Shown here: one piece after another, positions 1 through 64,000 of the stretch
Position numbering within the stretch: the stretch's first letter is position 1
How the letters are laid out: the number at the start of each line of letters is the position of its first letter
From: Parietichytrium sp. I65-24A
Taxonomy: Eukaryota; Sar; Bigyra; Thraustochytrida; Thraustochytriidae
DNA length: 64,000 bases
Direction of reading: 5' to 3'
NCBI GenBank assembly: GCA_012862575.1
Contig: BLSF01000091.1
Coordinates: forward strand, 54,536-118,535
Notes under the pieces: model-generated
The model's input: the letters and a program-made list of their open reading frames with translations, nothing else
Told to the model about the DNA's origin: nothing
Databases searched by the model: none
Translations under genes and position numbers: made by a program

Positions 1-2456
1 AACGTCAGACTCATTCCTCGCCGTCAGCGGTCGGGAACTTTTCCATAAATGGGCAGGAGTGCAGTCCAAAACCGCGAGTGTTCTATCAACCGTGTCTTAC
101 AAATCAAAGCGATTACAAACCCATTGCTCGAAACCCTCCCTATCTCGCACACATGAGCGCATGTTTTTGAGAGATGCTCTGCACTTGCAACTGAGATGGG
201 CACTGAGCTTGCCCTCACAGTCGATGCACAGACATTCGGTTTTGACAGTTGGGTAGAAAAGTAGCCGGTATAGCGAAAACTCATGGCAAATCTCGAATCA
301 AGCCGGCATACGACTAGTACATGTCTTCACCGGCCACGAAGGACTTGAGCTTACTGCAAGCTCTGCAAGCACTGGCAGTGGCTGTCTATAACGGCTTGAA
401 ACTCGTCGAAACGCAACGTAACTGCTACTGTACTTTCCCCTCAAGGTGTGTACTCGGGATTTGTTTCCTAGTCTTGTCACTAAAGGCCATTTTGTTTATG
501 CTTGCTTGTTCGTCATGTTCATTGAACAATTTGTTGAATGGAAAATGGATGTCGAAAGTTTTGGGGCGCGGAGAAGAACTAGAATGTTGCAGCTGCGGTC
601 GGTTTTTAATGGAAGTGTAAAGTCACGCGAGTTACTTTTACAAAATGCAAAGAAGGATCCCTGCGGCTTGCGAATGCTCGACTGAAATATTGAGTTTTTG
701 TAGGAGTGATTTGTGACATGCACAGCGCGACAACGTGACTGGCGCCATCTTGTCGTGAGATACAGCACAGGAAGCGGGTGAGATACGGAGTGCCGTGACC
801 GACAGTGACTACCGCATTTGGGACATCCCCAGTGGCCTTTGTATGTCAGGAGGTGGTTTAGAGATCCGAAATCACGTAACTACGATCGTTTTACGGTCAC
901 GGGTACATTGCCGGCTCGCAATTGATATAGGAGGTTGCTCTACGAAACTGCGTTCTCGGCAGGCTGCCTAGACTAGAGAGCCAGTGGCGGGTAGAGCCGA
1001 GAAAACCGCATTATAAGTTTACCTCATTCCTGTGACCTTCGCATTTGGTTAAAAGAGTTTCCACGTGCAGCTATCATGCTTTCAAAGTCCGGGTTTACAA
1101 AGTTTTTCCTGTTAGTTAGTTTCCCGTCCACTCTGGCTTTTTCTCACATTGCTGTTGCGGTATTGATCCTGACAAGTGCGTTTTGGCACACTCCTTGTAC
1201 GCAATCTGGAATCAAACAAACAGTTTTGTGCTGTGATGCATTTCGTGATTGCGAGAAGAACTTCGAAAGAGATAATTGTATCATCCATGGATGTTCCACG
1301 TGCGTGCAGGCTGCCATCGCATTAAGCCAGAGTGTGTGAGAACAGATCAGTGGGTTAGCAGAAATTCAAAACCTGATTGCCAAATCTTTGTTGGCCTTAT
1401 CGCGTCAAATTTACTCTGTTGATTCTGCGCGAATTGATGTCCGGGCTGATAAGCAGCATTCAACACCCAAGTGAAGTTTCCTTGCCTTTTCTTGCCTTTC
1501 TCGTCGGCGGAGATAACGGCTGAAAACGAATGGAACGAGTTCTTCCTACGAGACTGCGACTGGATGTTGGAGATTGGACCTTCAAGCGTTGAGTATCTTG
1601 CAACTTTGGTTTACCAATTTAACTGCTTGTTTTTCACCAATTCAAACAGACGTAACCCCCATTCCTTAAAAAGGCATGCACAATGCCAGAAGGAAATAAT
1701 TAATTCGAATCGCATTGTTCGGTTTCTTGCTCAAATTATTCTTCATCAACATCATCATCATCATCATCGTCATCGTCATTGTCACTCCATCGCTCTACCA
1801 ACCGTCAAGCAACTCCGAGACAACAACGTCATTCCCGCGGACCTTTGCAGTGCAGGCCGCGTACCAATACTCATCTTATCGGCCATTTTCTGCGAGGACT
1901 CTCTTCCAATTGGTACGTACGTACGTACAAGTACTGGCACTCACTGCGGCACATTTTTGGTATTACATTTACTTTCATTTGAGCGAGCAATTCGTTGCTC
2001 TTTCATCACGCTCTGTTCAAGACAAGCTAGCTGCAATGATTACACCACAGCACTAGGCCCTGTGCTATGCGATTCCATAGCAGTGACACGATCGAGAACG
2101 TTCTGAGGAGAGGAGCATACGGGGAAGAGGGTCCGCGAGTACACTTTCTAGGACGCTAATACGACACTGGCGTAGTGTAAGTCGAGCAAGTGGAGCGTGA
2201 AGGGCACAGCATTGTAGGGCTCACGTGGAAACGTGGAAAGTGTCAGTGTTCTTCGACGCCTTTCCGTGCAGCAACGACACTGTGCTTGTTTGTTTTGTTT
2301 ATCTTGTTTGTCTTGTTTGGAGGTTTTGCGTGGTTTGAGTTCCTAGTTGTGGAAGTCGATACTGACGAACGATACATCTGTTTCATGTTTTCTCCTCATT
2401 GTTGTGGCGGACTTGCAAACTAAGCACAGCTGGCAGGCTTTGAAAATACAATCAAA
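1..2456. other. Gene-free left flank
   Basis: I see no gene I can support here. Open frames are short, start mostly on non-ATG codons and have no recognisable domain. The stretch holds a CAT/CGT simple repeat near 1747-1785, a GTAC run at 1913-1928 and a T/G-rich tract at about 2282-2330 that lies 130-175 bases upstream of the gamma-SNAP start and may be part of its promoter or leader. Confidence 0.5.
1747..1785 (+). repeat. CAT/CGT simple repeat
   Basis: A short tract of CATCATCAT with CGT interruptions. It gives a His run in one open frame but no gene is supported around it. Confidence 0.85.
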
Positions 2457-3827
2457 ATGAGTGCGCTAACTGCAGCGCAGAAACATGTCGCAGAGGCGGA
2501 GGCCGCTCTGCGTACCTCGCTGTTCAAATGGAGTCCTGATTACATTACTGCTGCCCACAAGTTCGAAAAGGCTGCAGGAGCTTTCTCTGCTGCGCAGGCA
2601 AATCAACAGGCTGTAGATGCATACGATCGAGCAGCAGAAGCTCATCAAAAGTGCTCGCACGGTGATGCGGCCGCCGCAAAGTGCTGGGAGAGCAGCGGGC
2701 AGGTGCTCTTGGCCATGTCCAAGGAGCTGACCAAGACTGCAATATCGGACGCGGCCAAGCATGCCGAATTCGCGGCTGACCGTCTTGGCCGCGCCTGCAT
2801 GGTATACCGGGAGTCGGGGGACTCGGCCAAGGCAGCTTCGTGTTTGGGCACGAAGGCTCGAGCTCTGGCCGATGCTGCCGAGAGCTTGCCAAGACAGAGC
2901 CCCCTCCGTGGCAAATTTTTGGACCAAGCCCTGCAGGATTTCATGCTCTCATGCGAAGTGCTAGAGGCCAGCGGGCGTGTGGCGTTTAGCGTGGATACTT
3001 TTAGACATGCGCTCAATTTCATGGTCAAGACGGAGCGCTGGAAAGATGCTGCCGATGTCATCGACCGCATGGTGCCTGTCTACAGGCAACTGCAGCAGCG
3101 TGGCGCCCTGCATAAACTACGGCTCAGCAAGGTAATTATCCTCCTCCGCCGTGATGATGTGGTGGCGGCCAGGAATGCGTTTCGCGATGGATTTGACGAT
3201 TCTGATTATCTACGATCCGACGAGTGCGCTGCTGCGGAAGACCTTCTGAATGCCTGGGAAAAAGCTGATGAGGAAGCCGTTCGCAGCGTGCTTGATCGAC
3301 AGGTCTTTGCATACATTGAGAGGTCCATCTCTCTCGTCGCTCGCTCGTTAAACCCAAATTCTGGCTTTGATGATCTCGAAGGCATTGAGTCCAAGCCAAC
3401 GAGCTCGGGGGCACCGTCAAGCTCGTTCTCGGTTCCTGCGGTAACCGAAGCTCTAGAAAGCGCAAAAATCGCTGTTGAAGATCCGTCGCACCAGTCTGCG
3501 CAAAATGCATTGTTCGCGAGAAAGGCTCCTTCACCTTCACCAAAGCCGGCGGAGGTTAAAGAGGTTCCTGAAAGTGCTCCTGCGCTCGAAGAGTCTCCAC
3601 CAGCACCGCCTGCCACAGAAGCAGTGAAGGAGACGCCAAAGCCAGCTCCAAGTGCGGCTGAAGATTCTCTCGATGGATATGATGATTTGAATGAACAAGA
3701 AAAGGTTACGGAGGCAGCAGAGCCGGCCCAGAAAGCTGTTCATGCCGCGCAGGCACCATTGCCCACCATGCAAGCTTTCAAAGCCCAGCAAGAGGTTGAA
3801 GAAGAAGAGGAGGAGGACCTTTGTTGA
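2457..3827 (+). CDS. NAPG: gamma-SNAP homologue
   Basis: This is a 456-residue soluble NSF attachment protein of the gamma type. SNAPs bridge the AAA ATPase NSF to SNARE complexes so that SNAREs can be recycled after membrane fusion. The N-terminal motif FKWSPDYITAAHKFEKAA matches gamma-SNAP rather than alpha-SNAP. Helical TPR-like repeats run to about residue 290. A Pro/Ala/Glu/Ser-rich linker follows (about 300-435), then an acidic run ending in DLC; animal gamma-SNAP also ends in an acidic stretch with a terminal LC. The protein is about 140 residues longer than animal gamma-SNAP (about 312), all of it in the linker. The ATG at 2457 opens the conserved N-terminus. It converges on the next gene with only 185 bases between stop codons. 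Confidence 0.9.
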   Translation: MSALTAAQKHVAEAEAALRTSLFKWSPDYITAAHKFEKAAGAFSAAQANQQAVDAYDRAAEAHQKCSHGDAAAAKCWESSGQVLLAMSKELTKTAISDAAKHAEFAADRLGRACMVYRESGDSAKAASCLGTKARALADAAESLPRQSPLRGKFLDQALQDFMLSCEVLEASGRVAFSVDTFRHALNFMVKTERWKDAADVIDRMVPVYRQLQQRGALHKLRLSKVIILLRRDDVVAARNAFRDGFDDSDYLRSDECAAAEDLLNAWEKADEEAVRSVLDRQVFAYIERSISLVARSLNPNSGFDDLEGIESKPTSSGAPSSSFSVPAVTEALESAKIAVEDPSHQSAQNALFARKAPSPSPKPAEVKEVPESAPALEESPPAPPATEAVKETPKPAPSAAEDSLDGYDDLNEQEKVTEAAEPAQKAVHAAQAPLPTMQAFKAQQEVEEEEEEDLC

Positions 3828-4012
3828 AGCTTGAGATCAAATTTATTTTTGCTCACCCCAAAGTAAAAAACTGTAAATGATTTTTTCTCCTAGTGATTTG
3901 TTCCAATGAACACTCCAAAGTCGCAAGAAGAAAAAGTAACGAGAAAAAAACAGAGAGGCGAGCTTGCTAAGATAACAGTTCAGAGGGAAGAAGGGGTAAG
4001 AGAAGTTCAAGA

Positions 4013-5764
4013 TTAGCTCGACTCGTTTGCAAGAGCTTTGCGAGCTTGAAGTGTGAGCTTGATGAGGGTTTTGCGAATTTCCTGAGCTTGCGTCAAGCGA
4101 CTCGGGAAAAGGACCCTAGCGACGACCTCCTTTTTGTTGAGTTGGCATTTAAAGACCATCCCCAAACGATCGAGCGAGACCATCGTTGCGGCAGTTGCAT
4201 CTGGTTGATCCCCATACGCCTGAACAAGCGTCAAGCAATCGTGAGCGTGGTCTTTGTTCATGTGAGGGACAGAGCGGCCGACAGCCTTCTCGAAACTATC
4301 CGCTCCTTCGAGCTCCTCTTTATACTGGCGATCAGTTTGCATGCCATGCTGCTTGTACACGATCTCGGCGAAATCTTCTTGCGAGATCCCAAGATCGCGG
4401 TGCGTGGGTAGTTTGCCTTGAGCAACTAGTTTCTGCACAGCGTCAATGGCTTTTGTGGAGCACAGTACCAGATTGTCTGGATTCACAGGCATGTCGTACC
4501 GCCATGGTACGAGTTCAAACGCTGGTCCGCTGCCCATGCGAGCCTGTACAATCGGACACCGCTGACAAAACTGCGACACGACTGCTGCACAGTCATCATC
4601 GTTTATGAGCTCCAGGTTTGTCCACTCCTCCACTTCCTCAGCGTTCCGCGAATCCTCAGAGTCGGCCTGCGCATTCTCCAAGATTGCTGCCTTTATCTTG
4701 TTCATACGGGATTGCAACTTTTGACGGAATTTGTGCGAGGCATTGTGCTTGAGAGTGGGCGCAGGCACCGGTGAGAATGGTTTTCCTGCGAGCTCTGTGA
4801 CAACCCTTGCAGCCATGGAGATACCAAAAATCGCCGGCATTGTCCCGAGCACGGGCATGACGCGAACGCGAAAGTTTGGAACAGTGCCCAGCTCGCTCGG
4901 GTCTTCGCCGGCCACTTCTGCGTCGAGGGGGAGGAGTTTCATGTGCGGCAGCTCTGAGCTGTAAAGAACTTCAATCTTGTCGAATGGCACTGTGGCATCA
5001 GCAGAGGCGTTTTTGAGATATTGCTTGAGGTTCCACCGCAAACGGGCTGCCAGGGGGTCACGGACCACCTCTCGAAATTGGGTAAAGTGGATTCTCGATG
5101 GATCTGCCTTCGCTCCGGCTGCCATCGAGCTGAGTACTTTGATATCGTTCAGGAGACAGTACGCCAAGAGAGCGACTTTGGTGTTTCGATCATCAATGCA
5201 ATCCACCACATAATCAGGTTTGCCTTCCAAGAGCACAGCAGCTCGCTCTTCGGTGAACATCTCTGGCCGGCAGTCGATCTCACAGAACGGTGCGAACCGC
5301 TTGATGTGCTTGGCCAGTGCGGTCACCTTGGGCGTGCCCACGTCCTCTCTTCCAGCGACCGCATGCCTGTTCAGAGAAGACAGCGTCACATTGTCAAAGT
5401 CCACAATCCGCAGTCTCTTCACACCGGATCTCGCCAGAAAATGCGCGCAATGGCTTCCGACTCCGCCCACCCCTACGACCACAACTAATTTACCCTCTAA
5501 CGCTCCCATACCATCTTCCCCGAGAAATTGCCTGCCGCGAGACAGCTGCTCATCCCACAGCTCCTTCTCCGCGCTGCCATCTTCTTCCTCCCATCTCACA
5601 TCGCCAGCATCTCTGTCGCGCACAACTTTGCTCTTATATAATTGGAAAAGATTGCAAACATTGCCAAATAATGCGCCTCCTCCGATGGCTCCCGCCGCTA
5701 CTGCGCCGCCTAGCAACGCTCCCACCGCCACATAGCAAGCGCGCTCACCCAAGCTGCTAGACAT
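4013..5764 (-). CDS. TcdA/Tcd1-like E1-type enzyme fused to a DUF2470 domain
   Basis: A 583-residue ThiF/E1-fold protein. After a hydrophobic Gly/Ala-rich N-terminal segment (about residues 10-35) comes an adenylation domain with the nucleotide loop GVGGVGSHCAH (about residue 98), VDFDNVTLSSLNRH, VVDCIDDRNTK and the signature PVLGTMPAIFG. This fits the TcdA/yeast Tcd1-Tcd2 family, which cyclises N6-threonylcarbamoyladenosine in tRNA (ct6A); the yeast proteins sit on the mitochondrial outer membrane, which agrees with the N-terminal anchor. Residues about 495-583 (VPHMNKDHAHDC, then LDRLGM and LFPSRLTQAQEIR) look like DUF2470, the C-terminal domain of HugZ-type heme proteins and plant GluTR-binding protein. 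I chose the ATG at 5764; the frame runs further upstream only through a TA-repeat leader and a GTG. Family call is firm; the DUF2470 call is by eye. Confidence 0.87.
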   Translation of the reverse strand: MSSSLGERACYVAVGALLGGAVAAGAIGGGALFGNVCNLFQLYKSKVVRDRDAGDVRWEEEDGSAEKELWDEQLSRGRQFLGEDGMGALEGKLVVVVGVGGVGSHCAHFLARSGVKRLRIVDFDNVTLSSLNRHAVAGREDVGTPKVTALAKHIKRFAPFCEIDCRPEMFTEERAAVLLEGKPDYVVDCIDDRNTKVALLAYCLLNDIKVLSSMAAGAKADPSRIHFTQFREVVRDPLAARLRWNLKQYLKNASADATVPFDKIEVLYSSELPHMKLLPLDAEVAGEDPSELGTVPNFRVRVMPVLGTMPAIFGISMAARVVTELAGKPFSPVPAPTLKHNASHKFRQKLQSRMNKIKAAILENAQADSEDSRNAEEVEEWTNLELINDDDCAAVVSQFCQRCPIVQARMGSGPAFELVPWRYDMPVNPDNLVLCSTKAIDAVQKLVAQGKLPTHRDLGISQEDFAEIVYKQHGMQTDRQYKEELEGADSFEKAVGRSVPHMNKDHAHDCLTLVQAYGDQPDATAATMVSLDRLGMVFKCQLNKKEVVARVLFPSRLTQAQEIRKTLIKLTLQARKALANESS

Positions 5765-7621
5765 TATCGCTATGTGAATATATATGTATGTATATATATA
5801 TATCACCGCCGCGCACACATCAAGTACGATAATGCCAACTGTGGGAATGACTGGTCAGTCTGGTCAGTCCTCGCGCGCTCCACCCAATCGCGTCCCTGCA
5901 CACTCCTACCGGATAGATTAAGTGTAGACTAGCACTGCGCTGAAAGCGTTCCGCACCCTTGGAGGAGCAGTTCTTTGATCGAGAACTGAAAAGAACAGGA
6001 GAGCGTTCGCGCTAGCATCGTTAGGAGAGCGTTAAGATACGCTATGGCACGGATGGGAAATTTCGCAACAATGTATTTCATCTGAATTCTGTTCTGACAG
6101 TGAATTCTGAACAGCAACAGCGTTCACAGCAAAAGACACATTTCATACGTTTTATCTCACGCGCGAGGAGACCTTAGTTGAGTTCCGAGCTGAAAGCGAC
6201 AACGGGCGAATGTATGTTCTGACAGTTCTGACTGCGAATTCTGGATTGTGACTTGTTAATTGCGAACTGTGAAGATCAGACTGACTCTGAAAGGCTCATG
6301 CGCATGAGTAGCTTTTCAAGGATGTTGCTGAAGGCGAAGAGGAACAAGCCAGGCGAGTGCGAAACGAGGCGTGAAAGACTGAGTACTCAGTACTCACAGT
6401 CAGCACACAGCCTGCGAGTATCTGCGAGTGCGCAAAAGCAAGCAAGCAAGCAACCGCTTCTCGGCAACTGTGTGCACCTGTTTACTGTGAGATCGAGTTC
6501 ATTCAAAGTTGAGAACAACTCGCCAGCTTTGCCAGCACGAGTAAAAGCTCGAGCCTACAAGGCTCTCGTGCAACACCGTCGAACGATCATGATTATCATC
6601 ATGCCCGTGAGAGACACGGCTTCATCACACCTCTTGGATGCATGACGAATGATGGATGATGGATGATGGCAAAGGTTGAAAATACCTTTGTGACAGTACA
6701 TCTCAACTGCAGAAAATGAGCGAGGTTGGAGAGCACAGCCATCCTGGAAACGCCGGAAACATTTGGAAACTCTGGGGACGAGGCACAGCTAACGCTGCGC
6801 ACAATTCGGCTCCGCAAGATATGGTGGCGCAGCAGCAAGCAATCACCCCTCCAAGGTGACACTGCATTACACGAAGCCCCCCACGCGGATGGCATACCGC
6901 TCGCTACGTGATACTCTCTATTCGCTACTCGCTGCTGAGTGTTGGCTGCCATTCAACTAAAAGGGCAAAAGTGTGCGAGCTGGCGGCACGTGTAGCGCGC
7001 GGTACTAACAGTAAGTAAACGCAGACAACTTGGTCGACCGTCAACGACTGAGCAGACTGACTGAGCAGACCAGTCAGCCAGCCAGTCAGTCCCGACTCGT
7101 CACCGAAGAAGAAGGTAAAGTCAAGCAAGTTACTACATAAGCAGGGCAGATGGAGATGGAGATGGAGATGGAAATGGAGCTGGAAAAGAGGCGCGCAATC
7201 TTACATGATTGGAATGTTATAATTCATTCATCTTGGACAGTTACTTTGTTTGCTGTTGTAAAGCCAGCCGTCCGCGTCGGCATTGGTGGCGTGGAACGCA
7301 GAAAAGGAAGGAAGGAGGGGAGGTAGCATTTCATGGCATACATGCATGGTTGATACCGGTAAAGCTTTTGTTCCGCAACGTTTTGGACTGTCTCGACGCG
7401 ACAGCCTCTGTGCTTCTTCCGTGCTATATGACATCAGACAGAAGTTTAGCGCTATTGACAGTGAATGTACGTACCTAGTACTGTCTTTGGCGCAGTGTTC
7501 GCAGCAAACCAATCCAGAAACAAGGTGACGGGTGGACCTTGGACCGACCAAATCCGATTCGAAGACGCACGTCTGCCAGCGTTCGTTGGTTGCAGCAGAG
7601 GCGTTGGCGGAGAAAAAGACC
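5765..7621. other. Divergent intergenic region
   Basis: This 1.86-kb gap separates divergent starts, so it should hold the promoters of both neighbours. It contains a TA-rich alternating tract just upstream of the E1 gene (5780-5805), several TTCTGA-like motifs (6080-6245), a perfect 14-base palindrome ACTGAGTACTCAGT at 6378-6391, a CAAG run near 6430, CAGTCAG-type repeats near 7050-7095 and (GGAGAT)n at about 7147-7175. I see no coding sequence. Confidence 0.55.
7147..7175 (+). repeat. (GGAGAT)n simple repeat
   Basis: About five copies of a hexamer in the gap upstream of the hydrolase gene. Confidence 0.85.
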
Positions 7622-8791
7622 ATGTCCATCGTGGACGTGATCAGCTCGAGGCTGAACGACTGGCTGTGGGATGTGAAGGAGGAGAGCGCAGAGTCCAGCA
7701 AGCCAGCGCTGACAAAGAAGGCGAGCAACCCGCAAGAGAATGACAAGAAGGTCCCTCTCCCTTTGAAGTACCAAATCGACGAGAGCGTGCAACAGACGAC
7801 TGTGCTCTCCAGGGATGGGATCAACTTGAACGTGCGCGTCATTCCGGGCAAGAAAGGGTCTTCCAACAACGGCAAAGGAAAGGTGATGCTCCTTGCAAGC
7901 CCGCTAGGATTCTCCAACATGTACGTGTTCAGGCCGCTGATTCATCATTTCGGGGACGAATTCACATACATCAACTGGGACTACCGCGGCGTGTTCAAGT
8001 CCGACAACCCAAAGCGAATGCGCAAGATCTCAATTCGCGACCAGGCCGAGGACGCCTACGACGTGCTCACCGGTCTTGGTTTTGAGTATGCAGACGTGAT
8101 GGTGGGGCACTCCATGGGTGTAGCTGTGTCGTGTGAGTTCACTCTGCTATACCCAGAGCGAGTCAACTCGCTCATCCTCGTCAATGGAAGTCACGGGCAT
8201 GTATTCTCGACAGCTTTCCAGCCGTTTGTGCGCGTCCCATTTGTAGGTAATGTGTCCGAGTACATCGTCAAAACCTTGCTTCGGAACAACCCTCGCCGTA
8301 CGATGCAGCTGCTGTCAAGCGTGCTTACGTCCAAGCCGGTGGACAAAGTCCTCACTGTGTTTGGGCGCCTGACTGGCACAAAGCGAATGATCGAGGTTCA
8401 CGGTGAAGAGTTTTGGTGCGAGTGGATCCAGATGTACTTTGGGGGTTTGGCGTCCGACGATAAGTCCGCGGAGGGATACTGCCGCCTGTTCCAAGAGCTT
8501 CACGCGCACTCCACGTATCATCTTTTGGACCTCATCGAGCACCCTGCTCTCCTGATCTCCGGCAGACTGGATTACCTCACTCCGAGCTATCTGATGAAGG
8601 AGATGGCAAAGGAAATGAAGCATGCGGAGCACCATTCCGACTGGTTTTCGACTCATCTGACCTTGATGGAGAACCCTGAGTTTGTGCTCGAGAAGGCAGA
8701 CAAGTTTCTCTCTGAGATTGAGGCGGGGCAGAAGGTGGAGCGGTGCTCCAGTGTTGTTTTTAAGCCTTCGCAGCCGACGATCGAGAACTAG
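7622..8791 (+). CDS. Alpha/beta hydrolase
   Basis: A 389-residue alpha/beta-hydrolase fold protein. The nucleophile elbow is GHSMG with Ser164; Asp317 in SGRLDYLTP and His345 in FSTHLTLMENPEF are in the right order to complete the triad. NWDYRGVFKSDNP, after the first strands, resembles the oxyanion/loop region of the family. No N-terminal signal or membrane segment is seen, so it is probably cytosolic. The substrate cannot be read from sequence; esterase, lipase-like or haloperoxidase-like relatives are all possible. The ATG at 7622 is the first in frame after a stop at 7526. It converges on the SR-protein gene with a 1.08-kb gap. Confidence 0.82.
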   Translation: MSIVDVISSRLNDWLWDVKEESAESSKPALTKKASNPQENDKKVPLPLKYQIDESVQQTTVLSRDGINLNVRVIPGKKGSSNNGKGKVMLLASPLGFSNMYVFRPLIHHFGDEFTYINWDYRGVFKSDNPKRMRKISIRDQAEDAYDVLTGLGFEYADVMVGHSMGVAVSCEFTLLYPERVNSLILVNGSHGHVFSTAFQPFVRVPFVGNVSEYIVKTLLRNNPRRTMQLLSSVLTSKPVDKVLTVFGRLTGTKRMIEVHGEEFWCEWIQMYFGGLASDDKSAEGYCRLFQELHAHSTYHLLDLIEHPALLISGRLDYLTPSYLMKEMAKEMKHAEHHSDWFSTHLTLMENPEFVLEKADKFLSEIEAGQKVERCSSVVFKPSQPTIEN

Positions 8792-9870
8792 GCTCGCCGC
8801 GGCGCAAGGATGTGTTTTGTCTAATTTTGCCTTTTTTTACTGTCCTGAAAAACTCTCGTTTGTTTGTAAACAAAAATAGCTTTTGCAACAAATCCCCCTT
8901 TTTTTGGTTTTTCGTTTGTCATTTCGTGGTATCCTTGATCATACTCGCGACCCACCATATTTGGAACGAGGAATGCCGAATCAGAAAAAAAAGGAAGCAA
9001 TTATGTTTTACAAGTCAGATTCAAGTTTTCTTCTCTTCTCTTCTTCTACGAATCAGAGCAGTCCTTCAATTCCCTCACTGTCAATCAAGATTCCAGCAAT
9101 TGTGCAGAATACGAAAGAAGTTTCATTGAGGAAACTCCTTTGTGTTGCGTTGCGTTGCGTTGCCCAAAGGGATTAGGTCAATTGGCAACCGACTCCACAA
9201 AGGATACGAACAAGTCAAGGAAGAGGAGATCGAAGGCGAGTCACAACCCAGACGAAACAAGCCCTCCGAGCCCACGGAGAAATATATCGCCATGGAAGAG
9301 GCACGCAAAAGTATGGTTCACACGAGGAAGGCGGCATGCACACTGATAAATAACAAGAGCGTGCTCTGGAAGAAGACGCGAGCAACAGTACGACCAAGAT
9401 ATGCCGTTCCGTAGGAAAAATAAATAGAGAGACCCACTTGCGCGCTCGGGCAACCTTTCGAGCCAAGCCGAGCTAAGCGTGCATGGAGGATATGCATCGA
9501 TCGCAAAATGGAGTGGACGGAAACACCCAGCCAGAAATAAGAACGAAACGAGGACGGGGGGGGGGTGCATAACAGACCAAGAATGCAGAAACCAAAGGAT
9601 GTGTAGTAGTAGATGATGATGATGATGTAAGGAAACCAATGATTGAAACCAATTCCCGAATCCGAAATAAATGTGCCGATACCTATAGAAAGAAGAAATG
9701 AGAAATCAAATTGCGCAATGCAATGCAACGCAAAAAGAAGAATGGTGAAAGGGCGGGCGAGCGAGCGAGAGAGCGAGCGACGAGTGTTCTTTCGCCCCTC
9801 GCTCGGCTCCCCAGGCCAGCCAGTCAGTCAGTCAGTCAGTTAGCCAGCAAGAAGGCGGCACTCGGCCTGC
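8792..9870. other. Convergent intergenic region
   Basis: Both neighbours end here, so this is 3' flank. It holds a T-rich stretch just after the hydrolase stop, TTGCG repeats near 9143-9162, a GAT run near 9613-9630 and a CAGT run at about 9816-9842. No coding sequence is supported. Confidence 0.5.
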
Positions 9871-10788
9871 TCAAGGCCTGTCGTCTTCAACGCGGTCCCT
9901 CTCCGGGCTCCTGCGCCTGCTATCGCTCCTGCTTCTACTCCTGCTGCGGCTCCTCCTGCTTGGCGGCGGCGTTCTGCTCCTGCTCCTGCTTCTACTCCTG
10001 CTGCGGCTTCTGTACTTGCGCGCACGGTCCCGATCGCGATCCCGATCCCTGTCGCGACTATCGCTGCGTCCTCTGCGCGGGGGCGACCTGGACCTGCTGA
10101 GGCTCCTCCTGCGCGGAGGCGTCCTGCTGCGCGACCTGGACCTGGACCTCGACCTGGACCGCGTCATCCTGCGGCCTCTGGGCGGCGACGGCGGCCTGCC
10201 CGCATTGCTGACCGCCTGCTCTGCCAGTCTCGCAGCGTCGGGGTCCTCCTTGATCTCCACTCTGTTGCCGTTAAACTCGGCGCCGTTCAACTTGTCCACC
10301 GCCGCCAGCATGTCCTCGCGGTTGCTAAACTCCGCCACGCCCTTGCCATCGCCCAGCGTCTTGGCGAACGTGATGTCGCCTGCCTGCCGCATAAAGTCCT
10401 TCAAATTCTGCCACGAGCAACGCTGTGGCAGGTTGAACAACAGCACACGGTGCTCCGACATCGGCGCCGCGCGGCTCCTGCCCTCTCTCCCGTCTCTTCC
10501 GTCTCTGCCATCTCGCCCATCCCGGCGATCACGATCCCGATCCCTATGATCCCGAACAACGGACTTTGCGAACTCGACTTTGACGCGGCGGCCGCGCAGG
10601 TCGCGGTTGTCCATGTAGTACACGGCATCGTCGGCGTCGCGCGGGTGAGAGAACTCCACGAACGCGTGCCCGCGCTCCTTCACCAGCCGGATGCTCAAGA
10701 TGCGCCCGTACTTGTAGAACGCATCGTCCAGATCGCGCTCGATCGTATCGTACGGCAGGTTGCCCACGAAGATGCGCGTGGGGCCCAT
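9871..10788 (-). CDS. SR splicing factor, SRSF1-like
   Basis: A 305-residue SR protein with two RNA-recognition motifs and a C-terminal RS domain. RRM1 (about residues 4-75) has RIFVGNLP and RGHAFVEF. A basic Arg/Asp/Gly linker with repeated RDG follows. The second domain (about 112-185) carries SWQNLKDFMRQAGD, almost the SWQDLKD heptapeptide that defines the pseudo-RRM of SRSF1-type proteins. The tail from about residue 200 is Arg-Ser, then Arg-Asp, rich. The expected role is nuclear: exon-enhancer binding and splice-site choice. That fits a genome with real introns. The ATG at 10788 begins directly with RRM1. Confidence 0.93.
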   Translation of the reverse strand: MGPTRIFVGNLPYDTIERDLDDAFYKYGRILSIRLVKERGHAFVEFSHPRDADDAVYYMDNRDLRGRRVKVEFAKSVVRDHRDRDRDRRDGRDGRDGRDGREGRSRAAPMSEHRVLLFNLPQRCSWQNLKDFMRQAGDITFAKTLGDGKGVAEFSNREDMLAAVDKLNGAEFNGNRVEIKEDPDAARLAEQAVSNAGRPPSPPRGRRMTRSRSRSRSRSRSRTPPRRRSLSRSRSPPRRGRSDSRDRDRDRDRDRARKYRSRSRSRSRSRSRTPPPSRRSRSRSRSRSDSRRRSPERDRVEDDRP

Positions 10789-12391
10789 CGCCTGCTAGGT
10801 CACTACTACTGTCGCGCTCTTACTGTGGGGAGGGGGGTGCGCGAGGACACTTCCGGGGACTAATTGCAGATAGTCAAAACTGTAACTGTAACTGGAACTG
10901 TAGCGCGAACTCGGGTTTGGGATTGTTTGGATCAATGATTGGGGTTTGAATAACTAGGTGTCCAGCTATTGGTACGGGTAAGACTCCTACGTCAGCGTGG
11001 TTGTAGTTTGTGGTATGGAGGAGCGTAACAGGGGTTCTGGAAGGATGGATCGGTTAGGGTGGTTAGGGTTGGTCTTGCTATCTTTTGTTTTAATGAGGCT
11101 TAAGGGGGCCCAGTATGATAGGATAGAGAAGATAGTAAGGCTGGGTGAGTTGGAGGAGCGTAGTGAGGTGTAGGGATGTGCTAAAAGCAGTCTCAGCTAA
11201 TGAACGATGGACCCAACGTTATGTGCTGCTATCTGAGTACCACTAATTCAAACGTGATTGCGTCATAGATTAGAGAGTAGAAGTATTTATGCTTCTAATC
11301 CCGTCATGAATAGATGAGTGGAGGCGTATTGATGGGACCTTCGTTATCCCGCGCGTGCGTTACGGAACAGGTGTTTAAATGTGTCATTTCTCCTACAGGA
11401 ATTGGCTGAGGTGTTGAGGTTCCGGATGCTCATAGATACGGGTAATACATGCACTAGTATCAGCCACGAGAATCAATCTCGTAAGACTATAACGCCAATA
11501 ATACACTCCTTACTAAATTTAGCGAGAGAAAAGGTTCTGAAACAAACACTTTCTGATACTCATCAGAATAACAAATGTGAACGAATACAATCAACGAGAG
11601 CTTGAGTACTAACAAAAAACCATAACTTTCCTTTCAAAAGAGAAAACTCACACAATCGATTCCTCGACAATCATGAATCGTCAATCAATACCGGTACAAT
11701 CAATCAATCTTGAAAATGAAATGAAATAATTAATGCGAAGTACAAACTGTGACGCTAAGGCTGGATTAGTACCTGTAGTACTAACCTTCACGTCATCAGG
11801 GCCCCTTAGTGACGACAGACGGTCGACAAAGACACAGGTTCGATCGACAGATTATACAGATTATGACAGATTATTCAATTATGACATAGATTGATCAAGA
11901 CTGGCGTACTCAGTACAAGGCAGAAAGACGCGCATCGAACGAGGGAGTGAGCATAGCAAGGGCAGTGGAGAACGGACTATCGAGGGAGGAAGCGCGACGA
12001 CTTGCTGCTCAACTATAATATCATTCGCTTCCAAATTCGATCGTCGGAGCTGATTCTGCACTGGGTTTGGTGGGTTTGGTGGGACTGTTGGGCTCTGTTG
12101 GTTGTTGTTGTTGTTGTCGTTGTTGTTCCTGTCGGCCCGTCTTATTTTTTGGTTTGTTGACTCTGTCTAGCTAGATAGAAAGCCTGTTGCTGCTTCTGTG
12201 CGCGGTGCTGGCATCGGTCCGCGAACAGAGACTGCATCGGTTAGGGCAAATTTTGCAAGAGGAGAACACTCTGGCAGGGGAAACAGATTGAAAGACGTGG
12301 ACAAACATTCTTTGTAGGTCGGAAAGAGGAGAAGAGGGGTTTCGAACTCGAAAGAGGGTTTAGAGCTGGCTCCTGGAAGCGAATATGAGAT
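10789..12391. other. Divergent intergenic region
   Basis: This 1.6-kb gap lies between divergent starts. It contains two adjacent TTAGGG words near 11054-11075, one copy of the palindromic motif GTACTCAGTAC (11906-11916) and a TTG/GTT simple repeat at about 12095-12130. Small open frames here have no recognisable features. Confidence 0.5.
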
Positions 12392-15097
12392 ATGAGCGCT
12401 GAGGATGTACCGAAAGAGCTAATCGCCACGGAAGTTCCAGTGGTGGACGACGTTGCGATCGGCGGCGCAAAGGACGATGAGTATAAACAGCAAGGCAGCA
12501 ACTTTTTCGAGTCGGACACGGACTCCGCAAACACGGAGGGCGCGGACGGAGATGGCGAAGAAACAGAGGCGCCTCTCTCCGGAAGCCGGAGACGCCCAAA
12601 GACATTGAAAAAGCGTCGTTTTTTCAGCACACACGGCACGTCGGCTGAGAATCGCGCAATGCACGAGTTTGAGGACCTCGTGACCGCGCCAAAGTCCCAA
12701 TCATTTAAGACTGAAGGAGTCGAGCCCAGCGGAGAGCGCTTTAAATTGCTGAGCAGCGGGCACACCTTTGTGGAGAAGCTCAAGAAGAGCGAAGGTCACT
12801 CGAGATCCACCTCCAGCGGGTCGCTGACTAGCACCGGCCAGCACAATAAGCGAAACGCAGTTATGCTGCGACTTGAAAGCGAGGACGACGACGAGTCCGA
12901 TGTGGAGATCGATTATGAGTCGTCCAGCCCTTCCAAGCAACTTTTAAACAGGGCTGCTTCGGTCCCAATCAGACATAGCGCCGGCCTCGAGCAGGAGGAA
13001 ATGATCGATTTCGATGTTGTCAAGCGGAGGTCCAGGCTGAAGGCTACCAAGAAGCTGGACCGCCCGAGTGTGAAAAAGGGCCGGTTGTGGTTCATCCGCG
13101 TCCTGCTCTTCCCGGCATTTTTATGGTGGTGGAGCGGCAAGCTCGAGCGCAAGTGGCTGCTTGTAAGCCTCCTCATCTATGCGGGGCAGCTCTCCGCAAC
13201 AGCAATGTACTTTATTAGTGCCTCCACTCCGAGCGAGGTGACGACGTTCGAGATCTATTGGACTCTAATGTTGTTTATGGTGGTTGCTGCTCTTCTCGGT
13301 CATTGTGCGGCCGTGAGTTCGGCAGTCTACAAGACACTGAAACTGGAGAGCCAGACAATGGAGGTCGAATCTCCGCTCCCCGCCAGATTTCCTTCTGCGG
13401 TGCTTTCCCCACCGCCTCAAGGCTCTGGCTCGGATAGCAACGTGGTTTCCATCGGTGCTGACAAGATGTCTTTCCAAGCGCGGCGCTTGTTGAGCAGGGT
13501 GAATAAGGGGCACGGTGAATATTGCGAGAGCGACTCAAGCGCACGCAGTCTGGACACTGACGGGAGCCAGACGCTTCCTCGGCCTCCAGCGTTGCGCAAA
13601 GCCGGAAATCCTCGGGGTGCTTTTCAGCATCAGGAAAAGTATTCTTCAACAAAGTCAATAAAGTACGATGATGTCAACTCGGATGAGTCGTCGGAGGATG
13701 AAGAGTCCGAGGACTCGGAAGGCAACGAGTCCGACAACCAAAATAGCGACCCTTCACCCAAGAAATTACCAGACTATCCTAGCCAGTCCGACCCGTTATT
13801 TGGCGCCGCAAGAGCAAGGAGCTTGCCGCCGAACCGGATGTACAATCGATGGAGTGCTTCAGACGGCTTTTCCGCCGCCAATCGGGCCGAATCCACTCAT
13901 GGCTCCCCGCGATACGCCTCTGTGAGGAGTTTCATGTGGCTGGACAATGGGTTTGAGAACCGCGAACTCTCCGTGAGTGAAATCCGGAACGCCATCTATA
14001 GTAAGATCGATGGGGGTAAATGGCTCAGCTCGTACCACTTTATGGCGGAGATGTTTTCCTTGCTCATCGGGTGTATTCCGATTCTCTTTCGCATTGGACG
14101 CAATTTAGGCCCTGTGATGTGCTGGGTTGCTGCTCAGCCGTCGGCACAGAGATACCTGGAGGAGATGGATATACACTGGGTTTTGCAGCAAGAGAGCTTT
14201 TGCGGCGTGATTGCACATCCGAATACCTCTGCTCGTGCAATGCCTCAGGATGTTCTTGCCAACACCTTAGTGGACGATCAGATCATCATGTGCCTGTGGG
14301 AGGATAGACAGTGTGAACAAGGGTTGCTCCCTGTCATCGTACAGGGCGTCTACAACGTCATGAGCACACGCATGGTGTCCACCTTTATTGCGGTTCAATC
14401 CATGATTACAACGGTGTATCTCCTCGCGGTTTTCTTTCAGTTTGTGGCGGTAGCCGAAGACGGTTTTCGGCGGAGGCTGCTTTATGCAAAGTACTTTAGC
14501 AAGCTTACTTCTTCAAGGAGAGCTCGCAAGGCCGGCTTGCCGCACTTCCGTTTAAATCGCGTCAACCACATTAGGGTTTGGTTGGACTTGCGGTCGGACT
14601 CCCGTGAGGCGCACAATTCGTCGTACCGTTTTGCCGACGCTGCTGCAAACAGCCTAGTCGCTTTCAATATTACTGCAGTGTCCATGGTCTGTCTGCGGAT
14701 GTTTTCTGGGGCATGGACGATGGCGCGGATTGACGATCTTGTCCTCGCGGTGCTTGTCCTTGGCCTTAGCTCTTACATGTACCGGTTCATGAATCTGGCG
14801 TCTCGAACCCAGAAAAAGTATGACACGAGCAAGATCCTTTACACGGAGCAGCTCAATCTATACATCAAAATCTTTGCCAACCCTTCAAACAAAGAAGAAT
14901 TGGTTGCTTGCAACAATATGATCAAGATTGCAATCAAATTAACCGACGAGAAGGGTGGCTCCAAGGGTAAGGATAAGTCGAACGTTCTTCTCCTCAACCC
15001 GATCATTTACAATCTGCTGCGCGTCACGATCTTGTCGGCTCTTGGCACCATGTCATCCGACCTGTTGGGATTCAAAATCCGTCTCTGGAAACTATAA
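12392..15097 (+). CDS. PHTF-family multi-pass membrane protein
   Basis: A 901-residue protein whose C-terminal 200 residues match the PHTF1/PHTF2 family: IRVWLDLRS, then SRTQKKYDTSKILYTEQLNLY, NKEELVACNNMIKIAIKL, and a terminal NPIIYN...SDLLGFKIRLWKL. Despite the old name (putative homeodomain transcription factor), animal PHTF proteins are ER membrane proteins. Here hydrophobic segments occur near residues 235-310, about 550-575, about 660-690 and about 760-800. Between them lie long acidic Ser/Asp/Glu-rich segments (about 30-210 and 375-490) that are poorly conserved. An AATAAA lies 6 bases after the stop. The biochemical function of the family is not known to me. The start ATG is followed by an acidic N-terminus and is only moderately certain. 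Confidence 0.83.
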   Translation: MSAEDVPKELIATEVPVVDDVAIGGAKDDEYKQQGSNFFESDTDSANTEGADGDGEETEAPLSGSRRRPKTLKKRRFFSTHGTSAENRAMHEFEDLVTAPKSQSFKTEGVEPSGERFKLLSSGHTFVEKLKKSEGHSRSTSSGSLTSTGQHNKRNAVMLRLESEDDDESDVEIDYESSSPSKQLLNRAASVPIRHSAGLEQEEMIDFDVVKRRSRLKATKKLDRPSVKKGRLWFIRVLLFPAFLWWWSGKLERKWLLVSLLIYAGQLSATAMYFISASTPSEVTTFEIYWTLMLFMVVAALLGHCAAVSSAVYKTLKLESQTMEVESPLPARFPSAVLSPPPQGSGSDSNVVSIGADKMSFQARRLLSRVNKGHGEYCESDSSARSLDTDGSQTLPRPPALRKAGNPRGAFQHQEKYSSTKSIKYDDVNSDESSEDEESEDSEGNESDNQNSDPSPKKLPDYPSQSDPLFGAARARSLPPNRMYNRWSASDGFSAANRAESTHGSPRYASVRSFMWLDNGFENRELSVSEIRNAIYSKIDGGKWLSSYHFMAEMFSLLIGCIPILFRIGRNLGPVMCWVAAQPSAQRYLEEMDIHWVLQQESFCGVIAHPNTSARAMPQDVLANTLVDDQIIMCLWEDRQCEQGLLPVIVQGVYNVMSTRMVSTFIAVQSMITTVYLLAVFFQFVAVAEDGFRRRLLYAKYFSKLTSSRRARKAGLPHFRLNRVNHIRVWLDLRSDSREAHNSSYRFADAAANSLVAFNITAVSMVCLRMFSGAWTMARIDDLVLAVLVLGLSSYMYRFMNLASRTQKKYDTSKILYTEQLNLYIKIFANPSNKEELVACNNMIKIAIKLTDEKGGSKGKDKSNVLLLNPIIYNLLRVTILSALGTMSSDLLGFKIRLWKL

Positions 15098-15343
15098 GCT
15101 CTAATAAAAAGTGTTGTCGTTTTTTCTAAGAGCTTTCGTGCTGCCTTGCTGGCAAATGGTCTTTTTAACACACAAACATCATGCTGTCTTGCCGGTCCGA
15201 TGTGTAGTTATTCTTTTGCTGACGAGTGCTTCCTTCAAGTTCGCAACCTAGAGTAAGTAAGAGACAGGGACTCGGTGAGCAGGAAACTGTACAAGTGAAA
15301 AGAAAAGAATAGAAAAAAGCAATAAAAGACGAGGTTTGTGAGA

Positions 15344-16154
15344 TTACATCTTCATCCAGAGTCCGTAGAGGGCAGCGAGGGAGGAAACGGAGCCGATAAA
15401 TCCGGCGACATCGTCGTTGAGGGTGGAGCCCAACACCTTGGCAATGTACTTGGTGGAGTTGAGGTAGGTGATGACGTCGGCGGCGTTCTTGACCATGCCA
15501 ACGTAAAGCTCCCCCTGCTTCTCCATGGCCTTGACGCGGTCCTCCTCCTTTGCTGCTTTGACGGCCTTTGCCTGCTTTTGGATGTCAATGTAGTTGACAG
15601 CCTAAAAGTGGTATAGCACAACAACGCAAAAAAATCCATTTGTCAGGTATCGCAACGTGTTGCCACAGCTCTTGTCATCTCTCTTTTTTTTTCTTTTCAC
15701 TTACGGTGTTGAGGATGGCTGCAGTGAGCCTAAATCGGTAGGATTTCATCTTGATGGAGTCCTTGTCCATGTCGATCACCTTCAAGGTGGCGAGCCAGAG
15801 CATGTTGTCGAGCACGACAAAGATGCTCATGCACGCGCGAAGAAGGATGGAGAGCTGGGTCTTGACATCGCTCTTGCCGCTCTCGATGAGCTCGCGAAGC
15901 TTGATGTACTCGTCCAAGAAGGTTCCAACCTTGAACGCCTTTCTGTGCAAGCCAATGCCCTTGCTGAGAGCTTCGAGCTTCTTGCCCGCGTCAGACTTTG
16001 GGTCGGCCTGAAGCTGGCGGTACACCACAACCTTGAGCATGTACTGCACAAGGCGCATAAACTTGTCCCTCGCCTTGAGGTCGCCGCTGAACTTGACCCA
16101 GTTCTTCACATTGAGCGGCTTTTGCCCTTTCGTCACAAACAATGCGTCCGCCAT
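15344..16154 (-). CDS. PEX11: Peroxisomal membrane protein PEX11, two exons
   Basis: Two exons, 16154-15705 and 15601-15344, join in phase 0 across an intron at 15704-15602 (103 bases; GTAAGT donor, T-rich upstream of a TTTTAG acceptor). The joined product has 235 residues, the usual PEX11 size. The N-terminus carries KPLNVKNWVKFSGDLKARDKFMRLVQYMLK, with an amphipathic helix typical of PEX11. The C-terminus has the membrane-associated GSVSSLAALYGLWMKM. PEX11 tubulates the peroxisomal membrane and drives peroxisome elongation and division. I start at the ATG of MADALFVTKG; an upstream in-frame ATG at 16220 would add only a Cys/Val run encoded by an ACACAT simple repeat, so it is probably leader. 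It is convergent with the PHTF gene (246 bases). Confidence 0.92.
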
Positions 16155-19100
16155 TTTCGCTACTCCCTGCGCCACACATACAAACATACACACATGTACA
16201 CATACACAAAGCACGCACATTCATCAGCCATCAGCCATTATCCATCGACCAAATCATGAGCACCACACTTCTCGCAGCGCCGGATCCCTTCCAATCTGCC
16301 TTCAGTCCGACTGTTTCCATCCATCATCCCATCCCATATCTCCCGCTGTCCTCTCACGCACAGTCTTCGCGTTTCACACGTACCTCACTTGCCTTGCTCA
16401 CAGTGCGCGCACTCTCTCACCTCCTTCTTTCTTCCTGCTGCTTTCTGCTTTCTGCTTTGCTCAGGGTCCTCGCTCTCGTGTCACTCACCGCGTCACACTC
16501 GGACGATTTATGCTTTCCAGCGCTGCGCCTCCAGCTTATTAGTATTACACAGTTATATCTATAATAGTACGCTTGGCTTAGTCGAGTGATAGATGGTTGT
16601 AAGCTACATGTATAGGGAAAAGTGTCGAATGTGGAGTAAGAGGTGGGTCTTAGGCGATCGTGGTGAGATATTGCATAGAAAGAGGACATATTTTGCGAGG
16701 GATGCTGAATTATAGAGGCTATTGTTTGCTGTGGATGTGTCATGGTGGATTACGCTGATACAAGACCTCAATGTGTGAGTTTCTCATTGTGAGTGCATGC
16801 AGAGAATTAGTGTGCTCGGGTAAACCAGCTCGTGTAAGAATGAATGCGTTATCGCCGACCTCCCGGAAACAATAAGGGAATGCGGGTCCTATCGAAATGC
16901 ATATAAAAGCGATAGCGGAGGCTAGTTTCCGGGATGTTGTAGAAGAAGAGTTCTTCACACAACAAACACAACAACGACAGACCTGGTACAGTGAACTGTT
17001 CTCTAACGCGGGTCTTGTATTTTGAATTGATTATTTGGTCGTTCATGTTTGCCATTCGCCCAACGTTTTATGACGAATGACGGTGAGGAAATGCGCAAAT
17101 GCGCAAATGCGCGACGAAGCAAAAGGCCAACTGAAGCGATGGCGAGATGATGTAGAGAGTTGCGGAGTTTTGCGTTGGACTCGTTTCGCAACTCTTGACT
17201 CCTTGGCAGCGTCTTATGAGGTCGATGGGAGAGCCTTGACTCCATACGTTGTATGATTGAGCGTTGCGCGATCCGATCGGCTGGCCTGGTAGCAGCGGAA
17301 GACTAGCTTGGGGCTGCCCACCTTCTCCACCCTGGACTACTGTTCTCGGCTGCGAATGCTTCAGGTTTCCACACCACATTTTTCTAAGTTCTAAATTCTA
17401 CTTGCCAACGTGCGCCTCCTTGCGCTCAGGGGTCGAAATAGCTGTACAATGGATAGCGCAAGCAAGGGAAGCAAGCAGAGAGGGCGGCCGCAGCGGATGG
17501 AACGTGCACGCTCGCAAGCAAGAGGCGCTTACGGCGATTTGTTGCCGATGTGCACTTGAAAGCGAGACACTCAAAGTGAGAGTTCCATTGGTTCTCTGGT
17601 TCTCTGATTCTTTGGTTCTTTGGTTCTTTCTCTCCTGTCTCTCCTGGTTCCTTTTAAACTGAGGCTAAAGAAGCGTAGGACTCTTAAAAGGAGGTCACGG
17701 AAGCGAATCTGTGTTAGCATTGTTAGCATAGCGGCAGCATTATCCGTACGAGTACTACTATCGTCTCACAGCAACCCAACTCTAACCACTTTAAAACATA
17801 TCTTACTATATAACCCTCGCTACCAGCCAGCTAACCACTCCCCTGATAATAATTTACAGTTATTCAGAACAGAGTGCACACCTTTCTTTCTATGGTCATC
17901 TAGTTCTGATTAAGTCAAATTTCTGACCTGCCTTCTAGGAGCGAGCTCATAGACACCTAGAGTACTCGTTAAGCCAATGTAATGAGTCTGCGGTAAGGGG
18001 TCAAGGCATGCAGTATGCAGTATGATCTGCATTAGGGATATCAGTACGAGGTTCCTCCCCCCTCACGCGCATTTCCTAGCGTATTGGGTAAAACACCCAG
18101 TACGCACTTTGGTGTCCTGACACTGTCCGGACCGTCCTGGCTGTTCCTCGCAAAGACACTTACTGGCGCGTCTAGTCGAGTAAGCCCCCTGTAGGACCGG
18201 TGTAGAGGAAGAGTATGCCGTGGGACTATGGCTAGCGTAACAAATACATGTGTGCATAGGGCAAAGAAAAGGTGTGCATTGATTCTGACAGTTTTTGCGT
18301 CAATCAATCATCAATCCGTCATCACGAACCATTCGGGAAGAGAATCAGATGGACAACTCGTTCTAATTTTAGCAGCATCCAGCGAAATCATGGGATCATC
18401 GGTTGGAAGAAGATTGGAGCTTCGAAAAGGGCAGAGATAAAGAGATGAAGTTAGAAGAGCAACTCACAGTCAATTAACACAATTCCGAATTATTCCAAAA
18501 GGACGGATGGTTCCAACTACAAGTACAGAACGGTCCCATTAGCCAAGACAATCACAACAATTCACAACAAATCGTTCGAGCTACATTTATAGAATCTATA
18601 GCACTTTAGTAAACGTGCACGCGAGCTCCTCGCGACTAAGCCCCGCCTCACGGAAAGCCTAGCACACGTGCTGGCACCCTTTGCGCGAGTCTACCGCCCC
18701 CTACACGCGGCCTACTGCGTGCCACGCGGTGCCAGTATCTCAGCATCTCAGTAGATCTCAGTAGATCTCAGTAAACTTATCTCGGGTGGCAAGAGAGGCA
18801 AGAGAGGCAAGAGAGGCAAGAGAGGCAAGAGTGGCAAGTGAAGAAAGGTTTGTTGATGTGTTGATTGATTGTGCAGACTTATTCTCGTCTTTGTGTGTGC
18901 AAACAGTGCAGTGCAGCGTGTGTGTGTGTAAGTCTGAGAGGGACAGGAGACGAGACGAGACGAGCTGGGAGGAGAGGCGGACAAGAAGGGAGACGAAGAG
19001 GCCGTCCTTTCGAGCCACGGGAGGAAAGCTTTCTTTCTTGCTTTCTTTCTGTCATAGTCTTGGCGTTGTGGGCGAGTGAGAGGCAGCGAGTCAGTGAGTC

Positions 19101-19297
19101 AGTGAGGCAGTGAGGCAGCTTGGCGCTCGTGTTGGTGGACCTGGCGGTGGGGGCGCGCGCGAGTCTAGGTGGCATATCTCGCGACAACGAGTCAAGCTTG
19201 ATTTGTCCTGGCTCTTTCTTGGCAGTGGTAGGCCGCGCGGGGAGAGGCAGAGTCTGGCGCGGGGATACAAAGTACACTAGGTAGTCTGAAGGAGAGG
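16155..19297. other. Long divergent intergenic region
   Basis: A 3.1-kb gap between divergent starts. Contents: an ACACAT run next to PEX11 (16170-16210), a pyrimidine-rich stretch (16260-16510), ATGCGCAA repeats (17085-17115), a 9-base tandem AGGCAAGAG present about five times (18786-18835), a CTTT run (19030-19050) and GTGAGTCA/GAGGCAG repeats (19080-19120). The purine-rich stretch before 19298 is probably leader or promoter of the next gene. I see no gene. Confidence 0.5.
18786..18835 (+). repeat. (AGGCAAGAG)n nonamer repeat
   Basis: About five tandem copies of a 9-base unit, in the leader/promoter side of the orphan membrane-protein gene. It codes REA/ARE runs in one frame, with no sign of a real gene. 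Confidence 0.85.
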
Positions 19298-20413
19298 ATG
19301 GCGACGCTCGGGGCATTGTGCATGGCGGCGCTTGTGCAGATCGGCCTTGCGGCTGATGCTGCAGGGCTCTTGCGAGGAGGGGCTGAAGGTGGTGCTCAAC
19401 TTTCTGGTCGCAAGTTGGACATTTTCTCCGAATTGAGCTTCATGGACGGGCTTCCATTGTGGGCCAAGTATCTCATATTAGCTGCTGTGATCTTGACCGG
19501 CATCTTGGTGTTTCTCTGCGGCTTTTGCGTCACGTTGAGATGTTTACGAAAGAAAGATCTCGGCATGATCGAAAACCCGTACCTCAAGGACAACTCGTAC
19601 GCGTTCGATCCAAACTCGAGCAAACGTAATCTCGTGAGGAAAAATGATATGGAGGCAAGCCCTGCTCTCGCCAATTTTATCAAGGCCAACCCTGTGGAGC
19701 GCTACGAAGAGAGCGAGGAGGAAGAAGTAGAAACTCCATCTTCCAAACAGAGGACCTCTTTTCAGCGCTCGGAAGAGACCGAGTCTGCCAGCAGCAAACC
19801 TTCAGCCGCGTTCAACAAGCGAATCAGCACGCGGGCAACAGGAATGGATTATGGCCTTTTGGACTCGGATGCAAAGAAAAGAATTCAGTCCATCCGGATG
19901 GAGGGCAATATTAAGCCAATCGTACCAAATGCCTCTTCGAAGGCAATGAAATTGCTCGGAGTCGATGAGACCGCTATTGCAAGACCGTTCGACGAGGACA
20001 TTGCTACGCGCATGAAAAAGATTGCTCAAAAGTCTGGTGGAGGCATATACTCTCCGGGATTTGCCACCGCAAATCTGGGAAATCAAATTGCGCAAGGATT
20101 CAAAGAGCGCCGCGCAAAGCAGATGGAGAAAGCACAGGCTCGCAAAGAGAAGGAGGAGGCCCGCAAGGCTGCAAACTCTGCGGCAACGACCGGCTCTGCA
20201 TCCAAGCCACCACCGCCGCCAAAATCAGACCCCAAGCCCTCTGCTCCGCCTGGCCCATCTCCGAACAGATTGTCAGCGTTTTTGGCAGCAAATCCATCGC
20301 CACAGGCGAAGAAGCCAAGCCCTCCAAAGGCAGTCAAGCCCAAGGAGAGCGACGACGAATCTGAAGAGGACTCTGACGATTCTGATGACGACGGCATCTA
20401 CGACACCATCTAA
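19298..20413 (+). CDS. Single-pass membrane protein, function unknown
   Basis: A 371-residue protein I do not recognise. It has a likely signal peptide (about 1-20), a short outer segment, one strong transmembrane helix (about 55-79) ending in Cys and basic residues, and a long cytosolic tail. The tail contains ordered-looking blocks (MDYGLLDSDAKKRIQSIRMEG near 184-204 and GGIYSPGFATANLGNQIAQGF near 247-267). A Lys/Glu/Arg-rich helix (about 268-290), proline-rich runs with PPPPP, and an acidic end (SDDESEEDSDDSDDD) follow. Pro-rich plus basic/acidic tails suggest a scaffold or cytoskeletal link, but this is only inference. The ATG at 19298 gives a clean signal peptide. Confidence 0.75.
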   Translation: MATLGALCMAALVQIGLAADAAGLLRGGAEGGAQLSGRKLDIFSELSFMDGLPLWAKYLILAAVILTGILVFLCGFCVTLRCLRKKDLGMIENPYLKDNSYAFDPNSSKRNLVRKNDMEASPALANFIKANPVERYEESEEEEVETPSSKQRTSFQRSEETESASSKPSAAFNKRISTRATGMDYGLLDSDAKKRIQSIRMEGNIKPIVPNASSKAMKLLGVDETAIARPFDEDIATRMKKIAQKSGGGIYSPGFATANLGNQIAQGFKERRAKQMEKAQARKEKEEARKAANSAATTGSASKPPPPPKSDPKPSAPPGPSPNRLSAFLAANPSPQAKKPSPPKAVKPKESDDESEEDSDDSDDDGIYDTI

Positions 20414-21352
20414 ATATCGCTCTCCGTCGCCAAAAACCAATTGAACTGCTCTGCCCGCTGTCGTAAACCCAACTCCAAATTGAATTGCCTCTTTTTCGTA
20501 CCATTTGAGCTTCATTCCTTTACATCTTTGTATTTCTAAAGAGTTTGTTTCTCCTGTCATTTGCGATCGAGTTTCTGTCCTGACAGTGAACAGCGATCCA
20601 TTCATTTTCCGCATCTCCTGCACGTCTACTCCTTGACCTGCTCGCCTCGTTATGAATGAAAAAGATAGAAATGCACACTTTAGGCGCTCTTATCTTAGAT
20701 GTTAGAATAGCAATCTTTTAGTGCACTCTCAGGTCTACAGAGACTATACAAAATGGTAGCGAGCTTGTAGTACACATCTTTTTCAAACATAAATTGTGTT
20801 GTTTTTGATAGATTCCGATTGATTTCTTGAAGCTATTTCCGCTTTCCACTTGCTCAGTTTTCTTTCCGTGTTTCATCTTTCAGTTTTCTTTTTTCTTTCA
20901 TCCTTATAAATAGCCAGACTTCATTCATTGAACATTCTTTCCTTTCTATTTCATTTCATTCATTGAACAATTGACATATCACAGTTTACATTAGATTTAT
21001 CACACGTATTCCTCTCAGTCTCTTGCTCGGAGGAAAATCTAACCAACCTCGCTCCCGTCCTACCCGAACCACTAGCAACTCTTAAGCGCCGGACCAACCG
21101 CCCCACCACTCGCATGCGCGTGACGTACGTGTGGCGTACGCGCAGAGGTCCCCGCGGGCGAACAGCGGAATAGTGGTCGCCGTCGCAAGCCGCACAGGAA
21201 AAAGGTCCCACGCGGGACGGAGGCGTCGGTGCATTGGGCGCTCAGAACACGTGGTGCGTGGTGCGTGGTGCGTGGTGCGTGGTGCGTGGTGCGTGGTGCG
21301 TGGTGCGTGGTGCGTGGTGCGTGGTGCATGGTGCATGGTGCGTGGGCCAAGC
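20414..21352. other. Intergenic region with heptamer tandem repeat
   Basis: This 0.94-kb gap separates two same-strand genes. The first part is T-rich 3' flank of the membrane-protein gene. The last 100 bases before the TPR gene are a GGTGCGT heptamer array, listed separately. No gene is seen. Confidence 0.5.
21251..21346 (+). repeat. (GGTGCGT)n heptamer array
   Basis: About 13-14 tandem copies of a 7-base unit end 6 bases before the preferred start codon of the TPR gene; the last copies carry GCATG in place of GCGTG, which creates ATGs at 21328 and 21335. Because 7 is not a multiple of 3, copy-number change would alter any reading frame that started upstream. Confidence 0.95.
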
Positions 21353-24300
21353 ATGAGCAGGATCTCGGAGAATGCGCAAAGTACGCCAGGCTCGCAAGGC
21401 AGTCCAAGCGTGGGAAGGATGGCGGGGAACAACGAAGCGGCACGAGCGCTGGGGAGCGATTCGGGCGAGATCGCGGGCGTGAGCTTGGAGTTTTTGATGG
21501 AGTGGGCGGTGGAGTATCCGGAGTACTCGACGCAGCAAGTGTGTGAGAAAGTGAAGGCAAAGACGAAGCAGTCGCCGGCAGACGAGCGCGGGAGTAGTTA
21601 TCTGGAGCTGCTAAGGAGAGTGAGCCCGGAGCATGTGGGCAAAGCCACGCTGTTTCTGTGCCACATGTGGTCGAGCAACTTCCACCAGTGCGTAATGGCG
21701 ATCAATCAGTACTATAGCAACGATGTGACGGTCCGCCCGGAAAGCACCTTCGTGTGGCTGGATGTGGTGTGCGCAAATCAACATGCACTGGAAGACATCG
21801 CCGGGGCAGACGACCAGGGCGCGGGGGTGTCGGAGATCGTGGCTGAAACGCGCAGGATCATCGGCGCGATTGGGCAGACCATGGTGGTGCTGACATCATG
21901 GGACAGGGAGAACGTCCCGCTCCTGTCCAGGGCGTGGTGTTTATGGGAGCTGCTGTGCACGCCGCCGGCAAAACTTCACGTGGCGCTGCCCCTCAAAGAA
22001 TCGCGATCGTTTTCACAGGACTTGCAAACGCTTCCGTCAGAGGTTGTGTTTGCGATCAATAAACTGCGAAGCAATCTCTCCGAGGCTAGCCGCGATGTGG
22101 ACATGGAGATCTTGCATGGAGTCTTCCTCGAAAATGGTGGGTTTGATTTTGTGGACAATGCTGTCCGCGCGCACTTCTTTCGTTGGGTGGCGCAAGCGGC
22201 TTGGAGGCAGCTGATCGAGTCTCAAAAGAACATTGAGCGCGAGTACGAGCCTGGACATAAGCCCACACAACCAAAGCGAAAGTCCTTGCGCAACATGCTC
22301 CGTACGCAGGCCATTCTCCTTCGCGATGTGGCCAGCGCATTCAAGACGATCAAGATGTACCCCTATGCAGTTGAGCTATACAAGGGCGTGATTCGGGACC
22401 ACGAGCGGTTCAATGGCCAAATTGACTACGATAAAATCACAGCTATAAATTGCAGCAACCTTGCAGACGTCTATGCGGACGCAGGTGAAAATGCGCTCGC
22501 GCTCCAGTACTACCGACGGGCGCTAGTGATCAACAGAAAGCTTGAGCCCACACTGGTTCCCGACACACTAAATGGTGTTGCAACAAACCTGTGGATTCTC
22601 GGCGAGCGGCAAGAGGCCGAGGTTTGCTTTCAGGAGATCATTCAACTCGATCGCCAAGCTTTCGAGCGCGAGCGCACCAGCAGGCACAAAAGATGCCTAG
22701 CCACCTCTTTGTTCAACATGGGGACGCAGCTGGAGAAGGTAGACCAGGAGCGTGCAATAACATTTCTGGAAGAGTCCGTGCGTTTGGGATTGGAGTTATA
22801 CTCTGAGGACGAGTCAGAAGGCACCTTGCTTGAAACGCGTGGGCTCGCTCTTCTCTTTTACAAGATGAATGATTTTGCAAAAGCAGCAAAGTACATGGAG
22901 GAGTTGCTAGCAATTCAAGGGTTTGTGACCAGGGACGGGGGTGCCCTGGAGCTCACGATCCCCGAAGAAGGCGAGGAGGATTCTGACAGTGAGTCAGACG
23001 AGCTCAACGACTCATTGGGAGACGACTTGGCGATGCTCGCCAGATCCACGCTGGAAATGTGCGGAGATCTCGGCGAGCAGGAGCAGCAGAGCAAGCTCAA
23101 CGAGGCCGTGGTGTGCGCCAGAGCAGCATTCGACCACCACCGGCAACGATTTGGCGAGTCGCATGCGGTTGTTCACGACGACCTTCGCCTCCTGGTCAAG
23201 ATAGAGGGCCGGCGAGGGAACTCCGATCGGGTTCAGCTTTTGTCCGGGAGGGCAGACGAGATTGGGTCTCGCCTCATTAAAGAGACGATGAGAAAGGGCC
23301 CTTTAAATGAGCTCAAGAAAAATGCTGCAAGCAAATTGGAGAAGCAGGTCCCCTCGCTTTCCTTAAATGTCCGTGAGGCCGGCAACTACGAGCAAGTGGC
23401 AGATATTTGCGAAGATCTAGGTGACTTTTACCTCACCACTCCTGAGTTTCATGTGAAAGCCATCAAGTACTTTTCTGAGTGTACAAAACTGAGACTGTTC
23501 CAATACAGCAAGCTGAAAGCCGAGTACCAACAGCTCCTGCAGAGGTACGAGTTGGAGCAGTCCCAGCAGCCCGTCAAGGACAAGGAGGCAGATGAAGAGC
23601 AAGTGGAGCTACAGAGTGGAGAAGATGACACACGAGCTGCCTCGCCCAGCAATGGTCGCACTCAAGATCAAGCAGCCGCTGCACCTCCCCACGCCGATCT
23701 CAAATTCAAGGTAATCTTGCTGCAGAACAAGGTCCGCCTTGGATTGATCCGCCTCTTCCATCTACTTTCTTTGGCTGAGAAACAAGAGGCACTGGTTCAG
23801 CCGTGCGCGAGCTTCGTCAAAATGGTCAAATTTTTCTACCCTGACAACAGCACTGATAACTTGGTGCTTGCACTGAACATGTACGCTAATTTGCTGCAAA
23901 AGGTTGGTCAAGATGAAGGCGCGCTTACTATGTTCGAAGAGGCGCTTGCGCTTGCCGAGAAAGTATACGACAGTCCAAACCGGCAATGGCTCGGCGTGCT
24001 TCAAAGCACCAGCCTTGCGCAACGTGCTCGGAAGCGCTATCGAGAGAGTCTGATTCTTCAAAAGCAGGCGGTGCGGATGTATGATCAAATTGCGGGAGTT
24101 CAGAACGAGCAATCTGCTTCCAATTTGTACCAACTGGCGAAGACGCAGATCATTTTTGCTGCCGATCTTGAGGCAGGTGACGAAGACAGACAGGTACAGA
24201 GTGGTGTCGGGGAATTTGTGTCTGCGCGCAAGATGCGCGACCTGCTGTGGCAAGAGGCTGAACAGAATCTGTTCCAAGGTATTAGCATTCTGCAACGATT

Positions 24301-24793
24301 GCATGAAATCGCAAATGAGGAGAATGTTGCAATTCTGCGGCGCGAGCTTGCCGACTTATACATAAACTCTGGTCGACTGAAGGACGCCGAGGATCAAATC
24401 TTGCAAGTCGTGAGTTTGCACACCCTCATTTACGATTCAGATGACCCCCACATCATCCAAGATCTCGACCTGCTCAAGTGGGTGAAGAAGAAACTGAAAA
24501 GGAAATCCAAAGTCGAGCACCAGCAGGAGCTGATGGCAGCGGACCCTCCTGGCTCCGGCAAAAGCCAAACTCTTACCGCCAGCCATGGTGAGAAGCAGTC
24601 CGTAGAAAAGGCAACCAGCCAAGAGCAAGAACCATCGTCCAATACACAGCAACTTGCGCCTGCAGCAGCTGCACAGGAGCCGTCCGCAAAAGGGACAGAA
24701 ACGCAGTCTTCAAAGAAGCCAGAACCACCAAACTTGCCTGCGCCGGCGACATCATCGGGTCCTGCGAAGCAATCTTGTTGTGAGATCATGTAA
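21353..24793 (+). CDS. TPR protein with N-terminal WCLWE-type domain and CaaX-like C-terminus
   Basis: A 1,146-residue protein. Residues about 80-210 contain TLFLCHMWSSNF, FVWLDVVCANQH, TMVVLTSWD and SRAWCLWELLC. This set of motifs precedes TPR arrays in many protist proteins and suggests a TIR-like alpha/beta sensor fold; that assignment is tentative. From about residue 340 on there are many TPR units of the kinesin-light-chain/NPHP3 kind (for example ALQYYRRALVINRKL and ALTMFEEALALAEKVYDSP). A basic stretch (KWVKKKLKRKSK, about 1042-1053) and a low-complexity tail lead to the terminal SCCEIM. CEIM fits a CaaX prenylation box, with a second Cys beside it. Start chosen at 21353; an in-frame ATG at 21335 adds six residues. 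AATAAA lies 8 bases after the stop. Confidence 0.78.
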   Translation: MSRISENAQSTPGSQGSPSVGRMAGNNEAARALGSDSGEIAGVSLEFLMEWAVEYPEYSTQQVCEKVKAKTKQSPADERGSSYLELLRRVSPEHVGKATLFLCHMWSSNFHQCVMAINQYYSNDVTVRPESTFVWLDVVCANQHALEDIAGADDQGAGVSEIVAETRRIIGAIGQTMVVLTSWDRENVPLLSRAWCLWELLCTPPAKLHVALPLKESRSFSQDLQTLPSEVVFAINKLRSNLSEASRDVDMEILHGVFLENGGFDFVDNAVRAHFFRWVAQAAWRQLIESQKNIEREYEPGHKPTQPKRKSLRNMLRTQAILLRDVASAFKTIKMYPYAVELYKGVIRDHERFNGQIDYDKITAINCSNLADVYADAGENALALQYYRRALVINRKLEPTLVPDTLNGVATNLWILGERQEAEVCFQEIIQLDRQAFERERTSRHKRCLATSLFNMGTQLEKVDQERAITFLEESVRLGLELYSEDESEGTLLETRGLALLFYKMNDFAKAAKYMEELLAIQGFVTRDGGALELTIPEEGEEDSDSESDELNDSLGDDLAMLARSTLEMCGDLGEQEQQSKLNEAVVCARAAFDHHRQRFGESHAVVHDDLRLLVKIEGRRGNSDRVQLLSGRADEIGSRLIKETMRKGPLNELKKNAASKLEKQVPSLSLNVREAGNYEQVADICEDLGDFYLTTPEFHVKAIKYFSECTKLRLFQYSKLKAEYQQLLQRYELEQSQQPVKDKEADEEQVELQSGEDDTRAASPSNGRTQDQAAAAPPHADLKFKVILLQNKVRLGLIRLFHLLSLAEKQEALVQPCASFVKMVKFFYPDNSTDNLVLALNMYANLLQKVGQDEGALTMFEEALALAEKVYDSPNRQWLGVLQSTSLAQRARKRYRESLILQKQAVRMYDQIAGVQNEQSASNLYQLAKTQIIFAADLEAGDEDRQVQSGVGEFVSARKMRDLLWQEAEQNLFQGISILQRLHEIANEENVAILRRELADLYINSGRLKDAEDQILQVVSLHTLIYDSDDPHIIQDLDLLKWVKKKLKRKSKVEHQQELMAADPPGSGKSQTLTASHGEKQSVEKATSQEQEPSSNTQQLAPAAAAQEPSAKGTETQSSKKPEPPNLPAPATSSGPAKQSCCEIM

Positions 24794-25643
24794 AACTGAC
24801 AATAAATGCAAAACTGAAAACTAACAGTAAATCTCGGTACTCAGTACTACATTTTGATCTCTTCGCGGCCGATTCTGGATCGAACGTCCGAGTTTCTGAT
24901 CGCATCACAAAAACACGACGGCTCTTCTCTCCCGAGAGCTAGTTGATCTAATCCGCAAGTCTTGGCTTACCTTTTACTTGCGCACACTTCACCGACACTG
25001 ACTGACAGTGAAGTTGACTTTCCAGACCTTTGAGAGTATCTGCAACCAGCCGTTCGAGCCCAGTTCGTGTCTCGCGTGCGTATCACTTGGTATCACTTGA
25101 CACATCAGGAATCTCAGGAATGGGTGCACTGTCATAAGCGTACGTGTACTGCACAACACGAACGCAATTTTCATTTCACCATTTCACGAATTTCATGCTT
25201 CCATCTTACCCGCGTCGCATAGCTGCGCTTATTCCTCCAGACACCACCACACCTTGGTGAAACTTACTGTGACGAGCAACCGCGATACGCACTGTTCGTC
25301 CAGCCGCAACATTAATATTTGTTACTCCCACCTACCACATACGCGAGCAAATTTAAGGCGCGGGTGCTCGATTGGATCTCGATCCTGACTTGGCAGATTG
25401 TTGTGATGGTTGCACTTATGAATTATAGGTACCGTGAGCTATGAATTGTAATTAAGTTTCGCCCAAGACGCTGTAGACAGGAGACAGAAGATAAGAGAAA
25501 GAGAGACAGAGACAACAGAGACAGAGACAGAGACAGACAGCGAGGCGGTTGCTGATCGACCTGTGCGCAAGTTTGTGACTTGTGCGTTTGCGTGTGTGTG
25601 ATCAAAAAAGTTCGAGGTCGGAAGTTGCGAGAAAGTGGGAAAC
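24794..25643. other. Intergenic region
   Basis: This 0.85-kb gap holds the AATAAA at 24801-24806 after the TPR gene, one GTACTCAGTAC motif at 24837-24847, and a GAGACA simple repeat at about 25483-25545 that is likely leader or promoter of CPT2. No coding sequence is seen. Confidence 0.55.
25483..25545 (+). repeat. (GAGACA)n repeat upstream of CPT2
   Basis: A purine-rich hexamer tract about 100 bases before the CPT2 start codon, possibly part of its leader or promoter. Confidence 0.8.
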
Positions 25644-27623
25644 ATGCTTCGCGTGTCCGGCGTGAAACGCGTGCCCGGTGCCGCCGGGCAGCTCAGACAG
25701 CTGAGAGGCCTGAGCTCTAAAAGTGGCGTGCTCCAGCCGTACCTGCACGAGACGGTGATCCCAACGTACCATTTCCAGGACTCGCTGCCCAAGCTGGCCG
25801 TGCCCAAGCTGGAAGATACGTTGAACAAGTATCTGTACTTTGCAGAGCCGATGGTTTCTTCGGAAGAGTTTGTGAAGACCAAGGAGGCGGTGGAGAGCTT
25901 TGGGAAGAAGGAAGGTCCAGCGCTACAGGCGGAGTTGGTGGAGCAGGACAAGAAGGAGTACTCGAGCTTCTACAACAAGATGTGGTTTGACATGTATCTC
26001 GAGTCCAGGACTCCATTGCCGCTCAACTACAACCCGCAGTTGACCTACAACGATGAGAAGGCCCCGAGCAAGAACGAGCAGGCTGTTCGCACGGCAAATC
26101 TGCTTGGCAGCTCGCTTCGCTTCTACCGCACCCTGCTGGATGAGAAGCTCAAGCCAGATATCTTCCACACCAACCCAGCCAAGAGCATGACTTCGACTTA
26201 CGAGACGGTTTGCAAAATGCTTCCACGGCAAGTCTCTTTTTACGGCTCGTATTATTTCGGGGCGTACCCACTGGACATGAGCCAGTACCAAAACCTCTTC
26301 TCCTCCACGCGCATCCCGAAGCATGGCAAGGACGAGCTGCGTAAGTTTACCCCTCAACAGTCCAAGCATGTGGTCATCCAGCGCGGCAATGCTTTCTACA
26401 CCGTGCAGGTCTTGAACGACGACCTGTCCATCGTTGATCACGAAACGCTTGAGCGCGCCGTCCGCGCCATCCTCCAGGACAAGGCTGGTCAGGACGCTCA
26501 AAAGCACGGAGTGGGCATGCTCACAACCATGGATCGTGACCAGTGGGCACGCGCCAGGTCCGAGATGGAGCAGACCCCAGCCAACAAGGCAGCGCTCGAG
26601 GCAATCGACTCTGCGCTCTTTGCCATTACCCTCGAAGATGAAAAGCCAGTAACATTCGAACAGCTCTCCTCTTGCATGTTGTTCGGCCCCGCACGAAACC
26701 GATGGTTCGACAAAAGCTTTCAACTTATCGTCGCTTCGAACGGAAAGAGCGCCGTGAACTTTGAGCATGCTTGGGGCGATGGTGTTGCTGTTCTGCGGTA
26801 CTTTAATGAGGTTTACGAAGACTCTGTCAAGGTCCCGGAGAGGGCGCCAGTTACCTCCGGACTTCCCGAAGTCTCCAAAAGCTTTGGGGCAGGAGTTGGT
26901 GTGCCACAGCTTCTCAATTTCGATCTCTCGCAGTCGACCGTCTCAACCATCGAGAAAGCGACCAAGGATTTCCAGCAAGTTACTTCTAAGTTGCAACTCG
27001 GAGCCTTCGAGACCGAAGATTTCGGAAAGGAGCGCCTGAAGAAGCTCAAGATCGGCTCGGATGGCTTCATGCAGATGGGTTTCCAACTCGCTCATCAGCG
27101 CATGAAAGGTTACACCCCAGCCACGTACGAGAGCGCCAGCACTGCTGCATTCAAGCATGGTCGCACTGAAACCATCCGCTCGGCCACCCCCGAGGCGGCG
27201 CGCTTTGCGAAAGCATTTTGTGATGCATCTGTCGGAAAAGATGAACGCGCAAACTTACTTCGCGCAGCGGTCAAGCGTCACGGGGATATCACAAAGGATG
27301 CACTGATGGGCAAAGGAATGGACAGGCACCTGTTTGCTCTCCGCATTCTCGCCCAGCGTAAAGACCCGACTATTCTTCCATCACTGTACACTGACAAGGC
27401 TTACCAGGTTTTGAGCAACATCATCCTCAGTACGAGCACACTGTCTAGTGATGCCCTCTACGCTGGTGGGTTTGGCCCAGTTGGGGCAGATTGCTTCGCT
27501 CTGGCGTATGGTATCGCAGATCATGGCGCAAGAACTGCTGTTGCGACTTATGAGCTCGGTTCGCAAGAGTTTGCCGATAATCTTGCTCGGGCATACAAAG
27601 ACATGCTCGTGGCTCTCGAGTAA
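25644..27623 (+). CDS. CPT2: Carnitine O-palmitoyltransferase 2, mitochondrial
   Basis: A 659-residue carnitine/choline acyltransferase closest to animal CPT2. It transfers long-chain acyl groups from carnitine back to CoA on the matrix side of the inner mitochondrial membrane, feeding beta-oxidation. The catalytic His is His375 in FEHAWGDGVAVLRYFNEVYEDS-type context; the carnitine-site strings ATYESASTAAFKHGRTETIR and STSTLSSDALYAGGFGPV are intact. RNRWFDKSFQLIVASNGKSAVNF is also typical of CPT2. The first 28 residues (MLRVSGVKRVPGAAGQLRQLRG) are basic, Ser/Leu-rich and lack acids, as in a mitochondrial presequence. The ATG at 25644 is used; the frame continues three codons upstream only to a GTG. 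Confidence 0.95.
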   Translation: MLRVSGVKRVPGAAGQLRQLRGLSSKSGVLQPYLHETVIPTYHFQDSLPKLAVPKLEDTLNKYLYFAEPMVSSEEFVKTKEAVESFGKKEGPALQAELVEQDKKEYSSFYNKMWFDMYLESRTPLPLNYNPQLTYNDEKAPSKNEQAVRTANLLGSSLRFYRTLLDEKLKPDIFHTNPAKSMTSTYETVCKMLPRQVSFYGSYYFGAYPLDMSQYQNLFSSTRIPKHGKDELRKFTPQQSKHVVIQRGNAFYTVQVLNDDLSIVDHETLERAVRAILQDKAGQDAQKHGVGMLTTMDRDQWARARSEMEQTPANKAALEAIDSALFAITLEDEKPVTFEQLSSCMLFGPARNRWFDKSFQLIVASNGKSAVNFEHAWGDGVAVLRYFNEVYEDSVKVPERAPVTSGLPEVSKSFGAGVGVPQLLNFDLSQSTVSTIEKATKDFQQVTSKLQLGAFETEDFGKERLKKLKIGSDGFMQMGFQLAHQRMKGYTPATYESASTAAFKHGRTETIRSATPEAARFAKAFCDASVGKDERANLLRAAVKRHGDITKDALMGKGMDRHLFALRILAQRKDPTILPSLYTDKAYQVLSNIILSTSTLSSDALYAGGFGPVGADCFALAYGIADHGARTAVATYELGSQEFADNLARAYKDMLVALE

Positions 27624-28069
27624 TACGTACCTCCACTTGCAATGCCGCAACCTTATTATACTATTATAAAAAAAGAAACGAACAACTGTGACTGTTTTTT
27701 GCTCTAACAATCAATAACCAACTGGGTTTTCTATTTGGGGGGCGAAAGTTGGGAGTTCGGACGTTGATCATCTTGCCAAGGCACACAGAGATGAGCTCAT
27801 GGATACCGGGCCATGTGTTACCTCGTGCAAAGACAAAACTTCGATCTACCTCGAGTGGTCTGATTGCTCGCAAATCTGGCAGAGAAACAGGCTGGACATT
27901 TACATTTACAATTTCAAAAAGCTTTTTTTTCTTTTCAAGTTAAAATTTACAAACAAGATTCCTTCATTCGCAGATGAGGTAAAAAGAGGGATAATTTTTC
28001 ACAACAAACCTGGGCCCATTCCTCGCCGCACAAAAAAGAGAGGAGAACAATAATCAAAGCATACACTAG
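27624..28069. other. Convergent intergenic region
   Basis: This 446-base AT-rich 3' flank between CPT2 and the kinase gene holds homopolymer T and A runs and no gene. Confidence 0.55.
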
Positions 28070-29176
28070 TCAAGCAAACAGGCGGGCACAGGAAACAATA
28101 AAACAATGGGAAAGGGCCTCCTTCCCAGACAAACGTCTGGCAGGGTCAACGCACAAGAGCTGCGAAAAGAAGTCAATGCACTCGACGGAGCTTGCGAGCG
28201 CGGGATTGCACTCCATCAAAAAGCGGCGCAAGCTGCGAGCCGTGTCGGACTGGTCTCCAAGAGCGGAGGGCAGTGAGTCGTCACGCTTGCATTCTTCGTC
28301 GACGTTGGAGGAGGGGCACTGGTGCACGACTGTACCCCTTTTCGCCTTCTTCTTGAGCTCTTGGTAATCAAATAGATCGCAGGAAGTGGATGGAATTCCA
28401 TCCTCCATCCTGAGGTCGCTTTTGTTACTGCAAAGTCCACTTCTCGAATGAAAAAACTTGCCATCCTTGAAGCAACGCAGATCCCAGTCAGCCCCAAAAA
28501 ACTCTGCCCACTCTTGTACAAGGCCAGATGCGTTGTCAGAAGAGAACACGGGCTTGCCTGCGCAGATTTCAAGAAGGGTCAGCGCCAAGGACCACATGTC
28601 GATGGCAGGACCGAATGCACAGCCAAATAGGACTTCTGGGGCGCGGTAGCGTAGGGTCTGCACTTCAAAGTGGTCAAAATACAACGAAACGTCACTGATG
28701 TTCATGGCGTTCCCAAAGTCGAGCAGTTTCAAGGTGGACCGGGACACGTCAAAGGCGATGTTACCCGGTTTAATATCGGCATGCAAGAGCCCCAGCGAGT
28801 GCACAAACTCGAGGTCCTGGGTCAGCTTGCACGCTATCTGATGCACACTCGCAGCGGGAATCTCGAAAGACCTGCACACGTCATGCAGACAATGGCCGAG
28901 CAGCTCCATGGCAAAGCACGTGTGCCCTTCGTGCGAGAACACCTGGATGGGGCACACAATGTGCTGCTCCCCGCCCCTGCGCGCCACGCTGCTCAGCACC
29001 GCAAACTCTTGCGCCCCTTGCATGGCCAAATCCTTTCGCATCACCTTGACGGCTACGTAAGGATGCGCGCTGTGTGGCTCGGCTTGGACATCCTTACACA
29101 GCAGCACCTGCGAGGAGCTCGTCTTCCTAATAAACTCCAGGGGCTTGTATCTATCGTTCAGAAGGACATCGCCCAT
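28070..29176 (-). CDS. CMGC-like protein kinase (PRP4/DYRK/HIPK-like), atypical
   Basis: A 368-residue kinase domain with almost no extra sequence. Present: the VAVKV lysine (Lys44), catalytic loop LLHADIKPGNIAFD (Asp134), LLDFGNAM (Asp153) and RYRAPEVLFGCAFGPAIDMWSLALTLLEI. HAD in place of HRD and the YRAPE form point to the PRP4/HIPK/DYRK side of the CMGC group. Two departures stand out: the glycine loop reads RKTSSSQVLLC and has lost all glycines, and the loop residue after KP is Gly instead of Glu or Asp. Between the APE region and the C-terminus is a poorly conserved, charged insert. The ATP-binding and catalytic Lys/Asp/Asp remain, so activity is possible. The ATG at 29176 is the first in frame after a TTG. 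Confidence 0.82.
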   Translation of the reverse strand: MGDVLLNDRYKPLEFIRKTSSSQVLLCKDVQAEPHSAHPYVAVKVMRKDLAMQGAQEFAVLSSVARRGGEQHIVCPIQVFSHEGHTCFAMELLGHCLHDVCRSFEIPAASVHQIACKLTQDLEFVHSLGLLHADIKPGNIAFDVSRSTLKLLDFGNAMNISDVSLYFDHFEVQTLRYRAPEVLFGCAFGPAIDMWSLALTLLEICAGKPVFSSDNASGLVQEWAEFFGADWDLRCFKDGKFFHSRSGLCSNKSDLRMEDGIPSTSCDLFDYQELKKKAKRGTVVHQCPSSNVDEECKRDDSLPSALGDQSDTARSLRRFLMECNPALASSVECIDFFSQLLCVDPARRLSGKEALSHCFIVSCARLFA

Positions 29177-29984
29177 AGTGCCATTCAAACGCTCTGCCTT
29201 AGGTTAACCAAAGCACCGACCCCCGCGCGCGCGGTAATTGACAGCGATCACGCCGTCAATCTCTCGATCTCAGAAGCTCCCAATTCCTCAAGCGCGCAAA
29301 CTCGCACAACAATTCCTCTCTCGCTTGTCAACCCGCCCCGACAGCCCCAACGACTCGTTCGGCACGACTGGCAGACCGGACAGCACGACGACAGCACGAG
29401 CTCGCGGTCTGTCTTGCCTTTCTTGTCCCACTTTTACAGCTCTTCTTGAGGTCTCTATGAGCTTTGGGGTTTCTCGGGCCTCCAAGTCCTTCACCCTGTG
29501 CGCTGGACAGCGCCCGCAGTCGTGCACCCTTTTTTACACACACGCGCACACACACGGCGCTCCAAAGTGATAGAGTGACAGAGAGACCGCCACTGCACAG
29601 CCCAACTTGAACGAGCGCCAGCACAGCCTAGTACAGTTCCGGCCAGCTAGAGTCCAAAGTCCAAAGTCCACCTCCAACTTTCCACTCTCCACTTTCCACT
29701 TGGCAAGAGAGCTGTGAAACTACGAAACTATGCAACCTAGAACTCAGGAAAGCTCAGGCGGCTGAGCAAGAAAGAGCCAAAGAAGCAAAGAGCTTACAGA
29801 AACAGAACGGAGACTGCGCCACCCCGCTACTCCGCCACTCCGCTACTGACAATGAGAGAGCGCGTGAGTGAGTGAGTGAGTGATTGAATGATTTGTTCAA
29901 TGAATGATTGAGTGAGTGAATGGAAGTTCTTCGTGCGTGTGCTCCCTCTCGCTCTGTCGCTATCCTTCTCTGCGCTATTGCTCT

Positions 29985-30045
29985 CTGTCTCTCTGTCTCT
30001 CTGTCTCTCTCTGTGCACTCAGTCTCTCTGTGTCTCTCTGTCTCT
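29985..30045 (+). repeat. (CTCTGTCT)n repeat
   Basis: A pyrimidine-rich tandem repeat between the kinase and the retroelement. A similar tract occurs at about 47210-47253. Confidence 0.8.
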
Positions 30046-30342
30046 TTCCAATGTGTGCAGACGCTAGGCGGCTCTACTGCTCACTGCAAGCTGGTCCTAT
30101 GTGTTGCGCTAGCCGTGGGTAGGGAGCGTGCCGGTACCAGTTTGGATGCTGAGACGCGTGGGGGGACTGCTAGAGTTGGGGGTAGAGAGGCGGTAGAAAG
30201 CGGGGATGTGCAATGTGTGCTCGCTCAGATACTGCTACCGGTAATGGAAAGATAGAAAAGATAAACTTTTTTTGCCTGTTCCTTTTTCTTTTGTCGTTTT
30301 GCTGTTTTTGTTTTTGTTTCTTTGGGCTGGTAGTTCGAGGGT

Positions 30343-30372
30343 ATGAAAGAAAGAAAGAAAGAAAGAAAGAAT
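30343..30372 (+). repeat. (GAAA)n repeat
   Basis: About seven copies of a tetramer in an intergenic gap. Confidence 0.85.
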
Positions 30373-31534
30373 GAGTGAGTGAATTAGTGGGTTGAGTAAA
30401 ACTAATAACCTGTGTGGACTTGTGCAGACTTGGCGGAAGGTTTGAATGAACGACTCGGGAGGATACACCCTACCAGTATTAGTAGTACTATCCCAGTAGT
30501 TTTTATTCACAGTCAGCTTCTCTGAATTCTGTTCTGGTTTCAGATTGGAGCCTTTGGAGCCTATAATAGCTCCCGCAGTGAATCTGAATAGTATAATTGC
30601 TTCATGCTTCTGAACCATCATACCTGACCAGCTTATTTAGCCATCGATCCTGTTGTGTGCAAATAACTTACCGGTAAGCTTATCTTACTGTTGTTCGATC
30701 AATGTTCAAATCAAGAATCCTGAAATAAGTTTACGTTAGGTTGTGTACTCACTGTCAGTACGCACTGGCACTGCACACTGTCGCAAAAGCGCTACTAGTT
30801 GTACTAGTACTGAGTACCGATTTGGCATGTTCAAGTTTTGTACCCCCGCAACCACATCCTAGGCTCTACTCTGTGCGGAGTGATGTTGCGATGTTGTCAT
30901 GTTGCGATGTTGAGATGCATGCTTGTTGACTCGATTATGCATAAGTTTATCGACAGGCAGTGGGATGGATGGGCAAGTTGAGTGTTATTTATCTAATTTT
31001 AAAAAACATGTCTTCAAAAAAGTTTTGGCTGACCTACCTGGCTCTTTTGGCAGCTTTCTGAACCTCATGCTTCGCTTGTACGGCCTAATGCTCTACTAAC
31101 TCTGGCTCTCCAGCCGTAAGGCATCATAAGACTCGCAGTAGAGTGAGTCAACATGAGTTCTGAAGTCTGAATCATGAGGTGAGCTTTTCACAGACATGTG
31201 AGTTCCGCTTACTGACTGTAGAAAAGTCGAAACGAAAGATTCGCAATGACAAGTTAGATCACAGTTGAAATGTTGACGTTAGCCAAAAGTGTGCAAGTGC
31301 CAGTGGTTTCGGTAAGCATAGATCAGTGCACATCTCGAGTTGTCGACCTCGCAAAGTTGGAGCTTCACTGTCAGTGCACATCTCGAGTTTACACTTGCAG
31401 CTTTGCTTCCGATGATCTCTTCCAGCTTTGCGCCACGCAGGAGCGCACATCGAGAAGGGTTGTGCTGAAAATGCACTTATACAGCTGCAGTTAATCATGG
31501 AGTTTCGGGATGTTTCGGGAGTTTCGGGTCATGA

Positions 31535-31793
31535 TCTGACATCGTCTGAAAAAAGGGTACCGCAAGAATTGGTTGCTGACGGCGGGCACCCCACCTTCCG
31601 ATAGGGTTTGTTTACGCTGCACTTCGTGGCTTGGACGGCGGGAGGGGATAAATGCTTGTTTGACTACATGACGACGAATGAGTAGGTCACAAACATAAAC
31701 AATCAACTTGAGTCTGCGTGGCTGTCTGACAGCAACAGGAGACCCGACCACAGGAGTTGCAAGGAGAAATCGGACAGTCAACACATCTACCTT
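31535..31793 (+). repeat. Left terminal repeat
   Basis: It shares with the right copy CTGACATCGTCTGA at the start, GGGATAAATGCTTGTTTGAC, CACAAACATAAAC, ACTTGAGTCTGCGTGGCT, TCTGACAGCAACAG and CAGTCAACACAT near the end. The copy is about 90 bases shorter than the right one and carries one block (31590-31628) in the opposite orientation. Confidence 0.75.
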
Positions 31794-31988
31794 TTCTGGT
31801 ATTCTTTTGCCCCTCGGGTGATATAAAGATATCTATAGATTATTATAGGTCATGTAGACTTCGAAAAGTGCGTCTCGACTACAGGGCTTGGTGTAATTTG
31901 CGGAATTTGTGTGCGAGTTGTCAAGCGTGCAATCGGGAAGCAGCGCATTGGATCGAACACGAGCGGCAGACAGCCCAAGTAACTCAAG

Positions 31989-33227
31989 ATGTCCGACAAT
32001 TCGAACCTGAAGGCGCAGGCGGCGAAGCAGCACTCGTCTAGTTGCACGGGAACTGGTGTGTCGCTAAAACAGGATCATGCGGCTGAGGTTCTCGAGGGTG
32101 GGCAACTCGACACTGGCATATCTCAGGGGCTATGTGGGGGAAGCCAGAATGGAGGCGGAGTCAAAGGCGAGGGCACCGAAGGCGCGCCTGATCGCGCCCA
32201 GAAGGCGACGAAGGTCATGACCATCGCGTTTCCGAAGTTCCCAAAGGCGAAATCGTTGGAGGCAAAGGACCTTCTACAATGGTATGCGGAGTACAAGCTT
32301 TTCAAGCGGACCCAGAAGGTGTACATGCCTGATGACGTCCAGTTGTCGGAGTTGCTAGGCAACCTAGAACTTCGTTGGTTTTCTGGAGAGGCCATGCGCC
32401 GCAGGCTGGCGCAAGCGACGCAATCGAGAAATTTGACGTTGATGAAGGACGTTGATAGGGCGGAGATCACGAGATCACTGAGGAGTTCATCGAGGAGTGT
32501 TATATGGCATGGTGTAAAGTGCGTGCTCGATGCCATTGGCCAATCGACCTCGCGAACGAGGTCCTGGAGACGTTGAAAACCCATATCTCTACGGCCGATG
32601 GAGAACACTCTCCAGAGATGGTCGTGGCATTGCTGTGCGGAGAGATCCAGGAGAAGGTCCGCGAATGGGGCTTGCTGGATTGGGAAGGCTTGGACGAGAA
32701 GATCGCTAAGGAGGACGCGGCAAGCAGCCTGCTCATCAGTGGGGTACGTGAGCTTGCACTGGATTTACATCTTTTCCATCAATATGACAGCGACTTGGAC
32801 GCGTGGCCAGTGGACTGGCGCACAGGCCGGAAACCCATGCACCATGTGGCAAGCTTCCTGAAGGTACTCAGCGAGTGGCCCGCTGGCAAGCAGTCTATAG
32901 AGTCTTTCAACGAACTGCGGAAGGCTGTGGTAAGGACTCGGGACTCCTCGGTGGGCAAAGCTCCCCGAAACAAGAGGAGAGCGCAGGACCAGCCCAGGAC
33001 CGACTCCAAGAAGCCGAGGCCAGCCAGAGCGTAAGACGGCTAGAAATGGGGGCAATCCGATGGCCACTTGTATCGGCTGTCATGAGAAAGGCCACACCTT
33101 CGGCTATGTGGACGAAAATGGCAAAGCCCACCGGACCTGTCCGAAGGCAGTGGAGCGTGCTCGTTGGGAGAAACTCTCACAGCAGCTGAAGAATCAGCAG
33201 GCGTTCTCGAACAAGAACATCAGCTGA
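31989..33227 (+). pseudogene. Retroelement gag-like gene, frame-broken
   Basis: The first part (from the ATG at 31989) encodes an N-terminal Ser/Gly/Gln-rich segment and a helical region with KAKSLEAKDLLQWYAEYKLF. The reading frame shifts by about position 32500 into a second frame (LETLKTHISTADGEHSPEMV to a stop at 33032-33034). The original frame resumes with TARNGGNPMATCIGCHEKGH and a later HRTCP, a zinc-knuckle-like CX2CX4H...C pattern, ending at 33227. Two frame changes make it a pseudogene, unless programmed shifts are used, which I doubt. Confidence 0.7.
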
Positions 33228-33319
33228 CTAGCTGTCAAAGGGAAAGAAGTGCAGGATAGAGATACCAACAGGCATTGCAGGGAGTACACTCGTCTGTTCC
33301 CTCGGGCAGTGAGTACTTT

Positions 33320-33442
33320 TCCCTGGAAGGTCCAATGATCAATGCGACTTCTTGTCTCTTTGATAGAGGAAGTCAGGCGAATGTAGTGCCTTTTGTTCTG
33401 TGTAGCAGAATGAAGAAGGAGCTGGAGGGCCTGCACTGGTAA
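33320..33442 (+). pseudogene. Retropepsin-like remnant
   Basis: A short open stretch encodes LFDRGSQANVVPF, which resembles the active-site loop of retroviral-type aspartic proteases, D-[ST]-G followed by a hydrophobic stretch. The middle residue is Arg and the frame stops 26 codons later at 33440-33442, so the domain is not functional. Confidence 0.55.
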
Positions 33443-33710
33443 AGGGGGAGTGCGGGCGTGAGGCTGAAGGGGCTGGGGCACAAGGCTGTGAAACCAGTGG
33501 CTAGTGTGCAGCTGGATGTGCTCTACCAGCCACAGCGAGGTGCGCCCATAACCTCACGTTCTATGTCCTCCCCAAGGATGTACAACAGGATTCGGTCATC
33601 ATTGCGGACGAGTTTCGGCAAGCGCTGAGACTGCCCGGGCTAGGTGACAGTTTCGTGGTAAGGAATCCGCATCCACGAGGACCGGCAAGTCCGCTCCATC
33701 ACCGTGGAGG

Positions 33711-34110
33711 GTGAGTTCAACAACTCTGGAGATAGCCCGACCGAAAAGCGAGGTCACTAGCAGCCTGGTTCCCTGGAAGTATGAGGAAGAGCCTCTGGTG
33801 GAGGAGTTTGTGCCGCCCACGGCGGGAGCTCCGAGCATCTCACCAGATCCCACAGCGGAGGCTGAGCTTGATGCAGCGATCAATGACACAGTGGTCAAGG
33901 CGTTGCGTAGTGGGCTGCCCACCAAGCTGGAGCCCAGGCTTAGGGGAATGCTCGAACAGTATCGATCGGTGCTCCGGGAGCGATTCCTTGGTTCCGATGT
34001 TGAAGGAATGGATGTCGATAATCGATCCACAACCGGAGAACACGTCTCCGGTTCCCAAAAAAGTGCATTTCAGGCGCTACGCACAACCGCAATGCGAGTT
34101 TATGCACGAA
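33711..34110 (+). pseudogene. Pre-reverse-transcriptase remnant
   Basis: One frame encodes an acidic linker and KLEPRLRGMLEQYRSVLRERFLG; a neighbouring frame continues with PENTSPVPKKVHFRRYAQPQCEFMHE, which resembles the segment just before the RT fingers in Ty3/gypsy polyproteins. The sequence then runs directly into the right terminal repeat, so the whole catalytic part of pol is deleted. Identification is by pattern only. Confidence 0.5.
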
Positions 34111-34159
34111 ATATGCGCTTTGTTTGGTTCCTCCCACTTGGGTTTCTTGGGTTTCGCAT

Positions 34160-34512
34160 TCTGACATCGTCTGACCAAAAGGTTCCGCAGGCATTGGGGG
34201 CCAATTGGAATCAAGTCACGAAGTGCAGCGTAAACAAACCCTATCGGAAGGTGGGGAGAATGGGAATCGCTGGCAATGTTAGGACTTGTGCAGATGGGTG
34301 ACTGCGGGAGGGGGATAAATGCTTGTTTGACTACATGACGACGGATATGCAATCAATGAGTAGGACACAAACATAAACAAACAACTTGAGTCTGCGTGGC
34401 TATCTGACAGCAACAGCAGAGACCCCGAACTCCCCGAACACAGGAGTTAAAGAGAGAGCGAATAGTGAAAGTCTTAAAGTATTTGTAATGCCACAGTCAA
34501 CACATTTACCTT
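34160..34512 (+). repeat. Right terminal repeat
   Basis: It matches the left repeat in the blocks named there, with extra sequence near 34256-34310 and 34345-34360 and 34455-34490. The block at 34217-34255 is the reverse complement of 31590-31628. The number of differences indicates an old or rearranged insertion. Confidence 0.75.
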
Positions 34513-35233
34513 GTCATGTATGAGGTCAGCTGTCGATCTTCTGAAACTCCAAACAACGAATGAATGATTTCGAGAACTTTCTTGCCTCTCTTCGTTTTCA
34601 CTATCATAACTCTTTACAAGTCCTGAACTTTTTCATTAGTTGACTGTGAAAGCGAAAGGAACAATGGAAAGGAGAGGAAAGAGGTGAAGGTAAACTTTTC
34701 ACATTCCACCTCCGCTCTCAAGCTCTCCTTCCTACTTTTCCGACTCTATTCTCTTGCTAGCAATATCTATAGCAGCTCTAGCTAATCCAGAGCTCAGCAA
34801 CAGTCGGATTGAGAACGACAAGACACTCAGTGTAAAACTTTACAAAGTTGTGCATTCTTCTTTTCTTTCCGATTTCTCTTTGAAATTTCAAGTTCATCGA
34901 TTTGAAGAATTTGGATTAACAGTAAAGGCGTTGCCGGACAAGTGGACTCCGAACTTTTGCACACATGCGCTACGTGTTCAAACTCGATTTTCGATCTCTT
35001 CGAAAGGTTCACTTATTCACTTTTGTTCCTGAAGAATATCGGTTTGTTCGCGAACAAAGAGCTGATCCGCCAACGTTCCCCGCGTCTTGTGCGCGCGCTT
35101 TCCTTCGCTTTCTTCTTTCTCCTTTCTACTTTCTTCCGAAAAGTGTCCGCGGGACTGAAGGCAGCGTACGCGTCCGTAGATAGACAGATAAATAATTTCA
35201 TTAGAGGGTTAACGATCAGAGAGTCGTAGCGAG
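34513..35233. other. Intergenic region upstream of MYCBP gene
   Basis: A 0.7-kb gap after the retroelement. It has mixed T-rich and purine-rich stretches and no coding sequence I can support. Confidence 0.5.
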
Positions 35234-35737
35234 ATGGCTTCCGTAAGTTGTGCGCGCAGTGGAAAAAGTGTGTTTTGGAGACTTGGCACTGACACGAGCG
35301 AGGCGATGACTGCGCGGGAAATTTCTTCCTTGGACGCGGATGTGGGCAACACTGTGGTCACGACAATGAAAATGCAAATGAAAATGACAATGACAATGAC
35401 AATGCAAATGAAATGACAATGACAATGGAAATGAAATGACAATGGAACTGCGAACGGTGTCGTTGGGGTGGGGCAGACTACCAGCAACAAAAAGGAGGAG
35501 TTCCGCAAGTATTTGGAGAAGAGCGGCGTGATCGACGCGATCACCAAGGTGCTCGTGGGGCTTTACGAAGAGCCTGAGCGGCCCGCAAACGCTGTGGACT
35601 ACGTGAAAAGATACATGGGAGCATCTTCATCTGGGGATATGGAGTCGCTCAAGCGCGAGAATGATGAGCTCAAGGCACAGATTGAGGATCTCAAGGAGCA
35701 ACTGGACGAGGCCAAGACTGCCGGCACTTCCAGCTAA
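35234..35737 (+). CDS. MYCBP: MYCBP (AMY-1) homologue, two exons
   Basis: Exon 1 is only ATG GCT TCC (35234-35242); the GTAAGT donor follows at 35243. Exon 2 starts at 35477 after GGGGCAG and keeps phase 0. The 89-residue product matches animal MYCBP closely: KKEEFRKYLEKSGVIDAITK, LYEEPERPANAVDYVKRYMGA, then a C-terminal coiled coil (ESLKRENDELKAQIEDLKEQ). In animals MYCBP binds the MYC N-terminus and A-kinase anchoring proteins and occurs in sperm flagella and cilia. Without the splice the frame has a stop at 35432 and no ATG, which supports the intron. The intron (234 bases) is largely an AATGAC/AAATG simple repeat. It converges on the VIT-vWA gene. Confidence 0.9.
35362..35440 (+). repeat. 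(AATGAC/AAATG)n repeat inside the MYCBP intron
   Basis: It fills much of the 234-base intron. Because it lies in the intron, its length does not affect the protein. Confidence 0.85.
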
Positions 35738-36528
35738 GTGCGTTGCGAGCAAGTCAGGCTGTGGTAAAGAAAGCAACAGGCCTTCTTGCCCTCTGCGATG
35801 AGCTGTCCCTGTAAAAAAAAATAAAAAAAATGCACATTTTCAATCCGAAAGATAAACGTTTGCGTGACCGACGGCGTTAGAACTTTTCTTTCGCTAGAGC
35901 TATTCTTTGCTGAGCATCGCGCATTAGCCATGACCATGACCATGGTACAACGACAGAATTCAAAATTCCAAATTTTAATGGTATGTTGGACTTTTCGTTT
36001 ACATCTGCCTCTCTACCGTTGAAGTGAACAGCGTTTGCTTTCGACTCAATGACTCCACATGTTTCAGGTTTAGCTGGAGTGAACATAACATTCCTTACCG
36101 TCCTCAAGCCACGCATTGGTCTCACGGCTCAGATTGCTCTCTCAGAAGGGCCGACCGAAACGGGTCGCTTAGGGACCAATTGGGTCGGCCCCGAGTACGA
36201 CTAGGTTATACGTGCCCAACTCGTCCGAACTACAAAACATTCGGAGTCACTTCACTGAACAGATGATATCAAGAGCTGACAAAGTTAGCGATAGAGCGAG
36301 GACCACATTCTGGAGCATCATCATTCCTGGAGCAGAACTAGAACCGTTTGGAGTTACTCAGACGAAAGCAAAAGCTGCCAATTTAAACGATAAAGAGGTA
36401 GATACAATCGGATCTAAGATTCCCACGGCTGGGGCAACGAAGCGAAAGAATGAACTCATCTTAGAATACGGAAATAGGTCAAGAGTCAAAAGTAGGACAA
36501 GCATAGCAAATTGCGGAGCTTTGGAAGA
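35738..36528. other. Convergent intergenic region
   Basis: This 0.8-kb gap includes an A-rich stretch (35813-35830) after MYCBP and an inverted repeat GGGCCGACC/GGTCGGCCC (36148-36156 and 36183-36191, loop 26 bases). No gene is seen. Confidence 0.5.
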
Positions 36529-39033
36529 TCAGAGACATGCCCCGAGATCGCAATTGTCACAGTCGCAATCACAATCATCGCAGCACCCATCGTCACAGCA
36601 CCCATCACCTGCTCCGGCGGCTCCAGACGCGTCTGCTGCGGCTCCAGAAACGTCTGCGGCCATACTCGCGCTTGCCATCCCTCCAGCCAAAGTAGCTGCG
36701 ATACTTCCGAAAGCAAGAGCCGCGACCACGGCAGCGCCGATAAGAACTACATTGCGCTGCTTGTCGATGCGAAAGCGCAGCCGACTCTCCACGGGATCCA
36801 TGGACTTCCGCGCAGCCATCTCTTCTTTGGTAACTTCGACGGCCACCATCTGAGTGTGCGGGCATGGAATTGCTTCCGACACTGCCAACTGAACACACTT
36901 TTGTTTGAGCTCTTCCCCCTGCTTGGACTTCAAGTCTGCGAGCCATGCGTCCGCGACCAGCATTTCGACCATCTGCTGAGCGAAAACCTTTCTCAAAGGA
37001 ATAGACGGCGCCTCGGAGATAGGTATTGTGGTCTCCCACAAAGCCCCGCCTGCAAGGGTACCTGTCACCTGTACGGCCGCCCCAGCAGGGAGCTTGCCAG
37101 TGTAACTAAATGCAACCGCGATAGGTGCATGGCAGTAGAGATCCGGCGGCGGGTTTGGACACCACACCACTGAGGTCAGCTCCTTACTATTTGAGGCGTC
37201 CTTCGATCCGCTTTCAGAGGCATCCTTGGCCGCTTCTACAAGATGAAGGGTCACATCACGCAACACGGGGAATCGAGCGTGCGTGAAGAGGGATTGCATC
37301 TGCGATACAAGTGTGTGCCGCGCCATGCACACGTCTGCATACCCGCGGCCAATGGAGGCGAGCTTCCTCAGAAAGTACGCGTTGCAGTCGATGCCGATTC
37401 CGAAGGCAAAAACGCGGACCTGCTTTGAAATGCGAGAGATGAATTGGCAGATTTCGCGCTCGTTTTCCACCGCACCATCAGTGATCACGAAGATTGTTTT
37501 CAGTCTTGTTTCCGCAGTGTTCACCCCGTCGTCCGTGTTATACATACCCCAGAAAGCTTGTTTGAGCGGCGTAAGGATATCCGTAAGGCCACCTGGAACA
37601 ATTCCTTGAATCCACTCATCTGCTCGAGTTATAAACTCGGGTTTGGCGCGGACACACAGAGCATTATGGCGCTGAGTGCTTTGCGCCTCAGGGGCTTGGC
37701 TGGAATCGCGCAAGTCATTTACATTGACACTTTTTACATAACTGTCTGTCCCTGCCGTCTCCACGTTGTTTGCCGAACGAGGTGGCGGGGGACCGCCTAG
37801 ACTGGCGATAAGTCCATCAACCATCGCATCATTCACGTCAGGGCTGCATCCGCCGAACCAAATCTGCCGATCATCGAAGCAACAAATGGAGAATCTATCA
37901 TCTGGCCCGAGCTCTTTTAGTGCAGCCGACATAGCCGTTTGAGCGTGAGGAAAGACTTGTGAGAAGCCCATGGAGCCGGACCTGTCCAGCAGAAACACCA
38001 CATCACGTGGAAGCGTGGCTACATCAGCTGCTGCACGTGGGGGTGAGATAAGTGTAGAAACCACTCCTCCTGGGGTTGTGCTGATGCGATCGCCGACGAG
38101 CTCTTTGATCGGTTCTGTGTTGTGAAGAGCCTGGCAAAATATTTCTGAGGACCATCCGATGTACTTGAACTGAAAGTCCCTCAGCCCCGCCGGATCAAGA
38201 CTGTTACTGTCAAGAACAAATCGAATCTTGGACGGCTCTTTCGAGGCTTCGGAAAAGGTCGGCGCATCGCCCTCCAGCGCAAGTGGAAAGGCGCCATTAC
38301 TGCTCCAAAAGGATAACTCCGCCCCGGCTCTAAAGTCGTCTGTTAGATACTCTGGCACCGTGAGAGAGAGATGCAAGCTAAGCACTTCCCGCAGAGAGGT
38401 GGAACTTGGCACTGAACCGGGATGGAAACCCAACGGCAGTTGCAATTGGTAGTACCCTGAGTCAAAGGAGAGGTTTTCGATGAAATCTACCGAAACCCTG
38501 ATCTTCTCACCAACCTTTGCACTGTGAAAAGGGAAGCTGAAGAGTTCAGGGTTAAACGTGGAGGGGTCAAAGCCCGACTTTTCGCGGTACAGTTGCATCG
38601 CCTGAGCCATTCCTTTGCCCTCATTCTGCTTATAACCTGCAAGCGCAGCGGTCTGCTCCACCACATGCGCCTCAAACACAGTTCCGCTGGCGAGTTGCAC
38701 AGTAGTCGAGTTGACGCTTGTGGTGTGCGTTTTTGGCAGCTCAAATACAAAACCGGGAAGCGCGTTCTCACCGCCAGGGACCATCGAGTCGAAGAGCCAC
38801 TCCCCCTCGATGTGCACAAACGCAACGGCCAAGTGTATCTCCACGCGCACATCAAATTTTGTCATAGGCAGCAGCTTTGCTCCGGAAGGACTCAGGGCTA
38901 CAATGCGTGGCTGTATCCCATTCGAGAAGGTCGTTTCTGACACCTGCTCTTGCAACTCGACTTTGACATCATCGTTGCTCACTGCGCCAATTACATTCGG
39001 CCCGTACCTCTTCCAGAGCCTGTCCGAGAGCAT
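36529..39033 (-). CDS. VIT-vWA domain protein with C-terminal membrane segment and Cys/Asp tail
   Basis: An 834-residue protein in the inter-alpha-trypsin-inhibitor heavy-chain arrangement. A VIT domain (about residues 25-175; VHIEGEWLFDSMVPGGENALPGFVFELP and KVGEKIRVSVDF) precedes a von Willebrand A domain (about 340-560). The metal-dependent adhesion site is complete: DRSGSM (Asp350), GGLTDIL and FVITDG. A C-terminal hydrophobic stretch (about 770-800; VVLIGAAVVAALAFGSIAATLAGG) is followed by a short tail with nine Cys and nine Asp in the last 26 residues. VIT-vWA proteins usually mediate adhesion or protein-protein binding. No signal peptide is obvious, so the side of the membrane is uncertain. 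The ATG at 39033 lies just before the VIT domain. Confidence 0.85.
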   Translation of the reverse strand: MLSDRLWKRYGPNVIGAVSNDDVKVELQEQVSETTFSNGIQPRIVALSPSGAKLLPMTKFDVRVEIHLAVAFVHIEGEWLFDSMVPGGENALPGFVFELPKTHTTSVNSTTVQLASGTVFEAHVVEQTAALAGYKQNEGKGMAQAMQLYREKSGFDPSTFNPELFSFPFHSAKVGEKIRVSVDFIENLSFDSGYYQLQLPLGFHPGSVPSSTSLREVLSLHLSLTVPEYLTDDFRAGAELSFWSSNGAFPLALEGDAPTFSEASKEPSKIRFVLDSNSLDPAGLRDFQFKYIGWSSEIFCQALHNTEPIKELVGDRISTTPGGVVSTLISPPRAAADVATLPRDVVFLLDRSGSMGFSQVFPHAQTAMSAALKELGPDDRFSICCFDDRQIWFGGCSPDVNDAMVDGLIASLGGPPPPRSANNVETAGTDSYVKSVNVNDLRDSSQAPEAQSTQRHNALCVRAKPEFITRADEWIQGIVPGGLTDILTPLKQAFWGMYNTDDGVNTAETRLKTIFVITDGAVENEREICQFISRISKQVRVFAFGIGIDCNAYFLRKLASIGRGYADVCMARHTLVSQMQSLFTHARFPVLRDVTLHLVEAAKDASESGSKDASNSKELTSVVWCPNPPPDLYCHAPIAVAFSYTGKLPAGAAVQVTGTLAGGALWETTIPISEAPSIPLRKVFAQQMVEMLVADAWLADLKSKQGEELKQKCVQLAVSEAIPCPHTQMVAVEVTKEEMAARKSMDPVESRLRFRIDKQRNVVLIGAAVVAALAFGSIAATLAGGMASASMAADVSGAAADASGAAGAGDGCCDDGCCDDCDCDCDNCDLGACL

Positions 39034-39317
39034 CTTCTCCCCTCACCGGTCTTCCTGGCCTTGCCGCCCAGGCTCCCAGCACGTTCGTTCGCCAATCGGC
39101 ACGCCGCCAACTCCCAACTCCCAACTCGACACTCTTCGCCACAGTCACCTGACCGTCTCTCCTCCAACGTTCGCCTCCTCCGCTGTTCCTCCTTTCCCCT
39201 CTCCGAGCTCAACTAGCGGCGGTAGTCTCTCTGCGAGGACCGACACACCCTGCTGCGGGGATCCTGATCGCTGTGGGGACTGTGGGGAATGTGTGCGGCG
39301 CTTTTCTTGTGGGTCCC

Positions 39318-39358
39318 TTTCTTTCTTTCTTTGTTTGTTTGTTTGTTTGTTTGTTTCT
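39318..39358 (+). repeat. (TTTC)n(TTTG)n repeat
   Basis: Two joined tetramer tracts upstream of the VIT-vWA gene, in the divergent gap. Confidence 0.85.
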
Positions 39359-40042
39359 GCTTTGGTTCACTCGTTTCGTTCGCTTTCTTTCGTTTCCTGC
39401 GTGGTGCATAGTAGTCAAATAGCGCTTTGGTAAGAGAGCCCGTATTGTCGTGTTTCTTGCTCTCTTTCCGATTTTTTTTTTCTCTCTGTTTCCTTTTCTT
39501 TTTCTTTTCTCTTTCCTTTTTGCTCTTCGATGAACATAATAAATAGACAATGATTGCTTTGTTCAATGCTTGTTTGTTTCGCTCAGTTGTCAGAATTCTT
39601 TGTGAGGAGTGTGAAGAAAGAGGGAGAACTGTCATCTGAGACAGACAAGTGTTGACGCTGCGCACCCCTACTGTTCTCCCACCGTCTTCTCTAATAGCAC
39701 CCGTCACGACACCGTCTAGCTAAGGCGCCTGGTAAAACGTTTGGCTAGTCGATTGGAAGAATTGGAAGAGAGGGTGGTGGTGGGGGTCCTAATGTCGGTT
39801 AGAAGAGTTAGAAGAGGAGCTAGAGAGATTGGTAGCCTTCTGGTGAATGGAGGTCATTGCCTCTCATAGGATGTACTATTGAAGCAGATAGAAGACGTAC
39901 TTTACTACGCAAATTTTACTGAGAGACGGGGCGTATGATGCGTTTTAATAGCTCGTCTTGGAAAGGCTAAAAGGCTCTCCGTACATGAGATGGCGTAATG
40001 ATTGGAGCATGGGAGAACCACAATTAAGTCTGAAAGGAGCGC

Positions 40043-40058
40043 TTGATGACGTCATCAA
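40043..40058. promoter_or_regulatory. Perfect palindrome with CRE core
   Basis: TTGATGACGTCATCAA is its own reverse complement and contains TGACGTCA, the classical CRE/ATF site for bZIP factors. It lies about 1 kb upstream of the VIT-vWA start and 2.6 kb upstream of the MORN start, too far from either to assign. Function is inferred from the motif alone. Confidence 0.4.
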
Positions 40059-42614
40059 TCGTTTTCTTTGGACCGCCATTGAGCCTGACTTTTTTGTGAG
40101 GAGACTAGAGTGGGGCAATTTGTTTGGCAGTCGTAAAGTTTCCCCGACGCTAGAATATCCCGAGTGTGCTTGCGGCCCTACCGGGGAAACTATTTATTAT
40201 CTTGCCTTCTGTTCTGACTGATAATTCTGAAACTCTGTGGTTCAGCAGAGACTTCACCGCCTGTGAGAATTGATGCAAGCCAAACTAAATCAAGACGGAC
40301 TACGTCTCTTGTTACCGTGCGCTACCCTTCCCCCACAAGCAAGGTCGCTCTCTCTATCTCTCCGCATCCCCGCCATGGCTATGCGACCCTTAGATACTTC
40401 TACCCGGCTGTGATCCACGGGGAAACCGCCGCTGGTCCTCTGCATGCATGGAGAGAGGCTGGAAAAGAGATGAACTGCTTTAGCAGATGTAGCAGTTTGG
40501 ATACTACAGTCGAGTGAGAGATACAGAGAGATGGCCGGGCTGCGCTTCTTGTTGTGAGTAAACCGAGTAAACCTCGCGCGATCAAACAGCGATCCAGGAT
40601 CCACTCAAATGTTTCTTCCAAAAAAAATTTAATCTAAAATGAGTCTGGTCCCCTCGAAATTGTAACTCCTACACGTTTGTATATCTGACCCCTAACCAAG
40701 TTTCCCTCATGAACGATCTCCGACCACATTACTTGTCGTCTTCCAAAAACAATTCAAGTTGCTTCTGTTGCTTCGTTGTTTTGTTTCGTTGGTGGCTGGC
40801 TCTCCGACACGAGAGATGAGTCGGTCCAAGAGATGAGTACCACTCATTATTTGGAGCGAACAGAGGCACAGCGAAATCTTTCGACAGTTTTTCAACTCCA
40901 TGAATTGAAATTTGAAATGAAGTAAAAACAAGCTGAATAAGTCAAGTTGCATTGCTTGAGGTGTGCGCCTAAGTCGGATTACTATTTTCGATTAATTAGC
41001 TAGCTAGTCGTTAGTGTACGTATGGACGTATGGACGTGCACTTGAATTTTATTGTATTTTTCCACAGAAATTTACTGTATTTTTTAAGGCTTTCACGATG
41101 GAGTCTCAGTCTCCGAGCCTTTTATTTCTAAAAGTTATTTCTTAAAATAGAGTCGTCTGCGGCTCGTTGGCGTGGTGTGAAAACAAGCTGAGCAATATTT
41201 ATCATCGGTGTACGTTAAGATGCAAAGTTGCTGGCTGTGCTGTGGTTTCGTTTTCTTCGAAGGGAGAGGCAATCATAGCAAGCACCGTGTGGACGAAGCA
41301 ATACGCGTTGCTGCTGACCGCGTCGATTAGTTTTGCATGAAAACGAGTCAGACTTACATATCGCAGCAAAGATTCGGAGGCATCGCTTGCTCACAAAAGC
41401 TTTGTGAATCAAAGCTGCGCTGAAGCACTCGGCCAGTCTCGAGCAAGCGCCGACTTTAAAACGCTCCAAACGCGTTTCCCAACATATCTACAACATATCT
41501 ACATGTGATTTTCCCAAACTTTTCTCAGCGCGCACTGAACGCGAGTACTCTTTCACCGCAGCTCAAAGGGGTACGCACAGTACCAAGATTCCAGTGCAGC
41601 AGCGAGACTGAAAAGATCCATATGGAGCTGACGGCGACTCTCGCAATGGGTCAGACGGAGACTGGGCCACGGCTGAGGATTTGCTTTCGGAACAACTATG
41701 TAGACCGCAATAAACTACACAAGGATGTTCTCTGCATTGGGCGAGTTCTGCGTCTCCGGCGCGTGAAAGCGGGAAAGCGGGCCATCCATGAGTTAAAGTG
41801 ACAAGGAAGTCTGCATCATGTCAGGCGAGCGCAGTCGGAAGAAATGGTTTGCAGAGTATTGGTTCGAGTATCAGCAAAGCATGATTTCAAGCAAAAAGTT
41901 GAGGAAAACGCATCAGTCAAAGAGACTGCGGGTTCAGTCAGGCTGGAGAAGAATGGAACCAGCAAAAAGAGCCGCTTTCAGAATCTACTCATGAGGCAAG
42001 CCCTAAACTCCAACAGTCCGCTCCTTGCGCCGAACCAGCCAGCACCACGCCAGTCGACCCAGCTCAGCATGGAACTCGCTCGGTCGAGTTTCGGCAACGT
42101 CAGGACCGGCCATTGCGTAAGCAATCCCCTGTTTTCTGAATTCTGAATTCTGATTTCCCGCCCCGTTTCGTACACGTGTACACATACACATACATACACG
42201 CACACTATCGTACCATCATACCGAGTACACAGATCGATTTCGTACAGTACGCGCAACAAAAGCAGCACTTGTCGTGTCGAAATCAGACCATAGAACTCTG
42301 GATCTCGAAATTCCAACACGGACATCTTCACCCCCATGCACTCTCAGCGAAATGTCTCGGGAACGCGTCACTACACAATCCTTACCACACCCCGCTTCCC
42401 GTTCTCCGCACCGCCGCACTCCGCCTGTTCCGGTATGCTCCTCCTAGCTCAACGCACTAGCCAGCGCTAGCTAGCTCAACGCAAGTCGGAAAGTCCGCAC
42501 ATAAAATAGCGACGTACGTCACCGCGTACACCCCGCAGTAACTCTGGTAGAAGAGGGAAAGAGAAAGAGAGAAACAGAGAGAGAGATATATAGAGAGATA
42601 TAGAGAGAGCAGAG

Positions 42615-44018
42615 ATGAAAGAGCGGCCCTGTAGGAGCTGTAGGAGTGGCGGAAAGCGGGGTGACAAGTCTGATAAGCAGCAGAAGCAGCAGTCTAGCGC
42701 GTACCGCGGCGGGGTGAAAGGGAATGTTCCGCACGGGAAAGGAGTTCTTGTGGACGGTTCCGGGAACACGTTCGAAGGCAGCTTCGAGAACGGGCGCAAG
42801 GTTTCAGGCAGCACTGAATTCGTCAACGGCGACTTTCACTCCGGAGCGTATGTGGAGAATAGGAGGCACGGAGCAGGGACGTATATTTTCCGCAATGGAG
42901 ACCGCTTCGACGGAGAGTTTGTGAGGGGCGCTCTGGCGAAAGGCAGAATGCGGTACATTGGCGGCGAGGTGTATATCGGGGAGTTTAGAGATGGCGTTCC
43001 GCACGGGGATGGCGAAAAGCTTCTGAGAAATGGTGACAAATACTCTGGGAGTTGGAAGAATGGCGTTGCTGACGGCTGGGGCGTGAAGAGGTTTGCTTGC
43101 GGAGATATCCATGAAGGGTTTTATCGCAACAACCGGCGACACGGGTACGGCAAATACAAATGGCTCTGTGGAGATCTCTATGAAGGCTTCTATTCTGATG
43201 GGAAGGCGTGCGGGAAGGGGAAATTTGTTACGAGGGAGCAAACTTCCGAAGGGCTGTTCAAAGACAATGTCCTGCAGGGCTTTGGGCTGCGATTGCATCA
43301 CGCTTCTGGAGCGGAATACGTTGGTGAGATTTCGGCAAATGCCCGCGAAGGCAGTGGATGCCTCACCTGGGAAGATGGCACCGTGCTATTAGGTCAATTC
43401 AGCGGCAACGAAATCATCGACGGCTTCAAAGAATTTCCTTGCGGAAGCAGATATGACGGGCAATGGCGAGGAAGGCTGGCTCAAGGCCTTGGACTGAAGC
43501 GGTTCGCTAATAATGACATTTACCGCGGCCAATTTTCTAAAGACAAGCGTCATGGATTTGGGGTTTACGAGTGGTCCGAGAACCGATCGCGATACACCGG
43601 ATACTGGATGTGCGGCCTGGAGCACGGACCCGGGACTATTGTCATGCCAAATACGCACATGTACTGCGGTGGTTTCGCGATGGGCAAGAAAGATGGCAAC
43701 TCCATTTTGTACATTTTCCGCGGCCTGTCGATAACAAAGCTGCGTCAAGTGTGGGAGAACGGCAGCAAAGTTACTGAAGCCTCTCTCACCGCAGAAAATT
43801 TTGGGACATTCGACCACCCGTCGTACGTCAAAAATGAAGAGATGTATATTGAGTTCTTTCTCGGCCGTGCCCCTCGCAGAAGCCTAACTTGTACGCCACA
43901 CGAGCCACCGCTCCGCGCAAAGCCACGAAAGCTTTCCAAATCGAAAGCTGGGAGCGTCGAAGAGCCTTGGACCACAGATTATGGCGGCGATACTGCGAGG
44001 CAGCTTTCGTGGGAATAA
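42615..44018 (+). CDS. MORN-repeat protein
   Basis: A 467-residue protein with about 15 consecutive MORN units (about residues 35-380) of the form (Y/F)xGxFxxGxxHGxGxxxxxxGD; examples are YVENRRHGAGTYIFRNGDRF and FSKDKRHGFGVYEWSE. Several units are degenerate. The last 90 residues are not MORN and are basic with PRRSLTCTPHEPP-like low complexity. MORN proteins build membrane- or cytoskeleton-linked scaffolds, and many act at basal bodies and flagella, but no partner can be read here. AATAAA overlaps the stop. The start ATG at 42615 is followed by a Lys/Arg/Cys-rich leader (KERPCRSCRSGGKRGDKSDK). Confidence 0.9.
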   Translation: MKERPCRSCRSGGKRGDKSDKQQKQQSSAYRGGVKGNVPHGKGVLVDGSGNTFEGSFENGRKVSGSTEFVNGDFHSGAYVENRRHGAGTYIFRNGDRFDGEFVRGALAKGRMRYIGGEVYIGEFRDGVPHGDGEKLLRNGDKYSGSWKNGVADGWGVKRFACGDIHEGFYRNNRRHGYGKYKWLCGDLYEGFYSDGKACGKGKFVTREQTSEGLFKDNVLQGFGLRLHHASGAEYVGEISANAREGSGCLTWEDGTVLLGQFSGNEIIDGFKEFPCGSRYDGQWRGRLAQGLGLKRFANNDIYRGQFSKDKRHGFGVYEWSENRSRYTGYWMCGLEHGPGTIVMPNTHMYCGGFAMGKKDGNSILYIFRGLSITKLRQVWENGSKVTEASLTAENFGTFDHPSYVKNEEMYIEFFLGRAPRRSLTCTPHEPPLRAKPRKLSKSKAGSVEEPWTTDYGGDTARQLSWE

Positions 44019-44421
44019 ATCTATCGCCGATGCTACCTCGCCTCGACTCGTTGAGTCGAATGTAAATATTTTAGTGCACCAGCACTTTTCTCAAATTGCA
44101 ACCCCTCCTTTTTGTAGACTACGGGCGCGATTCTCAACAGCAACGAACGTTTGAGGCGGGCGTGGTATATCAATTCTCGAAGAACGGCAGCGACACTGTT
44201 ATCTTTCATGAGGCTAAGCATCTTTGCTTGTCGCGGAATGTTGAAGCTTGGTTCTAGCTACTAGCCTATTAGTATCTCGTTCAAAAAGCTGCAAACAAAG
44301 GCCCTTATGATTTAAAACTGAAAACATGAAACAGAAAGAGATATGGATTCGCAGACAGCTACGCCCAGAACTACTACTTCAATTGCCTTATAAATACGAA
44401 CAGCATACAACGGAAACCCTA
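44019..44421. other. Convergent intergenic region
   Basis: A 0.4-kb 3' flank between the MORN gene and the carboxypeptidase. Nothing recognisable is present. Confidence 0.5.
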
Positions 44422-46932
44422 TCATTTGACCTTACTCAGGCGCTGCTGCTGGCGGCGCTTGCGAGCAAGCAAGTAGATCAAGCAAGTTAGGGCCAGTGAG
44501 CCCAGAGCAAGCGTCTGCACACGAACAGTGGAATACCTTATAATGATATTGTCCTCAATGCGGACGCGGCGCTCTGGAGCTTTGTGCAAAATATTATGGT
44601 ACTTTTCCCTCAAGTTTGAGACGGATTCACTCTTTGATTTATCTGCGGTTTGCCTCTGGTCATCCCCCAAAAGTTGATTCGCAAAACTTTCCAGCTTCTC
44701 ATCGTCAAGATCGTCATAAGCAAGTGTATCAAGCTGCTCTTCCTCCTCTATTGAGACACTCTCTTTCTGGTTCAATACCTCATCCGCCTGAAGCACTGCG
44801 ACGGGTGTTTTACGAGCATCGTCATCAAAATTCAACACTTCTTTTTCCCACTTTGCGTCGTTGCCGTCGTCCTTGACATGCAAACCAGAGCGCGAAGGAA
44901 TTGCGGTCTTGACACGCTCCGAAAATACCTCTCCTCCGTCGCCGTTGTCGTCGTCTGCTCCACTCGAGAAATCACCGCCCTCGACGGATCGAGCAGTGTC
45001 TGGCTCCACAAAGTCGTGAAGAAATTTGCTATCCTTTAGTGAAGCGTGCAGTTCGCCTTCGTCAAAGTCGTCCATGTCGGTGTCCCGGTCGCTAGCGTCA
45101 GACCCATCTGCGCGCCGAGGGGCCTCCGCCAGCCTGTGGTCTTTGCGAAACACATCTTCTTCTTCTTCACTACCATCATCCTCGCTAGACAGATCTAAGG
45201 AGTCCGAGTCCTCCAAGTTCAAGTTCTCGTCGGAGTCCTCCACCCGAGGATGCTCTTTTGTCACTTCAAAGTCAAAAGATTCCTCCTCTTGGTCGAATTG
45301 AGGGTCTGCGTCGCTGGTAGCCCCCACTAAAGTGGAGTCAGATTGGTCTTCATCCACTTCAAAAGTTGAGCTGTCTTCATCATCGGATGATATAGAGCGC
45401 AGAGAACTTGGGGATGAAACTGGCGAAGTCGCTACCTGACCCTCATACTCATCGTTGAAATCGTCCGAGAATGCGTCAAACGCTTTTTTGTTGTCCGTCG
45501 CAGTTGAGTCATCCTCGCTCTCAAAAGACTCTGCAAAGTTACTCAAGAGATCGTCAAGGCTCATCTCATGAGGCTTTAGATCTTTCACTTTCTTCTCGTA
45601 CTTTTCTTCCTTGGCCGCAGGGGCACCTGGTACCACCAATATTTCTCCATGAGATGGCGGCGACAGATTCTGTGCCGTACGTTCAGAACCAGCACCATCA
45701 TTGACGATGCTACGGCCATTACCACTTTCCCTGTTGCCTTCGTCAACATCGCCTTCGGATTGACCGTCGCCGTCGTCTTCATCGGAATCGTCACCAGTCT
45801 CTTGCTGGGGAGCAGACCCCGGACCGGTCAGAACCACTTCAGCCATTTTCCAAAACCCAGCCTCTAGCTCTTTCGAGATGGGGATGATTTCGTGCTCTGG
45901 AACCTCAAAGATGTACTTGAGGAGCTTGGTGCGATTGCCTCTTGTCTCAACCATAAACACATTCTGCACCTTTGCTTCCGCATAGATCCAATCCACTCCG
46001 ATTCCCGTGTTTGAGTCGGAGAACTCTGATTCTCTTGGGCGATGCTTGTACTTGTAGTTGTTCACCTCGCGCATGGCTTTTGAAATGGCACCGCAATTCG
46101 CCAGATTGCGGGTCTGCACGTCTTCCGGCTCCCCGCTGTAGTAAAATGGTGGCAGAATAGCTCCAGAGCAGCAGTGGACATCCATGAATCCATTGATCGA
46201 CTGGCCGCGCTTGTGCTTCAAAAGCCAGTCGCGCACTGCTTTGATCTCTGGCTCTGAGAACGGCCTTTTCCCCTGGTAAACTTCAGACGTGGCACGGTCC
46301 GCGCCAAAGCCCCATGACTTGCCCTTGACACCCCAGTTCCGATTCAAATCGATGCCGTGCACTCCGCGCTCGCACTTGGAGCACAGGTTTCGGCGGTTCT
46401 TACGCCACTCTTTGGCTTGTTCGTTCTTCTCTGCTGGCGTGCGGGTGTACTCATACCCGTCTGGGTTCAGTATTGGGAGCATATGAACCTGAGTTTCGGA
46501 CAAGAGCTTGATCACCTTGGGGTCGTTCGCCTCCACTGCAGCTAGCAACCTCGATGCCAAATACAAAATTGAATGTGAGGTGATCCACTCCCTCCCGTGC
46601 ATTGTGCCCATGAGCATGAGCTGGTACTTTGGAGACGGTGTGCCGATAGTCATCATTGTGAGACTTCGGTGCTCCGCAGACTTGCCTATTGAGGACAGCT
46701 TGATCATTTTTGTTTTCTTATACTTTTTGCCAAGGGCAGTCATGAACGCCTCCATTTCTTTGTAAGTGTTCCATTTTTCGAAGAAACTCGAATCATCAGC
46801 AGCTACCAGTGCCTTTGCCGCGGAACTCTGACTCGACCCGCCGCGTTTCAAAGCAGCACAAACGTGCGCAAGAAGCGCCAGAGCCGCAAGTGTTGCGCGC
46901 AGCAGCATTTTGCCGTTCATCCTTCTCGCCAT
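44422..46932 (-). CDS. M14-family zinc carboxypeptidase, membrane-anchored, catalytically complete
   Basis: An 836-residue protein. A signal peptide (about 1-25) leads to a M14 peptidase domain (about 55-370) with all active residues: His112 and Glu115 in MHGREW, NPDGYEYTR, Asn197-Arg198 in DLNRNW, His253 in DVHCCSGAILPP and the catalytic Glu329 in FMVETRGNR. Thus it should bind zinc and remove C-terminal residues from peptides, on the lumenal or outer side. A very acidic Ser/Asp/Glu-rich stalk of about 400 residues follows, then a C-terminal transmembrane helix (ALGSLALTCLIYLLA) and a basic tail (RKRRQQQRLSKVK). The enzyme class is sure; substrates are unknown. The start is the first of ATGs at 46932, 46920 and 46908. 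Confidence 0.9.
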   Translation of the reverse strand: MARRMNGKMLLRATLAALALLAHVCAALKRGGSSQSSAAKALVAADDSSFFEKWNTYKEMEAFMTALGKKYKKTKMIKLSSIGKSAEHRSLTMMTIGTPSPKYQLMLMGTMHGREWITSHSILYLASRLLAAVEANDPKVIKLLSETQVHMLPILNPDGYEYTRTPAEKNEQAKEWRKNRRNLCSKCERGVHGIDLNRNWGVKGKSWGFGADRATSEVYQGKRPFSEPEIKAVRDWLLKHKRGQSINGFMDVHCCSGAILPPFYYSGEPEDVQTRNLANCGAISKAMREVNNYKYKHRPRESEFSDSNTGIGVDWIYAEAKVQNVFMVETRGNRTKLLKYIFEVPEHEIIPISKELEAGFWKMAEVVLTGPGSAPQQETGDDSDEDDGDGQSEGDVDEGNRESGNGRSIVNDGAGSERTAQNLSPPSHGEILVVPGAPAAKEEKYEKKVKDLKPHEMSLDDLLSNFAESFESEDDSTATDNKKAFDAFSDDFNDEYEGQVATSPVSSPSSLRSISSDDEDSSTFEVDEDQSDSTLVGATSDADPQFDQEEESFDFEVTKEHPRVEDSDENLNLEDSDSLDLSSEDDGSEEEEDVFRKDHRLAEAPRRADGSDASDRDTDMDDFDEGELHASLKDSKFLHDFVEPDTARSVEGGDFSSGADDDNGDGGEVFSERVKTAIPSRSGLHVKDDGNDAKWEKEVLNFDDDARKTPVAVLQADEVLNQKESVSIEEEEQLDTLAYDDLDDEKLESFANQLLGDDQRQTADKSKSESVSNLREKYHNILHKAPERRVRIEDNIIIRYSTVRVQTLALGSLALTCLIYLLARKRRQQQRLSKVK

Positions 46933-48607
46933 CCGATGTGCAACCAGCCAGTCTCCACCCGTCAAGTGCGAGCAGCAATCTCAACCCTTGTGCGTCCAGA
47001 CCAGTCAACGCACTCCCAGAGTCGAGCCTCCAAACATCAAGCGACCCAACCCTGTGGCCCCTTCGCCGTTCCGAGCCGAAACGCTGTGCAAACCTTCCAG
47101 AGAGTGTCTCCGCGCCGCGCACTCTTGATCTTCTGATCTCCTCCTGCTATCTTTGCATTCACAGTCAACTCACTGACTTCTCCACCACTGCCTCTCTTCT
47201 CCTCTGTCTCTTCTCTCTCTGTCTCTCTCTGTCTCTCTCTGTCTCTCTCTGTTGTCTCCATGCCTTCAAATTCATTTTATTGAGTTAGTACCTGGCCATA
47301 CCTTGCCACTCAACACACTCACCCACTAGCTTTGAGCAGTCTCATAGTCTCATCGAATACTCTGCACATGTGTGGCATTACCAGTATGCTAGCGCAAGGC
47401 TCTACTCACAGCGAGGGGTACTGGGTACTACTATATGGCTCTACTCGAGTTGCGGCTCCTTGCCGGGACCTTTAAGGAGGCTGGGCATACTGGTGCGGTT
47501 AATATGTGGTGGAATTCTTATCAGAGAAGGGACGGACGTTTTAAGTAGGAAAGCCTTCCGCTGTCTCCAAGGACTCCACATCGGACAGGCTAGCGAATGG
47601 TTATGGATATGACCTAAGTAGCTAATAACCGAATAGTATACGTTGGTAATGGCAATGCCTCTCTGGGGATACTTTGATGGTCGGAAAGCCGCGGGCTTGA
47701 GCTTTGCTCTTGAAAGACGATAAGCAACGAAGATCAAAACGTAAAATGTAAAATAAAATGCAATTGTAAATTGTAAAATGCAGCATCCGCTGCCCTGCTT
47801 GTGCAGTTTTGATTAAAATAAAACGCTGGGATTGGGAAAACTTGCGGAACGCTTCTTGATGCATTCGATTCGCCATTCGTGCCGTAGTATATCGTAGGGA
47901 GTACTCAAAGGAATATTAATCAGTTTTGGGACTCCTCACAGTCCTCACACTCTCCTCACAATGGAAGACAATCGAAGCCACTAATTTACGTTCTCATTGA
48001 TTTTTCAATCAATTAATTAAACGTAACAAAAAGTCTCGTAAGTTCTTCGCAAGCCCAACCACAATCCCCAAGGCAACCCACGAGCTACCAGTCCAGAGCG
48101 CTCATCAGATCAAACCGAAACATTAAATCGATCAATCAACACAATCAACTGTGAATCCATTCTCCAAATATGTTACCCCAAATGCCCACAACAACTAACA
48201 GTGAATACTGAGTACTCAGTACACAAGTCGGCACTATAACTTATTTGGAGCCAGCCACAGCCTTTTTCTCCTTACGTCTAACTAGATCTATCTGGACCGA
48301 TACGAGTATGTACTAGTACCGAAATTAGAACGGAGAGCGAGCGAGTGAGCGATCGAGTTGATTGACAGTGAGTTGATTGAGTTGGCTGTGAATACTGTGA
48401 ATGAGTGATTGATTGACTGAGTGATCGAGTGACTGAGTGGGTGAAAACGACGGCAAGGTGTGAACGGCAGTGTTCACGTGGTCGACGAGGCTGCGTCTGG
48501 GCGGCGTCTGGGAGCAAGCAGAGGAGCAGGCCCGGAGAGTCGCGGCAGACCGTTTGTTTGAGGGTTGAAGTATAGATTGGCGGGCTCAAGGGGGTCTGGC
48601 GAGCAAG
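46933..48607. other. Divergent intergenic region of the carboxypeptidase pair
   Basis: This 1.7-kb gap lies between two divergent paralogues and may hold a shared promoter region. It contains a (CTCTGTCT)n tract (about 47210-47253), a 16-base perfect palindrome TACTGAGTACTCAGTA at 48206-48221, and GAGT/GATTGA repeats (48350-48440). No gene is seen. Confidence 0.5.
47210..47253 (+). repeat. (CTCTCTGT)n repeat
   Basis: A pyrimidine-rich tract about 280 bases upstream of the active carboxypeptidase start, in the divergent gap. Confidence 0.8.
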
Positions 48608-51169
48608 ATGCTGAAGAAGACGCACAATGAGAAGCGCTGGAGAGCGCTGCAGAATCTGCACTCGGAAGCTTATAAGAGGAAGACGAGGAGGTTCCAGCTG
48701 ATTCGATGCGCGTTCGTTGCGGTGATGGTAGGCATGGTGATGATGGCCGTGGCTGTCTTTAGGAGACTGAGCGCATATCAGGAGACCAACGTGATCATTA
48801 ATTACCACCGCACGCAGAAACATGAGCCGCTCCCAGGTTCTGGCACTCCTGCACAGAGCAACACTGTGTATAGTGGTGTGTCGCTAGACAGCATCGGAAA
48901 TCTGGTTCTCAACGAACCAATGCACAAGCTTTGTGACGCCAAGCTCTTCTTTGTGGAGCAGGCACCCAGCGTCGACCGCCTCACTCCAGTGCTTCAAGGT
49001 GGCAAAACGCTGCACTACAAGTCTGGCTCAACTTTTCAGGAGTGCTGCGACTCTTGCTCTAGCCAGGAGTGCGACGGCTTTCGGTTCGAGGGTCAGAGCT
49101 GCACACTCTTGAGTTTTCCTCATGTGGAGGTTGAGGAGGACCTTGAAGAGGAAGAGGAGGAAGGCGACAATGCCGGAGGCGATAGTGGCGATGCAAACGA
49201 GCGTTTCGAGCCTGTACCCGAAACTAAAGTTGACAGGGAATTCGGGAGCGCACAAAGTGTGGCTACCCCTCGCCCGCCTGTGCAGAGCTCGCTCCGGAAT
49301 TCTGGAGAGGAGAACGAGGAAGAAGAGGAAATTTTGGAAGAGGACTTTGGAGTTGTTGCGGACGTTGAAAAATCTGGACCTTCTTCATCTCAAGACAGCG
49401 AAAGTGAGGACGATTCTGAACGAGATGGCCTCATTCTAGATTTTGATGAGGAAGAGGAGCCCGTTGAGGACTTTAGCGTATCTGAAGGGCAACAGCATGG
49501 GTCTGAAAGCTCGCAGGAAAGCGGCGAGCTGGACCCCGCACTTGACGAATTTGAAGCGGAGGTAGAAGACGAGCCCAACTCCTCGAGCGAGGGCCACTTT
49601 GGTCAGAGTGCCGGCGGCAACACAGACCAAGAAGATGACTTTAACTCCATGTTCGGGGCAACCGATAGCGGGGAATCAGAGAATGAGCACCCGAGCGACG
49701 AGGAATTTGGCAACCTTGGTCTGGGAGTTGTGAACCAGCTTCCGGAAGAGTTGCAGACTATTGACCACTCGGATGATGGTGAGGAGCTTCGCGACTTTCT
49801 TGGCGTATCAGATACCGAGATTTTGCCGAAAGAAAGCGATCAGGAGCTTATGAACATGCTGATGGATCAACTCAACTCCCGAATGAACCCAAAGAAAGAG
49901 GAGGAAGAGGAGGAGCTCGTCAAGGTTCCGAAGAAGAGCACTGAGGAGGAGCAAATAGACCACGCGATGAACGTTGAGCTCGGTCAGAGCAGAGTCAACA
50001 CGATCATCCCTCTTGGCGATTACCAACGATTAACCGCGCGCGACCAGTTCTACTCCAAGCACAAGAATCTGGTCTTGCGCTACCGCACCAATCGCGAATT
50101 GACTGCAGTTGCCTCCGAAATGGCTACCTTCTTTCCGGACGTAGAATACGTCACCTTTGGAAGAAGCGGCGATCGCAAAAAGCCGCAGCCTTTGAAGGTC
50201 TTGCGGGTTGGAAACGGCCGAAGAGGAAAGCATGTATTTGTTGTCGCGACCCTGCGTGGCTGCGAGTGGACCTCTGCTCTTGCGACTTTGCACACTGCGC
50301 TCGCACTTAAAGGCCGCGGATCTACTACGAAGAACTTGCTCGACTCTGTGCAGTTTCACTTCATCCCAATTGTCAATCCAGATGGGTTCGACTACAGTCA
50401 TCACAAGAGCCCGGCGAACGCGCGCGCATGGTGCAAAAATAGGCGTGTTGCAGTCCCGGGATACCACGGCGTGGATTTGGAGCACAATTGGGGGCTCGAT
50501 GGAGTGTCATGGGGCTTCGGGAAACGAGATGCCGCAGGTGCCAAGCTGGACGTTTTCCAGGGGCCTGCCAACTTTTCTGAGCCAGAAACGCGCTCGCTCA
50601 GGGACTACATGACTCATTATGCAACTGGCCGAGGTCGCGTTGCGCTCCTTTACGTAAAGTGCTGCGGTGCATCCATCACTCCCCCGCAAGTCTACCGCAC
50701 TGATATTCCCAATCCGGTCAATGTGAACCAAATAGCTGCTATGATGGCCAAACACGTGGAGCAAACAGACGGGTCTCGATACACAATCGTCCAGCGCGAA
50801 AGCACGTTTCATGCCAAGAACCAGGGCCAGATGATTGATTGGGCACACAATGAAGCTATGATCGACCATGCATACACAATCGAGGTGAAGGGACTCGGAT
50901 TGTCTACTCGTGCGGACCATGCTAAAATTTCTGTGGAGCCGTTTCAGACACTGCTTCGAGAGCTTGAAACTGCTACTGTCTTTCTCGCTCTCCGCTTGCT
51001 CCAAGACCCCATTGAGGGCCAGGCTGTGAACAAGCCGTACACCTACTCCTCTGCCGCACTCGGTTCCTCGGATGCTTCCTCCGCAGCTGCAGCTTCATCA
51101 ACTACCTCTTCTTCGAGCTCGGCGTCGTCCCCCAAAAAGACCGATAAGAAGAAGAAAAAGAAGACGTAA
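48608..51169 (+). CDS. M14-family carboxypeptidase paralogue, probably inactive
   Basis: An 853-residue type II membrane protein. Its transmembrane helix is at about residues 31-51. The next part has six closely spaced Cys (STFQECCDSCSSQECDGFRFEGQSCTLL, about 141-168), PAN/apple-like. A long acidic stretch (about 170-460) is followed by a M14 fold (about 480-800). Key residues have changed: the first zinc His is Arg550 (TLRGCEWTS, Glu553 kept), the third ligand His is Lys684 (LYVKCCGASITPP), and Asn-Arg of the substrate site is Glu625-His626 (DLEHNW). The catalytic Glu759 (TIEVKG) remains. Two of three zinc ligands are lost, so it is most likely a pseudoenzyme. A Ser-rich, Lys-rich end (KKTDKKKKKKT) closes it. 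Confidence 0.87.
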   Translation: MLKKTHNEKRWRALQNLHSEAYKRKTRRFQLIRCAFVAVMVGMVMMAVAVFRRLSAYQETNVIINYHRTQKHEPLPGSGTPAQSNTVYSGVSLDSIGNLVLNEPMHKLCDAKLFFVEQAPSVDRLTPVLQGGKTLHYKSGSTFQECCDSCSSQECDGFRFEGQSCTLLSFPHVEVEEDLEEEEEEGDNAGGDSGDANERFEPVPETKVDREFGSAQSVATPRPPVQSSLRNSGEENEEEEEILEEDFGVVADVEKSGPSSSQDSESEDDSERDGLILDFDEEEEPVEDFSVSEGQQHGSESSQESGELDPALDEFEAEVEDEPNSSSEGHFGQSAGGNTDQEDDFNSMFGATDSGESENEHPSDEEFGNLGLGVVNQLPEELQTIDHSDDGEELRDFLGVSDTEILPKESDQELMNMLMDQLNSRMNPKKEEEEEELVKVPKKSTEEEQIDHAMNVELGQSRVNTIIPLGDYQRLTARDQFYSKHKNLVLRYRTNRELTAVASEMATFFPDVEYVTFGRSGDRKKPQPLKVLRVGNGRRGKHVFVVATLRGCEWTSALATLHTALALKGRGSTTKNLLDSVQFHFIPIVNPDGFDYSHHKSPANARAWCKNRRVAVPGYHGVDLEHNWGLDGVSWGFGKRDAAGAKLDVFQGPANFSEPETRSLRDYMTHYATGRGRVALLYVKCCGASITPPQVYRTDIPNPVNVNQIAAMMAKHVEQTDGSRYTIVQRESTFHAKNQGQMIDWAHNEAMIDHAYTIEVKGLGLSTRADHAKISVEPFQTLLRELETATVFLALRLLQDPIEGQAVNKPYTYSSAALGSSDASSAAAASSTTSSSSSASSPKKTDKKKKKKT

Positions 51170-51803
51170 ATCCCGTAGTCACTGGAACAACACATACTTG
51201 TGTATTCTCCCCAAGCGAAGCAGGACTCCTGCGAGACACATATTGGTGCTGCTGTAAGTACCGATACAAATATTGGCCAGTATCTTGGTGCTCCACTGGG
51301 ATCTGTGCGCAATGCTAGCTCAAACTGGTCGGCCTAAAGCCACTCTGTAACGATGTTTCCCCTCTCCCCCTCTGAGGAAAACCTTTCTTCTTGTTTTTGG
51401 TCATGTTTTTTGGATAAAAAAGAAGAATTAATTTATCAAGAAAATTCTAAACTTTCTGTTATGAAAGAAACGGAAGGAAGAGCGGTTTCTGCTCTAAATT
51501 GTGGAAATGTCTTGAGGCTCTGAAATTCACGTTACTGGGGCTTTGCTCAAGCACTTGGTTGAGGCAGGCAGAGGGTGGTCAACAGCGTGTCCAAATGAGA
51601 AATGCTTCAAAAGCTCTGTCAATCCAAGGTAGAAAGGCTCGTCACGGTCATAAAGAACAATCGCACGGTGATAAAATTGGCCTTGTTCCAAGGAAAGGAA
51701 AAAAAAACAAGGAGAGGAGAAGCGGAAAAAATATCTATATATAACAGTTCAAATCAAGTATGCCAAGGAGTGAGTCGACTCTACTAGAGGGTTCAAAAAA
51801 TGA
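51170..51803. other. Convergent intergenic region
   Basis: A 0.6-kb 3' flank with A- and T-rich runs near 51400-51470 and 51700-51750. No gene is seen. Confidence 0.5.
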
Positions 51804-54800
51804 TTATATGTGGCCGAGGTCCTTGGCATTGCGAGGTTCGTGTTCTTCGTCGTTCTCCGAAATCGTTTCCATGTAGGGAATATAATTTTGGAGGTCAAGA
51901 CGCGTGGCAGCTGAAATCATTGCGTTGTTGTCATGCTCATTCATAACGTCGTCGTCTTCTCTGGCAGAACTGCTATGGGAGCTGCCAATATTCTCGCTCG
52001 AGAGCGAGCTTTGAGATTTTGACTTGCGCTTCAAGCGGCCGATTGAACGCATCGTCCCACCGCCAATGTCGGGAATATCCATGTCGAAGAGCGGTCGGAG
52101 CTTCTGGAATGTGGACTCCAAAGCTGACGTGGAGATTGACCTTGTAACTGAAGGCCGCGCCCCAGTCGTCGGAATCTCCAGTTCCGCGCGGCGGCGACGA
52201 TTTTCCTCTTCATGATGGTCCACGACTTTTCGAATGTGCTTTGCACCGAGCGTAAGTGGAAGTACGGTCAATTTGCCAAACTCTTCGATCACCTTTATAG
52301 CATCCTGATGAGCTGCTCTAGCATGCTTTTCACCCTTGTAGTATCCCCGGTCCTGCTCGATTAAAAGGTCCAGGGGCTTCGGGAAGAACTCCTTGTGGCC
52401 ATAGCGAAGGGTCATCTCAATTACAACAACAGCCACGAGGGAGATGAAGACCCCGGTCCAAATGGTCGCCCCCAGCTGAGCCGAGTAGAGAAGCGGCGGA
52501 GTCGTTGATACCGCCATAAAAATTAGAAAGATCACAAACATGAGCACAAAGACGAGAATGGTGATGCTCGTAAACGAGGTGCCATTCAGTAAAGTCAGTA
52601 GGAAGAGGACCAAAATCAAACCCACGTAAATGACGGTGCCCAAAACATCGGTGGGGACTCCAACCGGGGTAACGTTGAAGATGAATCCCCAGATGATCAG
52701 GAGATGAGCAAAAGCGCGCAAGGTGAGGTGGACCAACTTCATGTAGTTGAGCTCTTTAGATCGCAACCCAACATAGTATGTCCATGGGTTGCGAATTGCG
52801 GTTTCAGCACTAATATCCCTGTCAAACCAACCGTGCGCGCAAATGACCACATTTGCAAAGTAGGCAAAGACGGACGTGTAAGCCGTGAAGTAGTAGATCT
52901 GTTGCCCTGAGTAAAGTGAGTAAGGGAGGTAGATGAAGAGAAGAAAGGTGTACAAGAGCCAGGAGTAGGTGATGAAAACGATCACCTTGCCCTGCCTTCG
53001 ATAATTCCACCTTCCGTGTACCAGCATCATCCGGACAAGAAAGCGAAACTGGGCAATGGCAAAGTCTGCACTGTTTACGGCTTGTCTCCCCTCCTGCCCG
53101 CTAATCCCAATACCCACATGTGCGGCTTGAATCATTGGAACATCGTTTGCGCCATCTCCGATAGCAAGCGTCACAGGCTGTCGGACAAACCGCTTGTTGT
53201 CCGGCGCGAATCTTACCATTTCGACGATCAAGGATTTCTGGGCGGGGCTCACACGGCACGCCAAAACGACCTTGCAAAACCGGGCAACCTTTAGCAACTT
53301 GGCCTCCACCTCCACTGAGCCTTTTTGTTTGGCCAACAAATGCTCTAGTGAAATTCCGGATATGATGAGGGCAATGTTTGCCTGCACTTCGTTGTTCATT
53401 TCAAGGCGAAACAGGTTCTCGGTGACCCAGTCCTTTAGCTTCTTATACGTGGTGCGGGAGTCGTGGGAGGACTGGCTCATGTTCTCCACATTCTCGTGGA
53501 GCCTGCACAAGTCTTCTTTGACGGGAAGCAAAGCTTGCATGCTTTCCCTTCCTTCCTTCTCCACCTTGACATCTTCGTTGTTCATGGCGGAGTCGATAAC
53601 GCGAATGATTTCGTCGAGCTGCGATTCGAGCGTGCCAGCGTCTTCGTCGACAAGTTTGAGTTGCAGCATGTCGGAATCCAGCAAATTGGAAGACAAGCCA
53701 ATGTTGATGGCGGTCTCGATCTTATCCCCCGTAAGCACCCAGACTTGTATACCGGCATCGCGAAGCGTCCTGATCGCCTCTGGCACGCCAACTTGGAGCT
53801 GGTCCTCGATTGCGCTCGCACCGAGAATTTCGACATTATTTTCGATCTTCTCCGCCGCTTTGGCGATGGCCTGACCGCGCTCCCTGCTCGGGGCAGTCAA
53901 CGCTTCCTTGTACTGCTTTTCCCACTCCACAAACTCTTTCTCTTCCAGCGTGCGAATGCCCATCACCAGAGTGCGTAATCCGTTCCAGGCATATTGCTCA
54001 AGAGCGTCTTTGATTCTTGGGATGAGTTCCTCCTGATTGGGCGCGCACCGCTCAAGCATAACATTGTCGGCGCCTTTCATCATGAGAAGAATCCGCTTCG
54101 TCTGCAAGCAATTGACCACTAACGACATACGCTTGCGAGTGCTGTTGAACGGGTTTAAAGCGAGCACTTTGTACTCTCTACTTCCCTTTGGCGTATCGAC
54201 CTTGAGGATGCCGTCGGCGGTGCTCTCAAGGCTAATTCCAACGACCTTTGCAGCTTTCACAAAGGCTTCCTCGTCCGGTGACTCGGAATTCAGCGTGATG
54301 TTACCATCTTCGTCGTAATCGATGACGACTGTATGGCAGACGGCGAGGAATAAAAAGAAGCGAAACAAACGTTCCTTTTCGTCGCCTTCCTCCGCCTCTG
54401 CAAGTTTCCTTGTAACATTTTCGAAGACTTCGCTCACCTGAACAGAGTCTACGCGCTTTGGAGCATCATTGTGGAGAAGCGTGTCCACATCTGTGTCGTC
54501 GTCCGCGTCGTCGTCATCGTTTTCGATCGAGATCCCAATGGAATCTTCCTGCACCTTGGCGTGAGGTTTGGGATCGTGCAACGGCTCGGACTCCACCTGG
54601 TGAACTTCGCCCTCGGGGATCTCCACAAGATTGTCACCTTTCCCTCCGGTATTGCTAACAGTGGAGCCTGGCGTGCTGGGCGCATCGCCGCTAGTGTCTA
54701 CCCTTGGGGGAATATAGCCAAACATTTTATCATGTATATAGCAACCCACCATTTTCATCATGTTTCGCGTGAGGGTTCCTGTCTTGTCGGAGAAAATATG

Positions 54801-56399
54801 AGACACTTGTCCGATCTCAGCCACGAGGTTCCCAGCTTGACAAATTGCGCGGGTGTCCGTCTCTGGGTGATACAGGTCAATATCCTGCTGAAGAATCAGC
54901 TGGGCGTAGAAATTCATTGCCTCCACACAGATGAGGATCGGGATCGGGACAATATTGGCGAAGAGGATCGCAAATGTGAAGAGATATGCCAAGGGGCCGG
55001 GCACATTATACGAGTCGGTGGAGCTCGTATACTGGAAGTACCACCATTTACTCGTGTCGGGCGCGTTAGCAAAGAGCAACACATCCGCGAGAGCGACAAT
55101 CAACACATATAGACCAAAGACGCCCCAAAGAATTTTGTTTAAGAAGGTGTCGATCCGGCCCATTTTTGCAGGCTCTGCTCGTTTGGACAGTGCAAGCTTT
55201 GTTTCCGGGCCGGCGTATGCAACGATCCCCAGAATCCATTTTGTATTGCGAAGCTGCGAACCGCGAAGAATGAGATTTTTGAAATCCAACGCGCTCTTTT
55301 CAGCACCGTCCTTGCTCGTGTACGGCGAAAATGTGCCATTAAACTGAAGAAACACATTCGGTTGCTCGAATTCATACAGTCCGGCGGCGGTCCTGGACAC
55401 AACATTCGCTACGGCAATCTTGTTGGCTTGCAAGGATTCAGTGGTTGACATCTGTCGCTGGAGTTGGCCATTTGCGCGAACGCTTTCGAAACTCGAGCGC
55501 ATGGACTCGTTGCACTGTAGCTGCTTGACCACGAACTGCGGAGCCTCTTTAATTTTTAGATTTGTCTCCCCGTCGATGCCGCTTGTCTCAATGTAACAGG
55601 TCGAGCCTTTCTTGTCCGCGCCAAAGCTGCACAAGAATATTATGTCGGCAGGGACTGACTCGCGATCGTTGACAAAAATCAGGTCTCCAGGCAGCAGGTC
55701 TCCCCAAGACGACTCCTCCAGCTTCCCTTTGCGGATCCTTGTGACGACCTGCTTGTTCATTTTGGTATCGCGCCGATATCTGTTGAAGTCATCCTTGCCT
55801 TCGAAAATGAGGGCAAAACCCACAACCACAACGAGAAGAATGATAATTGTTACCGGATTGAAGCTCACCTCCCAGAGGTTGGTCCCGTAATAGCCGACCA
55901 TCGCCAAGATGGCGATGATGAGATAGAATGCATTTGTGAAGCGGCGGAACTGGAACAGCGATGCGGCGGGAATAAACGTCAAAGCGGTATACTTTGAGGT
56001 GACGACCTTGTTGGTTTTCCGTTTCTGTGACTTCCTCTTGCGCTCCTCCTGCAGAAACGTCTTTGTAAGCGGAACCTGCAGTCGCACAGTTTCAAGCGCT
56101 TCTCCCTTCTTGGGCTGCTTGACCCCCTTGTCGAACACGGTATTCAAGCCCAGCATCTGAAGGATTCTACCACTCCCATCCACATCGTCCACCGTCGCCT
56201 GATCCATTTCAGCATCTTCTAGCGACTTGTGCGTGAATGGCACGAAAGGTTTGTTGACAACCGACTTGCCGCTCTGTTCTGTCGCCTCGGAGTCCTTGCT
56301 GACGCTGCCAAAGTCTGCCTTGTGAACATCTTGCGACTCCATGTCGCTCTCACTCCCCTGGCCCGCATTGTGTGCTTCGATCGAATTCACGCCGCTCAT
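51804..56399 (-). CDS. P4-type phospholipid-transporting ATPase (flippase)
   Basis: A 1,531-residue P4-ATPase; these flip aminophospholipids from the outer to the inner leaflet, in plasma or Golgi/endosomal membranes, usually with a CDC50 partner. The actuator domain has SGIDGETNLK; the phosphorylation site is DKTGTLT with Asp538; the nucleotide domain has LNSESPDEEAFV; the hinge has VWVLTGDKIETAINIG and AIGDGANDVPMIQAAHVGIGISG. Hydrophobic segments fit the usual ten-helix P-type plan (two before the actuator, two before Asp538, six near the C-terminus). It is long for the family because of acidic inserts (about 590-680) and a long Ser-rich C-terminus (about 1395-1531). The ATG at 56399 is the only good start. 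Confidence 0.95.
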   Translation of the reverse strand: MSGVNSIEAHNAGQGSESDMESQDVHKADFGSVSKDSEATEQSGKSVVNKPFVPFTHKSLEDAEMDQATVDDVDGSGRILQMLGLNTVFDKGVKQPKKGEALETVRLQVPLTKTFLQEERKRKSQKRKTNKVVTSKYTALTFIPAASLFQFRRFTNAFYLIIAILAMVGYYGTNLWEVSFNPVTIIILLVVVVGFALIFEGKDDFNRYRRDTKMNKQVVTRIRKGKLEESSWGDLLPGDLIFVNDRESVPADIIFLCSFGADKKGSTCYIETSGIDGETNLKIKEAPQFVVKQLQCNESMRSSFESVRANGQLQRQMSTTESLQANKIAVANVVSRTAAGLYEFEQPNVFLQFNGTFSPYTSKDGAEKSALDFKNLILRGSQLRNTKWILGIVAYAGPETKLALSKRAEPAKMGRIDTFLNKILWGVFGLYVLIVALADVLLFANAPDTSKWWYFQYTSSTDSYNVPGPLAYLFTFAILFANIVPIPILICVEAMNFYAQLILQQDIDLYHPETDTRAICQAGNLVAEIGQVSHIFSDKTGTLTRNMMKMVGCYIHDKMFGYIPPRVDTSGDAPSTPGSTVSNTGGKGDNLVEIPEGEVHQVESEPLHDPKPHAKVQEDSIGISIENDDDDADDDTDVDTLLHNDAPKRVDSVQVSEVFENVTRKLAEAEEGDEKERLFRFFLFLAVCHTVVIDYDEDGNITLNSESPDEEAFVKAAKVVGISLESTADGILKVDTPKGSREYKVLALNPFNSTRKRMSLVVNCLQTKRILLMMKGADNVMLERCAPNQEELIPRIKDALEQYAWNGLRTLVMGIRTLEEKEFVEWEKQYKEALTAPSRERGQAIAKAAEKIENNVEILGASAIEDQLQVGVPEAIRTLRDAGIQVWVLTGDKIETAINIGLSSNLLDSDMLQLKLVDEDAGTLESQLDEIIRVIDSAMNNEDVKVEKEGRESMQALLPVKEDLCRLHENVENMSQSSHDSRTTYKKLKDWVTENLFRLEMNNEVQANIALIISGISLEHLLAKQKGSVEVEAKLLKVARFCKVVLACRVSPAQKSLIVEMVRFAPDNKRFVRQPVTLAIGDGANDVPMIQAAHVGIGISGQEGRQAVNSADFAIAQFRFLVRMMLVHGRWNYRRQGKVIVFITYSWLLYTFLLFIYLPYSLYSGQQIYYFTAYTSVFAYFANVVICAHGWFDRDISAETAIRNPWTYYVGLRSKELNYMKLVHLTLRAFAHLLIIWGFIFNVTPVGVPTDVLGTVIYVGLILVLFLLTLLNGTSFTSITILVFVLMFVIFLIFMAVSTTPPLLYSAQLGATIWTGVFISLVAVVVIEMTLRYGHKEFFPKPLDLLIEQDRGYYKGEKHARAAHQDAIKVIEEFGKLTVLPLTLGAKHIRKVVDHHEEENRRRRAELEIPTTGARPSVTRSISTSALESTFQKLRPLFDMDIPDIGGGTMRSIGRLKRKSKSQSSLSSENIGSSHSSSAREDDDVMNEHDNNAMISAATRLDLQNYIPYMETISENDEEHEPRNAKDLGHI

Positions 56400-59285
56400 T
56401 CTTCGCTTAAATAGACTGTAATCCAGCTACCTCAAGTTTGGCCCTAACGCTCAGACCCACGTCTGTGCTTTGCCAGCGAACCCTCCGCCCCGAGCGACCC
56501 GGCAGACTCGAACAATCGTCTTTGTATCCCCGAACCCTTTCAAGCTCTCGGCGCACCGCCCGAGCCTGCAGTGGACAGAGGGGGGGTCGCGGCGACGGCA
56601 GCACGAAGGCCTTCAAACGAGACGCGGAAACGGGGACGGAGAAACAGGCGAGCGAACACACTGCTGCGCCACACTCCCGCGAACCGACGGTCTCGGTCTG
56701 CGTTTCTGCGTTTCTGCGTTGAGGCTCGGCGCGAAATATGCAAATATGCAATGACATCAACACCAATTGGCACTTATTGCTTCACGGTAAGACTGAACCC
56801 CTTCTCTAATAATAAATCGAACTCTAACTTTTTCTTTAACTAGAATTGGAACAATGGCTACTGAAGCCTTTAGGCCTTTGCTCCATTTTACAGTAATTCG
56901 ATGCTATCAATCGATTTATCCGTGGGGGAGAGGGATACTACCGTAGATCCGCTATGGACACAGCTAATGCTCTCTGATTATAAGTGAAAGACCCTGGAGA
57001 ACAGCATAGTTGGGTCCTATGCAATCGTACTAGAAGTGAGCTATAATTTCTCTCGCCGCCTCTTTTCATAGGCCCGCTCGCTAGATACCATTACTCAATT
57101 TAGTTTCGGTCAAGGTAACGTCCTCCCTCAGGATATCTCCGTGCATCTTAGCCTTCGGTCTATCCACCGTTATGCCTATGGGAGCCTATTGCCGATCAAT
57201 CGTTCCTCCCATGATACAATGTCGGTACGAGCCACTAGCCGTCGCTAGCCAGTGACTCATGAACGTTGTAGAGCACAGATAGTACCACCATGAAACCTTC
57301 GTCTCGGAGGTCTTACTGCGTAGGCTATAAAGGTAACTACAAAAGCTTTCTCTTTGTCAGAGCTGAATTCTTCTTATGAGTATTAATTAACTGAAACAAT
57401 AACGAAACGAGAGTACTGTGCCGTGTTACCGGGTGGATTGAGGTGCAAAAGTGAGGTGATGGAGAGGAACGCAGCATAACACATCATGGCACGATGCTGG
57501 GTGGAAGACAAGCTTGAAAGCTATGTGAGCCAAAGCTTTCCAATTCTCTTTTTCTGCATGCTCCCCTTTTGACACTTGAAGCTTTGGGCTACTGCTGTCA
57601 CGTGCACTGGCTCCAAGCCTTCGCTGGCACACTTGAGTGTCGATCAACTCTCTGGAAATGATGTAAATGGTTTCAATCTCTTCATGGTCGTGATGCGCTG
57701 ACAGCCTGGGGTGACCTGAGCTCGTTTGTGAGGCCGGCTCAAGCTAGAGCTGGCTAGATCGAGCACATGCTTTCATGCGCACTCTGCTGGACCAAATTGA
57801 CCCAGAGGCCCAATTTCTCTCCTCCGTGGCATGATGCTGGCTAAACGTTTGCTAACCCGTGTGTTCCCACAGAATGTAGAGAAACGGTTCATTTGTGGAG
57901 AGAAGTTGCGCCTCTAGAGAGCCGCTGAAGAAGAAGAAAAATAAAGTAACGGCGCCTTTGACTGCGTTTGCAGCCTGCTGTGGTCGAACCTTCAAACTTG
58001 TTGCTTGCAATCATTTGAAACAAAGTGTCCGGTAAGGTGATCCGTACTGGAAGTTACCTGTTATCACTAGTATTTCTTCAAGCTGCAGAACAGAACCGTT
58101 ACAGCACCAAGTGCAGCGGCCAGCAGTGCACGCGGCAGGTCGTATGATCATGACATTGCTCGCCAACGGGTATGCTATTGGTGCTCTTTGCAGTCACTGA
58201 CGAGTCATTCGTCTGAGTTCTTACTGCTATTTCTGAATTTGGGTTGTGGTATGTTGAAAGTGAGCAGCGGTAGCCCTGTCATAATGGATGTATTTGACTG
58301 TGAGTTGAGTTGAACACAGAGCCATGACGCAACGCGACGCAACACAAGTTTAGGCTCAGTTGGTTTTGGTGGATTAAAGTTTGACTCCCTCGAGTACTCC
58401 CTGTGCGTGAAATCTTCTCCCTCTTCCCTTTGTTGCCGGTACCAGTCGTAGAAGCGGTAGAGGCAGGCCACACGGGATCACGTGATCGTGGACACCAACT
58501 TGATTTGCCAGAGTTGGATTCGCAAAAGGCGCGGACTCGATAAAGTACTACTTTTCGGTGAAGTCGATTTTAAACTCTGCCAAATCAAAGCCCAGGAGTT
58601 TGTTCTTCTCTTCACACTCAGTGTCAGTACTCCCAGCGGTACCTGCAGCGGTCAAGGAGATAATGTCTCTTCGCTAATTAAACTCTAATCATGTTTCTAT
58701 GCACCCATCCATGCATTTGGTTACATCGCCGCATGTAGGACAAAGATTATGATGTACTCTGAGGAAGTCTGACTTTGCTGGAGCGACATTGATGGCAGGG
58801 ATTTTGGGCTTTTTTTTTTTTCTTCTTTTATTATATAAACCTTTATATATCAATAAAAAAAACTTACAGTCAGCCAAGACCAAGACCAAGGTCGAGTCAA
58901 GACTCAAGATAAAGGCAAGATGAAGTGAAAGTCGTGATAGTCATGAGTAATTCTGAACTGCATTTCGTTCATGAACTGAGACTGGCCCCTGCCAACTCTT
59001 AAACAAAATTTAGCGTAAAAGATAATGATTTCTAGTGAGTAGAATGGGGTGTGCGACCAGACCCAGCTATGGCAGAGGTTACTAAAACGTGCCGTAACCT
59101 AAATAGTCAACAAGGACTAAGACACAGAGGCAGGGAGGGAGTCTGCCCGCTGGATTCCAGTGGGGGACTCAAGTGTCGAAGGACTTGCGCAGGAACAGCC
59201 TTTCGCAGCGCTTTTGAAAGCGCGCGAGACAGAGAGAAGGCGCGGAGGGAAGGAGTAAGCTGGTTCAGCTAACTGATTCGTGAGA
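56400..59285. other. Long divergent intergenic region
   Basis: A 2.9-kb gap between the P4-ATPase and monooxygenase genes. It contains a poly-T/TTTATATAAA-like stretch at 58807-58862 and generally AT-rich, unstructured sequence. No gene is seen, although short open frames exist. Confidence 0.5.
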
Positions 59286-62252
59286 ATGCGCGATTTCTTG
59301 GTAGCCATCATACTAACAACGTGCGCAGCACGCGCAGCTGGCCAGTGTCAGGCGGACGGCACGGACTGGACGGGTACGGTGGTCCTCGAAACATCGCATG
59401 AGTACACTCTGCGGTACAGAGTAAGTGGCGATGACCTTGTTATCGGACTGTCTGCGAGAGGGCTTGACGGGTACTTGGGCTTTGGAATCGGAGAACAATC
59501 TTCGGGGAGTATGCCCGGAGCAGATATTGTGACAGTAGCATTTGCAGAGGACGGACAAGCTACAGCCGAGGACAGGTTTGTTCCATTCGCGTCTTTTCCG
59601 TTTGCGCCATACGGGGAGATGTTTGAATACAGCGGCCACGAGCTTCCAACTGACCCGTCTCTCTATCCCGAGCGCGACACAGAATCCTGTGGCAACGCGG
59701 ACTGGGTCGTAATATCTAGCTCCCAGACGTCGGATTGCTCGATCGTGATGCTTAAGCGGGCGCTGGTCACTGGAGACGAGAAAGACCACCCAATTCTTCC
59801 GGGTACCATGCAACCTGTTCTATGGGCTGTCGGGGAATCTGAGACTGTTACATACCACGGCGGCTCACGCGGTATTGTGACAATTGACTTTGCCTCGCAG
59901 GTGGAAGAGGAAGCCCAGGTTGGTTGTGACGATTGTGAAGCTTACGATTTAAAAATGCCTGCGTACGAACTGCTCCCTCAAGAGACCACGTATGCTTGCA
60001 AAGCATTTCAGCTCCCTGACTCCGGGGACCGGCACATAATTGGGATCTATCCGCACATCGACAACAAGGTACACGTGCACCACATACTATTGCACTCGTG
60101 CTCGTCAACATCGTCCTATTGGGCAACGCATGGCAGCCTCGAGGTGGCGACTCCTTGCGGAAATTCCGTTAACGCAGGGGTTGGAGGATCCCCGTTGGGC
60201 TTTCAGTGCGACACCCTTATCACTGGCTGGGCGCCGGGGCAGGGTGCTTTTGTTTTGCCAGAAAATGCAGGAATCCGTATCCAGTCCGCAACGCGCTTTT
60301 ATATCATGGAAATTCACTACAACAATCCGGATAAGCTGGCCGGCCAAGTCGACTCCACGTTCATGCGACTGATTGTCACCCCAACACTCCGCGAATTTGA
60401 CGCCGGAACCATTGTACTTGGAGACCCAACTGTTAGCATGGATCCAATGCAACCCGGCCAAATAACACACCGCGTTGGCCAGTGCTCCTCCGAATGTACA
60501 ACAAAGGCATTGGCAAACGGGTCTATCAAATTGATGGGTTCGTTTCTTCACATGCATTCTTTTGGGAAAAGTATGTGGACCAATCACTACGATAAGGACA
60601 TGAATCTTAAGGGGGCGCTTGCTCGAGTAAATTACTGGAATTTTGAGATGCAGCGGCACAATCCGCTGGACGATGTGGTATTAGAGCCAGGCGACACGCT
60701 ATTCACGCACTGCGTGTACGATCTCACCAAGTGGCCGGTCAATGTCGGCTTTGGCGCAGGTAGTTTGGATGAGATGTGTATGGACTTCATCTATTGGTAC
60801 GGCCCAACTCCGAGTGTTGATGATGGCAAATTTTCACTCTGTGGAGGCGGAATCGGCTTTCAGAGGGGAACGGCGGAAAATGCACTTGTCCAAAACTATG
60901 GCTACGATTACATCTTTAGTCTTGTGCCGAGCTTGAAGGATCGCATGCTAGGAAACATCTGTGGAGCAAGTACCATTGACGGTAACGTCGAGTCCTATGC
61001 GGGCGTTGATGTACCAATCCAGCGCATTGATCCCATGGAGTGGCTTTCGAACAACACTTGGCGGGAGAGCGACGATCCGTTCCAAACTGATTCCTCGGTG
61101 GTGTGTGTACCTGATGACAATGACAATGACGATGACCTGGGCGACGATTCGGATCCTTCTGAGAGCGACAATGCAAACTATGACTTTGTTATATCGCCCG
61201 ACCTTGACGAGGGCACGAAGCTGCACTGGCGACAGCAACAATTTGCTGCGGGCTGTGGGCTTGCATTGCAGATTGACTTTCCCGGAAAGCAGTGGTTCGC
61301 ATTTGGTCTCGGATCACAAATGACGAATTCGAAAGTCCTGGTCTATGATGCCGGCCAACAAAGAGTGCAAGAGTTTGCCATCGGGTCCTCACGAACCCTG
61401 TCATCGATTCAAGAGTACAGTGGCTCAGATGCTGGCGTGTTGGGCTTCGAGGTAGTCTTTCACCAGGCAAACAGCTCGACAACTTTGCACCTGAACTTGA
61501 CGAGCATAGCTGGGCAGCAATTCTCCACCTCTTGCTTCCCAGTCGCGGAGGGCCGCCTGCTGGAGGAAAATGTACTCTTTGACACCCTAGTGTTTGCAGT
61601 CGGAAAAGAAGAGTCAATGGCTTCTGTACACCGCAAGCAAACCGTAGTCCGAATCAACTGGTCTAGCGGTGTTGGTGGTCTGGATGCGGAATCTGATCAA
61701 AGTCTGCTCTTTGTCAGTCTGCACGCCTTTGCAATGACGGCAGTATTTCTCTTATTGATCCCAACTGCAATATTCTTTGCGATTGCCCGGGTTCCAAAGA
61801 AAGACGAGCGGACGTGGTTCGTAACTCACCGTTCACTTGCGGTACTTGCAGCCTGCGTTGGAATCGCCGGAAACACATTTGGTGTTTTATCCACCACAGA
61901 GCATCTGAGTAAACCTCATCACATTGTTGGGATTGCAGCGCAGGTTTTCTTCTTTCTGAATCCAGCTCTTGGGTTTTTGCGGCCTGCCAAAGACTCAGAG
62001 AGGCGCTTTACCTGGCTCGTGGCGCATCGGATTGCAGGCTATACCGCTTTTCTTCTTGGTGTAACAGCAGCTGTGTTTGGAGCAAAGCTCGTGCTTGATG
62101 ACTCGCTCGATGTGTATTTCCGGTCCGCCTCTGTGTTTGTAGTACCCATCTTTGCTACGTGCGGAGCCTTCCTTATGGTAATTGGCTTTGTAATCCGCCT
62201 AAGAAGAGTCTCGCGAGCCGACAAAATTGCAATTGAGGCCCATATGCCTTGA
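59286..62252 (+). CDS. DOMON-copper type II monooxygenase-DOMON-cytochrome b561 fusion
   Basis: A 988-residue secreted-then-membrane protein. After a signal peptide (about 1-18) come a DOMON domain (about 25-170), the two halves of a copper type II ascorbate-dependent monooxygenase (about 205-590), a second DOMON (about 615-760) and a cytochrome b561 domain with several membrane helices (about 805-975). Copper ligands are all present: His265-His266, His344, then His422 and His424 (HMH) and Met497 (DEMC), as in PHM and dopamine beta-monooxygenase. The b561 heme His residues are there too: His813, His848, His878/879 and His914. DOMON domains bind heme or sugars. A plausible path is ascorbate to b561, across the membrane to DOMON heme and then copper. 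The start is the ATG at 59286; an upstream GTG is not used. Confidence 0.9.
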   Translation: MRDFLVAIILTTCAARAAGQCQADGTDWTGTVVLETSHEYTLRYRVSGDDLVIGLSARGLDGYLGFGIGEQSSGSMPGADIVTVAFAEDGQATAEDRFVPFASFPFAPYGEMFEYSGHELPTDPSLYPERDTESCGNADWVVISSSQTSDCSIVMLKRALVTGDEKDHPILPGTMQPVLWAVGESETVTYHGGSRGIVTIDFASQVEEEAQVGCDDCEAYDLKMPAYELLPQETTYACKAFQLPDSGDRHIIGIYPHIDNKVHVHHILLHSCSSTSSYWATHGSLEVATPCGNSVNAGVGGSPLGFQCDTLITGWAPGQGAFVLPENAGIRIQSATRFYIMEIHYNNPDKLAGQVDSTFMRLIVTPTLREFDAGTIVLGDPTVSMDPMQPGQITHRVGQCSSECTTKALANGSIKLMGSFLHMHSFGKSMWTNHYDKDMNLKGALARVNYWNFEMQRHNPLDDVVLEPGDTLFTHCVYDLTKWPVNVGFGAGSLDEMCMDFIYWYGPTPSVDDGKFSLCGGGIGFQRGTAENALVQNYGYDYIFSLVPSLKDRMLGNICGASTIDGNVESYAGVDVPIQRIDPMEWLSNNTWRESDDPFQTDSSVVCVPDDNDNDDDLGDDSDPSESDNANYDFVISPDLDEGTKLHWRQQQFAAGCGLALQIDFPGKQWFAFGLGSQMTNSKVLVYDAGQQRVQEFAIGSSRTLSSIQEYSGSDAGVLGFEVVFHQANSSTTLHLNLTSIAGQQFSTSCFPVAEGRLLEENVLFDTLVFAVGKEESMASVHRKQTVVRINWSSGVGGLDAESDQSLLFVSLHAFAMTAVFLLLIPTAIFFAIARVPKKDERTWFVTHRSLAVLAACVGIAGNTFGVLSTTEHLSKPHHIVGIAAQVFFFLNPALGFLRPAKDSERRFTWLVAHRIAGYTAFLLGVTAAVFGAKLVLDDSLDVYFRSASVFVVPIFATCGAFLMVIGFVIRLRRVSRADKIAIEAHMP

Positions 62253-62863
62253 GGGTGCTACACTACAGGGTTCTAGAGACCACTTTTCAGTGGATGGCTC
62301 TCGCCAGTGGTTTGGCTCTAATCTTCACATGTCAACTCGATCGACCAAGCCCCGCTTCTTACGAGCTGGCCCTTCCTGTCTCCTAGGACCTATCTACTAG
62401 CAGCTAAATAATTGATACCTGAGCAAGTCGTCTATCAAAATTCCATACCCCTTCTTAACGGGGGTTCCTTCTAATCATATACATCCCCGTTGGTGGGATG
62501 AGTAATAGTCCTCAGTAGCACACAGTTGCTTTTGATACACGATACAAACAGTACTAACGACAGTGAGCAGCTGTAGCCCCTGCGTAGTGGGGTGGTGGAA
62601 CTCATTGGTGCAGGCTTTTACTGCGAGCTAGATTGGCCCATTCTCTAACATCACATGCACTCCTTCTACGAGGTGGCCTTGTTAGTTTTCCGTAGCTTTT
62701 TGATACACAAAATCTTCATAACATTGACTAACGACACGCGCACCACACACACAAAAAAAATTCGCAGACACAGGGGCAGGGCACAGAGCAGTTCGTGCAG
62801 TGGACAGGCTGTGGAGGTCATAGGTGTCGCTGTTCGCGATTTAAGCGCTCTGGAGGCTGAAAG
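62253..62863. other. Intergenic region
   Basis: A 0.6-kb gap between two same-strand genes. It holds a short inverted repeat AACGGGG/CCCCGTT (62457-62463 and 62485-62491) and an A-run at 62752-62760. No gene is seen. A TGA at 62858 lies in frame just upstream of the LRR start. Confidence 0.5.
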
Positions 62864-64000
62864 ATGGGGATGTATGACGACAAGGAAACTTGTGGCGTCA
62901 AGTCGAGGTTCTGGCTTGTGAGATCGTTGGGCGAAGGATTAAACGCTCTGGACCGAGAGGAGGCCGTGTGGTAAGCGAGGTGACGTCCGCCGAGTGAAAG
63001 AGCTGCCCAAGTTGATTATCTGACGGTGCCTTTTTTTCACGCACAAGGTTCGAAGATTGTTGCGTGGGGCAAGATGGAGCGATCAAGGTGGCCGTGGCTT
63101 TTAATGGAAATAAAACGCTTCAACAGTTAGGGTACGTCGTGCATGCGATGAGCGTTGCTGGGGCAACTGAGCTATTACGTGTGACCTTGACACCGGTTTG
63201 GTGAAAATGTTTCATACCTTGCTAAACGTTTTCGGACTTGTTGGCTGACGACTCCATGTATTTTTGAAATGAAATAGTCTTCAATGGAATGAAATTGGTG
63301 AGGAAGGAGCATCAGCAATCGGTCGCGCGTTGGAGAAAAACACTGCGCTGACCTCGTTGAAGTACGTGTGACTTTGACACCGGTTTGGTGAGATGAATCT
63401 CTTGCTGAACTTTCTCTCGGACTTGGCGGCTGACGGCTTCATGTCTTTTGTAATGAANGTATTGAAATAGTCTTCGATTTAATGAAATTGGCAATGAAGG
63501 AGCATCAGCGATCGGTCGCGCATTGGAGCAAAACACTGCGCTGACTACATTGGAGTATGTGTGACTTTGACACCGGTTTGGTGAAAGAGATTTGTCTCTT
63601 ACTGAGCTATCTCGGACTTGGTGGCTGACGACTTCATGTTTTTTTGTAATGAAATAGTCTTCGAGAAAATAAAATTGGCGATGAAGGAGCATCAGTGATC
63701 GGTCGCGCGTTGGAGAAGAACACTGCGCTGACTACATTGATGTACGTGTGATGTTGACACCGGTTTGGTGAAAACGCTGAATACCTTTGCCAAACGTTCT
63801 CGGACTTGGTGGCTGACGATATCATGTCATTTTGTAATGAAATAGTCTTCGAGATTATAAAATTGGCTTACGACTTCATGTCTTTTTGTAATGAAATAGT
63901 GTTGGAGGCAATTACTTTCGTATGAAGGAGCATCAGCGATCGGTCGCGCGTTGGAGAAGAACACTGTGCTGACTACATTGGAGTACGTGTGACTTTGACA
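62864..64000 (+). CDS. Leucine-rich-repeat protein, multi-exon, 3' end outside the window
   Basis: An RNase-inhibitor-type LRR gene. Exon 1 is 62864-62970 (MGMYDDKETCGVKSRFW..., ATG after an in-frame stop), with a GTAAGC donor. Exons 2-5 are 63048-63131, 63278-63361, 63471-63554 and 63658-63741, each exactly 84 bases and each a 28-residue repeat of the LxLxxNxIGxEGAxAIGRALExNTxLTxL kind, all split in phase 2. A sixth exon begins near 63900-63908 and its donor is at 63983; the window ends in the next intron. Introns are GTACGT...AATAG and nearly identical between units. An unresolved base N is at 63459, inside an intron. LRRs of this kind bind proteins; no catalytic domain is seen in the visible part. 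Confidence 0.85.
63048..63982 (+). repeat. Tandem exon-plus-intron LRR units
   Basis: Units of about 187-242 bases repeat five times. Each has one 84-base exon and an intron of 103-146 bases, with conserved intron blocks TTGACACCGGTTTGGTGA and CGGACTTGGTGGCTGACGAC (the latter with a possible branch point CTGAC) before TGAAATAG. Exon and intron duplicate together. The last unit has a truncated extra exon start at 63846-63867 joined to a second intron tail. Confidence 0.9.

Follow-up and report, generated by a model that had tools for sequence, protein, structure and literature searches.

Introduction

Animal NLRs such as NOD1/2, CIITA and the NLR-C proteins of fish carry 28-residue leucine-rich repeats (LRRs) of the ribonuclease inhibitor (RI) type, often encoded by about one 84-bp exon each, and use them in cytosolic sensing. 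Units of the same size (84 bp, 28 residues) make up the zinc-finger arrays of PRDM9, in which the scaffold is homogenised and a few contact codons are hypervariable. The LRR-ROCO genes of brown algae are assembled from 72-nt phase-2 exons and 23-residue LRRs (Zambounis 2012; Teng 2024, PMC11378527). They display selection at four concave sites as well as alternative splicing, with LRR-ROC-COR reported as the sole ROCO architecture next to LRR-only reservoir genes (PMC11378527).

Here, we describe a gene located at the very end of a 64,000-nt stretch of contig C91 of the thraustochytrid Parietichytrium sp. I65-24A (the window), along with the exon family to which it belongs. The best explanation, which we consider probable, is a multigene cytosolic LRR family with interchangeable one-LRR exons, recombining units, selected codons and several outputs, comprising intracellular receptors for non-self or pathogens and their LRR-only relatives. 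An immune function is suggested by the architecture of the genes together with their variability.

Anatomy of the window gene

The 5' part of one gene fills the last 1.1 kb of the window, starting with the ATG at 62864 and being cut at 64000. As the end of the window coincides with the end of contig C91 (118,535 bp), the remainder of the gene is absent from the assembly as one piece. Comparison of this contig end with C81, C155, C45 and C169 revealed no exact end overlap. The predicted features are the following:

62864..62970, + strand: exon 1, 107 nt, with the ATG and an N-terminal helix MGMYDDKETCGVKSRFWLVRSLGEGLNALDREEAVW, recognised by a homologous first exon elsewhere
62971..63047, + strand: intron 1, GT..AG, phase 2
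63048..63131, + strand: exon 2, 84 nt, a divergent N-terminal capping LRR, found upstream of most arrays at 50-85% nucleotide identity
63132..63277, + strand: intron 2, a hybrid of its own 5' part and, after it, an array-type intron block at 63187-63204
63278..63361, + strand: LRR exon, 84 nt, AG/GT, phase 2
63362..63470, + strand: array intron, with the block TTGACACCGGTTTGGTGA at 63374 and one N at about 63459
63471..63554, + strand: LRR exon, 84 nt, AG/GT, phase 2
63555..63657, + strand: array intron, with the block at 63567
63658..63741, + strand: LRR exon, 84 nt, AG/GT, phase 2
63742..63899, + strand: intron that retains 22 nt from the beginning of an LRR exon (63846-63867), recognised by its sequence, by repeat D3 with 54-nt spacing and by an HMM fragment
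63900..63982, + strand: LRR exon, 83 nt, with a 1-nt deletion, recognised by frame and length
63983..64000, + strand: start of the next intron, followed by the end of C91

An earlier note on this DNA had described four consecutive 84-nt phase-2 exons of one LRR each. All four are present with AG/GT borders (63048-63131, 63278-63361, 63471-63554 and 63658-63741), but the first is the divergent cap, leaving three array units. Each of these three intact exons encodes one 28-residue LRR, and the predicted spliced product of the gene matches both LRR_6 (PF13516, 1.6e-22) and ribonuclease inhibitor in the PDB (2e-24), in line with RI-type repeats. Exon 1 is without a hydrophobic stretch, as judged by eye, and homologues with the same ATG and 50-85% nucleotide identity precede about 30 other arrays. 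Many arrays likewise have the array-type block in this position of the hybrid intron 2.

The 22-nt remnant is best read as the scar of a deletion within the array. The 83-nt exon would introduce a frameshift and a stop if spliced in, or else reflects an assembly error near the contig end, and the gene may be damaged or misassembled at its end. Elsewhere in the window, two adjoining open reading frames resemble M14 carboxypeptidases (44422-46932, - strand; 48608-51169, + strand). The latter reads TLRGCEW where the former has TMHGREW and, judged by eye, may have lost a zinc-binding His.

Extent of the family in the genome

The earlier note had proposed searching the genome for more loci with the intron block. 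In the assembly of 42.5 Mb (GC ~51%), the block returned 231 matches with up to two mismatches, compared to 0 for the reversed control. A 35-nt exon core gave 381 matches with up to three mismatches, again against 0 for its reversed control, and a search with an exon profile (HMM) gave 476 matches, fragments included. The matches to block and core lie far above chance. The 45 loci that were fetched contain 432 units, with AG kept in 408, GT in 401 and the exact AG-84-GT arrangement in 379. We infer from the sequence that these units are spliced together. Arrays reach up to ~20 units, and most of them are preceded by the same exons 1 and 2. While the exons stay at 84 nt, the introns have a median length of 102 nt and display no bias toward multiples of three.

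The introns themselves are shared between units, as noted earlier; rather than blocks of 18-20 bases, it is the whole intron that is copied. In the fetched loci, 220 of 253 intron blocks lie directly after an LRR exon, most of the others occupy hybrid intron 2 or imperfect units within these arrays, and antisense blocks are missing altogether, indicating that the unit consists of exon plus intron and is not a free intron. High conservation of the intron between loci and its 231 genome-wide blocks would also be expected if a mobile, introner-like intron had invaded an LRR gene and the exon pattern were secondary. However, the fixed place of the blocks, the lack of antisense copies and the joint travel of exon and intron make such an origin scarcely credible.

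Arrays contain or border the ends of contigs C5, C45, C59, C81, C91, C155 and C169. With seven contigs breaking there, it is probably the family itself that limits assembly, and it is probably larger than the counts suggest. On C59, an array adjoins an intronless LRR_6 gene with the same repeat style (L055:3-1637; 545 aa shown, in a frame of 623 aa), possibly an uninterrupted relative of the exon arrays. Relatives of the family were sought in viral contigs, and none were found there. An open frame of 5583 aa in the same assembly (C66:8562-22499) encodes a modular type I polyketide synthase; it has four ketosynthase-like matches and does not reach the PfaA cut-off. The PfaA search of the assembly returned no PUFA synthase above cut-off.

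Variable positions within the unit

Entropy per exon position, computed on 356 distinct exons, offers a more detailed view of the unit. It amounts to 1.5-2.0 bits at codons 2, 3, 5 and 26 and is raised at codon 28; elsewhere in the exon, third positions included, it mostly stays below 0.9 bits. Conservation extends over the exon framework, the synonymous sites and the intron, whereas five codons are near-saturated. In the window exon at 63278-63361, the variable codons occupy exon positions 5-10, 14-16, 77-79 and 83-84.

These codons are the x positions of the motif LTxLx|LxxNxI, which form the concave beta-strand in the LRR fold. By analogy with that fold, the five variable codons are predicted to build the ligand-facing concave strand. 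As the intron falls in the middle of this strand, each predicted ligand-facing strand is formed by two exons. The idea of a variable recognition surface, raised in the earlier note, agrees well with this pattern, the variable codons being those of the predicted surface.

Codon 2 alone accommodates 19 amino acids through 53 codons, and the positions spared between the variable codons are exactly L, N, I and L. A single stop was found in 370 x 27 codons (~10,000, from 370 units), and the 1480 variable codons contain 0 stops versus ~69 expected for random codons. This near-absence of stops indicates that the frames are under selection.

Unit turnover and selection

Comparison of the eight units of locus L033 with one another gives differences of 3.6% in the scaffold, 11% in the intron and 53% at the variable sites. 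For the three units of the window, the corresponding values are 9%, 15% and 48%. Units identical at 60 neutral sites can still differ at 9-10 of 14 variable bases. Between well-matched units of tandem paralogues, 16 of 196 variable sites have changed compared to 28 of 812 neutral sites (OR 2.5, p=0.006). A looser pairing, which may include non-orthologous units, yielded OR 2.3-4.0, and the test was repeated on the well-matched pairs. The roughly 2.5-fold excess in recent paralogues hints that much of the variable-codon diversity may be old and not freshly made. If the variable codons were subject to targeted hypermutation or were rearranged somatically, much as in adaptive immunity, units could match at all 60 neutral sites and diverge at most variable bases, but such a process is highly improbable given the excess of only ~2.5-fold in recent duplicates and tandem paralogues and the several variable codons that remain identical in them.

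Several features point at movement of sequence between units. Linkage of common variants falls to near background beyond 10 nt, and identical variable 12-mers are shared between loci 28 times, versus 0.65 expected from column shuffles. Recent duplications of one and two units are visible, and the tandem paralogues on C40 contain 14 and 16 units, pointing at gain or loss of whole units. A candidate finding that distances within and between loci are equal, obtained on pooled data, was weakened by per-locus distances, with 27 of 36 loci being tighter inside than between loci. Local homogenisation also occurs, and exchange across the genome accounts for the pattern only in part.

The approximately equal pooled distances, along with the many units close to consensus, could be explained by a recent star-like burst of one LRR unit followed by ordinary divergence, with relaxed variable codons and no continuing exchange or recognition role. 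Relaxation, however, cannot give variable sites that outpace introns and synonymous sites. The lack of stops in the variable codons, the precisely spared L, N, I and L, the unlinked common variants and the recent unit duplications also stand against such a burst, which we regard as unlikely. The simplest reading is that unequal exchange and conversion homogenise everything except the codons that selection keeps diverse. Unequal exchange had been put forward in the earlier note as the engine of diversity; it does appear to add and remove whole units in frame, but it cannot explain the codon diversity alone because diversifying selection at the five codons is also needed.

Proteins encoded downstream of the arrays

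Three kinds of end follow the arrays: ROC-COR-TIR, a coiled coil with a kinase, and a short cap exon. On C4, C12, C35, C75, C81 and C107, arrays are immediately followed by ROC and COR, the defining ROCO domains, and in all six cases (6/6) that region or frame continues with a TIR, TIR_2 exceeding the Pfam cut-off in the ROCO-class reading frame. In the C12 reading frame, ROC, COR and TIR are all above Pfam cut-offs, and it matches LRRK2 and Roco structures in the PDB. Its TIR aligns weakly to SARM1-type NADases, with a Glu aligning with the catalytic Glu. Two further reading frames, at C10:397227-399746 and C73:47661-49859, match ROC, COR and TIR as well; no neighbouring array of 84-nt exons was noted for either.

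The kinase class was found downstream of ten arrays (C2, C8, C29, C30, C45, C73, C88 (three) and C140). Besides a protein kinase (PF00069, 1e-24), its reading frame of ~1000 aa has a coiled-coil-like linker, and its end is rich in cysteine. By eye, this end appears RING/IBR-like without a Pfam match, for example in L048/L076 (C30:519883-522639) and relatives. A 41% identical copy of the kinase frame is located at C13:621402, with no array seen nearby. In the third class, the arrays finish with a short cap exon.

The scaffold distance of LRR exons between kinase and ROCO classes is 0.131, compared to 0.141 and 0.110 within classes. Since exons of different classes are about as similar as those within one class, one exon pool serves unrelated outputs. 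The likeness to brown-algal ROCO and NB-ARC genes pointed out in the earlier note holds for the ROCO domains that follow several arrays; a search for NB-ARC, the one NLR domain sought, gave 6 weak matches in the assembly, with 0 at an array.

The long signalling frames also bear on the quality of the assembly. Seven contigs breaking at arrays, N gaps within arrays, and the frameshifted unit and exon remnant of the window would all be expected if the arrays were an assembly artefact or mainly pseudogenes, with collapsed or chimeric repeats and mis-joins producing the diversity. Some units may indeed be assembly products. As an account of the whole family, this is very unlikely: mis-joins cannot confine variation to five codons while hundreds of units keep AG-84-GT and open frames, and intact signalling frames of ~800-1090 aa follow the arrays in order.

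Proposed mechanism and implications

In a recombining receptor family under selection, a target-binding horseshoe would be put together from one-LRR exons that can replace one another. Each of these 84-nt phase-2 exons would contribute a fixed scaffold with variable codons at both ends, so that every predicted ligand-facing beta-strand (LTxLx|LxxNxI) would be complete only after two exons splice together. Near-identical introns and exon cores would permit gene conversion and unequal exchange, both inside a locus and from one locus to another, and these processes would add, remove and mix whole repeats in frame while homogenising the scaffold. Selection would then maintain diversity at the five concave codons, and the arrays would be joined to ROC-COR-TIR, to a coiled coil and protein kinase, or to neither. 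More tentatively, one shared, recombining LRR exon pool might furnish the sensing part of two or more unrelated architectures (LRR-ROC-COR-TIR and LRR-coiled coil-kinase), with the binding strand built at the exon junction and with exon exchange, possibly also alternative splicing or somatic recombination, yielding surfaces combinatorially.

If true, this would represent a second, architecturally different diversification of exon-per-LRR receptors outside the brown-algal design, with one recognition module common to TIR and kinase outputs. With its hundreds of units, the family offers natural replicates in which gene conversion can be told apart from diversifying selection. Should arrays vary between strains or cells, they would also bear on rapidly renewed, immune-like repertoires in protists.

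Comparison with known systems

Our search of the open-access literature, with subscription journals outside its scope, retrieved no report of this family of 84-nt LRR exons. The present genes differ from animal NLRs in having no NB-ARC match at the arrays, in their outputs (ROC-COR-TIR or kinase) and in the N-terminal position of the LRRs. In PRDM9, the units lie within one exon and bind DNA, whereas every unit of the present arrays forms an exon of its own in an LRR protein. LRRK2 and bacterial Roco proteins share the order LRR, ROC, COR with the present ROCO class, which in contrast has a C-terminal TIR instead of a kinase and draws its LRRs from spliced repeat exons.

The brown-algal LRR-ROCO genes come closest in organisation. 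In both systems, each phase-2 exon encodes a single LRR, the exons are interchangeable and arranged in tandem, and concave residues are under selection; both also include genes with ROC-COR along with LRR-only genes. In contrast to the algal 72-nt exons, 23-residue repeats and exclusive LRR-ROC-COR architecture, the thraustochytrid arrays consist of 84-nt exons encoding 28-residue RI-type LRRs, the variable strand is split by an intron, ROC-COR is extended by a TIR, and the same exon pool also serves a second class, with a kinase. The scale of the present family sets it apart as well. Judged from the predicted exons and domains, the novelty is a variant of the exon-per-LRR ROCO design distinct from that of brown algae, built on a principle and an intron phase that are already known.
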